A program made the position numbers and the translations under genes. The notes under the pieces were generated by a model. It was not told the DNA's origin. It worked only from the letters and a program-made list of their open reading frames with translations, and made no database searches. Positions 1-64,000 of a stretch of 64,000 nt of DNA are shown here, one piece after another. Numbering within the stretch: position 1 is the first letter of the stretch; every line of letters starts with the position of its first letter. The stretch is from NCBI GenBank assembly GCA_015183035.1, contig JACZZP010000001.1, positions 1,364,001-1,428,000 on the forward strand, in the 5' to 3' direction. The DNA is from Meloidogyne chitwoodi. Its lineage: Eukaryota > Nematoda > Chromadorea > Rhabditida > Meloidogynidae.

Positions 1-1142
1 AGATTTGATAATTTTTGCTAACAAAATTAACTCGGATCCTGTATTGAAAAATATGTAAATTATTAAATTTTTTAATTTATTAAATTTTTATATTTTTAGT
101 CATATTTATTCTGAAGGCATTTTAAATGTTAAAAATATTAATTCAATTCATCCTTTATTTGGAAAAGGGGAATATAAAGGCTTAAATGCTTTATTAACAA
201 AATTAAATGAAAATATTGATTCTATTAAATCTAAAAATACTACTACTAATAATATAAATAATGAACAAGTAATTAAACAAAATATTTGGAATATTGGAAA
301 TTTAAATGCAAAAGGTTATAGAATTGATCAATTACTGACTGATATTAGGTAAATTTTTTATATAAATATATTTATTTTTTGACATTGTTTTAAATAAACA
401 AATTACAATTTATATCAGTATTATCACAGATTTAGCTTTTTAAAATAATTAATAATTTTAGTTTACCTTATCAACGTAAAATTATTTCTCATTTATTTTC
501 TCTTGTTGAATTATTTATACCTGGACCTGTTGTTGTACTTTATGGTGAAGAATTGGCTGCTATGAGTGGAAAAACTACAAACAAAAATCCAAGTCAAATA
601 GTTTATCCATGGGATAATTCAAGTATTTATACAAAAGATAATCAATTTTTTGCTGTTCCACAAATTGTTAAAGATGGTGATTATGAGGTTATTTCTTTAT
701 AATTTTAATTAAAAATTTTTTTTTAGAGTCAAATAAAAGATGAATATTCTCCTCTTAAAGTTTTTAGTAAATTGGCTAAATTACGTCAGGTAAAATTAAA
801 TATTTTTTTTAATATTTTGTTTTATAGCAATCAGATTTTGTACTTGGTGAAATTATTCATAATTCATTAATTAATAATTTGGATTTATATTTATTAAATC
901 GTTATCCTCTTGAATCTTCTTTTGGTCATTATGCATTATTAATTAATTGGAATAAAACTGAAAATAAAATTATTATTAAAGAATTATTAAATAAAATAAA
1001 TTCAAAAAAAATAAATATTTTGGCTTCAACTGACAAATATCTGATGGAAGAAACACAAAAATTATTTGATAATGAAGATAAAATGACAGAACAAGAAATT
1101 GTTTTTCCAGCGTTTAGTGCTATAATTTTTAAAGCGGAATGA
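1..1142 (+). CDS. C-terminal part of a GH13-fold (SLC3A/4F2hc-like or maltase-like) protein, cut by the window edge
   Basis: Five exons can be joined in one frame (about 2-54, 100-348, 462-687, 727-789, 828-1142), and the gene continues upstream of the window. The readable part has the late alpha-amylase landmarks: a hydrophobic strand before GPVVVLYGEELAAMSG, equivalent to the GTPxxYYGxE block of GH13, then a YPWDNS segment and SPLKVFSKLAKLRQ, which matches the helix preceding the C-terminal beta domain. That domain follows to the stop. In nematodes such proteins are either heavy chains of heteromeric amino acid transporters (plasma membrane, type II) or true alpha-glucosidases. The catalytic block lies outside the window, so I cannot decide. 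There are asparagine-rich low-complexity insertions near 240-270. The fold call is moderately sure; the transporter role is inference. Confidence 0.6.
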
Positions 1143-1473
1143 GGAAATATTGACCTCATTTTTTATTGACGAAGAATATATTTATTTATTAAACTATTAA
1201 TTTAAATAAATGTTATATATTATTCGTCAATAAATATCCTTTAATTTTTATTAATTAACTTTTTTATAATAAGTCGCAACATTTTTAGACCCTTATAAGA
1301 CTGACATTTTTTAATCTTCTTAGCAATTTTGATTTTTTTTAATTTTATAATTTCCTAGTTTAATAAATTGTTTTTCGGGAAAATGTTTCTTTTTATCTTA
1401 AATTATGTTTTTTTAAATTATTATTGAAGTTTATTTATTTAAAAGTAATTTTTTTATTTTATTTAAATTTTTA

Positions 1474-2789
1474 ATGGCAGGAAATTTTTGGAAAAGTTCA
1501 CATTAGTAAGCTTTATATAAAAATATCAAAAAAATTTGAAAGATCATTAAAAACGTTTTGTGAGGGTCGTTCCATTTTCTGAATTTTATAGATAGAATCA
1601 ATTTGTTTTTGAATTAAAAATAATTTTAGTGAACAATGGATATTGGAAAAAGGGGATTTGTTACGGGAAAGAGGAGATGATTTGAAAATTTATTCAGAAG
1701 AAGAATATCAGAAATTAATGATTTTCTTTATAAACTGTAAGTTTTTAAAAAAAACAAATAATGTAATTAATATTAAGTTATTCAAACGATGGGTCAATGT
1801 CTTGAAAAAGAAGTTGCTCAATCAATGAATGATCAATCAAGAGATAAACCCATTTTAAGAATGCAAGCAATTGCTTCAGCTTGTGTTTATTTTAGAAGAT
1901 TTTATTCAAAGTAATCTTTTATTTTTTTTTAAATTATTTTTATTTTTTAAGAAGATCTTTAAAAGATATTGATCCTTTTCTTCTTGCTTTAACATGTATA
2001 AATTTGGCTAGTAAAGTTGAAGAAATGGGACATTTATCACCAAATAAATTAATAACTGCATATACAAGAGCTAGTAAAATAAAATATAAATATATATATT
2101 CTTTTATTTAAAAGCAAAGAAATGGCCAGTTATTGAATCTTTAATTGCACATCATCACCAAATAAATTCTCATCAAATAAAAGGAAGTGAAGCAGAATTT
2201 TGTTTAGTTGAAATGCTTGATTGTTCACTTATTGTTTATCATCCTTATCGTTCTTTGCATCAATTTAGAATTGTTTATTAGAATTTTTTTAGATTAAATT
2301 AAAATTAATTTAAAGGATATGAAGGCTTGTTCAATCCAAAATGTTGATCAACTTTGTCAAGATGCATGGCGTGTATGTAATGATTGTATGAGAAGTGATG
2401 CTGCATTACTATATAATCCTCATATGATTGCAATAGGTAAATAATAAAAATTAATTATTAAAATATATACATATGTATAAATATTTTTTAGCATCAATTA
2501 TGATTGCAGCTATTTTGAACGGGCGTGACAAAGACAAGGAAAAGGAACTAAGAAATTGGCTAGCAGATTTAAACATTGATTATGAAAAAGTTTGAACAAA
2601 AAAATAATTTATTAAAATTTTCTTTTCAAGGTTTTTGATATTCAACAAATGATTTTAAATACATACAGGGTTTGGCGTAATTTTGATGAACAAACTCAAT
2701 TAAGACCTTTAATTGAAAAATTGCCAAGGTCATTACATTCTTCACAACAAATAACTAATAATTCTGTACAATCCTCTGTTCATTTATAG
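1474..2789 (+). CDS. CCNC: Cyclin C (Mediator CDK8-module cyclin)
   Basis: Cyclin C binds CDK8 in the Mediator kinase module in the nucleus. Eight exons join cleanly: 1474-1505, 1630-1736, 1778-1910, 1952-2073, 2115-2272, 2316-2436, 2492-2589 and 2631-2789. The start is the ATG that opens MAGNFWKSSHYEQWILEKGD, the hallmark N-terminus of the family. It continues with YFRRFYSK, the cyclin box segment LASKVEEMGHLSP, LVEMLDCSLIVYHPYR and a second cyclin fold with IASIMIAAIL. The length is close to the usual 280 or so residues. Five of the seven introns end in AAG rather than a pyrimidine-AG, and the protein stays collinear with the family across all of them. No in-frame stop or missing block is seen. 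Confidence 0.95.
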
Positions 2790-3003
2790 TGAAATTTCTT
2801 ACCTTTTATATTTCTTCAGAATAAATTTAATTTAAATATCCTATGATAATATTTAAAAATCAGAGAGATTTTTGACATTATCTTTATATACAAATAACTC
2901 AAAATATTTAATTAAAATTTATATATTTTATTTTAAAATACAAAATTAAAAACAAATTTCACAGAAATAATAATTGAGCATAATCTATTTATTTATTTAT
3001 ATT

Positions 3004-4493
3004 CTAATTTGACTGCTTGTTGTTGTTCAACATCTGAATACCGTCTTCTTCCGGACTACGTTTCCTTAATGTTACCCAAATGCCACAAAAGCATGTGAGT
3101 ATAATAAAAATGCCAACCTGAGAATAAAAAGTCAAAATTCCTTTTAGTTTGTAAATAGTCTGTTTGGACTACTTTTCAGTCATTATATAATATACGGAAA
3201 GTATTTCTTTTATAAAATATATATTAATAAAATTATTCTCACAGCTATAGCCTGCATTATTAAACGTGAATTGTCAAAATTTAATTCCACGGGTAAGAGT
3301 TCGTAAATCTAAAGATATTAATATTAAAAAACTGATATCAAATTATTCGCAAAATAATTTTGTTTACAGAAATGTTTTTAAAGAGGATTATCTTTTATAC
3401 ATACCTTTTCAACATTTATAATTTCAATTCCTCCAATGCTTTGTATTTCATTCATTTCTTTAATTCTATTAACAACAGTACTAGCTGATATTAAATCATT
3501 TTGAGATAATGGAGGTAAAATATTCCTTTTTCTATTTTTTCGAAGAATAACAAGTTGAACAATCACATTTTCATTTAATAATAACGATTTATTTATTTTT
3601 CCATCATCTTCTAAACAGCGAAGTCGAAGAAAAATTATATTTCTCTAATAAAATTATTTAAAAAATTAATTTCTCTTAAATATAAAATTACTTTAGGTAT
3701 TTTAAAATTTGCACTTAATTGAGCTTTAAATTTTTCTTCTAAATAATTATCTGCCCAATTACTCCCTTTTTCTTTGCTTTTCTTTTGTGGAAAAAATGAT
3801 TGTTTAAGACGAAGATTTATGGAAATTGCTTCAAATATATTGTCTCGTTTATTTGTGAAATTTAATAAACGACTACATGTTTTCTCTGGAGCTGGATCCT
3901 AAAAATTATTTTATTTTTTATGGATTTTAGGGCAAAATAAGCATTAAAATCATAAGTCTAAAATAAGGAGTAAAAAATTAGTGTAAATTAAAAAATTCAG
4001 AACTGTCTGCACACCCCATTTATTCGCGAGATATTTTATTTTTCAATTTTTGTTAACATATTTTAGTGAATAAATAGGTGTTCTCAACGTTTGTTATTTT
4101 ATTTTCCCGCGAATAAATGGGGTGGGCACTTAAACTAGCAAAAGTTCAAAAATTTTAATTCTTGCTCACAAAATTGTTAATTTTGAACAATAAAAATAAA
4201 CACTTTCAATTAGAAATTATTACTTTTCCTGAGGCTTTCCATAATTATTTTTAAATTTTTAATATATTCAAAAAATATACATTAGAACCAAACATTGTAC
4301 AAACACAATGAAATTCCCTTTCATCTTCTTCATTACAAATCACATTTTCATTTAAAGGGCATAGAATTCTTTCTCCACTTTTCATTTCCTGTTGTCGTCT
4401 CTCACCAGAGACCAGTTCGTCTGTTAAAGAAATAGAAACATAATTTTGTAAAATTAATAATAATAAAAATATTATTATATTTTGTTGTTTCAT
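3004..4493 (-). CDS. Single-pass type I membrane protein with a possible SEA-like ectodomain
   Basis: The start ATG at 4493 opens a strong signal peptide (MKQQNIIIFLLLLILQ). A short cysteine-containing segment follows (CPLNENVICNEEDEREFHC), then a 150-residue ectodomain in exons near 3660-3900 and 3405-3650. Near the end is one transmembrane helix (AIAVGIFIILTCFCGIWV) and a short basic tail ending NNNKQSN. The ectodomain pattern, helix-rich NWADNYLEEKFKAQL then a strand LRLRCLEDDGKI with LNENVIVQLVIL, is reminiscent of a SEA domain, but no GSVVV-type cleavage site is visible, so this is only a suggestion. The whole protein is about 260 residues. Intron 1 carries a small foldback repeat. I do not recognise an orthologue. 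Confidence 0.65.
3979..4169. repeat. Small foldback repeat (MITE-like) in intron 1 of the membrane-protein gene
   Basis: The strings CACCCCATTTATTCGCG near 4011-4029 and CGCGAATAAATGGGGTG near 4107-4123 are exact reverse complements. The pairing weakens outward into TTTTTAATT-type arms to about 3979 and 4169. The loop is about 80 bases of AT-rich DNA. The whole unit lies inside an intron and has no coding potential. I see no clear target duplication. Confidence 0.55.
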
Positions 4494-6137
4494 TTTCTAA
4501 TACTTAAAAATATTTAAATATTAATGCAATTAAAAGTTAAATTACCTATACTTTTATTTGAAAAATCAAAGTAAATAGCTTATTGATAAAAATAAATATA
4601 AAAAAACTAAAAAACATAAATGGTGAAAATACATATAATTTTTAATTAACGTGAAATTATATTTAAGGAAAATTTTAAAAAATTAAATTGTTATCATTTT
4701 AAAGGATTTCTTTTAGTTTGTCTAATAATCTCTAAAAGCTAAAAAATATCCTAAAAGTGGAGTTAAAAAATGATATACAAATATTACATTAAAGAAAAGA
4801 AAGAAATATTATAGCAGTTGACTTGCGCGCAAGATAACTAGCATCCTTTTACTCAAAACACACTCTCTCTCTTTCTTCAATTTATTTTTCCTTTTTTTTT
4901 TAAAAAAAAGTGAAAGATAATCTGCTTGAATTGAGATGAGACCTTTTTTCTATTTTTTCCATCGTTTTTTTTTCTGACAAAAACTCAAAAGCGCCAAGGA
5001 ATAACAAAATGAACGGAAAAAATGTGGCTTAAAGTGGATAAATTAAGATAAAAGTAAATATTTTATATTATGTATTTATGAAATTTTTTAAAATATTTAT
5101 AAAATGTATTTAATGAAAAATGTTAGTTTTTACAATGTTCGTTTGTATTGTGCCAAACTAAACATAATTGTGTTTCAGATTCTCTCAGTGCTGCTAATAT
5201 ATAACAATTCTAAGCAAATTAATCTTTAAATTTATTGAATTAAATGTAAGTTTAATCTAAAATCGACTTTTTAATGCTTACTTAACGCTCAAATAAATTT
5301 TATTCTTTCAAATATTTGGAATAAAATTTAAAAGTAAAATAATAGTAAATAAAAAACTGTTTATAGGCTAAGCGTGAGAAAATTTTCTTCTTCAAAAGAA
5401 TTGAATAAATTTAATTTTATTGTTAGTTTTCTTATAAGACCTTTGTTGTTTTTGATTATATAAACAAATAGGGGCTAGTCTATATTTTTAAAAATAGGCA
5501 AGTCAAGTATTTAAAGTAATTATGGAGAAGCTAAAAAAGTTGGCACTATTAAAAAAGAGGGGGCTCTTTTTGCGGACAAATTTTATTATCATATATATTT
5601 CTCATTATTTACAATTTGTGAAATCAAATTAAAAAAAAACAATCTTCTACTCAAATTGTCGTTCCAAATAAATTTATGCAAATAAGTTTCAATTGTTGTT
5701 TCAGACATATTTGTAAATCAATTACACCTATTTTTCCTACGGCAAAAATCAAATTAAACATAATACTAATATACTCGAATAAAATTTGTCCGAAAAGTCC
5801 GCAAAAAGATCCCCCTCTTCTTTAATAGTGCCGATTTTTTTCAGTCGAGAAATGAGTCGGAAAAACACTTTTTTCTAGTTAGGGCATGCATTTCTCCTCA
5901 AACTTTTTTTTAATTGAGGAAATCCTTGCTTCAAAGAAAATTTTAATATAAAAAGAAATTGTTAAAAAAATTACACATTTAAAAAAATCAAAAAAATTTT
6001 CCCACCAGTAGAGAAAAGTTTGCATTTTTGACTACATACTTATTAGAATAAATTTTAAGAATAAAACATAATTTTTAAAATATTTATTTTTGGCTAAAAT
6101 ATAACAGAGAAAAAATAAATTGTTCACGAAAATTACC
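4494..6137. other. Intergenic, 1.6 kb, AT-rich, one small transposon copy
   Basis: Between the membrane-protein start and the TIM17 stop. It holds one short Merlin-type element (listed separately), a CT-rich run near 4862-4895 and several A/T homopolymers. The part nearest 4494 is the promoter side of the membrane-protein gene. I see no further exon on either strand. Confidence 0.5.
5542..5832. mobile_element. Short non-autonomous Merlin-type element, GGCACTATT subfamily
   Basis: The ends are inverted repeats of about 45 bases: GGCACTATTAAAAAAGAG at 5542 and CTTCTTTAATAGTGCC ending at 5832. The subterminal TTTGCGGAC/GTCCGCAAA core is shared with the other elements in this window. The interior is AT-rich and non-coding. 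The direct repeats expected at the flanks (8 bp) are not visible, so the insertion is probably old or has been rearranged. Confidence 0.7.
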
Positions 6138-6851
6138 CTAATGCTGTGTAGCAAATCCGAACGGAGCACCAGCAGAAGGCTCCGAAAAATTTGTAGAACG
6201 AACTCCACCGCTTGGTGGTGATTGCCTTTCTTTTGATTCCAACGATCGGGGATCTTCTGGTGGCGGTGGTAAATTACCAATTTGCTGTTGTTGACTCATC
6301 ATCCAAGTCGCAGTAATTCGATTCATTAAGAGGCCAGCACCCTCAATCATAGCCAAAATTATCCCACCAAATGCTGCTGAAGCTATCATTGGACCTTTTC
6401 CCATACGAGCACAAAGAAGACCGCCAGTAGCGGCACCAGCCATTATAGAGTTCCAAGGATCTTCCTAATATAAGAAATTAATTTAAAGACTTGATTTATT
6501 ATAAAAACCTTTTTCCTTATGCTGACAAGACAACAATCAATAACTGAAAACATTCCTCCCCAAGCAGCAAATTGCGATCCTGTAACGGGACTTCGAACAC
6601 GTATCTCCCGTGCAGCATTAAGCAATCCTAAACACATCATAATTTAATAAAAAATAAAAAAAACTTTGGTTGATGCCACTCGGCGCATTTCGATATCCTT
6701 TGATCCCATGGAAAATTGAACCTCCAATAAGACCCATAGCAAAAGCACTTCCAGCATCAGCATAAATTCGATGAGGACTTAACAAAAAATCAATAATAAA
6801 TATAGTAATAACAGAAAATACTTACCAAGGTTCTCGAGCATATTCGTCCAT
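6138..6851 (-). CDS. TIMM17: TIM17, core subunit of the TIM23 presequence translocase
   Basis: This is the inner-membrane import channel subunit. Exons read [20 protein letters not shown], then [67 protein letters not shown], and [44 protein letters not shown]. These are the Tim17/22/23 signature with four hydrophobic segments, GxxxG motifs and the conserved N-terminal EYAREPCPxRI. The C-terminal tail is proline/serine-rich and variable, as in other TIM17s. The start at 6851 is fixed by the family N-terminus. No defects are seen. Confidence 0.95.
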
Positions 6852-7627
6852 TATTAATTTTTAAAGAACAAATTATTTTAAAGAATAATGGTCTGAAAGT
6901 TAAATTAAAACGTAAAAATAATTCTAACAAAAATAATTTATTTCATTTTTTAATAAAATAAAAAGCAAATAAGAACAAGATTTTTTCCTTATTTTTTTTA
7001 ATAAAAGTTCAACAAAATAAAGCATCTTGAGTAGTCTTACAAAGTTAAAATAACTAAAATTTAGAGTAAAAAAGCCGATTTACCAAAACTACCAATAAAA
7101 TTATTTAGAAACTAGTTTGTAAATTGAAATTTCCAATTCGAGTCTTAAAGGATAGAAAAATAGCTTAAAAACATAAGACTCAAATATAACGAAATAACTT
7201 TTGTAAGGATTTGAACCAGAATTTTGCTTCCGATTGATTTGACTGGAGAAATAAATGGTAAAAATTCGTTAGTATATCGACTATAAATGAGTACATAAAA
7301 AAGTTTGTTAATGTGAGAAATAGAAAACTTTTAGATAAATATTTTGGCAAGATATTTAGCAACCTTGTTTAAATCGTATCCAAAAACATTTTATGCAAAT
7401 ATATTTGTCCTAAAATTTCATATTCAATGTTAAATTTAACGTGATTGCTAAGGGTATATTAAAAAATATTTAGAGTATGAAAGAAAAAAGAAAAAATACT
7501 CGTAAATGAAAAATAAAAACCTGAGTATTTAACAAAAAATAATAAATATTATATCGACTTATAAGAGTTCATAATTGTTTTGAAATATTGTGAGTTCATC
7601 ATCTACATAATTTTAGTTAAGGCTAGT
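6852..7627. other. Intergenic, 0.8 kb, nothing recognised
   Basis: AT-rich sequence upstream of TIM17 and downstream of the next minus-strand gene. It presumably includes the TIM17 promoter. A short open frame near 7180-7362 has no family features and biased composition. A GGTTCAAATCC-like string near 7208-7218 (minus strand) was checked as a tRNA T-arm and does not fold. Confidence 0.5.
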
Positions 7628-8451
7628 TTAGATCAAAGTAACAAGTTCTATGTCATTGTCTCCATTCTTTCTAGCTAAAAGCCGCAAAGAACGTCTAGTT
7701 TGCGATTTTTTCCGAATATGTTTAGCACTTTTTGGTGGTGTCTGAGCACGAATCTCGTTTATATTTTCCATTAAGTCACTTTTTATAATTTTTGGAGGAA
7801 CGGTACAATCATCAACAATAATTCTATCTATATTATCTATGGTTGACCGCTGTTTTAATTTAGTTTATTTATTAATTATGTAATTTAAGGTAACACATAC
7901 CCATTGTAGAATTCGTTCTTTCCAACTAAAAGGAACTGAAATTTCTTCAACAAGTTTTAGATACCACGGAGGCTTGTTGACTTCATCCTTAAAAATAAGA
8001 AACACTTTAAAATTTTGCAAAATTATCAATGGATAATTTAAAACCTGTTGGGAATTATTTTTCGACATTGACTGTTCTGTTCCCTTTTGGACAATAATAT
8101 TACAATTAAATTCAAAAGCAGCATCGTTTTGGCTCACTTGTTGACAATTCTCTTGATTGGGAGTTAATTCAATAGGCTCTTGACCATCATTGAGTGGATT
8201 CGCCACAGAACATACTTTCTCCATTGCTATCTGAAATGAGTAAAAAAACGCCTAAAGAATCATCTTTTATTTTTAAAAATTTAATATTTTGTATATTTAA
8301 AAACCTGCATAAGCCATCGCCTGTAACGAACCGCTTTTCGACCAAGACGTTTTCTTAACTCTTTTCGTCTTTTTGACTCATCATACTCAGCTCGGGGTCC
8401 AATAATACGTGCCACACGTTCCTCCGGGCTCTCCTCATCGCTTTCTGACAT
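7628..8451 (-). CDS. Unrecognised small basic protein with acidic N-terminus
   Basis: Three exons join in frame. Exon 1 starts at the ATG at 8451: MSESDEESPEERVARIIGPR, followed by a very basic stretch around KRRKELRKRLGRKAVRYRRWL. The middle exon (about 7900-8225) starts with MEKVCSVANPLNDG and is glutamine/asparagine-rich, ending WKERILQW. The last exon contains VPPKIIKSDLMENINEIRAQ, a basic block with KKSQTRRSLRLLARK, and ends ELVTLI. The total is roughly 220 residues, with no transmembrane segment or signal peptide. The alternating acidic and basic blocks look nuclear (DNA-, RNA- or chromatin-associated), which is inference. The join between exons 1 and 2 is the weakest point; the middle exon's own ATG could be a separate start. 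Confidence 0.55.
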
Positions 8452-8633
8452 TGTTACAAAAATACCTTGATTATTTAACAATTATAAACTATTTGGTAAT
8501 TTTGCCACTAAAAATTAACACAATTTTAAGAGCAATAAGTTGTTATTATAACGAAGTTTAGAATAAAATGAACTCAGCAAGACAAATTTATTAAATCAAA
8601 AGATAATGAATGCAAAAATAGAAAAAAATTGGA

Positions 8634-11600
8634 CTAATCATTAAAGCTGCGTAATTTCTTTAATATTGTATCATATAGCTTATGTCGATCGCCTCGATTA
8701 AGCGCAAAAAATCCAGCATTACGCTTTTCATATTCTACTATCCTAAAAACAAAAATAATATTTAAAAATGTGAAAATGCTTACTTTTCAAGAAGAATTGC
8801 AGCGTTAGAAGCCTTCACACGTGTATATTTTGCTCCACCACTCGACCCGGTTTTCTGTTGTTGAGGAGCATCTCTTTCAGCAAAAAATGTTGTCCAATCT
8901 GGACCCATCACAAGGTCCAACAATTGACGTAAATGTGCAAAGGTAATAGCAAGCGCATTATCTTCAAAACCAGGTACTGGACATTGTGCGGCAAATAATT
9001 CACACTAAATTTTTATATAATTCCAAAATAATATCCATAAAATAATCAACCTGCATAACATCTAGTGAAAACTGTTCAAGAGCACCCATACTAATAGCTT
9101 TGTGTCTAGGTGATAGGAGCATTGAGTGAAGACGTTCGGCCAGGAATTTGCATGCCTTAAAAAACCATTCATCGAAATCATAAATATATTTGTTACATGT
9201 CAAAAAACTTTCCATAATATATTATAAAATATATTTAAAATTCAAATAATACCTGCATGCAAATGTGTCTAGCCAAAACATTCGGCAAATTAGTAAAATT
9301 GAGAAAAGTTGACGTAAGAAATGTAATCATGTCAGAAATATTGTCACTTGCAACTCCATTAGGATTCTGTAATTCCCAATCATAATTTACTAAAAAATTA
9401 TTTAAAAGATTTAATTTAAGTACATAGAGAACTACAATTATCGAGAAATGCCTCTACTTTCTCACGAAAAGCTTCATCAATTAATTGTTCAACTTCAGAA
9501 CGAGAATCACGGAATACTGAAATTTAATATTCTAAAAATTATTAAGAAAAATGTGATTTTTGAAGAATAAAAAGGTAATTAAAGTATTAAAATCGAAACG
9601 TTGATTTTTTAGTGGCACAAAATGTCCCGCTGCGCCGCCAAATAAAGATGATGAAAGATTTCCACTTCCACCAGAATAGTTATTAATATTATCAACTTCA
9701 ATTAAATTACGTGCTGCTTCTGAAATTATGCGTTCTAAAAATTCACATGAACGTTCTAAATAGCCCATGTTTATTGTTATTTGAATAAGCTAAAAATTAT
9801 TAATAAGAATTAAATATTTAATTTTATCTCACCTGAACTAAAGAACGTTTCTGATGCCCGTTTATGAAATATTTTAATACATCAGACCATCGAGTAAATA
9901 GAGCATTGCAGTATCGCCGAACTGTGTCACTAACTTCTGACTGTGACAGTTGTAAATCTTCCATAAAACGAATACAATCAGAAATAAATGCTTTTGCTTG
10001 TAAAGAATAAACATGTGGCACAAAACGAGAAAAAGGGAATTTTCTTGGGAAATCTTCCTACATGTAAATTTTAATTTTAAAGTTTAAAAATATAAAAGAC
10101 CTGTTCCATTCCTCGCCGATAAATTGGAAATTCGGAGACAACCTGCCGATATTCTTCTTCATTCTTTGCCTCAATTGGAGTACACTCGTCACGTTCAAGT
10201 GTCTCCTTAAATCGAATAGCATAGTCCTCTATTAATATCTCAATGTATCGGTCTCTATTTTTTAGGTTTAAATAAGAATTAAATGTTTAAACCTGAAATT
10301 TTGCAGAAGATTATAGAAAGGATTAGTATTATAACCATAACTCTTTGTAGTTAACGAAAATAAAAGAATTAATTTTTTCATTGCAAAAATAAGATTAACA
10401 TTCGCACAATTTCCCTAAATTTGACCATTCAAAATATAAATTTTCATAATAATCTAAATAAGAAATTACAAAATGATTTGTAATAGCTTCAGTAATACGA
10501 CGTAATGCCAATTCCCAAAGCTCTTCTTTGTGACTTTCTGTGACAAGCGTTGACTGCATTTGTGCAATACGATCCTCGATGATAAAGAAACCAATTATTG
10601 TATTAAAATATGGAATAAATGCATCAACTGAAGTTAAATCTGCTTTGCTCTAATTTTTTTAAATTTTAATTTAAAAAAAGAAAATAAACCATGTAAATGT
10701 TCCTTTCCACAATGAGTTGAATTTGATCATATCGCTGTTTGCGGTAATAAACTTCAAATTTCTCTCGATCGCCCTAGAAAATTAAAATTAATGAAACATA
10801 AATTTAATTTTTATTTTAAAAACGTTAATTAAAATGTACCAAAACATTGAAGATTTGGCAGCACCGATGAACAGGTCCAAAATCAAATTTATCATGTGCA
10901 TCTAATCGACAATGACGCTTTTCGCTTATTTTACTTGATTGTTGCAGATTTTTAGATGAATTCGAAGTAGAATTTGTTGTTTTTATTAAAGAACCATCAG
11001 ATGAAAGCATTATATCAGGCTGTTGTTTTCGAGTAATAAACGGATCCTCACACCCATGTGAACGTTTAACGCTCATAGCAGATACATGTTGCTTTGAGTA
11101 GAATTCATCTACCTACGCGCAAATTTGGTAATTAATTTTACCAATAAAAATCAAATAAACGTGTTTAGAAGCCTCTGCACCTATTTGTTCCGATGCTTTC
11201 TAAAAGACGATTTAATCGATGAATATTGTAAATGTTTTAAAAATATACCATTAAATTCTCCAAAAAATCGGTTAATTCTGAATATGATCGGTCGCGTATT
11301 TGATCACGAATAGGACCAGTAGATTTGGCGAATTGATGGGCGAAACGGTATTTATGCAACTGATTGAGATAGTTATGTTCTAGATCCTCCAAGATTTTTA
11401 GTGCTTGTAAATACCGGAAAAAATAACGAAAAAATTGAATTAAATAAGATTTTCTCATACTTTTTCTGTTCCATTAGCTTCTCCAACTGTGCATAATTCT
11501 CTAGCATTGGTAAGCACATAGAGATTTGTTGTATCGCATTGTTAGCATTTCTTTGCAGTTTGCGATAGCGAACAACCTCCGAACTGCGTTTTAACAATGT

Positions 11601-12392
11601 TTTGCTTTCCTCTTGAACCAACTGATTAGTTTTTTCGGCATTTTTCTGAAATAAAAGTTAAATAATAAAAACCTATTTAAATACTATAATCTTAAGCTTA
11701 TTATTTTTCGGTAAAAAATTAAGTTTACTATGTCAAAAATGAACTACTCCGATTTAACCGTAGTAAGCCCCATCAAAAAACGATAGAATTTAAATTAATT
11801 GTAAGCTTTGTAGGATAATATAAATTTAATAAAAACTAACTCTAATTTCAGCACATTTATCCTTTAAACCGCGAAGTTGTTTAAGCGAATCCAAAAATCC
11901 TTGATAGTGATGAGTACAAACGCGCAAAATGCTCTTATCATAATGTGTTATACGTTTATCTAATGCACGAGTGAATTTATGAACACTGCCTGAGTCGTAA
12001 ATAGCGCTGAATTGTCAGATTATAAAACTTGAAACAAAATTTAGTAATGAAAAATCAATCAATAATCAAAATTCCTATTTTTCACCTTAAAATTTTATGT
12101 ATCTATTTAATAAGTTGTAATTTATTTTTAGTTATTCAATCATTTTTATGCATTTGTCTATTATTGAAAATTTAAATTTATACCGCAATACTAATCCGAT
12201 GCTAGATGAATCCGATAGTGTTTCTAATTCATAAAGACAAAATTCCTGTTCTGCACTAATTTCCGGATCTGAATAAAATTTATTTTTATAAAGTTTATGT
12301 ATAATTAAAAATTAACTTGTTGAGGATGACTCGCTGCTTTTAGAGTCTTCTCCTGTGTTAACACTAGGTTCGGTAGAAATAATGCTTGTCAT
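8634..12392 (-). CDS. EXOC6: Exocyst complex subunit SEC15 (EXOC6)
   Basis: Sec15 is the exocyst subunit that contacts Rab GTPases on secretory vesicles. Many short introns split the gene. The N-terminus (MTSIISTEPSVNTGEDSKSS) is followed by a helical coiled region near 11240-11640. The diagnostic part is C-terminal: MGYLERSCEFLERIISEA, then DNISDMITFLTSTFLNFTNL, ISMGALEQFSLDVMQ, a conserved last-helix set and the end ALNRGDRHKLYDTILKKLRS-FND. Human EXOC6 has matching segments at the same spacing (NKASDYLVDLIxFL, FxxDVMQ, NxRDKQKLIxTVxKQLR). Size agrees with the usual 800 or so residues. The start ATG at 12392 lies about 80 bases from the left target duplication of a foldback element, so the promoter region abuts a repeat. 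Confidence 0.9.
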
Positions 12393-12473
12393 TCTTAATA
12401 AATATATTAGAAAAATTCTGAGTTTGTTTAATCAAATAACACCGCCTAAAAATTATCTTTTCAGTCAAGGAAT

Positions 12474-13090
12474 GGCTGTTCTATAGTATATGGGGTCCGA
12501 GCTCGGAACATGTAATACATATCATCGATTCCTCTCATCGAGATAAGCACTAATATATAAGAATTTCTTACCGGAAATAAGTACTTGCCGAGATACAGGT
12601 CCCTAAAAATTGAAAACCCATATAAGCTCTACTAAGTGATTACCGCGACTGCACTTAAATTATTTTCACTGAATTAATTATTTTGTTGTAATTTGCGCCG
12701 TAGAATAACGCATGCACCAAAAGCCAACCAAAGATGGGCTCCCAAATGAAGAAGTGATAAAACACTCACAATAGGTCCAAGTTTGGCGTGTTTACAGCAA
12801 ACTTCGATCCTTCATAATTTTGTTCAAAATTATTCAATCAAGACGATTTTGGCTCATTCGATAGGTCTCGAAGAGCTCTTTCGAATGAGCTATCATTTGT
12901 ATAAACGAATTTTTCACACCAAAAAGAGCTTGGTCCCCCCTATGGTTTTTCGAATTTCAGGGACCTGTATCTCGGCAAGTACTTTTCTCCGGTAAAAAAT
13001 TCTTATATATTCGTGCTCAGCTCGAGGAGAGAAATCGAACGATATGTATTACATGTTCCAAGCTCGGACCCCATATACTATAGCGACCCC
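12474..13090. mobile_element. Long-armed foldback element (617 bp) with 8-bp target duplication
   Basis: Arms of about 125 bases at 12478-12605 and 12955-13086 are near-perfect inverted copies: CTATAGTATATGGGGTCCGA on the left, its complement on the right. The direct repeat CAAGGAAT flanks the unit at 12466-12473 and 13091-13098. The middle contains TTCGAATGAGCTATCATTTG and GGGACCTGTATCTCGGC, motifs that recur in other foldbacks here. There is no convincing ORF, so it is a non-autonomous element of unknown superfamily. The perfect 8-bp duplication is the strongest evidence for transposition. Confidence 0.85.
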
Positions 13091-13131
13091 CAAGGAATCA
13101 TTTTCAGTAAGAGAACATTAGTAAAGTGAGG

Positions 13132-13568
13132 GGTAATACCAAGGTTGCGGCCCCCTATTTTTCACTTTTTTATTTTTTCCATTTTACCTTCATTTTTCCC
13201 TCTGCTCTACAATTTCCTGTACCGCCATGTTCCATATCTATGGTCTTTTTTGCCTTTGATAGATATTCTACCTCCACATTTATGACAGGTTCGTTTTCCA
13301 TGAAGAAGTCCAAGCTCTTTGAGCCATGCATCGAAATCGTTGTCGTTCAAACGTAGTTTTTCGTGTAGTGAAAGAGAGTTGAAATTTTTGTTCCATATTG
13401 ATAAAATATTGATAAATGATAATTTGACTTCTTCCACATTTTTATACATATTATATACCAAAAATTAATCCTTCTTACTTGCCCGAAGTAAAAAGAGAGT
13501 GAAAAATGAAGGTAGAAAGGAAAAAAATAAAAAAGTGAAAAATAGGGGGCCGCAACGTTGGTATTACC
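13132..13568 (-). mobile_element. Merlin-type element remnant carrying a transposase N-terminus
   Basis: Inverted ends GGTAATACCAAGGTTGCGGC and the complementary right end bound a 437-bp unit. The flanks are AAGTGAGG and AAGTGGGG, an 8-bp duplication with one mismatch. On the minus strand (about 13207-13430) it encodes FDAWLKELGLLHGKRTCHKCGG and a following GTWRYRK block. That is the N-terminal zinc-ribbon region (paired Cys-x-x-Cys, then W-R) of Merlin/IS1595-like transposases. The DDE domain is absent, so this is an internal-deletion derivative. Confidence 0.8.
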
Positions 13569-13860
13569 AAGTGGGGTGCAGGACAGGGTCCGGGCAGGAT
13601 TTTACAGAATTATTTGGCAAGATCATCGCTATTTTTATTTACAGGATTTTCATGACTTCGGATCCTGTCTTAAAATTTTTTAAATCCAATCATGTTACAA
13701 AATTATGTAAATATTTTCATGGATTTATAGGATTTTTAGCTTAATGCCAAAGCCATCTTGATCCTTTTTCTTTTGTCTTTCTTCAAACTTTAAATTTGAA
13801 ATAATTCCAAATGACAACACGTTTAAGCAATCTGACAATAAAAAATTCAAAGATAAAGAC

Positions 13861-14159
13861 TAGAGATCGGAATTTTGAAAAAAATCAGGATCGGAAAACG
13901 AGAAATTTAAAAATTGAACGATCGGGAGGGACCCGGATCGGGAAAATCGGGAATTCCCGTTTTTTCCAGATCCAAAAATAAGCGGGTCCCGACCGAGAAA
14001 CCGGGAAAAAGGACCGGGAATTGGAAATTTAATGACCGGTCGGGATCCGGACAGGGAAAACCGGGAATTCCCGATCCTGGTTTCATCCCGGTGTCTCAAA
14101 AAAACCGGGAAAAGGGATCGGGAAACGGGATCGGGACCCGATCCCGTTCAGATCTCTAT
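13861..14159. repeat. GC-rich repeat with CGGGAATTCCCG palindromes, copy 1
   Basis: A roughly 300-base unit of anomalously GC-rich sequence, built from degenerate GATCGGGA-type words and exact CGGGAATTCCCG palindromes. Its ends are inverted (TAGAGATCGG and GATCTCTAT), with TAAAGAC directly repeated at 13854-13860 and 14160-14166. A second shorter copy lies at 49136-49315. The overlapping open frames on both strands are compositional artefacts. Confidence 0.75.
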
Positions 14160-14519
14160 TAAAGACCATTTATGCTTGGACTCAAATAGTAGGACTCAAA
14201 GATCAACCGCATCTAGTTAAAGCCCACGTTGTCGCTAAAAAGGCAGTTTCGCCGTCAGAGCTGACAGACCATTTCGTCCAATGGCATGACCATTTTGTTC
14301 ATCATGTTTATCTAAAACACAAGGATACTATAAGAAATGCGGATCTGTGTATGAAAGGTCGTGTCTCGACATCTCGGAATCGAACATCTCTGGACAATTT
14401 TCGTCTGTTTTTCCGGGTTTTCATACGTATCGGGACAAAACACCTTATGACCAAAATACCTTATGCATAATGCCAACCCGTTTTTATAATAAAATAATTT
14501 GGAAAGGATAAAACGGAAT
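14160..14519. other. Intergenic sequence between two repeats, nothing recognised
   Basis: 360 bases of comparatively balanced composition with no exon-like open frame that I can assign. It may be remnant repeat DNA, but I see no second copy within the window. Confidence 0.4.
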
Positions 14520-14793
14520 GGGCCTAATCAGTGTTGCCATTTCAGTGTTAGCCAATTCAGTGTCACCGTTAAGGCTGAAAATCTCATAATAAATCGGACC
14601 CGTATCAGGCCCTGAACCTTGATTTATCATTTTGTTCTTATTATTTTTTTCTTACTTTTTTTACTAAAATTCCGGTTTGTAGATGTCGGAACTTCTGTGC
14701 TGGTATTAATTGGCCCAACACTGAATTGGCTAACACTGAACTGGGACAACACTGAGCTGGCTAACACTGAAATGGAAAAACTGAAATGACCCC
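14520..14793. repeat. Interspersed repeat with AACACTGAA-type internal repeats, copy 1
   Basis: Both ends carry GCCATTTCAGTGTTAGCCA or its complement, giving inverted termini of about 35 bases. Near the right end TAACACTGA-like words are repeated four times in series. A second copy is at 23643-23955 with the same order of blocks, including TAGATGTCGGAACTTCTGT. There is no coding potential, so it is best regarded as a MITE-like family. Confidence 0.75.
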
Positions 14794-14955
14794 ATCCGAA
14801 GATAAAATTGGAACTTTTATTTTAATTTTTTTAAAGTTGGATACTATATAAAAAGCGTATTTTATCAGTGTTCCTGTGGCTGTGGTGGTGGCTGCTGGAT
14901 GCGCTACATTTCTCATAAATTTTTGTTAAAAAAAAATAAATTTTTATTTCGGTTA

Positions 14956-17900
14956 TTATGAGTAAAAAGTTATCACTGAATTATCATTTCCTCTTACAAA
15001 TAACATTGGAGGCATATCACGAGAGAGTAATTCTAGCCACAATGCATAGACAGGTGAAAGAACCACATTACTTGATGCCGCTGGCAATGAACTGAAAATT
15101 TATTTATAAACTAAAAATTACTATTATTTTTTCTTAAAAATTACATTAAAACGACGGAAGAAGCTGAAGAGAATTCTAAAAGTAATTCTCGATGGCGTAA
15201 ATATCTATAAGTTCTCTCATGTGTTCTTTCCAACATTTCAGCAGTTATTAGTGGTTCATCATTTGAAGATAATTCACATTTTTGGTTTTTAAGTAATTCC
15301 ATAAGTTCTTCATATTCTTCTAGTCTAAAATTTTAATTAATTTATAATAACATTTTTTTACGTTTCAGTATAAAGTTTCTGGCGATCATAATCCTCAGAG
15401 AAAACATGTACCACAAAGAAATGAATTCGAAATTTTTTAAGTAATTCTACTAAATTTTGGTAAACCTTAATTGGATCTAATTTATTTGAACAAATAGTAA
15501 AAACACGTAATTTAGCATTCTAAAATTAATTTAAATATTTTTTTAAGATAAATAACCGGTAAGTAAGTATTATGCTCTCTAAGAAGATGTGACAATAATA
15601 ATAAAAGACCTCCATCGTCCTGAAGCCACCAAACATCAACAAATCCTGTGGACAATTTTAATAAATTTCTTTTCAATTTAATATAAATACCTCCACGGAT
15701 TTGCGTTCTAAATTTTGTATTTTGTGATGGTCTATGAAATTGATCAAATTTATTTATACGACATCCAAAAGATGCATTAGATGAAGGAGAATGTCTTCTA
15801 CGTTGTTTTTTCTTATTTTTTGTTTGAGAATCAAATGAACTTCCACTTGGATTTCTTTCTAATTGAAATGGATAATCAACTTTTCCATTTGGAAATATAA
15901 TTGTTGTTGAAGAAGCAGATGGACGTAAAGCCTTTGCTTTTGGACGAACTTTACGTGCCTCAACACCTCTACTTAAATCATCTTGTAATGTTGAATTTCG
16001 ATCAGAAAGAAGCTTAGAATGAAAATATTATTTTTATTATTATTTTTTTTAATTTTTATTACCAAATCTGGTAAACGAACAAATAATTGATCTTCTTCTG
16101 AAAGTAATGCTGAATGATCAAGACCATCATTTTCATTTCGAAAAATACAAACAGCCATTTTTGCATCAAATGCATCTGCAATAACTCCCATATATTCTTC
16201 ATATTTTGTTTTATCAGAAATACATTGTTTTAACCAATGAGAGTTATAACCAAGCATCTAAAAAATTTATTTTTTTATTTTTTTTCTTAAAAATTACCAA
16301 TATATTTGGCTGCATTTTCCCTAAACCAACTGTTTGTAAAAGGCATTGGACACCTGCACGAAGAGAACGATGGGAAACAGCGCAATAAAATGCTTTGATA
16401 TGTTGATCATAAAGCCAGTCTGTAAATCTAAAAAAATATTTTCTTTTTTAAATATTTAAACAAGCCTATTATTTAATTTTCGAATAATAGCTGTTGCTTG
16501 GATAGAAGACTGATGTGGAGTAATATGGCCACAAAGTAGAAGACTACGACCATTGGAAATACAATAAGCAAAATCTACAAGAGCCTAATAAATATTTAAA
16601 TAATTTTATTAAAAATAAATTTAATACTTGTCTAGCAACAGGATTTCCAGTCAAAACAAGCAATTGTGGTCTATAATTTTTAACATGATCTTCTGTTCTT
16701 GAAATTTTTAATAAAGAATTAAGTGCTCGACGATAACGATTTGCATCAGTTGAAGTACCCCAATTAATATGAGATTTATTATATTTAATAAAAACAAAAA
16801 GAAGAAAAAAAACAAAAAAAGTAAAAAGAGAAGTAAGCCAATTTAACATAAACTTTAAATTAAAAAATAAATAAATAAATATTAACTAATTAATTAATTA
16901 ATTACCATAATGCAAACACAAAGAATCTATTTAAAAAAAATATTTTTATTTAAAATTTAAAAAATTTACCGATCCAAAAAGAGAAAGCCATTTATTGTAG
17001 AAACGAAAACCTGGACGAAATCCTGGGGATTTTGCAATAGAAGCATCAAAACAAGCAAAATTAGTTATTGCAAATGCAGCAAGAAAAAAATTAGAAATTA
17101 AATCAGCAATTTGATTAAGTTCACCTAAAAAAACAATTATTTTAATATAAAATAATTTAAAAAAAAATTAACCAATCATAATAATTGATAAAGCTATTAA
17201 AAGTGTAAGAAAATAAGCACGAAATGGATCATTATTTTTTCCATTTCCTTTAGCAAATGGATAAATAAAAGGAAAAAGTTTATCAGCACAAAGAGCCTAA
17301 ATAAATAAATAATTTTTAATTTATTTATTTTAACTTGAAATATTCTAGGTGCTCCAATAAGACATCCAGAAACTGAACTTAATGAAGTAGCAAAAACACC
17401 AATAAATATTAACGGTTCCCAAGCTCCTTGTAAAGTCATAACCTTTTTTTATTATTATTATTAATAAAATAATATAATTAATTTACTTGATAATCATTAG
17501 CAAGTCCATAATGACATTTGTCATTTATACGGCATTCTGGTGAAATAAAACGATTTAAAGAATTATTAAATTCTGGAAAAGAATTTCCTGTAGCATCTCT
17601 AACTGTAGTTAATGCTGTAATTATCATACACCTTTTTTATTTATTTATTAAATAATATTTAAATTAAATTAAATACCATCCATATACAAGTGTAGTAATA
17701 CCAATAGCACAAAACGTTCCACGAGGAATAGATCTTGATGGATCCCGAAGATCACCTTTTAGAATTTAATTATTAATTATTTAAATAATTATTTTCTAAT
17801 TTGTTCAGAAATACTTAACCAGACATATTAGCTCCAGCCATAATTCCAGTCATTGCTGGAAAATAAATCCCAAACATATGAATAATTCCAATAGAAACCC

Positions 17901-19329
17901 AATTAAAACTTCCATAAATAGCATCTGGAACATTACGAAATTCAGGTCCTAAATTATCAAAAAGAGCAACCAAAGAATATCCAACAATTCCCCTTTGACG
18001 TTGATAATCATTTAAAGGTAAAAATGTTCCAATAAAATGACTAAGAAGAGATAACTTTATGAAAAATAAATAAAAATTTTTATTTATTTATTTAAAAATA
18101 TAAACAAACACAAATAGTTCCCAATAATGCTAATTGCATTCTATTTTCAAATTCAGTTCCAATAAAAATTATTCCTTGTAAAATTAAACAAATAAATGAG
18201 GCATATATTCTAACATCATTTATATCCCCATCAATTAAAGAAAAATTAAAAGATTTTTTTAAAACTAAAACACAAGCTTCAGCAAGTCCAACACAATTCA
18301 TTGACTTTAAAAAAATAATAATTTAAAAAAATATAAATAAATTACAGCATTTATTGTATTTGCAATATAAAGTATTAAACCAATACTTCCACCAAATTCA
18401 GGACCTAATGAACGAGAAATCTATTTTTAAAAATAATATTAATAATTAATTAATTAATTAACCAAATAATAACAACCACCACTTTTAACTTCACCATTTG
18501 TAGCAATTGCTGACATTGAAATTGCTGTAATAACAACAATAATAAATGAGAGAATTATTACAAATATTCCAAAAACTAAAAAAAAAATAAAAAATTAAAT
18601 ATTTATTTAATAATTTTTTATTTACTTAAACCAGCTTGGCCAACAATCCAAGACATTCTTAAAAAAAGTGTAGCTCCAAAAATACAAAGAATACAACGAA
18701 TTAAAACACCTTTTTAATTATTATTTTTTAATTTCTTAATAAATTTATTAAAATTATTAATTACCTCTAATCCAACCAAAACCATCTCTTTCATTGTCAA
18801 AAAGTTTTTCTTTAAACTTTAAATTAAAAAAAAAATATTAAATAATTTTAAAAATAATTAAGTTACCTATTTTTAATTCTTAATGTTTTTTAAGTGTAAA
18901 TTTAAAAAAAATTAAATAAAATACAATTTGAGGATCATCACAACAATTAATTGTATCTTTTCTTGGACGAAATGTTCCTCCTCTATCTTCTGAACATTCA
19001 TTATTTTCTTCTCCAATATTTTTAGAAGAACGTATTAAACTTGACAAAAATTTTGATTTTGCGTGAGTAAATTTTCCAATTGAATTTTGATTATTATTAT
19101 TAATTATTTCTTTTTTATTTTTTAATTTTTCTTCATTAAATGGATATATTTTATTATTATTATTTAAACCAATAATATTTTCATACTTTAAAAAAATAAT
19201 TTAATTTATAAAAAAATAATATTTTATAACCTCAAGACTAAATCTTGGCTTTTTTGACTGATTATCTATTTCAAAATTTTGATTTTTAATAATATCTGAT
19301 GAAATAATTGTTGAATTTTCAGCAGTCAT
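14956..19329 (-). CDS. SLC12 cation-chloride cotransporter, NKCC-like
   Basis: Electroneutral Na/K/Cl-type cotransporter of the plasma membrane. The N-terminus starts [17 protein letters not shown]. The membrane domain opens with [32 protein letters not shown] and continues with [33 protein letters not shown] (the APC/SLC12 signature), [37 protein letters not shown] and later helices. The long C-terminal cytosolic domain includes [51 protein letters not shown] and ends [10 protein letters not shown]. The [19 protein letters not shown] block and the terminal domain favour the NKCC/NCC branch over KCC. About 20 short introns. The exact paralogue is uncertain. Confidence 0.88.
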
Positions 19330-20182
19330 TTTATTTAAAAAAATATAAAAAAAGTTTAAAAAATAATTATAATAAAAGAAATTCTCTTTTTTTATTAAAA
19401 GAAATATTTTTTTAAATTGTTTAACAATTTATTGAATATATATAGAATGTGTTTTTAATGTAAACAAATAAAATTGAAGAGTTTAATATATTTTTATAAG
19501 GAAATTTTTATTAAATTTTAAAGTTTTTAATTTAAGAAATATTTAAAAAATTATTATTATTTTAATTTTATTATGTAATATTTTTTTAAAATATTTTTGA
19601 AATTCTAATACCACACAAAAAATTAAACATAAAGTGTAAAATAATATTTGTTAAAAAATAAGCCGATATAAAAAAGTTTATATTGTGTTTTATTGTCGTA
19701 ATATATAATAAGCCTATAAATAAAAATAATGGAGATAAAATAATTTTTAGTTTAACTTTTTTGTTTGAAATAATGAAAAAATAAATATTTAATTAATAAT
19801 TATTGATAAATTTTATTAAGTTTCTTTTTTTTTAATTTCTAATTTTTATATTAGATCAAAAAGAGAAAAATTTAAAATTATTATTATTTTTTAAAGTTTT
19901 ATTGCGAATGTAATGCGGTGTTTATTTCTTAATATTCAGTTCTGACTGATCTTTTGTCAAAAACGAAAATAGAATTTTTAAACAAAGTTTAATATATTTT
20001 TAAATAAGTAAAATATATGTAAAATAATTCACAAATCAATAATTTAAGAGAAAATAGAGAAATATATTAATATAAAAAATAATAAATCAATTTAAATTTA
20101 TCAGTAACATTTAAATATATTTTAACTAAAAAATATTATATAATTTTATTTTCTAATTTATTTGAACAGAAATTGGATATTT
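19330..20182. other. Intergenic, 0.85 kb, AT-rich
   Basis: Lies upstream of the SLC12 gene and downstream of Mic60, so it should hold the SLC12 promoter and the Mic60 3' end. It is almost entirely A/T with no recognisable gene or repeat. Confidence 0.5.
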
Positions 20183-23100
20183 TTAATAAGTTGTTCTAAT
20201 TGAGGTGATTTGAGAATGTAAAAGTAATAATTCAGCTAAAAAACGAGCTTCTAAATGGAGTTGAGCATCATAAATCCAATCTTGAAATATTTGAGCAGAT
20301 TCACCTCTAAAACATTTAAAATAAATTTTATACTTAAAATTATAAAAAATACCTTAATAAATTTGCCAACCTAACGGCATTTTTTAAATCTCCAATTTTA
20401 ACAAAATATTTAATTTTATTTAAAAGTTCATAAGGCTCATAATTGTCAATGTCAATTTTATCTTTTAATGAATATTTAGCTGTTGCTATTTGAAGAACAA
20501 ATAATGATTGAAGCCATGAAAGAAAATAATCAAAAGGGCTACCACCATTTTCTCCAATTTGAGCAGTACGACGAGCTACTTTATGAACCTAATTAAAAAA
20601 TATTAACAAAAGTAATTTTATTAAAAAAATAATATTTTAATATTTAAATAATTTAAAAATAACAAACCTTTTCAAAACGACTCTTTAAACCTTCTTCTGT
20701 TTGAATAGAAGTGTTTACAATTTCTTTAGGAAAACAATTACAAATTGTTTGAACAAAATCGTCATGTTCACCCAAAATACTAATTAATTTTATCTAACAT
20801 AAAATTATAAAAAATAAAATTAATCAAAAATTCACAACCTCATTTAAATTTGTAAAATATTTTGAATTTTTACTACCAATTAAAGAATCTAAAAGATTTT
20901 GACAAATAGACCAGAAAATTTTTGAACGACGATTTTCGAGATCCTTTAAAATATTAAAAAATAAATTATATTAAAAAAACCTGAGCTGTTCGACTATTTA
21001 AAGCTTTTTCTATTTCATTTAATCTTTCCTAAAATAATAAAATAATTTTGGTGGTGCAGAATTTATTGAACAAAAATACCAGGGATAATTCAATTTGTTT
21101 CGCAAATTTATTTCGTTCAATAGTAACTACTTCCTAAAATGACTAGATAAATATAAATTAAAATAAATAAAAAATTTAGATTCAATTTTCCTTTGCGTTA
21201 ATTTATTCCAAATTCAAAAAAAACCTCAAGAATTTGAGCGTTTTCAATATCATGTAATTGTTTTTGTGTTCGAATTACTTTCTCTAAATGTTCAGCATGT
21301 GCTAATGAAACATGTCTTAAGCGGGCATCCACTTCAGCTTCCCATTCTTTACGAAATTCTTGTTTCTATAAATAAAAATAAAAAATAATAATTAAATTTT
21401 CACCTTTTCATCAATCATTTGACTTTCATTTTCTTTTGCTTTTTGTAATTCAATATCCACATGAAGTTTGGCAAACCTAAAAATGTAATCTCATTCTAAT
21501 CTAACAATTAATATATAAATCAAACTTTTCATCAATACTTCGTTGTTTTTCAAGAGTTTCTAAAATTGTCTTGTCATCTTTTAACTAAAGAAAAAATAAA
21601 TTCTAAATTTAAATCTATTAAATTTTTGCCTGTAATTCTTCAAGTTGTTTTTTCAATTGATCAATCTTCATGTTTGCTGTAAAAATATTATATACATAAA
21701 ATTATATTTAAAAAATGCCATGAATAATATGTGCATTTAATTCTTGTTCAGTTAAGCTTTTATTTTCATTCATTTTTTCCCCAATATTTTGACTGATATT
21801 TGAAAAAGCTGATGAGTCTTGAACTCTCTCAAATTGTTGACGTCCTTTTTGCGATAATTCCATCAGATTAAATAAAACATTAATTTGAGAACGCTCTTTA
21901 TCTAAACGTAAATTCAATTCATCTAGTCGAAGCGAAAGCTTTTTGACAGTTTCAATTGAATTTGTTAGAGCTGGACTAGAAGCCTTTTTCGGATCTAATC
22001 GGCTTTCATTAATCTGCTAAAATATAATTAGTAAACTTTTGTTTTCAGAGTGATCGTAAATAGCTAGAAATTTCATTAAAATATAATTTATTAGAACGCA
22101 CCGTTTTCAATGAGTCTATCGCCTTTCTTGCTATATTCTCTAGAATAGAATCATTTTTAGAACATTCTTCAACTTGAGCTGAAGCTTTATCAATTTTTTC
22201 ACGTGAATCGTTGTTAATTTCATTTATGAAGCTAGGTTCAGATGCTTCCTTTATTAATGCTAAATGTTTCTGAATAGCGCCAATAGTTTTCAATTTTGCA
22301 TCTTTTGCAATAGTAGATTTTTCAGTTACCATTTTCAATGATTCAATTATTTGCAATTCAAATTCTAATTTAAAAATAACTGAAAATTTTAGTTCAAAGA
22401 AAACAAACCATTATCAACAATTATATCCGTCGGTTCGTCCTTTATTACAGTCTCAACATTTACTGGTTTACAAACTTCTACAGGTATAATTGAATCAGCA
22501 CTTGCAACGTTAGTTTTGGCATCTTTTAAAGTTTCTGTAGAAGATTTCGAGGTTAAATCCGAGATTGATGTTAACTTGAGTTTTCCATTGTCGTCAACAA
22601 TATTCTTTGAAGAGAGTATAGATGGAGAATCTTTACCGAAAAAATTGGTCAATTGATCGATGTTAATCTTTTTACTTAAAATAGTTTCAACTGATAAATA
22701 TAAATTCGGCACTATTAAAGATGGAGCGGCTTTTTTTCGAACAAATATTTTATTAGTATACATAGCTATCTAATTTGATTATTGTCTTAAGTCAATAAGA
22801 GTGTACGGACTTGCTCACAAAAATAAGAATCATGATGACAACTAGTGAAATTAAATGGAAACAATTTGTCCATTAACTCGCTTTCTCCAAACAAAGTCTA
22901 TGGCCGTTGATCTTCACACAAACTTGGATTTATTCGTTGATCACCCAGACACAAAAATGGAGTAATAAAGCAATCCTAATAAAGTAATGTTTTTATGAGT
23001 TCAATCATTTTATCGAATAATTGATTAACAAAATGTAAATGACTAGGTCAGAAACATTTACTCATATTTGTTAATCCTTGTACATCTCTATTGCCTTAAG

Positions 23101-23533
23101 ACAATATCAAATAGCATATACTAATAGAATATAATATTTGTCCTCAAAAAAAGCAGCCCCATCTTTAACAGTGCCTTAAATTTATATAATGAAAATAAAA
23201 ACCTTTTTTCGTCGATTGTTTCAAAAATATTATTAAAAATCACTTTCGAATATGGTACATTCTCTTCAATAATTTTTCTTACTCTATCATCATACCAAAC
23301 CAATCCACCAAATAATACAGTGCCAAGCCCCAATACTGCACCTGATTTGAATAAAAGACGTGACTTACGTCTAGGATTTTCATCTGTTAAGGTAAAATTA
23401 AATATACTAATCATTTTTAAATTAAACCAGTCTGTGTCGAATAATTTTTAAAATTTCCACAAAAAAATGTAGATCGTCCAAAAAGTGAATTAATAATATT
23501 TTGCGGAAGTCTTTTTGTATTTTGAATAATCAT
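20183..23533 (-). CDS. IMMT: MICOS subunit Mic60 / mitofilin
   Basis: Mic60 organises crista junctions in the inner mitochondrial membrane. The first exons give a presequence (MIIQNTKRLPQNIINSLFGR), one membrane helix (SGAVLGLGTVLFGGLVWYDD) and the family motif VRKIIEENVPYSK. A variable segment and a long coiled coil follow (for example DELNLRLDKERSQINVLFNL and EAEVDARLRHVSLAHAEHLE). The C-terminal mitofilin domain includes ENGGSPFDYFLSWLQSLFVL and NLLRGESAQIFQDWIYDAQL, ending SIRTTY. The intron between exon blocks at 23190 and 22685 contains a transposon copy. The best in-frame join there uses an AAG acceptor just inside the element-distal side, giving DEK-SKKINIDQ. Confidence 0.9.
22708..23175. 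mobile_element. Merlin-type non-autonomous element in a Mic60 intron
   Basis: Terminal inverted repeats of about 83 bases: GGCACTATTAAAGATGGAGC at 22708 and the complementary end finishing GTTAAAGATGGGGCTGC-type (minus strand) at 23175. The ends match those of the 57636 element (GGCACTTGTCAAGATGGGAC). The flanks ATAAATTC and TTAAATTT agree at six of eight positions, as expected for an old 8-bp duplication. The interior is non-coding. Confidence 0.75.
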
Positions 23534-23642
23534 AATTTTCTATAAAAACATAATTAAGAATTATCCAATTAGAATAGGTAATTCTTAAGGAAACAGCTGT
23601 TCAGCCCGTTGACGCACAAAAACTAGCTAAATCTTCGGAACA

Positions 23643-23955
23643 GGCCTTCTCAGTTTGCCATTTCAGTGTTAGCCAGCTCAGTGTTGAGACATGTCTGTGT
23701 TGGCCAATTAGTGTCACGTTAACGCTAAAAATCTCATAAGAAATCGGACTCGGATCGGGCCCGGAACCTTGATTTTATCAGAAACTAACATTATTTGTTC
23801 TTATTATTTTTTTCTTACCTTTTTTACTAAAATTCCGGTTCGTAGATGTCGGAACTTCTGTACTGGTATTAACGGGCCAACATTGAATTGGCTAACACTG
23901 AAATGGCTCAAAACTGAGCTGGCTAACACTGAAATGGAAAAACTGAAATGACCCC
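23643..23955. repeat. Interspersed repeat with AACACTGAA-type internal repeats, copy 2
   Basis: Same block order and termini as the copy at 14520-14793, with an extra ATGTCTGTGTTGG-containing segment near the left end. It lies in the divergent spacer between Mic60 and the ING-type gene. Confidence 0.75.
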
Positions 23956-24252
23956 AACCGCTAAATCTTTTCCTTGACATAATGCCAAAATTTGAATCTA
24001 TTTTCTTTAATTCACGTTATCTCTCGTGCGCCTGACATCAGACAAAAAGTCAAGATTTGGATGAAAAGAGTGGAAATTAAGAGAGCTGGAAAACGAAAAA
24101 GAAAATAAAGAAAGTAGTAAACAAATAGTTTTCGCGCGTGCGTTAACGAGTTGATACTGCTGACTATTGAAGTTTTTTCGACGTGACTTTCTCAACTTTA
24201 TTTCATAAATATTTGTTAATTTCGTTCGTTTTAATTTTAGTAACTTTCTTAA

Positions 24253-26228
24253 ATGTTTTCCAATTCAGCTTTTGATGATATTGTGAATATCTCTCAATTA
24301 AGTGGGAAATTTTCAGTTTCAGAATTTGAAAATATACACGCTTATTTGAATGAAGATAAGAAGTTGGATGAAATTCGTCAAATTTTGATAAAACGTCTTG
24401 AAAATTTGCAAAATAATATTAACCAAGAATGGTCGAAAATTGTTTCTTCACAAAAATCTGAACTTCTCCTCGAAATGCAGGAAATTCTTTACGATATGCA
24501 ACTAGTCGAGCATGCAGCTAAAACTCCACTTCTGCATGTAGCTAAAATAATTTTCGCTGCAAATCCTGCGCGGTGTATTTGTCGTGAAACTAGTCCAGGT
24601 TCTTATATTTTTAATTGCTCCTCTTAGGAAAAATATTATGTAAAATTTTGTGTTAAAAATTAAAAAACTCATTTAGCAAAATCAAAACCACCCAAAAGAC
24701 GAAGAAGTGAATTAGGAGGCATTGGTAGTGTTGGCTGTTCAATCGGTTCAAATGAAGTTCGTAATACTTTTAGTATCGCTAAACGAATGCTTAATCGTGA
24801 GGTGAATTTTCGTAACGATATATTATTTTTCAGTTATTATTGAGCATTAAATTCTTTAATTAACATAGGATTAGAAGTTACTAAATAGCTAATGTAAGTA
24901 ATTTTTAGAAATATAGTGAAAATGTTAGTATTTTAAAAATATAATTTTTAAGGAGGAACAAAAAAATAATTATGATGATTGGGAACAAACCTCACAATCA
25001 GCGCAAAACAGCCGAAAATCTTCAATACGTACAACAATAAAGCAGCCATATCAAAGAAAAGGTCTAATTGTTACTCGAACTCCATCTGGAAAATTTCAAA
25101 CTGATAGAGCAGCTTTTTCACCTCCCAATGATATTTTTCAAGATTTAATTATTTCAAAAGGCTTAAATAGTCGTAATGAGGTTAGACTTTTCAGAATATT
25201 TTAAAATTAAATTATAAAAAATTTAATTTATGAACTAAAATTGAATCTTGGTCATTAAACTTTTAAATTTACTGGAATGTCTACTTTAAAAAAACTTATA
25301 AGGAGCAATCCAGTAATTAATATATTTTTTTAAGATTTGCGAAGCAATAAGAAAATTTTAAATACGTAGATTAATATTTATAGTTGATTAATATTTTTAC
25401 TTATTTAATATTAAAGGAAATAGCAACAACTAATGAAGATCTCCAAAATGATAATGATGATTGCCTAGCCGAATTAGAACGAACAATACCAATTTCTTAT
25501 CAAGACTGTCCCTCATCGCCAACATTTTATAGAAATATTGACAAAAAGCTATCAACAGTTTTATTGCCTTGTAATAGATCTCCTTCGTGGAATGGTAAAC
25601 CGTCTGAAGCTTCGATGGAATGTGGAATTGAATTTTCACCACTTGGAACAAGAGCTTCCAAAAAGCGAAGTTGGGGAAAAGGAGGAGATACATTTACTGA
25701 TTGTGTGGGAGGAAAGAGCCCACGAAAACGATATAGAGAAATGAGCGGTTAGTGAAAGTATTAACATCTATAATCACAAATTTTTGTATTAATTGTGATT
25801 AATTTACAAATATTCCATTAGATGATGATGTACGACGGCCCTCAGCTTCTACTGATGAACCAACCTATTGCTTGTGCGAACAGGTGCTGACTAAATTAAT
25901 TTATAAATTAATTAAAAGTTTAACTAAAAATGTTACAGGTTGATTTAACTTTTCTGTTCAAACTTTGTATTGAATTTATAAAATTAAATTTATTTGTATT
26001 AAGAGTATTATAATTTTTTCTCAGGTTTCATTTGGTGATATGATTTGTTGCGACTACGAGCTTTGTTCTGTTGAATGGTTTCACTTTTCCTGTGTTAATC
26101 TTAAAAGCAAGCCAAAACAAGGAAAAAGATGGTTTTGTCCATTATGCCGACTCAATGATAAGCCAGGTAGTCTTAAACCAGAATTACAACAAAAGTTGGA
26201 TCAAATACATAAACTACAAGGACAATAA
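24253..26228 (+). CDS. ING-type PHD-finger protein
   Basis: ING proteins read H3K4 methylation as subunits of histone acetyltransferase or deacetylase complexes. The C-terminal PHD finger is complete: [19 protein letters not shown], then [26 protein letters not shown]. These are the exact Cys4-His-Cys3 ligands and GDMICCD aromatic-cage context of ING family fingers. The N-terminal exon (24253-24591) encodes a helical region ([20 protein letters not shown] and onward) that fits poorly to the canonical ING dimerisation domain. The middle is long, serine-rich and basic, with [15 protein letters not shown] and [10 protein letters not shown] as likely nuclear localisation signals. Splicing from CCA-G at about 24597 into AKSKPP keeps the frame and avoids the stop at 24625. 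Confidence 0.8.
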
Positions 26229-26724
26229 AATGTAAAAAAATGATGAAAGAAATTTCTATATAATTTGATTTTTTGTAAATTTTTCTTTTTGTATTTCACA
26301 TACAAATGTAGAAAATAATTTTGTACTTTTATAAATAATATTTATAAGTAAAAAAACTAAGCTTTTAAAATTTTTTTAAAATAAGTGTAATGTCAGGCCG
26401 TAAAATGACCGGCCGCAAAAGTTGCACTCCCATCGCAACCATGTCATTTCATAATATGGAATGTTATACCTTACAACATTTGCAGAACTTTTAATTAATT
26501 AAACAATGGAATACAATTTATTATTAATAATTTATACACACAAAATTTACACGTTAAACAAGTAATACATTTAGATGGTAATTATTGTATTTAGGGATTA
26601 ATTAATTTAGTAATTAATGTAACCTAGTTATAGTAGTACAAATACATTTAAATATATCAGTTTTTATATAATCAAATAGTTATTCAATCATTATATAACA
26701 TCTCTCCATCCTTCATTTTATTTT
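26229..26724. other. Intergenic, convergent 3' ends
   Basis: About 500 bases between the ING-type stop and the kinase stop. A short island near 26393-26445 is comparatively GC-rich (CAGGCCGTAAAATGACCGGCC). I see no partner copy and no fold that explains it. Confidence 0.4.
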
Positions 26725-27933
26725 CTAGGTCGAAGTTGTGCCCGTCGTCAATTGCCAATCATATGTTTCTTGAAGATTGCATTGGAACCGCTTTGCGACT
26801 CTCTTTACCATTTCCCGCATCCATCCATAGTCAACTATGTCCACGTAGTGAAGACCCGCCAAATACACAACAATTTCGCGTAACTCATTCTCCTGTAATA
26901 ATTTTTTAATTTAAAAAGGCCAAAAATTACAAACATCATCTTTCTTGAAGAGAGTCTTTGGATTTTTCTGCGCATCCGACTTGAGTCTGCGCAGTCTGCG
27001 TTTATCCTCAACATTATGCCAGGGTAATCTGTCTTGATCGATTAAATCAATCAACATATACACCCAACTTTCACAATCATCCTTCCGGCCAAGATCATCC
27101 CCTTCGTGCATACTTACGGACGCAAAACGAATTGTTCCCTTGAACCTTGTCTAAATTTAGAAAATTTTATAACTTTAAGAAAAATATCCAAATTACCTTC
27201 TTACGCGGATTTCGAATCTTGCCATCAGTTCCCAAAAACTTTCTCGCAATTCCAAAGTCAACCATGTATACTATGTTCTGAAATTGTGTTCTTGCAAGTC
27301 CAATAACAAAGTTTCCTGGCTTTATGTCACGATGTACATAACCCAGATCGTGCAAATCACGGATAGCCTCTAGAGATTGGATTGCGCAGTAGTACCCAGT
27401 ATTTGGACTAAAAAATAAATATTTTAGCTATTTTTAATAAATTATATGTGCTCTTCTCACCTGAATACTTTTCCTGGCCTTAATCGTTTTATATCCGCCA
27501 ATGATTTTCCAAGCAATGACATTACTATAAACATATGATTAGGCATTGGGTCACTGCTGTCAATAAGAACTGGGAAGTGTTTTCTCGTACTTTCAGGACG
27601 TTCAGCAGCCTCTCTTAATACCTATAAATAAATAGAGAATTTATTTAGAATTAAATTATATTTATATTTACTTCAACTTCCATCATGAGCTTATAATGAT
27701 CTCTGGAGAATTGTCGCTGTTCAAGCTTGAGAGCATATCTTCCATCATCTCTCGAAGAAGTAACTTCATATACAGCGCCATAGCCACCATGGGAAATGCT
27801 ATTTACAACTCTGAATGTTGTATTTTGACGTCTGAAAAATTAAATAAATTAAAAATGAGAATAAAATAATATTAATAAAATAATACCCAATGAATTCTGC
27901 GCCATCAGCAATACTTCCTGATGTTGTTGACAT
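26725..27933 (-). CDS. CK1 superfamily kinase, tau-tubulin-kinase-like nematode type
   Basis: Serine/threonine kinase. The catalytic domain starts almost at the N-terminus. It shows a glycine loop NSISHGGYGAVYEV, the VAIK-equivalent lysine in YALKLEQ, YVHRDIKPGN (catalytic HRD) and VYMVDFGIARKF (DFG). The CK1/TTBK block in place of APE reads SMHEGDDLGRKDDCESWVYM. Lobe-end elements follow (LPWHNVEDKRRLRRLKSDAQ). The protein is about 310 residues and ends TGTTST with no long tail, so it is a kinase-only member of the expanded worm CK1 group. All catalytic residues are present, so activity is expected. Confidence 0.92.
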
Positions 27934-28336
27934 TAATAATAGCCAACAGGAAGAAAGCGGCAAGTGAGTGAAGGAGATAAGTTTTTAATAATAATTAAAT
28001 TTAAGTTTTTATATAAAATAAGCTTTAAATAGTTAATTTTAAATTAAATAATTAATTATATATATTTTTGTATTTTTTAAATTTTTGTTAATAATTTTTT
28101 AACATTTTTAGATTAAATTTTGATATTTACCTATATTTAATTATTCCATATTTTTTATTTATTTTTTAACAAAATAATAATATTACAAATTTATACATAT
28201 AAATTAATTCTAATAATAATAAAGAGAGAAGAATTAAATTATAATTTAAATAAAATATGAGATATATATTTATAAATAATTTAACTAAAAATATTTAATA
28301 ATAAAATAATAATAAATTAATTTATTTATTTAAAAA
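27934..28336. other. Intergenic, 0.4 kb, extremely AT-rich
   Basis: Between the kinase start and the bHLH stop. Almost pure A/T apart from a short GGCAAGTGAGTGAAGGAG patch next to the kinase ATG. Nothing recognised. Confidence 0.5.
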
Positions 28337-29195
28337 TTATAAAAAATAAATATTATTATTATTTTTATTAATAATATTATTCTCATTTTCTAAATAATTT
28401 AAAGTTTGTATATTATTGTAATTTTCAGTTTTTGGTGAATAAATTTGAGAATATTTATTAAATGAAGATTGTTGATTCTACAAAAAATAAAAAAATTAAA
28501 TTAAAAAATAATTAAAAATATTTTATAAAATTAAAAAAAAAAGAACCTGATTAAAATTATTTTTGATTGAATTTTTTGAAATAATTAAATTATTATTTTC
28601 AATTTGTTCTTCTTCTTTGTTATTATTATTATAATTATTTTTAATTTCATTTTTTAATTCTAAAATTGTTTTTGGTTTTTGTTTTAATAATTCTTCAAGA
28701 TGTTTAATATATAAAATTGCTATTTTTAATGTTTCTGCTTTTGTTAATTTTTTATCATTACAAATTGAAGATACACAATTATTATTTAACTAATTTATTT
28801 ATTTAAATTATTATTATTTAAATAAAAACTTACAACATTTGCTAATTTTTCATATCCATTATTTACTTCTTGTACTCTTTTCCTTTCTCTTTCATTTCTT
28901 CTTGCAACTTGATGAGGTTTTTTCCCTCCAAATTTTATTCCAATATTATTATTATTATTATTTCTTTTTTGTTGTTTTTTAGAAATAACTTTAAAAAATT
29001 TAAATTTTATTAATTTTAAATCAACTTACTATTAAATTTCTGATTTTCTTTTTTACTTAATTTTTGTTTGGAATTTAAATTATTATTACTAGAAGAAGGG
29101 GAAAATGAATTAATAGAAGATAATGATGTTGTTATATTATTTTGTTGATTATTATTATAAGATAATAATAAAGAAGAAGAAGAACATTCATTCAT
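28337..29195 (-). CDS. Achaete-scute-family bHLH transcription factor
   Basis: Proneural-type bHLH regulator that binds E-boxes as a heterodimer with an E-protein. The core reads KFGGKKPHQVARRNERERKR-VQEVNNGYEKLANVLNN, a loop, then KKLTKAETLKIAILYIKHLE-ELLK. The RRNERERxRVxxVNxGxxxLR pattern and the KxxTKxETLxxAxxYI second helix are those of ASCL proteins. The loop is longer than usual (NNCVSSICND inserted at an exon junction near 28790). Both flanks are asparagine/serine-rich. The start is the ATG at 29195 (MNECSSSSLLLSYNN). Ordered paralogue assignment (hlh-3, hlh-14 and so on) is not possible by eye. Confidence 0.88.
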
Positions 29196-32100
29196 TTTTA
29201 TATAAATTAAAATTTACTAAAAATGTTACTATAATTTATTCCTAAAAAAAGTAAAGAAATATTAAAAAGGGTCAAATTATGAGATAAACTTAAAAATAAT
29301 AAAGACTTTTTTGTATAAAAGAGAGAGAGAGAATAAAATTAAAAAATATATAATTTGATCATTTTATTAAATTTATTTTGAATACAAAATAAATAAATAT
29401 ATTATTTATTTGATTGAATAGTGTTGTGTTGTGTGTTTATTTATTTTATATTATATATTATATTATAGTAGTTGCTGTAGCAATCACTCATTGGCATTGC
29501 GTGCCTGAAAATAAAGGCATAATATATTTTTTTTATTTTTGTGTGGTCTTCGTGGAAATGTGCGGGGATGAATGGATCGCGCGGGTGAATTAAGAAGCAA
29601 AATAATGGAAGAGGATGGGGCGGTGCTTGAGAGAATTTTGTGAATGAATTGAAATAAAAGGCAGATGTCCTTATAAAAAATAATAAATTTGACGTTTTTT
29701 TAAATATTTTAAAAAATAATAATAAATTAATTAGATTTATTAAATTTATAAATAAAAAAGCATAACATTATTCTTCTTATTATCAATTATTTAAAATATA
29801 AATAAATAATTTATATTTATTTTTTAAAATCTTTTTCTCTTTTCTCCCGTTGAGAATTTTAAATAAAAAGTAAAAATATATAATCCGCGGCACTTTATAC
29901 ATTTTTTATTCATTTCTCGTCTTAATAGTTTGAAGTGTTTTGAGAGGATTTTAATTTTTTATACATCAATGAATACTTTTTGTAGTTATTTTTGACTAAA
30001 ATTCTCTTTTTTTTAACAAATTATTTTTTTATTTATTTTTAAAAATATGTAAATTATTTGAATTTATTTTGTTATGCCCTGAGGGCTTACCGCCAAAAGT
30101 TTAAATATTTAAAAAAATAATATATAAATAGTTCATACGCATGCTCTAACTATTATTTGAATAAATAAATAAAAAAGAAGATTCTCTCCAATGGATATAC
30201 AAATATTTTTAGCTTTTGTTTTGAATTCCCGCAGAGGTGATCAAAAGAAAATAAAAAATAATTAATAATTTAAAAATATTTATTTATTTATTATTTTTAA
30301 ATAATTTCTAAAATAAATAAATATATTCTTTTTTAAATAAATTTAAGTAAAATTTTGTTAAAAATATAGCCATAAAAGCGGCAAAATAAAAAAACTAGTT
30401 TTCTAAAATCCATTAGCTAAAATGAATTTTAAGTTAAAATAATTGGGAATAAGAGCAAACATTAATAAAATAAATAAATATATTTAAATATATTATTTAA
30501 TATTATATATTCAAAGTAGTCATTAAAGGATTTAATAACAAAAAATAACAAAAATTAGTTTTATTTTTTATAATAATAATTTTAAGACATTTTTAAATGA
30601 CTTTTTTGTGTTAATCTGTGGTATGCCCCTAAAGCCAAAATTAAAACTTTTAAAATTAAAAAAATAAATAATTTAAATTTGATAATTATTTATTTTAATA
30701 AATATTAAAAATATATATTTTATTATTTTAATCTTTTTATTGTTTTTTCAAAGCTTTTTAGCGACATAAATAACCTTATGTCGAGAAAAGAATGGACTCC
30801 TTTTTTAATAAAAAGGTATATATAAGCGGTTATTTTGAAGAATTAAAAAAATAATAATATATTTAATATTAAGAGGAGAAAAAGAAAATTAAAAAGGAAA
30901 GCAATTTACTAAAATAATATTTTTCTGTTCTCGTTTTTTTGTCGGTCCATGAGGACACTTAATTGTGAAAATAAGGACGCTAAAATATTTTTTTATTAAA
31001 AAAAGGAAATAAAAATTAATTTTATACATTTTAAAAATTAAATTAATTTTTATTTTATTAATTTAAAATATTTAATTAATTTATAAATAAATAATAATAT
31101 ATTTAATTTTTACTTTGTCCTAAATAAAATGTTTACCAAACAAGGAAATTAGAGAGAAGAAATAAATGTTTTATTTTCATCCAACTAATTAAATGAGAGG
31201 ATATCGAGTTTCTATTTTTAAAATATATATTTTTATTCCATTTCTTTACTTTTTTTATTTGCTTCTTTTTTCCTTAAAAATAAATAATATTATTTATTTT
31301 TAAAACCATCAAAAATTCCCGGTCATCATCGTTAATAAATTTATTTTATTTTTTAAGGGAAATATTTTTGGCGGGAAATATTTTTTAAATAATTAAATAA
31401 ATAATTATAATTTAAAAAATAATAATAATTTTTTAGTATTTTTAATTTATTTAAAAATAAAAATTAATATTACGTAATCTTTATGAGTATAATTTGATTA
31501 GTATATTTATAATAATAATAAATAAATATATTGAAAAGAAAAATAAACTCAAGTATAGGGATTATAAAATAAATATTAATTTTTATTAAATTTAATTAAT
31601 TATTTTTTTATTTTTAAATAATTAATTTTAAAATATTATTTTTTGCGGTAATTTACAAATTTATTTATTCAAAAAAAAAGAGAGAGAGGATTATGGTGAG
31701 ATTTTTATTTAAAAGAAATGATTAATTTATTTATTTGTTTGTTTGTTATTTTTTCAAAATAAATGGCTCACTCTGGCGCCAAATTGTTTTTAAATCTTAA
31801 AAAATTAGAATTGTTTTTTAAGTCAAAAAAATTTTTTTCCATTTGAAGTGCCGAAAACTATTTGTTTTTTTTGTTTGGAGATTATATCTTTTTTATTTTA
31901 TTTTTTTACAATTCTTTTTTCATGTTTTAGGCCTTGTTTTTTTTGTTACAGAAGTCAAACAAAATAAAATAAAATAAAACCTTTCTCTACAACTTATTAT
32001 AAATAAATTGTTAGGACAAAAAGAGAGGAGAGAGATGTCATCTTTTGACTAAAAAAATATAAATAAATTAATTAAATGCCGCTATTAAATATTATTATTT

Positions 32101-32374
32101 ATTTAAATAAAATAATATTTACCTAATTTGAAGTCTTTTAAATTTAATTGGCTAATAAATAAATAAATAAATATATTTAAATAAAAACAAATAATAACTA
32201 TTTTTATTAAATTTAAACTTTTATTTTAAATTCTTTTTTCTAATGTTTAACTTTATAAAAAATAATTAATTTAGAATTTTTGTTTAAAAAAATTATTTAA
32301 TTAAATATTTTTACTTAATTAAAGTTCGCGCATCTTAAATATATTTTAAAAAATGTTATAAATATATTATTATT

Positions 32375-32405
<31 letters not shown>

Positions 32406-33594
32406 GATCATCTCTCATCAATTTATTATTTTCTTATTTCCCTCAAAAATGCAAATTTTTGCTACTCTTGACCGATTTTTATATTATTATTATTTTTTAT
32501 TCATTCAAATTATTTTTTTTTCACAGCTGGAGCCTTACAAGTTTTTATATAAATATAAAATTAAAATTATTATTATTATTATGTTTTACATAAAAATAAA
32601 TATAATAATTAATTAAGGACAAAAATTAAATAAATAAATTAAATATATAACACTAATAATATTATTTTTAATTTAAATAAGATAATAATATTTATCAAAT
32701 ATTAAATAATATTTTTATTTTTATTTTCGTAAAAATATTATTTCCTCGAATTTTATTATTACTAATTTTTTATGAGATAAAATTAAATAAAAAATATATT
32801 TTCTGGTTTATCCCCTTATTTTTAAATATTTTTACCTTTCCTTCTCTCTCACTAAATTAAACAATTCTAATTTCAAATAACAAATAAATATATTTATTTA
32901 TTTATATACACAATTAATTCTCGCGCGTATTGCGTAATCTCCCAAAAATCCCCCAAAGCTAGACAGGTGCTTCTTTTTTTTTATTTCTTAAAATGTACAA
33001 ATTTGGAAAAATATTTTTAGGCGAGAATAATTTTTTTATTTTTATTGAACGAAAAGAAAATGAAAAAAAATGTTAGGTTTCTTTTCACAAATTTAGATAT
33101 AAATAAATAAATAAATTTATTTAAAATTATTTAATGACAATATTAAATAATTATTTTATTTTTAAATTTATTTTTAAATAAATTTGTAATGTTTTTAAAT
33201 TATTATTATTTTGTAGGATTATTATTATTATATAAATTATTAAAAATAAAAAACAAAAGAAAAAAACTCTCTCATCACTCTATTTATCCTTTAATTGTTA
33301 GGAATTAATATATTAGACTTTCTCTTTTTTTTTATAAAAAATATATTTTATTTTATTTATATGTCAATAATATAAAAATAAATAAAAAATAATTAAATCT
33401 CTTAATTTATGAATAGATTTTTGATTTTTTAAATAAATTATTCTATTGTTTTTTATTCTATTTACACCTAATTATTTTTTAGTTGAATGAATTTGTGCGC
33501 GAAATTAATATTTATATTTTAATATTTAAAAAACAATAAAAGATTATTTTTAAAAATATTAATTATCTTTATATTTTATTATCTTTATAATTAA
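29196..33594. other. 4.4 kb AT-rich desert upstream of the bHLH gene
   Basis: No exon can be supported. Most of the stretch is A/T with short homopolymer and TTTA/ATTA runs. A few less AT-rich islands stand out: 29465-29680 (includes ATGTGCGGGGATGAATGG and an E-box CAGATG at 29662-29667), 30066-30092, 32925-32965. These are candidates for regulatory DNA of the bHLH gene, by inference from position only. Low-complexity open frames such as 32404-32616 are not genes. Confidence 0.45.
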
Positions 33595-34134
33595 TTAATA
33601 ATCTAAAGGACCATTATACCATCCATAATAATAGCCTGATGGACTTCTAATAATTTTAAAAAATTAAATATTTAAAATTAAATATTTAAAATAAAAATAT
33701 ATAATTATAATTTTATAAAAATAAACTCTTACTTATAATTTTTATAAGGAGAATAAGTATAACTTCCATAAAAAGATAGAGGTTTATAATTATTAAATGG
33801 ATAACTAAAATAAATAAATAAATAAATAAAATATATTTTAAAAAAAAACCTAAAATGATGTTCTGGCCAATTTGAATAATGTCTATTATAAAAATTAACA
33901 TAAGTCTAAATATATTTTAATTAAATATATTTAAATTAATAAACTAACTCTAACACTATTATATCGATATGAAGGATAATATGATCGATAATAAGGATAA
34001 TAATAAATATATTGAATTTTTGGTGTTCCACTGACATCATCAATACTTTTAATTGAATAAGTTTTTGAAATTGTAGGAGGAGGTCTGTACGATGACAGAC
34101 TAGAAACTGAAAGGCTACGAAATATTGGAGCCAT
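33595..34134 (-). CDS. Tyrosine-rich small protein
   Basis: Four exons give about 125 residues. Exon 1 reads MAPIFRSLSVSSLSSYRPPP then TISKTYSIKSIDDVSGTPKI, followed by tyrosine-dense sequence (YIYYYPYYRSYYPSYRYNS), NFYNRHYSNWPEHHF, SYPFNNYKPLSFYGSYTYSP and the end SGYYYGWYNGPLDY. There is no signal peptide or membrane helix. Exon boundaries have GT donors and AG acceptors and hold the composition throughout, which supports a real gene. The family is not recognised; a structural role (cytoskeleton or cuticle-associated) is a guess from composition. Confidence 0.65.
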
Positions 34135-34433
34135 TTATTTATTTATTTCTTTTTATAACTTTTAAATTAAATTTAATTTTGATAATGAGAAAGAATATAT
34201 AAATATTTATTTATTTAATATTGGGCTTATATGTTAGGCTTGATTTTATTTATTTTATTTTTATCTATGAACTAAAAATCAATTTTTTCATTAAAATATT
34301 TTAGTACTTAACAGCTGACCTTTTTTAAATTAAAAATAAATAAAATAGTTAAAGATTTTATAAATAAAAATATTTATTATTTTTTAACAATAATTAATTA
34401 ATTAAATTAAATAAATTAAAAAATTAAGTAATT

Positions 34434-36490
34434 TCTATTTTACACCAATGTTGATAAGAATTTGTTGGTGAAATATTTATTGATGGAAATATATTTGGAT
34501 AATTAACTGCATCTGGATATTGCTGATCTTCAAGGCAAATACCACCAAATGGAGGATATATTTGACCATTAATTCCTTTTATCTTTTTTTTAAATAAATA
34601 ATTAAATAAATAAATTATTTTATAAAAAATACTGTTGATGGAATATTAAGTTTTGAAGCTGTATAAACTTGTAATGCTGGTTGATTTGTCCATAATTTTA
34701 ATGAATTATTACTATTTTGACATTTAAGAATTGCAATTGGTTTTGAAAAATCTTTATTTTGATTATTTAAAATAAAATTATTATCAATTTCTAAAGGATT
34801 ATTTTTATCAGATTTTAATAACTTTCCTTTACGAAAATCTAATAAAGTATTAGAAACTGAACAAATTTCTCCTGTTGGTAATAATTCTGAATTAAATGGA
34901 GTAAACTTTAAATAAAATAATTATTTTTTAAAAATAAAATAAAAAACCAAATCAGAATCTAATTGTAGCCAATGATTACTTATATCTCCATAACCAGCCA
35001 AATTAAAATAATTATGTTGTACTAAATTAATAGGTGTTAAAGTATCAGTATTAGCTTCAAATCCCTTAAAATAATAAATTAAAATATAATTCTAAATATT
35101 AATATTAAATTACTATAAAAGAGAAGTAAATATATAAATTTAAAAATATATTTATTTATTTTAATAATTAAATGTTCAATTTTATTATATTTATATTTGG
35201 ATGTTGCTATTTATTGTTAATTCAATGTTGTAAAAATAAAAAGAATAATAAGGTATTAAATTATTTTATTTTATTTTTTTAATTATTTTTTTTTTCAGAA
35301 ATTAAAATATCAAAAGAAAACATTTGGTAAAGAAATGAATACTTCAGGTAATAAATATATTAATTAATTAATTAATTAATTAATATTAAAGTAAATAAAA
35401 CAAATAATAAACAGAAAATAATTAAAGAAGAAAATAAAAAACAACAAAAATGTCAAGATTGTCAAAAATTAATAAAATTATCACCAAAAAAAGAAGAAAA
35501 AAATATTAGTAATTATTATTCTTTAATGACTTTAGATGAACTTGGTCTTGATGAAAATTTTTTAGAAGAACATAAAAAAGAATTAGAAATGAAGAAAAAA
35601 CAAAAAGAAGAAGAAAAACAAGAATATTCTCTTTTAGCTTTAAAAAATTTAAATATTAAAGAAGAAAAAGAAGATATTAATTTAATTAATAGTGAAGAAG
35701 AAAAAGAAGAAAATATTAAAAAAGAAAAAGAAGAAAATAAATTAATAGAAGAAGAAGAAGAAAATATATATGAGGTTATTATTTATTTTTATTAAATTAA
35801 TTAAATGTTTTTATTTGACAGAATTTGGATAATATTAATCTTAGTAAAGAATATAAAATGGATAGAGAAAAAGAAAATAATAATATAAAAATAAATTTAA
35901 TTAATTAATTAAATATTATATTTAGTAATTTAATAATAAATAATTAATTTACAATTTCAAGTGTATTATTTTCCAATTTGTAAATTATTTTAACATTTAA
36001 ATTGCCTGGATAATTACTTTCTTTTTCTGAACTAAAAAGATTAAATTCAATTAAATTATCTAAAATTTTTGTCATTTTCCATAACTAAAAATTATTTAAA
36101 AAATTAATTAATTAATTAATTAAAAATAAAAAAAACTCTTTTTCCAAATGTTGTTTTACCTCCATGTAAATGATTTAAACCTTCATTTGAATCTAATAAA
36201 TATTCTTTATCTTCTAATTTAAACTTTGATTTTCCAATTCTATTAGCAACTCTACCAATAATTGCACCAAAAAAAGGACTATATTTTAAATAATTTTCTA
36301 AACAATCAAATCCAAGAACTACAGATCGTTGTTTTTTATTTTCTATTGGTATTTGCCAATCACGAATAATTGCACCATAATTAATTATTTTTATAATTAC
36401 TCCAGTTTTTGATTTTAATTGATATTCAAAAACATCTTCTCCTTCAAATTTACCAAAATGTTTAATTATTGGAAATGTTGATGATGACAT
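34434..36490 (-). CDS. GALM: Galactose mutarotase (aldose 1-epimerase)
   Basis: Interconverts alpha and beta anomers of galactose at the start of the Leloir pathway, in the cytosol. The N-terminal exon gives INYGAIIRDWQIP, VVLGFDCLENYL, FGAIIGRVANRIGKSKF and LNHLHGGKTTFGKRV with the first catalytic His. The next exon (about 35940-36085) carries LWKMTKI to YKLENNTLEI. The next resumes GFEANTDTLTPINLVQHNYF-NLAG with the second His. The general-base Glu is in GGICLEDQQYPDAVN near the C-terminus. All catalytic residues are therefore present. The intron between about 35070 and 35940 is unusually long for this genome and contains a complete gene on the opposite strand. Confidence 0.93.
35172..35908 (+). 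CDS. Nested gene: Lys/Glu-rich protein with hydrophobic N-terminus
   Basis: Lies entirely within an intron of the mutarotase gene on the other strand. Exon 1 (35172-35251) encodes MFNFIIFIFGCCYLLLIQCC then KNKKNNK: a signal peptide or single anchor with cysteines. Further exons follow GT/AG introns in frame and encode KCQDCQKLIKLSPKKEE, SNYYSLMTLDELGLDENFLE and a long run of E/K-rich helix (EEEKQEYSLLALKNLNIKEE and similar), ending NNNIKINLIN at 35908. The whole is about 175 residues. Composition suggests a charged coiled coil. No family is recognised. Translation in vivo is not proven, but four consistent splice junctions argue for a gene. Confidence 0.6.
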
Positions 36491-37078
36491 TTTTTTAAAT
36501 TACTTTTTTTAAATAAAATAAATAAATATTATTATTATTATATTTTTATAAAAATTAAAATAAAATAAATAATAAATTTATTAGATAAGTAAATAATTGT
36601 AAATAGGTAGTAGTAATTGACATTTAAATATACCTATATAATTATTTAATGTTTACTTTAACTAAAAAATTATATTTAAAATTATTGATACAAAAATATA
36701 AATAAATAATTTATTATCACTTTTATTATTTTGTAAGAAAATTGTGATTATTTTTAAAATGTGCATGTACATATAAATTGAATAGTTTAAAAGAAAGTGA
36801 ATTGGAAAAAAAATCAAATAATTAAAATTTTGTAAAAAAATATATATTTAATTTATTATTATTTTTTAATTTATTTTTATTAAATATTTTAATTTATTTA
36901 TTTTATATACAAACAACTGTTTTATTTAAAGCTTTGGACTTTTTTACTTTTAATGAATGAGTCATCTGTTGTATGTAGTTTTACTTCTCTCTTTTATTTG
37001 TTAAAATCAATATTTATTTATTTATTTATTTATTTTTATTTTTTATAAAAAAAAATAAAATAATTTTATATTTAAGAA
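36491..37078. other. Divergent spacer between mutarotase and parvin
   Basis: About 590 bases, strongly AT-rich, which must hold the promoters of both head-to-head genes. A TTTA-repeat run lies at 37012-37034. No other feature is seen. Confidence 0.5.
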
Positions 37079-38537
37079 ATGCCTTCTGAATATTATGATG
37101 ATAATACAATAAATAGCCGTAATAATAAAAAAGAAGAAAGTGGAGGAATTCTTTCAAAATTTGGTACTTTAACTAATAAATCTAATAAAGTAAATAATAA
37201 TAATAAATTAATTAATAATCAACAACAAAATAATAATATTAATAATAATCAAGAAAATATTCAAAAAGAAAAAGAAGAAGATGAAATTGAACAAATTGAA
37301 AAATTAGGAAAAGATGCAATTGATTCTTGTTTAATTTTACCTCAACCAGATTTACGAAATTTAGAAGATGGTTTATTTGAATTTAATTTAATTAAAAATA
37401 TATTATTTTTTAAAAAAAGGTCAAAGTTTAAGAACATTAACTATTGAATCTAAAGATGATCTAAAAGTACAAGAAATTCATCGTTTATTAATTTATTGGT
37501 TAAATGAAGAATTAGCTAAAGATAGAATTGTTGTTAGAAATTTACAAGAAGATATTTTTGATGGACAAGTTATTCAAAAATTAATTGAAAAATTAGCACA
37601 AATTAAGGTTTTTTTAATTATTTTTAATTTAAAAAATTAATTAAAGATTGAAGTCCCAGAAGTTTCTCAAAGTGAAGAAGGTCAACGTCAAAAACTTCGT
37701 ATAATTGTTGATGCTTTAAGTAAAATATTAAATAATAATAATAATCAAAAAATAAATAATGAACAAAAATGGACAGCAGAATTAATACATTCAAAAGATA
37801 TTATTGCTATTTTACATCTTTTAATTTCAATTGCTTTACATTTTCGAGCACCAATACGTTTTCCAATAAATGTTAATGTTCAAATATTAATTTATACAAG
37901 AAATGGAAAACAAATAAATAAAAATATTATAACAGAACAATTAACTACTAGACAAACAGAATTAGCACCTAAAGGTGAAAGAGATGCTTTTGATACTCTT
38001 TTTGATCATGGACCTGATAAATTACAACATGTTAAAGGTTTTGTTATTTTTTAAATATTTATTTAATATTTTTTTAGGTTCTCTTATAACTTTTTGTAAT
38101 AAACATTTAAATAAAATTAATTTGGAAGTTACTGATTTAGAAACACAATTTCAGGTATTTGGGAGGATTATTTAGAAAATAAATAAAACTTTCTTTCTTT
38201 TTTAATTTTTTAGGATGGAGTTTTTCTTATTTTACTTGTTGGATTATTAGATGGATATTTTGTTCCTTTATATAAATTTCATTTACAGGTTTTAAATTTA
38301 AAATATATTTATTTAATTTAATTATTTAGGTAAATAATAATGAAGAAAAATTAAAAAATGTTCAATTTTCTTTTTTTCTTATGGCAGAGGCTGGAATGCC
38401 AAAACCAAAATGTAGACCAGCAGATATTGTTAATGGAGATTTAAAGAGCACGTAAGAAAAATTTTAAATTTAATTTTTAAATTTTATTTAGATTACGTAT
38501 TCTTCATGCATTATTTACTAAATACAAAAATGTTTGA
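37079..38537 (+). CDS. pat-6: Parvin (actopaxin; PAT-6 type)
   Basis: Adaptor that links integrin-linked kinase to actin at muscle attachment sites. A variable asparagine/glutamate-rich N-terminus precedes two calponin-homology domains. CH1: HRLLIYWLNEELAKDRIVVR, NLQEDIFDGQVIQKLIEKLA, EVPEVSQSEEGQRQKLR and HSKDIIAILHLLISIALHFR-APIRFP. Linker: ERDAFDTLFDHGPDKLQHVK. CH2: LITFCNKHLNKINLEVTDLE-TQFQDGVFLILLVGLL, FVPLYKFHLQ and LKSTLRILHALFTKYKNV at the end. This is collinear with vertebrate parvins throughout. The first exon ends GAT-G at about 37369. Two introns here end in AAG. Confidence 0.95.
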
Positions 38538-38750
38538 AATAATATATTAAATAAGAAATTCCAAAAAATAATAATTAAAAAATTAGGATATTTTTAAATG
38601 ATAATTAAATTTTTAAATATATTTTCTTTTTAAGTTAAAATATAAGGGAATATAATAATATTTATACACAAATATTTTACTAAAAATATATAAAAATTGT
38701 AAAACTAAATATTATAATCTTTTTATTTAAAAATATTTTTCTTTTTTTAT

Positions 38751-40610
<1,860 letters not shown>

Positions 40611-43565
40611 TATAATATTTTATTTTTTTTATTTTAATTGCGTGATTTTTATTTTTAATTTTTTATGATTAATTAATTTCAATTTATTTAAATATTTTTA
40701 ATAATATTATACTAACTAAACACGCACTTTTACTCTGTTGAAGTATATTGGTAAGAATTTTGATTTTACTAAATATTTATTTATTATTAAATAATAATAT
40801 TTCCTTTTCTCTATTATTAACCTTTAAATAATAAATAATAATTATTATTATTATATTAATATATACATATTTTTTAAATAAATTAAATTTTATGAAAAAA
40901 ATAAATGAAAAGAAAAGAAAAAATGACTTCCTTTTTTATTATATTTTTGTTCTTTTAAGGCTTTTATTAATTAATTATCTTTCTTTTTTTAAATAATTTT
41001 TATGAGAAGAATAAATTTTAAAATATTTTTTTAATTTAGTAATAAATAAATAATTTTATTTTTATATTTTTTAAACAAAAACAAAGGCCACACAAATATT
41101 TTTTATTATTAGATTTTTTCTTTTAGGTAAATAATACTTTTTTAATATTTTTGTATTTATTAGTATAACATAATAAATTAAAAAACAAAATAACCACAAA
41201 ATATCCCTTAAAAACCTTTTTTTATTTTTATAATTTTGGAAATTTTTCTTCATTTTTTGGTTATAAAAATCAATAATTTAATTTATTTTATTTATTAAAA
41301 AAAGAATAAATAAATAAATATTATTTATTAATTTTTAGAAAGTTCCCCCATATTTATATGTTAATTGAACATTTTTTAACTTAAAAATAGGAAAGAAAAT
41401 CAGTAAAAAATATAAAAAGCGGAAATAACGCAAAGAATGACGGAAAACGGAAAAAACATAAAAAAAAAAAGAAGAAATTTTTTTATAATTTTATTTTGCC
41501 TTTTTATTTGTAGAAAATAGTGTAATAGAAATATTTTTAAATTTATTAAATTATTTAAAAATAATAATTATTTTATTAAATAAAAATATTTATTAATGCC
41601 AATGCCAGAGATATAAGAGAAGGTTTTTGTTTGTTAACCAATCTATATATTTATTTATATATTTACTACAAAAAGCCAACGAAAATGAAACACAATCCTC
41701 TTCCCAAAGGATTTGTTAAGCCAACTGACAATTATAAATAATAAAAAAAGAAAAAAAATTTAAATATTTAGAATAAAAATATTAAAATTAATAAAAATAA
41801 ATATAAGTACCAAAATTAAGTTTATAAAAAAGTCAGATTTTTCTTCTTCCATTTTTAGTTAAAAATAAAATATATAAATGTTTATTAAAAAATATATTTA
41901 TTTTTTAAATTATTTTATAAATATATATTTAAATTAAAAAAAAATATTTCCTGAAAAGGAGACAAAAAGATTAAAAAAAGAAAAAGAATATTAATTTTAA
42001 TTATTATTTTAAATTTAAAACAAAGTAATAGAACACTTTTAAAATATATTTATTAATATTAAATAATTAAATAAAATAATTAAGGCAAAAAAAAATAAGA
42101 AAAAAAGATAAAATTGGTTATGAAAGAAAAAGCCTTTATAAAAGGAAATTTGAAAACTTAAAACGATGCTATTCATTGTCCCCATTTTTTAAAGAAAATT
42201 TTGAATTTGGACCAATTTGTGTCAATAAAAGAATTTAATAATAAAAAAAAAAGAAAAAGAAAAGTTGAATTGAGAAAATAAAGGAAAAGTAGTTATTTTT
42301 AAATTGTATTTTTTTTAATTTAAATAAAATGAATGAAAAAGATTTAACTAAAAATGATCCAAAAAAAACAAATAATTTTAAAATTAATATATTTATTAAA
42401 TAATAATAATTTAAATAATATTTATTAAAATATATTTATTATTTTCTAATAAATTTTAATTTAAAAGAAAATCTTTTATTTTTTAACATACTAAATAATA
42501 AAAATAAATAAATATTTTTAGCCTTTTTTAAAAAGTATTTACTTAAAAATTTCCCATTAAATTACCTAAAAACTCTCTCAAGAGATACTAAAAAAACTTC
42601 TTAAAATCCTTTTTATTTTAAATATTTTCATGTTAAATTACTTAAATATTTGGCATATATTTAAAAAAACTAATAAAAATTTAAAAAAGGAAAAAATGTT
42701 AATTTTATGAAATTAAAAAATAATTAATATTTTAATTTTATAAGAAAATATTTTTTAAACAATTAGAATAATTTATAAATTTCAAAAAATTCTTATTTAT
42801 CGTTATTAAGAAAAATTTTAAATATTTTTTAAATTTTACAATTTTATATCGATATTATTCAAAAAATCAATATAAAAATATACTAATAAAAATAACAATA
42901 AAATAATAACAAAAAGTATAAAAATAAATAAAGAATGAATTGAGCCAAAAAAATAAAGACAATAATAAATAAAATGGACAAAATTGTAAAAAAGAAGAAG
43001 CATTTATTTGAGTAAATTTTCTTTTAAAAAAAAGAAAAGAATTGGTTCTATAATTACAAGAAAAAGAAGGAAATTACACATATAAAAGTGAATTATTTAA
43101 GAATATTTTTATTTAAATTACTAATTATTTAAAACTAAAATATTAACAAAGTAATTATTAGCAAGTAATTAATTTATTTATATCATTTCAATGCTGCCAA
43201 CTAGTACTTTTTCTTTAAAACTTTTTAATAAAAAAAGTTATGTTGTTGGAATATATTCTCTGAACTAATTTAATTTTCTTCAAATGCATCAGCTTATACT
43301 CGTTAAGCAAATCACAAAAAATACAACAAAAATTAGATTATATAAGTAATTTAAATATTATAAAAGTATTAGTTTGGACCGAAATGGGGCCATAATAGAA
43401 AAGTACCTTTTATTTAATAATAACAAATTAAATATTTATTAAAGCTAAAAATAAAATTAATTATTAAAACAACAAAAAATATCAAAAAATGGCAATTTAA
43501 AAAAAATTTTCGAAAATTTTATTAAAAACAATTTATATATTAATTGACTTTTCTTCATTCTAAAA
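40611..43565. other. 3 kb AT-rich desert between KCTD-like gene and HPD
   Basis: Should contain the missing 5' exon and promoter of the KCTD-like gene and the HPD 3' flank. No open frame has convincing coding composition. Minor motifs only: repeated ATTATT/AATAAA words, and A-rich blocks around 41460 and 42240. No transposon ends are seen. Confidence 0.45.
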
Positions 43566-46006
<2,441 letters not shown>

Positions 46007-46365
46007 CCTTTCCAGTATTTTTATAATTAAGAGAAAAGATTAATTCTCTTCAAAATTATTTATTATGTAAATTTTATTAAATTTTAATAAAAAATATTAG
46101 ACGGTTGCGACGAATCGGCTTGCGACAGACCGGAGTAGCCATAGATTTGCATTCTGTGCACAGAACCACTTCCTCAGAATCTGCGGCTAATCAAAATAGG
46201 CCCCAGAACATCGATTATGAGTCAATATTTTGGGTAATTCTGGTTAAAGGATCGATTTTATGGTCAATGTTCTGGAGTTAATCCGTTATAAAAAGTTTTA
46301 GTCAATCTTCGAAATTGCAAATTTTCTACTGATTATTAATTAAATCATACAGAGTCATAGAAAGA
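46007..46365. promoter_or_regulatory. Divergent promoter region HPD / LRAT-domain gene
   Basis: 359 bases between head-to-head start codons. It is clearly less AT-rich than its surroundings between 46100 and 46290 (for example GACAGACCGGAGTAGCC). No box can be named with confidence; the shared promoter role rests on position. Confidence 0.4.
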
Positions 46366-47117
46366 ATGGAATCAAATCAATTAAAGACTGACTGGATTCC
46401 AGCCGTAGAATTAATTTCATTTTTAGAAAGAGGTGATATTATCGAAATTTGTCGTCAAGCTTACACAGTAAATAAAATTAAAATATTTTTTGTACACATT
46501 TTCTATTTCTATAGCATTGGGTTATTTATATAGGCATCTTTGAGGACATAAATTGTGTTGCACACATTTCTACAGATAAACATGGAAATAAGAACATAAG
46601 GGAGATAGGAGCAAAATTATTAAGACGATCTGCTGCTTTGGTCAGATAAGAATTTCTAATAACTAGGTACTTTATAGGTTCGTTCTGATTCATTTCTCCT
46701 CGTCGCTGGCATGGACTTGTGTCGTGTAAATAACTCCTTGGATGCTCAGCGAAGACCATTTCCTCCAACAATTATTGTGGAACGCGCATTACAAAAGGTT
46801 TTTTACTCATTAAATATATAAACAGACCCCCATTAAATTTTTAGCTAGGAACTGGTGGTTACAATGTTATGCATAATAACTGTGAACACTTTGCCAAATG
46901 GTGCCGATATTCACTTCGGGAAAGTAATCAGGTTAAAATTGTATTTAGTGCAGTAATTAGAATTTTTTAGAGTCTACTTGGTCAGGCCGGAGCCTTTGGA
47001 CTCGCCTCATTTATTGCAACTACATCACTTCCTTATAGTCTGGCTGGCACAGCAGCCTCTTATACGATTCTAAAAGTAACCCAAGCAATTAAAAGAAATT
47101 ATGTAATTAAACGATAA
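46366..47117 (+). CDS. LRAT-domain protein (NlpC/P60 superfamily)
   Basis: LRAT/PLAAT-type enzymes are thiol acyltransferases or phospholipases with His-His-Cys catalysis. The start gives MESNQLKTDWIPAVELISFL then ERGDIIEICRQAYT, and after an intron HWVIYIGIFEDINCVAHIST with the catalytic His. The Cys block is NVMHNNCEHFAKWCRYSL, the strongest family signature. The C-terminus (LLGQAGAFGLASFIATTSLP, SLAGTAASYTILKVTQAIKR) is hydrophobic and may anchor the protein in a membrane, as in LRAT and PLAATs. About 205 residues. It lacks clear retinoid-specific features, so the substrate is open. Confidence 0.88.
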
Positions 47118-47585
47118 TTTAACAACGGAATTAGATTTGATATCATGTAATTTTGACCTGATTTTTTATGAATAAATACCACAAATACGAAATTAAAAAT
47201 GGATTGAATTTAACAAGAAATTAACCTACCTCAATGCGATAGCTAAATTGATGCTTCAGAAACCTAAAATTTTTCTGTTTGGAGTTGAAAGATGAATTTG
47301 CGAGAAAAAGTCAACATAATTCCTCCTTCTTTAAATAAAGACATTAATATAAATACATAAATCCATTTCTGCTTCCTTACCCAACTTTGTTTCTTCAAAA
47401 ATAATTTTGCACAAAAGTACCGATCCAATATACTATTCAAGTTAATATATATGACTCAAAAACTTTGCGGCTAATTAATTGATCAAATAACTAATATTTA
47501 TACCAAAACCGTCAAAAACAGAAAGCGAATTTTAAATTTATATTTTAAATATTCCTACATTTCCACTTCCTTACAATCTTTAGAA
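47118..47585. other. Intergenic, convergent 3' ends, nothing recognised
   Basis: 470 bases between the LRAT-domain stop and the stop of the next minus-strand gene. No open frame or repeat is seen. Confidence 0.4.
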
Positions 47586-48089
47586 TCAAAAACGGCGAAG
47601 CCAAGCGAAAGCTCCGACAAGCATCGCTCCAGTGAATGCCATCCAATAAGAAGGTTTTGTTTCATGATGTCTAGGCAGACGACGAATCCACTCCGGATCA
47701 ACACGTAAGCGCCTACCCTTTGGCTTCTAAAATTTTTAGTATAGCATATTTATAAGGTACTAATGCCATTTTTAACTACCTACAACTTATGAAACCAACT
47801 TTCTATCTTCCCCGGGGTGGGGTGTAAATACGGCAATAGACTCATTCAGAAGTACCATTACTATTGTTATCTCCCATGATCAGTTAGATGTCCGTTCGTA
47901 TTCTGTCAAATTATATCGGAACTTTACTTGTACGGAACTGATCGATGGGAGAAACTTTAATAGTACTTGATTTACGTACCATGGCCTCAGTGATCTCGGG
48001 ACTCTCGGTAATCTAAAAAATAAAAGATTACATTGAGAACAGATTGTCCGACTTACAACATCACGTCCATAATATGATTTAGAGGACAT
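47586..48089 (-). CDS. Small C-terminally anchored protein, unrecognised
   Basis: Three exons: MSSKSYYGRDV (48089-48057), ITESPEITEAM ending at a strong GTACGTAAA donor near 47977, and KPKGRRLRVDPEWIRRLPRH then HETKPSYWMAFTGAMLVGAF ending AWLRRF. That gives about 68 residues, with one transmembrane helix a few residues before the C-terminus and basic residues on both sides, which fits a tail-anchored mitochondrial or ER protein. An alternative reading through the second donor would lengthen the middle. The first exon, first intron and upstream 170 bases are duplicated at CSN8 (54183-54470). Function unknown. Confidence 0.6.
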
Positions 48090-48265
48090 TTTAAGATTTG
48101 CAGAACTATTTAAAAAGTTGAACCTGAAAATGAAAGATTTACAAATATAAATTATAAATAAAAGGCAATAAAAATACCTACTGAAAATTTATTTTCATAA
48201 AAGAGACGATTTTTTGTATAGATCGCGTAGGGACACGCCCATTGGTCGCGGGCCGACTCGTCGCG
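47993..48265. repeat. Segmental duplication A: upstream region, exon 1, intron 1 and start of exon 2
   Basis: Aligns base for base, with scattered substitutions and small gaps, to 54183-54470. Shared blocks include CATTGAGAACA, CGACTTACAAC, TCACGTCCATAATAT, GTTGAACCTGAAAATG and ACAAATATAAATTATAAATA. Similarity stops abruptly inside exon 2 just after CCCGAGAT (minus strand) and fades upstream near TAGTCGCGGGCC/TGGTCGCGGGCC. Confidence 0.85.
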
Positions 48266-48330
48266 ACTTATTAGTCGCCGCCGATTGGTCGCGAGCGACT
48301 CGTCGCCGGACTGGCCGCGACTGCCTATTT
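48227..48330. repeat. GC-rich degenerate tandem block
   Basis: About 100 bases with more than 60% G+C by inspection, in DNA that is otherwise about 75% A+T. It is made of variants of GGTCGCGGGCCGACTCGTCG and CGCGACTTATTAG. A vestige (GTAGTCGCGGGCCATT) lies at the matching end of the second duplication copy near 54455. Confidence 0.6.
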
Positions 48331-48364
48331 TAAAATTTTTTTAATTTTTTCTCATTCAATAATA

Positions 48365-48986
48365 GAAACTACGGCATTCCTTACGAATCCGGGTCCCGAA
48401 ATTTATTTTTCTTATTTTTAGGTGAAACTTGGTATCCGGGGGTTATCAAGGACGCTGATCACGAATCTGATATCAGATTTTGTCTAACACTTGATTTTAT
48501 CTATGATTTTTTATCAAGTACTTGATTTTTGGTATCTTTTTATTTTTTTTAATTGGTCATAATTTTGAGTAAAATCGACCAATCGTAATGATTTTGGTGT
48601 CATTCAACTCAGATCGATAAAAGCTTTCGAATGAGATATTATATGTATATTTGAATTTTCGATTCCAAAAATCATTGCTCCCAATATCGTTTTTTCGATT
48701 TTCAAGGACCTATATCTTGGTTCATCGGCATTTCTGCATCATGGGAGTGGTACTATTAGACTTAGATTTTCGAGAGGAATCGAATGATATATAATTTGAC
48801 CGACATCCATTATGTACTGACAAAAAATCAAGTACTTGATGAAAAATCATAGATAAATCAAGTGTTAGACAAAATCTGATATCAGATTCGTGATCAGCGC
48901 CCTCGATAACCCCCGAATACCAAGTTTCACTGAAAAATTAATAAAAAAATTTCGGGACCCGGATTCGTAAGGAATGCCGGTGTTTC
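48365..48986. mobile_element. Long-armed foldback element, GGGGTTATC family, copy 1
   Basis: Arms of about 150 bases: 48371-48520 and 48830-48983 are inverted copies through CGGCATTCCTTACGAATCCG, GGGGGTTATCAAGG, GACGCTGATCACGAATCTGA and TATCAGATTTTGTCTAACAC. The interior contains TTCGAATGAGATATTAT and CAAGGACCTATATCTTGG, variants of motifs inside the 12474 element. No coding potential and no clear target duplication. Confidence 0.8.
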
Positions 48987-49135
48987 GCACATGTCTGATC
49001 TGGGTCCCAACGAAAAAAAATTCATTATACTGAAAAACCGACCGAGCCGGGATCTAGCAAATATAGGCGGTCACCACAAACGCGGTAAAGGACGATTCAG
49101 AGTAGCTCATATGTCTAACTTTTTGCATTTTAGAT

Positions 49136-49315
49136 AGAGATAGGAATTTTGAAAAAATCGGGATCAGCAAACGGGAAATTTAAAAATTGAACGATCGGGA
49201 GAGACCCGGATCGGGAAAATCGGGAATTCCCGATCCCTATTTCATCCCGATGTCTCGATAAAATAAGAAAACGGATCGGGAAACAGGATCGGGACCTGAT
49301 CCTGTTCCTATCTCT
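49136..49315. repeat. GC-rich repeat with CGGGAATTCCCG palindrome, copy 2
   Basis: A shortened version of the 13861-14159 unit: AGAGATAGGAATTTTG at the left, the shared GAACGATCGGGAG and CGGAATTCCCG-type block, and the inverted end CCTATCTCT. The middle third of copy 1 is missing. Confidence 0.7.
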
Positions 49316-49467
49316 AATTTCAAACCTTTTCAATTAATATTTATGTCGTTCGAAATAGCTCGAAAAATGAAGTCTTTTCACTAATTTGACAGATCAGGAT
49401 ATCCTAATTAAAAAACAGTTAGTTTAGAAATAAAGATCTTTGTTTTTGATACAAATCTTACGAGGAG

Positions 49468-50373
49468 ATGGAAGTTTTGGACCCACGAAATACATTAATT
49501 ACTAATCAAGAAGTTCTTGAACTTCTTAATCAGGCAAAAATACAACAAATGTATAGCAGGGGTTCTCAAAATCATAATACAATAGTTTATGAGGCTATGA
49601 AATATTTGAATGATACAAATGCTTCTTCACAAAAAAGAGAAACTATTGTTGAGTTGATTAACTTGCTGAAAAAGTTTAAGCTTACTGGATCTGAGGTTTA
49701 AATATATATAATTTTTAATTTATGCTAACAATAAGTCAAATTTTTTTATTATTTCCTCTTGAAAAACAATAATCCGTATTTATTATTCAGGTTTATAGAC
49801 TGATAATTATTTTTGGTACTTATCGGTTATCCCTAAGCACTTTTTGCGGACAAATTTATTTTGTGTCTTCGAACACCAAGTTGTTGACGACATTTATTAC
49901 ATTGCCAAACTGGTCGTTGTGCGTGATAAAGCTTCATTTCATGTCCGTTGCGACAAACTCTCGTTTTGTGTAGAAGACCACGATCTTGTAAGAATTCGAT
50001 GGCATCTTTTTCAGTTGTTGGAAAATCGCAAATTTTAAATTAAATAAAATACTAAAAAATGAATATAAAATAATACAGATAATACTTTATTCTTAGTTTT
50101 CATATATATTATACACAAAAAATTGATTGATTGATTAAGTGCCACAGGCTAGTGTAGGAAAACGAGAAAGGCACAAAATAAATTTGTCCGCAAAAAGTGC
50201 TTAGGATAACCGATAAGTACCTTATTTTTAAGATTATGCAAATTTTGAATCTTCGTCCGAAACAAGCTCTAGAAGTTCAACTTATTGTCGAAGAATGTGA
50301 GGAAAGACTTTCAGAAGAAGAATTGGATGAACTTGTTGAAATAATTTGTAAAATTATGCCATCGGAAAAATAA
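49468..50373 (+). CDS. CRCP: RNA polymerase III subunit RPC9 (CRCP)
   Basis: RPC9 forms a stalk heterodimer with RPC8 on Pol III. Exon 1 (49468-49695) gives MEVLDPRNTLITNQEVLELL, then HNTIVYEAMKYLNDTNASSQ and IVELINLLKKFKLTGSE. Exon 2 (50233-50373) gives IMQILNLRPKQALEVQLIVE-ECEERLSEEELDELVEIICK-IMPSEK. This matches the Rpb4/RPC9 fold including LNxRPxxxxExQLxVEExEERL. About 124 residues. The single intron (49696-50232) is large only because it contains a transposon insertion. Its acceptor is AAG. Confidence 0.94.
49815..50221 (-). mobile_element. Merlin-type element in the RPC9 intron (407 bp)
   Basis: Ends GGTACTTATCGGTTATCC and its complement, with TTTTTGCGGACAAATTTATT just inside. The target duplication TTATTTTT is perfect (49807-49814 and 50222-50229). 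The minus strand carries a transposase N-terminus: TTEKDAIEFLQDRGLLHKTR, VCRNGHEMKLYHAQRP and VWQCNKCRQQLG, a zinc-binding region. The DDE part is missing. Confidence 0.9.
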
Positions 50374-50782
50374 AATTTGTTTTACTAAAAAATATTTTGT
50401 TTTTTGATTATTTCTTAATTAAGAAAATACTTTATCAAATTTTATTCTCAAATAATGTTTCAGTTATGTTAACATCTCGAAGACTTATTCTAATATTAAG
50501 AGAATGCAGAAAATTGACTGTTTGTCTTTATTGCACAACTAAGTCAGGTTTACATTTGATAATTTTTTCTATTGGTAACTAGGTCGGTAATTGAAGTTTT
50601 GTGGACGTTTTTGCTGTTAGTTTCTTTAATGACAAATGTATATTTGAAAAGGTTAGAGGATGCCGAATAATTACTAGAACCGAAACTTTCAGATATCTAG
50701 CCTTTTTAATTTTGGATATGGGATACGCCAACCTTATTCAAAACAAGCTAGATAATAGACTCAAAACATAAAAATTTTAAAA

Positions 50783-53281
50783 ATGTCACAAGACTTCTGT
50801 GAAAAGTATCAGAATGTTATTCCTACAGAGTCCTCTTCATCTTATTCAAACCCACTCTCTTATTGGAAGTTGGCTTACAATCGAATCAGTGGCCCTTATG
50901 CAGATCCTGTAACTACTGACGAAAAGAGGTCCGTTAATTCATTGACTTATTCTATTCTATTATTTTTCAGAAAGTATAATAGGAGAGAAGTAATAATAGA
51001 AACTCGTGTTTTAGTTGAGCGGCTGTTTAATTCTACTAATGACTCTGATGCATTGAAATGTTCCATTCTTTTGAAGAATCAACTTTCTCATTTCCCATTA
51101 TGTAGAGAGGCTGCTTTACAAACTGTCGACAAAGATGTCACTTTAATAGTTAACTATTATCAAGCGTATTTCTTTTTAGGGACGAACACTTGTTGATTTT
51201 TTGACTGAAAAATTACATGATGCATCCCTTCGTGATACATTGACACATTGTCTCGAGCTGTGCGGTTATATCAGGCCGATTAAGAGCCGTGGAATTCGTG
51301 TCCTTTCGATCGATGGCGGTAAATAATATTATATAATTCTGGATCAACTATTTAAGCATAGCGATTAAATATTTAAATTTTCTGTATATTAATAAATTAA
51401 AAATATATTTTGAATTATTATAATTATAAAACTATTTATAGTTTCTTTTGTATAAATTATTATATTTATATAATTCATTTTTTAATAGGAGGGACGCGTG
51501 GAGTAATGGCTTTGGAGTGTTTAAATGCTCTAGAAATCAGGATGGGTGGCAGAAAGGTTTTAAAGATTTTTGCCTTGAATTCTTATTTATGTTAAAATTT
51601 TATTTCAACGATTTTTTATATTTTCGTTTTAATAGATTCATGAATTATTCGATTTGATTGTTGGTGTCAGTACCGGTGCAATAATTGCTACATTAGTTGG
51701 TGCTAAGAAAATGAGCACTTCAGAAGCGTTATACACATATAGAGAAGTTTCTAAAAAGTTGTTTAATTATGGCATTTTTGGACGTTATTTATATACAAAA
51801 AAGAATTCACTGCTATTTGAGAAAATATTAAAAGAGGTATGAATTACTTTTTAAAATATTTTTCTAATTTTTGAGGAGATTGGTACCGATTTTTCGCTTC
51901 TTGATTCTTCTAGTGGACCAAAATTAGCAATAATATCTTGTGTAGTGAACGTTAAACCGTTAATGCCATTCTTATTTAGGTGGATATTCTGTATAGTTTT
52001 AATTGGTTGATATTTAAGTTCAGGAATTATGAGCATCCTCCAACACACAGTAGCCATTATCGTGGAAGCACAAAATACAGAGTAATGATAAAAATTTAAA
52101 TTTACTTAATTTTCCGAACGGCCAACAGCCAGAAATTTTCATGAAAATGCTATACTCGATTTTAATGAGATTTTAGTAAATCCGCAGCTAATGTTCTATG
52201 AGTCTACCCCTACAGATCAAATTACCATATAGATAAAACCTTGATCAACGCATTTTATTTAAAAGAGAATTTTATAACATACTTAGTATGTTAGATAAAT
52301 ATGCAGATATGATTATAAATTGTAAATGAAAAAATTAAAAATTATAGACCAAAATAAATTATGTAAAAGAAAGTAATGAAAGAAAAAATGCGTTGATCAA
52401 AGGTGGTTTGATCTATAGTTAATTTGATTTAAAGGGTTGACTCCGTTTTAATCTTTATTTTTAAAGTTTTGGGAGGGACTTTTGGCATCTTCCGCCGCGC
52501 CGACATATTTCAAAGAGGTAAAAATTTTGGATTTGTTAATTATTCTAGTTTAATACAACTTTAAGGTCGTTCTCGATAATTTCGTACATCAGGTTAGTAT
52601 TCTATCATTCTGTAAACTATTTATTTACAGGATGGCGGAGTTTTGATAAATAACCCAACAGCAGTAGCCTTGCATGAAGCGCGTCAACTTTGGCCCGAAA
52701 ATCGCCTGCAATGTGTCGTCTCCGTTGGCAATGGGAAAGTAATGTCTAAAGCAGATCCTGAGCCGGAACCATATTCTTGGAGTATGCAAAAATATTAATT
52801 ATATGATTTACCAGAAATTTAAGCGTCGAGTTTCGGTGTCATGATTGATTCAGCTACTGGTATATAACAATATGATAATTTAAATATTAATTATTACTTT
52901 AAGAGACAGAAACAACACATTATTGTATCTCAGATCTACTGCCAACAAATGTTAAATAAAGCTGCTATGAGCTATAATTTTTTAATCATTTAGGTCTATT
53001 TCCGTTTGAATCCATACACATCTCAAGAAGTTTATCCGTTAGACACAAATGATCCTGATTTACTAGAGAAAATGCGCAGGGACGCAAAACTATACATTCG
53101 ACGGAATAGAGAAAAAATAGACGCAACTGTTGCTCAATTGGAAACGAAGCCATCATTTAAGCAACATATATACGCTTCGAGATTTTTTAGAAACATAATG
53201 AGGAAACGAGCCCGGGATAATGCAAAAGTTTTTATAAGAAATTATTTATATTTCTTGTTCAAGAAGTTGTATGTAAAATAA
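50783..53281 (+). CDS. PNPLA8: Patatin-like phospholipase, PNPLA8 (iPLA2-gamma) type
   Basis: Calcium-independent phospholipase A2 of mitochondria and peroxisomes in animals. An N-terminal helical region ([16 protein letters not shown] and onward) precedes the patatin domain: [20 protein letters not shown] (oxyanion loop), [20 protein letters not shown] (GxSxG nucleophile), [30 protein letters not shown] (catalytic Asp in DGG) and the C-terminal [20 protein letters not shown] segment. The Ser-Asp dyad is intact. Several of about ten introns end in AAG. One intron (about 52078-52463) holds a foldback repeat. The last exon extends to [20 protein letters not shown]. Lies 410 bases downstream of RPC9 on the same strand. 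Confidence 0.9.
52200..52443. repeat. Foldback repeat in a PNPLA8 intron
   Basis: Inverted arms of about 55 bases: GAGTCTACCCC through GATCAAATTA to TTGATCAACGCATTTT on the left, and AAATGCGTTGATCAAAGG through TTAATTTGATTT to GGGTTGACTC on the right. The centre is AT-rich. No target duplication is obvious. Confidence 0.75.
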
Positions 53282-53426
53282 CTAAATTAATAATTAAATT
53301 TTCCTGGAATTAGAACTCAAATGAAAGCATTTTGATTATTTGTTTATATAATTAAAGTCAACAAAAAATTTTGAGCATAAGACACATATGTATGATAAAA
53401 TTCATAAAATCCTGTTCGCATGAGAT

Positions 53427-54283
53427 TTAATTGTTCGAATTACCTCCTCCACTTGTAGGATTTGTAGTTGAAGATTCCATTACATCAAAAAAGACAGAAC
53501 TTTTTATAATTGAAGCCATATTTTCGAGATTAGTTTGCCCCAAACTTTTAACATTAGAATTTCCCTCATTCGAGTCTTGAACGGCAGGTCCGTACTTAAG
53601 GTCGTATAGGTCAGAGAGAGTTCCGAAGAAACTTGTGTTTTGAACCTTAAATGAGAAAAGTTAATAATTAATAACAATCGACCGGCTTAATGATATTATT
53701 ATTGACAGGCCATATACATCGCTTTAGCAATTCGTTTGCTTCTCCATCATTCATTAAGCACATCAGTTCTGAGAATTTTTTGAGGCTTATCGTTATGTAA
53801 GTACGTGAGACGAGTTGAAGCAGCTGGGCTGTAAGCCTATTTTGGATTTCGATGACATAATGTCTAAATTTAAACATTTACATCATGTGAAGTCGTAAAT
53901 TAGATCACAATGAGGTAATTTTCCCCTCGATTTTTTTCTGGTTAAGGGCAATTTAAATATGGCTTACTGAAGTGAACGACACGTTAGCACCGTATTTTTG
54001 CAAGCTTTAAGTGCAGCAGCGGGCTCTTTCATGTAAATATGATAACCAAACTCCCAAATTTGCTTTATCAGCTCGGTAGTCCCCTCAATTTGTTCAATCG
54101 CACGTACGTAGCAGAATTTCGACTGTATTAATCTATTCTGTACAAGATGACCTAGAATAATCTCAGCGTACTGGCTGGATGTCATCTCGGGACTCTCGGG
54201 AATCTAAAAAATAAAATAATACATTGAGAACAAAATCTCGTCCGACTTACAACGTCACGTCCATAATATAATTTGGAAGACAT
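53427..54283 (-). CDS. COPS8: COP9 signalosome subunit 8 (CSN8/PSMD8-like)
   Basis: CSN8 is the smallest PCI-type subunit of the deneddylase complex. The protein reads MSSKLYYGRDVIPESPEMTS-SQYAEIILGHLVQNRLIQSK, then FCYVRAIEQIEG, TTELIKQIWEFGYHIYMKEP, HYVIEIQNRLTAQLLQLVSR-TYITISLKKFSELMCL, LLKRCIWPVNNN and a serine-rich tail ending GGGNSNN. The helical layout and RxxxAxLxSxAYTxI segment follow human CSN8. The first 16 residues, the first intron and the upstream DNA are shared with the small anchored-protein gene at 47586-48089. M17 (MTSSQYAE) is a plausible ancestral start. It is convergent with PNPLA8, 145 bases apart. Confidence 0.8.
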
Positions 54284-54470
54284 CTTAAGATTTGAGAACT
54301 ATTTTAAAGTTGAACCTGAAAATGTAAGGATTTACAAATATAAATTATAAATAAAAGGAAATAAAAATACTGAAAATTTATTTTTATAAGAGATTAAGCA
54401 TTTTTCGATATATATGTATACACCTTCAAAACGAATACATACGCCCATGTAGTCGCGGGCCATTTTACCG
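54183..54470. repeat. Segmental duplication B (partner of 47993-48265)
   Basis: Covers the CSN8 upstream region, exon 1, intron 1 and first codons of exon 2. It differs from copy A by scattered substitutions and by loss of the GC-rich block. The shared intron means it was copied as DNA, not by retroposition. Confidence 0.85.
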
Positions 54471-54802
54471 CAGAATCATGTTTATGTAGCCCAGGACTAA
54501 AAATTCTGAAGGGAGAGAAATATTCTATTGAAAGTTTTGCACAAAAAATCTATATGTATATGGCCTCCAATTGTGAAAAATCTATGTCCCATATTCCACC
54601 CATCCTTTCTAAACAGAAAAACTTGGGCTGGGGCTTCCACAAATTTTGGAAAATACTTGGGATTATCTTCCTGTGAACAATATTACATAAATTATAATGA
54701 ATAAATTTATTTGAACTAGAATAATACAACATAAATCTAATATAACACCAAAAAAGAGAATTGCAATGTGCTAAATTCAATTTTACATTGACATATTATT
54801 AT
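54471..54802. other. Intergenic upstream of CSN8, nothing recognised
   Basis: About 330 bases between the duplicated block and the IMPA1 stop. A minus-strand open frame near 54550-54780 has no family features. Confidence 0.4.
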
Positions 54803-57283
54803 TCAGATTTCAGGTGCAAAATCCATATGGCTGAGAATAGAACTGAATTCCTTGGCCAATTCCGGCGTACAGGCACAGAGTACTTTTCTGCTCATCAGAT
54901 CGAACGGAACACCTAATTTAAAACAAAATTTGAAAAGTTTAATAAATTTAATTAGAATTCAGACCGGTTGGGTCGATAACCATTCCGCCAGCTTCACGCA
55001 CAATAACAACGGCAGCAGCCATGTCCCATGAGTGAAGTCTTAAGAAAATAAAGTAATTACATGTGTAGGCAATCCATATGTACACAACATATAAATTGTA
55101 ACTTGTATCAGTATACGAGACCTCCTCCAGAATTAAAAAATTTTCAGGAGGAAGAAAAAGTAAAAAGTTTTCGCCTCGACACATAAATTTTTATAGTAGA
55201 TAATAATAAATTAAAAATATTCATAATATTTACCCGCATTCAACATAAGCATCGATTGAACCTTCTGCCAAAAATACCATATTTATTGAAGCTGCTCCAA
55301 AACTTCGATTACTATGCAATTAATTTAAAATTTTGGTACTTATCGGTTATCCCCGGACTTTTTGCGGGCAAATATTAATTTGTGTTTGTGCCGGTGACAC
55401 TAAATCAACTTTGTTGACCCCCGAAACTGGATGTAATGCTCAAAAGGTGGAAAGGATGTGTGGCAGTGTCAAATGGCGTAATAAGAAACATCGGGACGTC
55501 ATCAATTGGACAGTTATTTTGCAGAATTTATGTTGAGGAAAATGATTGGCGAAGGAGACGTTTTTGAAGAAATTATACCTGTTTGAGGGAAATATTGGCT
55601 ATTGGATTGATTTTTTATTCATTTTTTATATAAATTTGTCCGCAAAAGTCCGGGGATAACCGATAAGTACCGAAATTTTTTTATTAAATTAAAATAAAAA
55701 AGTTTAACCTTTCGAATACTGGATTTTTTGGTACTTACGTATTATCCCTACGGACTTTTTGCGGACAAGTTTTTGCGGATTCAATGGCATCTTTTTCAGT
55801 TGCTGGCAAATCCCAAATTTTCATTATAAATAAAATAGACTAATAAAATGGAATAGAAATGATAAAACTTCATTTTTTCTTAACTTTCATATATATTATG
55901 AATCAAATTTAATTGATTGATTCTGAGTGACAACGGTACATGGAGGAAGAAAAATTGATATTTGTCCGCAAAAACTTATCCGCAAAAAGTCCGTAGGGAT
56001 AATACGTAAGTACCGATTTTTTTTTAAAACGGTATATATCGATCTTAAATGGTACGAAACAAAATAAAAAGCATTCTTACTTGATTTAAGTGCGGAACTA
56101 TGTTTTTTGTAATACGAAAATTGAGAAACCATAGGAGGAACATGCTCTTTTTATTCGAAAATTTTTCCTAAAAAATTTTAAAACTGACCCGTGTATGCCT
56201 GAAAGAATCAATTTTCGCTGATTCTCAAGCATAAGGTTCAGCCATTCTTGACCTTTCTCACGGATATTGTGAATTCCCTGAGATTGGCATATGACAGCTT
56301 CTTTGAGCCCTTATTTTTAAAGAATAAATATTTAATTTCAATAATTTAACAATATCTCAAACATTTATACCTTTAGCAGAAGAAGTATGTATCTGAAAAC
56401 CATTTTTGAATGCCCCACGCCCAGTTTGAGCAGAATAAAGCTCATCAGTTATCGGATTATATACAATACCAGCACATAGACGTTTTTTAATTGTCAGACC
56501 AACACAAATACCAAAAAAAGGAATCCTATAAAAGTAAATTGATAACTCATTTTTGGTTTGAAAATTCGTATAAATTATAGCTCATTCGAGAGATCTCGTC
56601 GAGCTGACTGAATCAATGACATCAAAATCAGTAAATTTGGATGCTTAGAAAAGTTATGCTTTTTTGAATATACCCATAAGCCTATTTCCACGAAAAAAAA
56701 CCTGTGAACAAAGTTTGTTGTACCATCAATTGGATCTTAAGTGAATTCAAAAAATGAAAGAAATCAAGCAAACCAATAATCCACGTTGGTGCATCAGTGA
56801 ACTCGTACTTCTTGCCAGAAGATGCTCCTTCTTCACCAATAAATCTGAATTTTTTACCAAAGATAAACTTTTGCAATCTTTAAAATTTTTTCATCGTCAA
56901 ATATACATTGGATTTTTCGACGCACTAACCACAAATCGATATCCATTATTGTCTTTTATCTAAGGACTAGTAAACTGTTAGAAACTAACTTATGATCAGG
57001 AAAACGAGTAGAAATTCTTCCAATCAGCAATTCTTCTACAGCCCTATCCGTCTCGGTAACAAAGTCAGTTGCTGATGCCTTGGTGTAAACAGTTCCCACG
57101 GGTTTTGCAAATGCACTTTTGACTATCTAAAAAATTTAAAAATTTTTAGATTTTTCATTTAAATTAAGAAAATACATTTCCTGCCTCACGGACAACATCG
57201 AGGGCAAACAGAAAGAATTCATCTTCATCCTTTAATGTGTAATGATTAAGTTTTGAAGAATTTTCCACGTTTAAGTTTTCCAT
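54803..57283 (-). CDS. IMPA1: Inositol monophosphatase
   Basis: Releases free myo-inositol from inositol phosphates; Mg-dependent and lithium-sensitive in animals. The start ATG at 57283 gives [20 protein letters not shown]. Then [60 protein letters not shown] (metal-binding Glu), [12 protein letters not shown] (metal-binding Asp pair), [40 protein letters not shown] and [20 protein letters not shown] (last metal Asp). It ends [14 protein letters not shown]. All metal ligands are intact. The intron at about 55322-56180 has taken two separate transposon insertions, and the region upstream of the ATG is a large nested element. Confidence 0.93.
55335..55671 (+). mobile_element. Merlin-type element in an IMPA1 intron, copy D (337 bp)
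   Basis: Ends GGTACTTATCGGTTATCC and complement. Flanks AAAATTTT and GAAATTTT form an 8-bp duplication with one mismatch. The plus strand contains [20 protein letters not shown] then WRNKKHRD, a transposase C-terminus broken by frameshifts and a stop. Confidence 0.85.
55730..56014 (-). mobile_element. Merlin-type element in the same IMPA1 intron, copy E (285 bp)
   Basis: Ends GGTACTTACGTATTATCC and complement, flanked by a perfect GATTTTTT duplication (55722-55729 and 56015-56022). The minus strand encodes only [16 protein letters not shown], the first residues of the transposase. It lies 58 bases from copy D. Confidence 0.88.
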
Positions 57284-57797
57284 ATTTAAGAAATAGTAAC
57301 TTTCTAAGGTAATTGTTACTTTTACTGGTCCCTAAAAAAATTATCAAAAATGGTCCGATTTCTTCATTTTTCAACTAATAATAGGTTTGTGCATACGCTG
57401 AGCTCGAATCTTTGCTCAGGTTTTAAAAATATCGAATCCCGGACCCAGATTCGACATGTCGACTTCAGGGTAAATATTCTAATATAAACAAATGATAGCT
57501 CATTCGATTCGTCTTGTCGAACTGAGTTGAATGATACTAAAGTTAATACTGTTAAATGTTTTTTAAGGCAGTTATGATTGATTTTTTGATTAGCAGTCGG
57601 TAAAATAATGAATTTGATCGATCATAACTTACTTAGGCACTTGTCAAGATGGGACGGCTTTTTTTGCGGACTTTTTTTGCGGACAAATTATTTTTTGATT
57701 TTTTCCCAAGGCAATAAGAGTGTACCTTGACTAACAAATATGTGTAAATGTTTTTTACCTTGTCATTTATATTTTTGTTAATCAATTATCCAATAAA

Positions 57798-58735
57798 ATG
57801 ATTCAAACTCTTAAAAATTTTACTTTGTTACAATTATACACCAAAATAAGCTTACCCGATGATGAATTTCAACATTGGCTTTCTAGTCTTGGTATGCTTC
57901 ACAAAACAAGAACATGTATTTGTGGCTCAGAAATGCGTAAAGAAAATTATAAGCAATATGGACAATGGCGTTGTAAAAAAACAACATGTAGAAAAACAAA
58001 AGGGGCTTTGGTTGGCACTTTCTTCAATGGTTTTAAGCTAACTTTCAAACAAGTGATACAGGTAAATTTTGCCGATTATGTACTTTATACCATTTGGAAA
58101 ATTTCCGGTACTTGTGTGTTATCCCTACGGACTTTTTGCGGACTTTTTTTTTTTTGCGGACAAATATCAATTTTTCTTTTCTTTCTCCATATACTGTTGT
58201 CACTCAGTCAATCAATTAAATTTGATTCATAAAGTTAAGAAAAAGTGCTGTTTTATCATTTCTATTCCAGTTTCTTAGCTATTTTATTTATAATGAAAAT
58301 TTGGGATTTGCCAACAACTGAAAAAGATGCCATCGAATTCTTACAAGACGTGGTCTTCTACACAAAACTAGAGTTTGTCGCGCTGGACATGAAATGAACT
58401 TTATCACAAATATGATTGGTGATAGAGACGTTTTTGAAGAAATTATGATTGATTGGAGGAAATATTGGCCATTGGATTGATTTTTTCTTTTATATATTTT
58501 CTCTTAAAAAATAAATTTTGTCCGCAAAAAAAGTCCGCAAAAAGTCCGTAGGGATAACACACAAGTACCAAATTTCCTTCTAAGATAATGTATTTTTGGT
58601 CGAGAAGACCAGTTATACATATAAATCAAAAAGAATTGCAAAGAGAAATTGGTGTGTCAAGGCAGTCAATAATTGATTGGCAAAACTTTCACTCTTATTG
58701 CCTTGGGAAAAAATCAAAAAATAATTTGTCCGCAA
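57798..58735 (+). pseudogene. Truncated Merlin-type transposase with one intron
   Basis: Exon 1 (57798-58061) gives MIQTLKNFTLLQLYTKISLP, FQHWLSSLGMLHKTRTCICG, QYGQWRCKKTTC and FFNGFKLTFKQVIQ: the zinc-binding N-terminus. Exon 2 starts at 58585 after an AAG acceptor and gives IMYFWSRRPVIHINQKELQR-EIGVSRQSIIDWQNF, the helix-turn-helix region preceding the catalytic domain. The frame then runs into the right terminal repeat, so the DDE domain is deleted. The host intron (58062-58584) would be about 52 bases without the inner insertion and its target copy. Confidence 0.8.
58107..58569. mobile_element. Innermost level: short Merlin-type element (463 bp)
   Basis: Ends GGTACTTGTGTGTTATCC and complement, nearly the same as the element in the HPD intron. 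Perfect 8-bp duplication AAATTTCC at 58099-58106 and 58570-58577. Inside are transposase scraps on the plus strand: MKIWDLPTTEKDAIEFLQD near the middle, and MIGDRDVFEEIMIDWRKYW near the right end. N- and C-terminal ends have been brought together by deletion. Confidence 0.92.
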
Positions 58736-59040
58736 AAAAAGTCCGCAAAAAAAGCCGTCCCATCTTGACAAGTGCCCTTACTTAAAAAATAGCTAAAAGT
58801 CCTAATTTTGTTATCATTCAACTCAGCTCGACAAGACGAATCGAATGAGCTATCATTTGTTTATATTAGAATATTTACCCTGAAGTCGACATGTCGAATC
58901 TGGGTCCGGGATTCGGTATTTTTAAAACCTGAGCAAAGATTCGAGCTCAGCGTATGCACAAACCTATTATTAGTTGAAAAATGAAGAAATCGGATCATTT
59001 TTGATAATTTTTTTAGGGACCAGTAAAAGTAACAATTACC

Positions 59041-59513
59041 ACTTTCTAATAAATATTTATATAGCTAACGCTAATAACCACTCATCACAAAATGATTTCC
59101 CTTGTTGAGTACGTTTTGCGCTCAAATGTCGCGAAGAGTAAAGTAAACTAGGGAAAATGGTGAAGCAGTTCAACTGAGTCTGGCTCAACTGACAATGAGT
59201 CACTTTTTTAAAGTTTAACTCAAGTTTTTTCTTAGATACGAAAATATAAAAATAAAAATGATAGCTCATTTGAGAGCTCTTCGAGCTGAGTCGAATGAGA
59301 TGAAAATAAATGAATTTAGTTGAATTTGAACAAAGCGTGACCAGTTGAGACAGATTCAGTCGTGTAGATTCAGTTGTGTACCGAAAATGGCGTTAAATTC
59401 TAGAGATGTTCCAAGAGTTTTGGTTATCACCGTTTTCTTTTTTTTGGTCTTGGGTCTTGGCTTGTAAGTCTTGGGTATGATATAATTCATACTAGGTTTC
59501 CCATGAGTTACCC
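59041..59513. other. Intergenic with remnants of foldback motifs
   Basis: Contains ATGATAGCTCATTTGAGAGC followed by CTTCGAGCTGAGTCGAATGA at about 59259-59299, a divergent copy of the motif inside the foldback elements. No gene is seen. Confidence 0.5.
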
Positions 59514-59922
59514 GGTGATCTTTAACAATCTAGTCGCACCCCAAATAATCGCAGTAACATAGTAAAAACATGTTTTTAGGGGTTATCGAGGTCGCTGATT
59601 ACGGATCTGATATCAGTTTTTTCTTATCACTAATTTTACAAATCACAGATTTTATCAAGATTTTCGCTCATTTGCTGATTACATGATAGGCATAGTGGGG
59701 GTATTGTTGTAAAAATCGAATAGCAGATTCTTGTATTAGTAAGTTGAGTAATTTGAAAAATATCCATGATAAAATCTGTGATTTTTAAAATTAGTGATAA
59801 AATGATAAGGATTAGTAATAAGAAAAAACTCGTAATCAGCGCCCTCGAAACCCCTAAAAACATGTTTTTTTACTATGCCGCTGCGATTATTTGGGGTGAC
59901 GCCCAGATTGTTGAATATCACC
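59514..59922. mobile_element. Foldback element, GGGGTTATC family, copy 2 (409 bp)
   Basis: Inverted arms of about 170 bases with ends GGTGATCTTTAACAATCT and complement. They run through CACCCCAAATAATCGCAG, AGTAAAAACATG, GGGGTTATCGAGG and GATCTGATATCAG. The inner half of each arm resembles the 48365 element. No clear target duplication. Confidence 0.75.
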
Positions 59923-60438
59923 TTTCGGTAGAATTATTTTTTTGACATTTTTTCATATGCAGCATAGTACATATTTTTCTCTAGAATCTTCTTAAATTTG
60001 AAGTGATTATTGGGGATGCTCTACTGTTATCTTCATAAAACATATAATTTAGTTGTAATTTTAATGAATAGAATAAAGTACCAAACCCTGACTCCAGCGG
60101 GCTTTGATTACAATTGAGAAGTATTAAAGTCCGAATAGAGTGATAGTTCATAATTGATTTTTTCACTCAAAAAATGGGCTTGGTCCCCTCTATGGTTTTT
60201 CGATTTTCAGGGACCTGTAGCTTGTCCATAGTTGTTCCCGCGGACTAGTTTAGTTTTCTTCGACTAACTCGCCGAGCTCTTCCGAATGCTATGTAATTTG
60301 CCCATTTTTTATAGACGGAAACGAAGTTAGGCTGTAGTTTAAATAATCGAAAACTATATGTAGTTACCTGAAAAGATCAAAATCATTCATCTTTGGAAAT
60401 CTAGTTTTATCTTTTTATCTTATAGAATTTAAATTGCA
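59923..60438. other. Upstream region of the Ariadne gene with foldback remnant
   Basis: At 60178-60230 TTGGTCCCCTCTATGGTTTT and CAGGGACCTGTAGCTTG match the interior of the 12474 foldback. The 80 bases before the ATG are ordinary AT-rich sequence ending TTTATCTTATAG, which could be a trans-splice acceptor. Confidence 0.45.
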
Positions 60439-62523
60439 ATGATGGATGACTCAGATTCAAATGACGAAATTCTTGTTAGTCAGGAGGGAAGCGATGATTC
60501 GGATACAGGCGCAATAACAGACGATGATGTCGACGTGGCCATGCAAACTTCAAAAACAGACGTTCCTTCTAGTTCTGGTGCATCTGTCTTGTACAAAGAT
60601 TATCAGGTGTTCTTTTTTTATTTTTATCATTTTGTTTCTTTTAGATCCTAAATCAAGTTGAGCTAATAGATGAATTAAATAAGATTTCGAATGAGACTTC
60701 TGCTGTATTACGATATAATGGTTCGATATGCAAGGCCCTGCTTCAACAATTTAAATGGAACAAAGTCACCTTGATTGAGAGGTTGTTTGAATTTACATAT
60801 TTTAATTATTTGTGTTCAGATTCTATGAGTCGCCTGATACGGATGCTTTTTTCAAAAAGGCAAATTTGTTAGATCCTACGAAGCATAAAAAAATTGAAGG
60901 AAAAACTGACTTTTGCAAGATATGTTGCGAGAAGAATTGCTTAATTGGTTTACTTTGTAATCACTTATTTTGTAGCGAGTGTTGGTCAAACTATCTTTCC
61001 AGCAAGGTTTTTTGTAAAAATTTTCCTCAAGTTAAAAAAAAATAGATTCTTGGTGAAGGGCATCCTCATATTTCCTGTCCAGAACTTAAATGTAACATAA
61101 TTGCTGATGATGAGTTTGTACTTAAAACACTTAAAAGTTCTCAGTCCTTACGCGCCTATAACAAACTGGTACTCAATTCGTTTGTCGAGGTCTCAATTTT
61201 TACTTATTTTAAGTTGTGATCTATTATTTTTATCAGGTCAATAAACTTATTAAATGGTGTCCTGCAGTGGAATGTGGTCGGGCAGTTAAGGTTCCTCATT
61301 CAGAATCTCGACGAATTGTTTGCCATTGTGGCTTTATTTTCTGCTTCCAATGCCTTCAACAATGGCATAAACCGGTAACTTGTGATGTTCTTAGACGATG
61401 GCTTAAAAAATGTAGTGATGACAGTGAAACTTCAAATTGGTTAAATGCTAATACAAAAGACTGTCCTAAGTGCCAGGTATTTTTTATTTAAATTTTTAAT
61501 GTACTTTATTAAAAAAATGTTCTATTTTTTATAAAACAATACGGACTCAGATATTATTTAATCCTTGTCTAATTCGGACAACAAACTGGTTTTTCAATGA
61601 AAATTTCCTAAAATTTAGGTTACTATAGAGAAAGACGGTGGATGTAATCATATGACTTGCAAGAACCTTTCTTGTAAATTTGAATTTTGCTGGATGTGCC
61701 TTGGTCCATGGTCACCTCATGGTTTATGAAAAATGTTTTTTTAATTTTATATTAGTAACCCTTTTATCAGGTTCTGGCTGGTACTCTTGCAATCGCTACG
61801 AGGATGATGCTGGCAAAAAAGCTAGGGATGCCCAGGAACGTTCACGTGCTGCATTACAGCGTTATCTTCACTATTATAATCGATACTCAAACCATCAAAA
61901 TTCATTGAAATTAGAAAGGAAAGTTAGTTTTTAAGAATTTATTATTTGGATATAATGTTTTTAGCTTTTTGAAAAAGTAAGTGAAAAGGTTGAACAAATG
62001 CAGCAACTTGGATTTTCGTGGATTGAAACGCAATTTTTGCAAAAGGCAGTTGAGGTACTTGTTGAATGCAGACGTACTCTTATGTATACGTACGTTAATA
62101 AATATGCTGCATTGAAGCTATTAACTTTTTTTATAGTTATGTTTTCGCCTTCTACTTGAAGCAAAACAATATTACTAAATTATTTGAAGATAATCAAAGT
62201 GACCTTGAACTTGCGACCGAGCAGGTTCTACTAAATTTTTTAAAATTTAAAAATCATTATAAGCTAAGCGAATATTTGGAACGAGATTTGCCTGATGATA
62301 AAGACTTGGTTACTGTAAAACAGAAGGTTTTTTTATTATTTAATAATTTAAATTTATATAATTTAATCTATTGTTATTAATTTTTTAGGTCCAAGATAAA
62401 TACAGATATGTTGAGCAGCGACGACAAATCCTCCTGACTCATTGTGATGAAGGCTATGAGAAAAGCGAGTGGGTTTTTTGTTTGGCAACACTTGAAAATA
62501 AGATTGAATTCAAGCGTGTATAG
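60439..62523 (+). CDS. ARIH1: Ariadne-type RBR E3 ubiquitin ligase
   Basis: RBR ligases pass ubiquitin through a cysteine in RING2 and work with neddylated cullins. The N-terminus is acidic ([20 protein letters not shown]). Next come a UBA-like segment ([20 protein letters not shown]) and RING1 ([29 protein letters not shown]). IBR follows ([38 protein letters not shown]), then RING2 ([20 protein letters not shown] with the catalytic Cys, [15 protein letters not shown]). The Ariadne domain ([50 protein letters not shown]) completes the protein, ending ENKIEFKRV. All zinc ligands I can place are present. The acidic start and domain order are those of ARIH1/ari-1. Confidence 0.95.
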
Positions 62524-62811
62524 AGTATTAAATTATAAAGTAAAGAAGGATCTGACGATAATGGGACTTGTATTTGTTTTTATGATTAAATTCTGTTCTT
62601 TTCTCATTTACTGAATTTTTATCGTTTATTTTTATAAATTTTGTCCTTTATTCATGTTAATTTATGTTCGTTCATAAAAGACAAACAATGAATTATTCAA
62701 ATTAGGATGTTATTATATAAATCGCTTTTGTATTTCTAAATAATTAATTTTAAAGATATTTTAATTACAAATTTTAATAATTTGTTTTATTTTATTTTTG
62801 CAGCTTAAAAG

Positions 62812-63896
62812 ATGGGAATTTTTTATACTAAACCTGAAGTAAGAGGGCCCAATCCATAGTAAGTTGCAAACTTTTAATGTAAAGCTAAAACGTTTCATTT
62901 TAGTACAAGATCTGGCGAGCCTCCACCGAAACTGAATATCTCAAAAGATAAGGATCGGCCTGGTCATCGGGTTTATGATCCGGTTTAAATTTTATCTAAA
63001 TTATATTTCTATCTTAATTGAATTTTTAATATTTAATGAATCATTTTCTCTAAATTTAGATGAGTTTAGAATTGCATATGGGAGGTAAATTTTACTAAAA
63101 ATTATGTCTATATTTGAGGGTTCTAGCTTATTGATCAAATTTAAGATGAGCGTGTTCGAACGGCAGGATTAACACCAGCGGAACGAGAATGGCGACAGTA
63201 AGTTAAAATCTAATTTTTTGTAGACAAAATTTTCAGAAAGTTTTTGAAATCTGAACATTTACATCCGGATGAGCCGATCCATGTTGACGCCGTACACAGG
63301 TCAGTTTAAATAAATTTAAAGGTTTTCATTAATTTATACGACCTGTTTTCTTTTCGATTTCTGGGACTGGATAATGTTGAGAAATTTGTAAATCCTTTAA
63401 ATATTTTTTGTTTCTAAATTTATAATTATAAGAACTTAAGACAAATGAATCCAGTTCGGGTTATTTACCGAATGCCCTGGGATGCTCTCTATAAACATTT
63501 TCTTCGCCCTACTTTTGGAACGCTTCGTGCCACTATTATTCGTGCTTATACCCCGAGATTTCTTATCTTTTGGACTGTCATCATTTATTTTCATTATTAT
63601 TGGAAGTATGAAATGAAGGTAAAGAATATTATTACCTATTTAAATATATTTTTCTGCTAAATTTAAGACATGGGAACGTGCGCTTGGATTTCAACCCGGC
63701 TATAAATTAGAACATTTTGAGCTCTTCGAGGATCACGATGATCAAGCTGTGCGTAATGGATTACCAAGGTGAATTTTTATAACATGAATTGAAAGAAATT
63801 TACTTTTACAGACCAGATCTTTACAACTTTTTTGATCGAGAATTTGTTCATCGAATTCAAAAATTTCCCATTGGTGAGACAACTAGACCTTGGTAA
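62812..63896 (+). CDS. NDUFB6: Respiratory complex I subunit NDUFB6 (B17)
   Basis: Accessory membrane-arm subunit of complex I. The protein starts MGIFYTKPEVRGPNPYTRSG and has DERVRTAGLTPAEREWRQKF-LKSEHLHPDEPI, which matches the RxLRxxWLKDQxLSPxEP block. It continues with VRVIYRMPWDALYKHF, the single membrane helix FLIFWTVIIYFHYYWKYEMK and a nematode-style tail ending IGETTRPW. A TTTTTGCAG acceptor sits 9 bases before the ATG, with no exon of this gene upstream, so the mRNA is probably trans-spliced there. It is 288 bases downstream of Ariadne on the same strand, so the two could be co-transcribed. Confidence 0.88.
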
Positions 63897-64000
63897 TTGA
63901 GGCATTGGGAAGTAATATTTGGATAATTAAAGCAAATGTATGCTCATATTTTATAGGATTTTGTTTTAGTTGTATCTGTTAAATAAAATTTTTGATTTGA

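What the first reader, a model, noticed from the sequence alone, without database searches (positions are those of the whole stretch)
57299..59049. Three transposons nested like Russian dolls, each with its own readable target duplication
A foldback element (9-bp duplication ACTTTCTAA) contains a Merlin-type element (8-bp CTTACTTA), which contains a shorter Merlin-type element (8-bp AAATTTCC). All three duplications are perfect, so the order of insertion is fixed and each event can be undone on paper. The similar duplication length and the GG... ends suggest the outer foldback may be mobilised by the same transposase class.
Basis: seen in the sequence. Interest (0 to 1): 0.75.

Follow-up and report, generated by a model that had tools for sequence, protein, structure and literature searches.

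The report
Three nested Merlin transposons
Three small jumping-DNA elements of the Merlin kind sit one inside another just upstream of a metabolic gene, probably in a plant-parasitic root-knot nematode; the order of their arrival can be read exactly, but nested transposons like these are an ordinary sight in transposon-rich genomes.

Summary
A foldback element (57308-59040, 9-bp duplication ACTTTCTAA) contains a Merlin element (57636-58776, 8-bp CTTACTTA), which contains a shorter Merlin element (58107-58569, 8-bp AAATTTCC); all duplications are exact. Uninterrupted copies of the outer and middle elements elsewhere in the genome fix the order outer, middle, inner. Three uninterrupted middle copies are identical to this one over 670 bp, so the last two insertions are recent. 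Mobilisation by Merlin transposase is inferred. New details: the outer 181-229 bp of the foldback's right arm look copied from its left arm; the inner element lies in a presumed intron of the middle element's transposase remnant; the nest starts 15 bp from the presumed start codon of an inositol monophosphatase gene; 3 of 23 other examined foldback copies also carry Merlin insertions. Orthologous empty sites could not be tested. Well resolved, ordinary in kind.

The parts
57299..57307 (.). left target duplication of the outer element, ACTTTCTAA
57308..59040 (+). outer element: long-armed foldback of a Merlin-related family, own sequence 57308-57635 and 58785-59040 (584 bp without the nest)
   Evidence: link to the transposase-bearing L105
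57308..57567 (+). left arm of the foldback (about 260 bp)
58785..59040 (-). right arm of the foldback; the outer part (59040 down to somewhere in 58811-58860) is left-arm type, the innermost part is right-arm type
57628..57635 (.). left target duplication of the middle element, CTTACTTA
57636..58776 (+). middle element: Merlin deletion derivative, 670 bp without the inner element, perfect inverted repeats of 87 bp
57798..58061 (+). 88-aa N-terminal transposase reading frame (presumed first exon) left in the middle element
58062..58584 (+). presumed 52-bp intron of that frame (58062-58106 plus 58578-58584), interrupted by the inner element
   Evidence: the homologous L018 frame continues across the joint
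58099..58106 (.). left target duplication of the inner element, AAATTTCC
58107..58569 (+). inner element: 463-bp Merlin deletion derivative with a frame-shifted N-terminal transposase remnant and a short C-terminal one (read by eye against L018 and the 44977-45520 element)
58570..58577 (.). right target duplication of the inner element, AAATTTCC
58777..58784 (.). right target duplication of the middle element, CTTACTTA
59041..59049 (.). right target duplication of the outer element, ACTTTCTAA
57176..57283 (-). presumed first coding exon of an inositol monophosphatase gene; its ATG lies 15 bp from the target duplication and 24 bp from the nest
   Evidence: PF00459, E 8.7e-50 on exons joined by eye

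Best explanation
Three successive cut-and-paste insertions of non-autonomous Merlin-superfamily elements. First a long-armed foldback MITE went into the promoter or 5' leader of an inositol monophosphatase gene, duplicating 9 bp. Later a 670-bp Merlin deletion derivative went into the loop of that foldback, duplicating 8 bp. Later still a 463-bp Merlin derivative of a sister family went into the presumed intron of the second element's leftover transposase frame, duplicating 8 bp. The second and third insertions are recent. At some point the outer part of the foldback's right arm was overwritten with a copy of its left arm. Shown: sequence, order, target duplications, paralogous empty sites, and homology of each family to elements with Merlin transposase sequence. 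Inferred: that Merlin transposases moved all three, which copy supplied the enzyme, the mechanism of the arm copying, and any effect on the gene.
For: Exact duplications and ends against 0 hits in 40 shuffles. Uninterrupted paralogs: middle, 670 bp at 100% in L045, L047, L048; outer copies with intact ends are 568-599 bp long. Duplication length: middle family 17 of 20 copies exactly 8 bp, 1 more with one mismatch; inner family 6 of 8 exactly 8 bp, 1 more with one mismatch. Outer family, 24 copies examined: 9 bp in 6, 8 bp in 10, ambiguous in 1, none exact in 7, one of these with a single mismatch (boundaries could shift by up to 6 bases, 15 of the 16 exact ones needed no shift). Across all fetched loci, GG elements with 10- or 11-bp duplications number 0, with 6 bp 3 (all palindromes) and with 7 bp 1 (a shifted reading of L023). 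Transposase: PF12762 in L018 (E 1.2e-8, over the cut-off) and L024 (E 3.7e-4, just under it); middle frame against L018 35% over 96 aa, E 3e-13. Outer: L105 with perfect 151-bp arms, PF12762 piece at E 5.7e-5, two further transposase queries hitting the same element, arms shared with the foldbacks. Arm copying: own arms 95.3% alike against 77-78% in the five nearest relatives; the window's right arm matches their left arms at 90-92% and their right arms at 81-84%; its two arms share two variants that the left arms of these five lack.
Against: L105 has no exact target duplication and shares only 54 bp at 87% directly with the window copy; the link runs through L088, L096 and L097. Two of the PF12762 scores relied on (L024 and the L105 piece) fall below the curated cut-off. 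The L018 stretch that matches PF12762 holds 5 stop codons, which introns or decay may explain. No complete transposase-bearing element with middle-type ends was recovered. MULE loci here also show 8-9 bp duplications and GG ends, and one tip of the MULE locus L031 shares its first 10 bases with the foldbacks L096 and L097. The tip pattern that led to L105 has a high background (153 matches, 79 for the reversed control). Arm copying could instead come from recombination with another copy.
Confidence: 0.9

Rival explanations
1. The outer foldback belongs to the Mutator (MULE) superfamily, like the Tm1 foldback elements of root-knot nematodes, and only the two inner elements are Merlin.
For: Tm1 is a foldback family of this nematode genus with mostly 9-bp duplications (passages of PMC3169594). 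MULE domains occur in this genome (26 matches); 5 of 20 fetched MULE loci show GG ends and 8-9 bp duplications (L025, L032, L033, L035, L036, by eye). L031, a MULE locus, has a tip GGTAAAGGTC... that shares 10 bases with foldbacks L096 and L097 and a weak 69-bp match to the arms (72%, E 0.001).
Against: Tm1 has different motifs at its two ends (CGGTTAA-like and CCTACCC) and tandem motif-C units; the window foldback has the same GGTAATTGTTACTT on both ends, and I saw no such units. L105 ties the family's arms to Merlin transposase over 110 bp at 95-96%.
Confidence: 0.05
2. The nest is an assembly artefact or a later rearrangement of fragments rather than three clean insertions.
For: No reads were available to test the assembly; the elements are repetitive.
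Against: Three independent pairs of exact duplications at the borders, intact copies of the middle and outer layers elsewhere and near relatives of the inner one at 96%, and similar nests at L067, L087 and L109 are not what misassembly would make.
Confidence: 0.02
3. The matching arms of the window foldback are the ancestral state, and the relatives' right arms diverged, so no arm copying took place.
For: Other copies also have arms 92-96% alike (L075, L090, L091, L096, L097), and L105 has identical arms.
Against: The window's two arms share two variants (AATCTTTGCTCAGG; AAACAAATG) absent from the left arms of its five nearest relatives, and the innermost part of its right arm is still of the relatives' right-arm type.
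Confidence: 0.12

Closest known systems
Merlin superfamily (IS1016/IS1595-related DNA transposons)
   Same: GG termini, inverted repeats within 24-462 bp, 8- or 9-bp duplications, DDE_Tnp_IS1595 transposase in related copies (definition from passages of PMC8101967; tests).
   Different: All three copies in the nest are non-autonomous; the outer one is a 584-bp foldback with arms of about 260 bp and little else. The words foldback, nested, non-autonomous and gene conversion do not occur in the main text of PMC8101967 (word search).
Tm1 Mutator/foldback family of Meloidogyne
   Same: Foldback-like MITEs of root-knot nematodes with mostly 9-bp duplications; a nested insertion is described there too (abstract and passages of PMC3169594).
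   Different: Tm1 has asymmetric end motifs, tandem motif-C arrays and a Phantom/MULE transposase; the window foldback has symmetric GGTAAT ends and arms shared with a Merlin element.
MITEs and internal deletion derivatives in general (recalled)
   Same: Short, transposase-defective, in part identical copies that keep both ends.
   Different: The middle family keeps an open 88-aa N-terminal transposase exon in 7 of 7 compared copies of 657-670 bp and 6 of 6 of the 719-721-bp type; other, more diverged copies have it broken. No marked preference for that half was found.

Membership tests
Merlin (inner and middle elements) | terminal 5'-GG and inverted repeats of 24-462 bp | tested here: met
   perfect ends GGCACTTGTCAAGA (87 bp) and GGTACTTGTGTGTT (about 50 bp with one indel)
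Merlin (inner and middle elements) | 8- or 9-bp target duplications | tested here: met
   middle 17 of 20 copies and inner 6 of 8 copies exactly 8 bp
Merlin (inner and middle elements) | DDE_Tnp_IS1595 transposase in the family | tested here: met
   L018 (inner-like ends) over the cut-off, E 1.2e-8, with stops inside the matched stretch; L024 (middle-type ends) E 3.7e-4 at 25.3 bits against a cut-off of 27; the nested copies themselves lack the catalytic domain
Merlin (outer foldback) | terminal GG and inverted repeats of 24-462 bp | tested here: met
   GGTAATTGTTACTT on both ends, arms about 260 bp
Merlin (outer foldback) | 8- or 9-bp target duplications | tested here: met
   24 copies: 9 bp in 6, 8 bp in 10, ambiguous in 1, none exact in 7
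Merlin (outer foldback) | Merlin transposase in an element with the same arms | tested here: met
   L105: arms 95-96% over about 110 bp to family members L096 and L097, 87% over 54 bp to the window copy; transposase exons with a PF12762 match at E 5.7e-5, 23.6 bits against a cut-off of 27
Merlin (all three) | mobilised by a Merlin transposase | not testable with these tools
   needs binding or excision assays
Tm1 Mutator/foldback (outer) | asymmetric A1/A2 end motifs and tandem motif-C units | tested here: not met
   both ends identical; no tandem units seen when reading the aligned copies, no tandem-repeat program was run; motif definition from passages of PMC3169594
Tm1 Mutator/foldback (outer) | about 9-bp (8-10) target duplications | tested here: inconclusive
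   8 or 9 bp, which fits both superfamilies

The most novel reading that the evidence does not exclude
The foldback family keeps itself mobile by copying one arm, tip included, over the other, and in doing so can change its tip and be served by different Merlin transposases. Its copies share a body but differ in a block at tip positions 6-14, identical at both ends in 10 of the 12 family copies that pass an ends filter of at most 2 mismatches, and three of these blocks equal blocks of other Merlin families in the same register (weak: P 0.04-0.07).
Probability: 0.15. Interest if true: 0.6.

Novelty: new member of a known kind. Interest (0 to 1): 0.35.

Why it matters
It gives a base-exact, ordered record of three Merlin insertions beside a gene start, shows that Merlin elements moved recently in this genome, and links a foldback MITE family to Merlin; the foldback family of root-knot nematodes that I found described (Tm1) is Mutator-type. 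The middle and inner insertions are good candidates for presence/absence differences between isolates, which would test recent activity directly.

Tried and rejected
Repressor idea: the middle element keeps an open N-terminal transposase exon, which suggested selection for a DNA-binding fragment. Searches with an N-terminal query (144 matches) and a C-terminal query (126 matches), both capped at 150 scored candidates and of different length, show no marked excess of the N-terminal half, so this was dropped.

Tip exchange: three 7-base tip blocks are shared between foldback tips and other Merlin tips, but against position-matched random tips the probability is only 0.04-0.07, so it is kept only as the novel case. 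Copies L073, L076 and L087 have different tips at their two ends, against it.

Preferred nesting: 4 of 24 examined foldback-family copies carry a Merlin insertion (window, L067, L087, L109). At the window's own density of Merlin elements (5 besides the foldback in 64 kb) about 1 would be expected in 14 kb of foldback; the window copy was given because it is nested, and transposons cluster, so no preference is claimed. Not counted among the 24: L085, L086 and L093 (single arms), L098 and L100 (second cuts of L094 and L067), and L105-L108, which were run in the same script. Further copies listed were not fetched.

L085 and L086 looked like longer relatives of the foldback but share a duplicated segment holding a single arm. 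Two pattern searches were mis-spelled by me by one position and were not used.

Full report
What was checked. The window is C1:1364001-1428000 of a 47.48-Mb, 30-contig genome, 26% GC. The size fits Meloidogyne chitwoodi: 47.4 Mb in a passage of PMC11118728, with N50 2.3 Mb in PMC12002905 (part 1 of 2 read). That the published assembly has 30 contigs is recalled. Transposase relatives from other plant-parasitic nematodes appear among the 120 listed of 348 hits (M. hapla, Heterodera trifolii, Bursaphelenchus xylophilus), but the top hits are unnamed or insect. The host name is likely, not proven.

The nest. Outer element 57308-59040 with duplication ACTTTCTAA, middle 57636-58776 with CTTACTTA, inner 58107-58569 with AAATTTCC; each duplication is exact and each pair of ends matches perfectly over 16 bases. 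Scanning the window for GG...CC elements with exact 8- or 9-bp duplications finds six: these three plus 44977-45520, 49815-50221 and 55730-56014; lengths 6, 7, 10 and 11 give none. Eleven other starting dinucleotides give 16 hits with A/T-only ends or palindromic duplications. Forty dinucleotide shuffles give none.

Order and age. Uninterrupted copies of the middle element carry AAATTTCC once: three are 100% identical to the window copy over 670 bp (inner omitted) and one is 99.85%. Uninterrupted outer-family copies with intact ends are 568-599 bp long and read through the insertion point. The order is therefore outer, middle, inner. Because the middle copy has no differences from three others, the middle insertion, and the inner one after it, are recent. 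The inner copy's two nearest relatives are 96% identical.

What the middle and inner elements are. L024, with middle-type ends, matches the IS1595/Merlin transposase domain just under the curated cut-off (E 3.7e-4); L018, with inner-like ends, is over it (E 1.2e-8, though with stops inside the matched stretch). The middle element keeps an 88-aa N-terminal transposase frame followed by what looks like a 52-bp GT-AG intron and the start of a second exon; the joined frame aligns to the L018 transposase (35% over 96 aa, E 3e-13). The inner element sits inside that presumed intron. The inner element keeps a frame-shifted N-terminal remnant and a short C-terminal one (by eye). A Pfam scan of the 87-aa piece of the middle frame alone found nothing. 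Transposase remnants of this kind are common here: 144 matches to an N-terminal query and 126 to a C-terminal one.

What the outer element is. It is a foldback of 584 bp with arms of about 260 bp and no evident coding capacity. Of 24 family copies examined, 6 have exact 9-bp duplications, 10 exact 8-bp ones, 1 is ambiguous and 7 have none. Duplication length does not decide the superfamily, because 5 of 20 fetched MULE loci also show 8-9 bp duplications and GG ends (by eye), and one tip of the MULE locus L031 shares 10 bases with foldbacks L096 and L097. The decisive find came from a tip-pattern search with a high background (153 matches, 79 reversed): C6:271246-272978 (L105) has foldback-family tips 1733 bp apart. 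It has perfect 151-bp arms and, between them, exons of a Merlin transposase: one piece matches PF12762 at E 5.7e-5 (below the cut-off), the other two pieces give no Pfam match, and two related transposase queries hit the same element. Its arms match foldbacks L096 and L097 at 95-96% over about 110 bp, L088 at 92% over 60 bp and the window copy at 87% over 54 bp (E 3.6e-12); L106, known to me only by its tips, also matches at 96% over 110 bp. L107 looks like a deletion derivative of an L105-like element (95% over 329 bp, 89% over 213 bp). L105 itself has no exact target duplication. Other Merlin transposase elements with GGTAA or GGAAA ends exist: L010-L013 with 8-bp duplications, and L023 (domain match below the cut-off) with a 9-bp one.

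Arm copying. In the five nearest relatives the two arms are 77-78% alike; in the window copy they are 95.3% alike. The window's right arm resembles the relatives' left arms (90-92%) more than their right arms (81-84%). It shares with its own left arm two variants that the left arms of these five lack, the last at arm position 181, and shows right-arm type from about position 230 inward. The simplest reading is that the outer 181-229 bp of the right arm were overwritten by the left arm. Five other copies with 92-96% arm identity (L075, L090, L091, L096, L097) suggest this may recur, but that was not tested.

Gene context. On the minus strand an inositol monophosphatase gene begins with a presumed ATG at 57283, 15 bp from the target duplication (PF00459, E 8.7e-50 on exons joined by eye). 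The nest thus separates the gene from its former upstream sequence. Any effect is untested.

Literature. The Merlin definition (24-462 bp inverted repeats, GG ends, 8-9 bp duplications) is from passages of PMC8101967. Tm1, a Mutator-type foldback of root-knot nematodes with asymmetric end motifs, and an earlier nested insertion in that genus, are from the abstract and passages of PMC3169594. Merlin is named among the widespread superfamilies of nematodes in a passage of PMC11118728; the word does not occur in the main text of PMC8288018, on M. incognita transposons. In the held open-access library, Merlin with foldback and MITE gave one plant review, not opened; Merlin with Meloidogyne and transposon gave 7 papers, of which I opened PMC11118728; Merlin, MITE, nematode and terminal inverted repeat gave 7, none opened; gene conversion, foldback, inverted repeat, transposon and arms gave 6, none opened. 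Within those searches I found no description of a Merlin foldback in nematodes.

Verdict. Nested MITEs are common, so the finding is a clean and datable example rather than a new kind of thing.

Noticed in passing
window 57176-57283 (minus strand) and the nest upstream of it: The nest begins 15 bp from the presumed start codon of an inositol monophosphatase gene, so the insertion lies in its promoter or 5' leader.
   Followed up: partly
window 44977-45520, 49815-50221, 55730-56014: Three further Merlin-type elements with perfect ends and 8-bp duplications lie in the same window; the first encodes a C-terminal transposase remnant (PF12762 E 0.003, below the cut-off).
   Followed up: partly
L067 888-1391, L087 1151-1775, L109 257-528: Three other copies of the outer foldback family carry Merlin-type insertions with exact 8-bp duplications (AGAAAACC, AAAATATC, and AAATTTTT read by eye).
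   Followed up: partly
window 56572-56631 and 59256-59311; outer arms; L009-L013, L016, L019, L031, L039: A dispersed, partly palindromic motif of 40-60 bp (TCATTCGA...TCGAGCTGAGTCGAATGA) recurs in the foldback arms, in Merlin loci, in MULE loci and outside them.
   Followed up: no
L010-L013 (C3, C8, C25, C28): Four near-identical 2.19-kb Merlin elements with two open transposase exons and 8-bp duplications suggest recent activity of another Merlin family.
   Followed up: partly
L031 281-2756: A MULE element with Tm1-like asymmetric ends (GGGTAGG at one, CGGTAAA at the other) and tandem units, which looks like a Tm1 relative in this species.
   Followed up: no
L105 205-246 and 2032-2074: The transposase-bearing L105 has no exact target duplication and is flanked by 43-bp inverted repeats at 86% identity, unexplained.
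   Followed up: no
outer-family tips genome-wide: Tips share GGTAA and a GGTCC motif but differ in a block at positions 6-14, identical on both ends in 10 of 12 filtered copies and different in L073, L076 and L087.
   Followed up: partly
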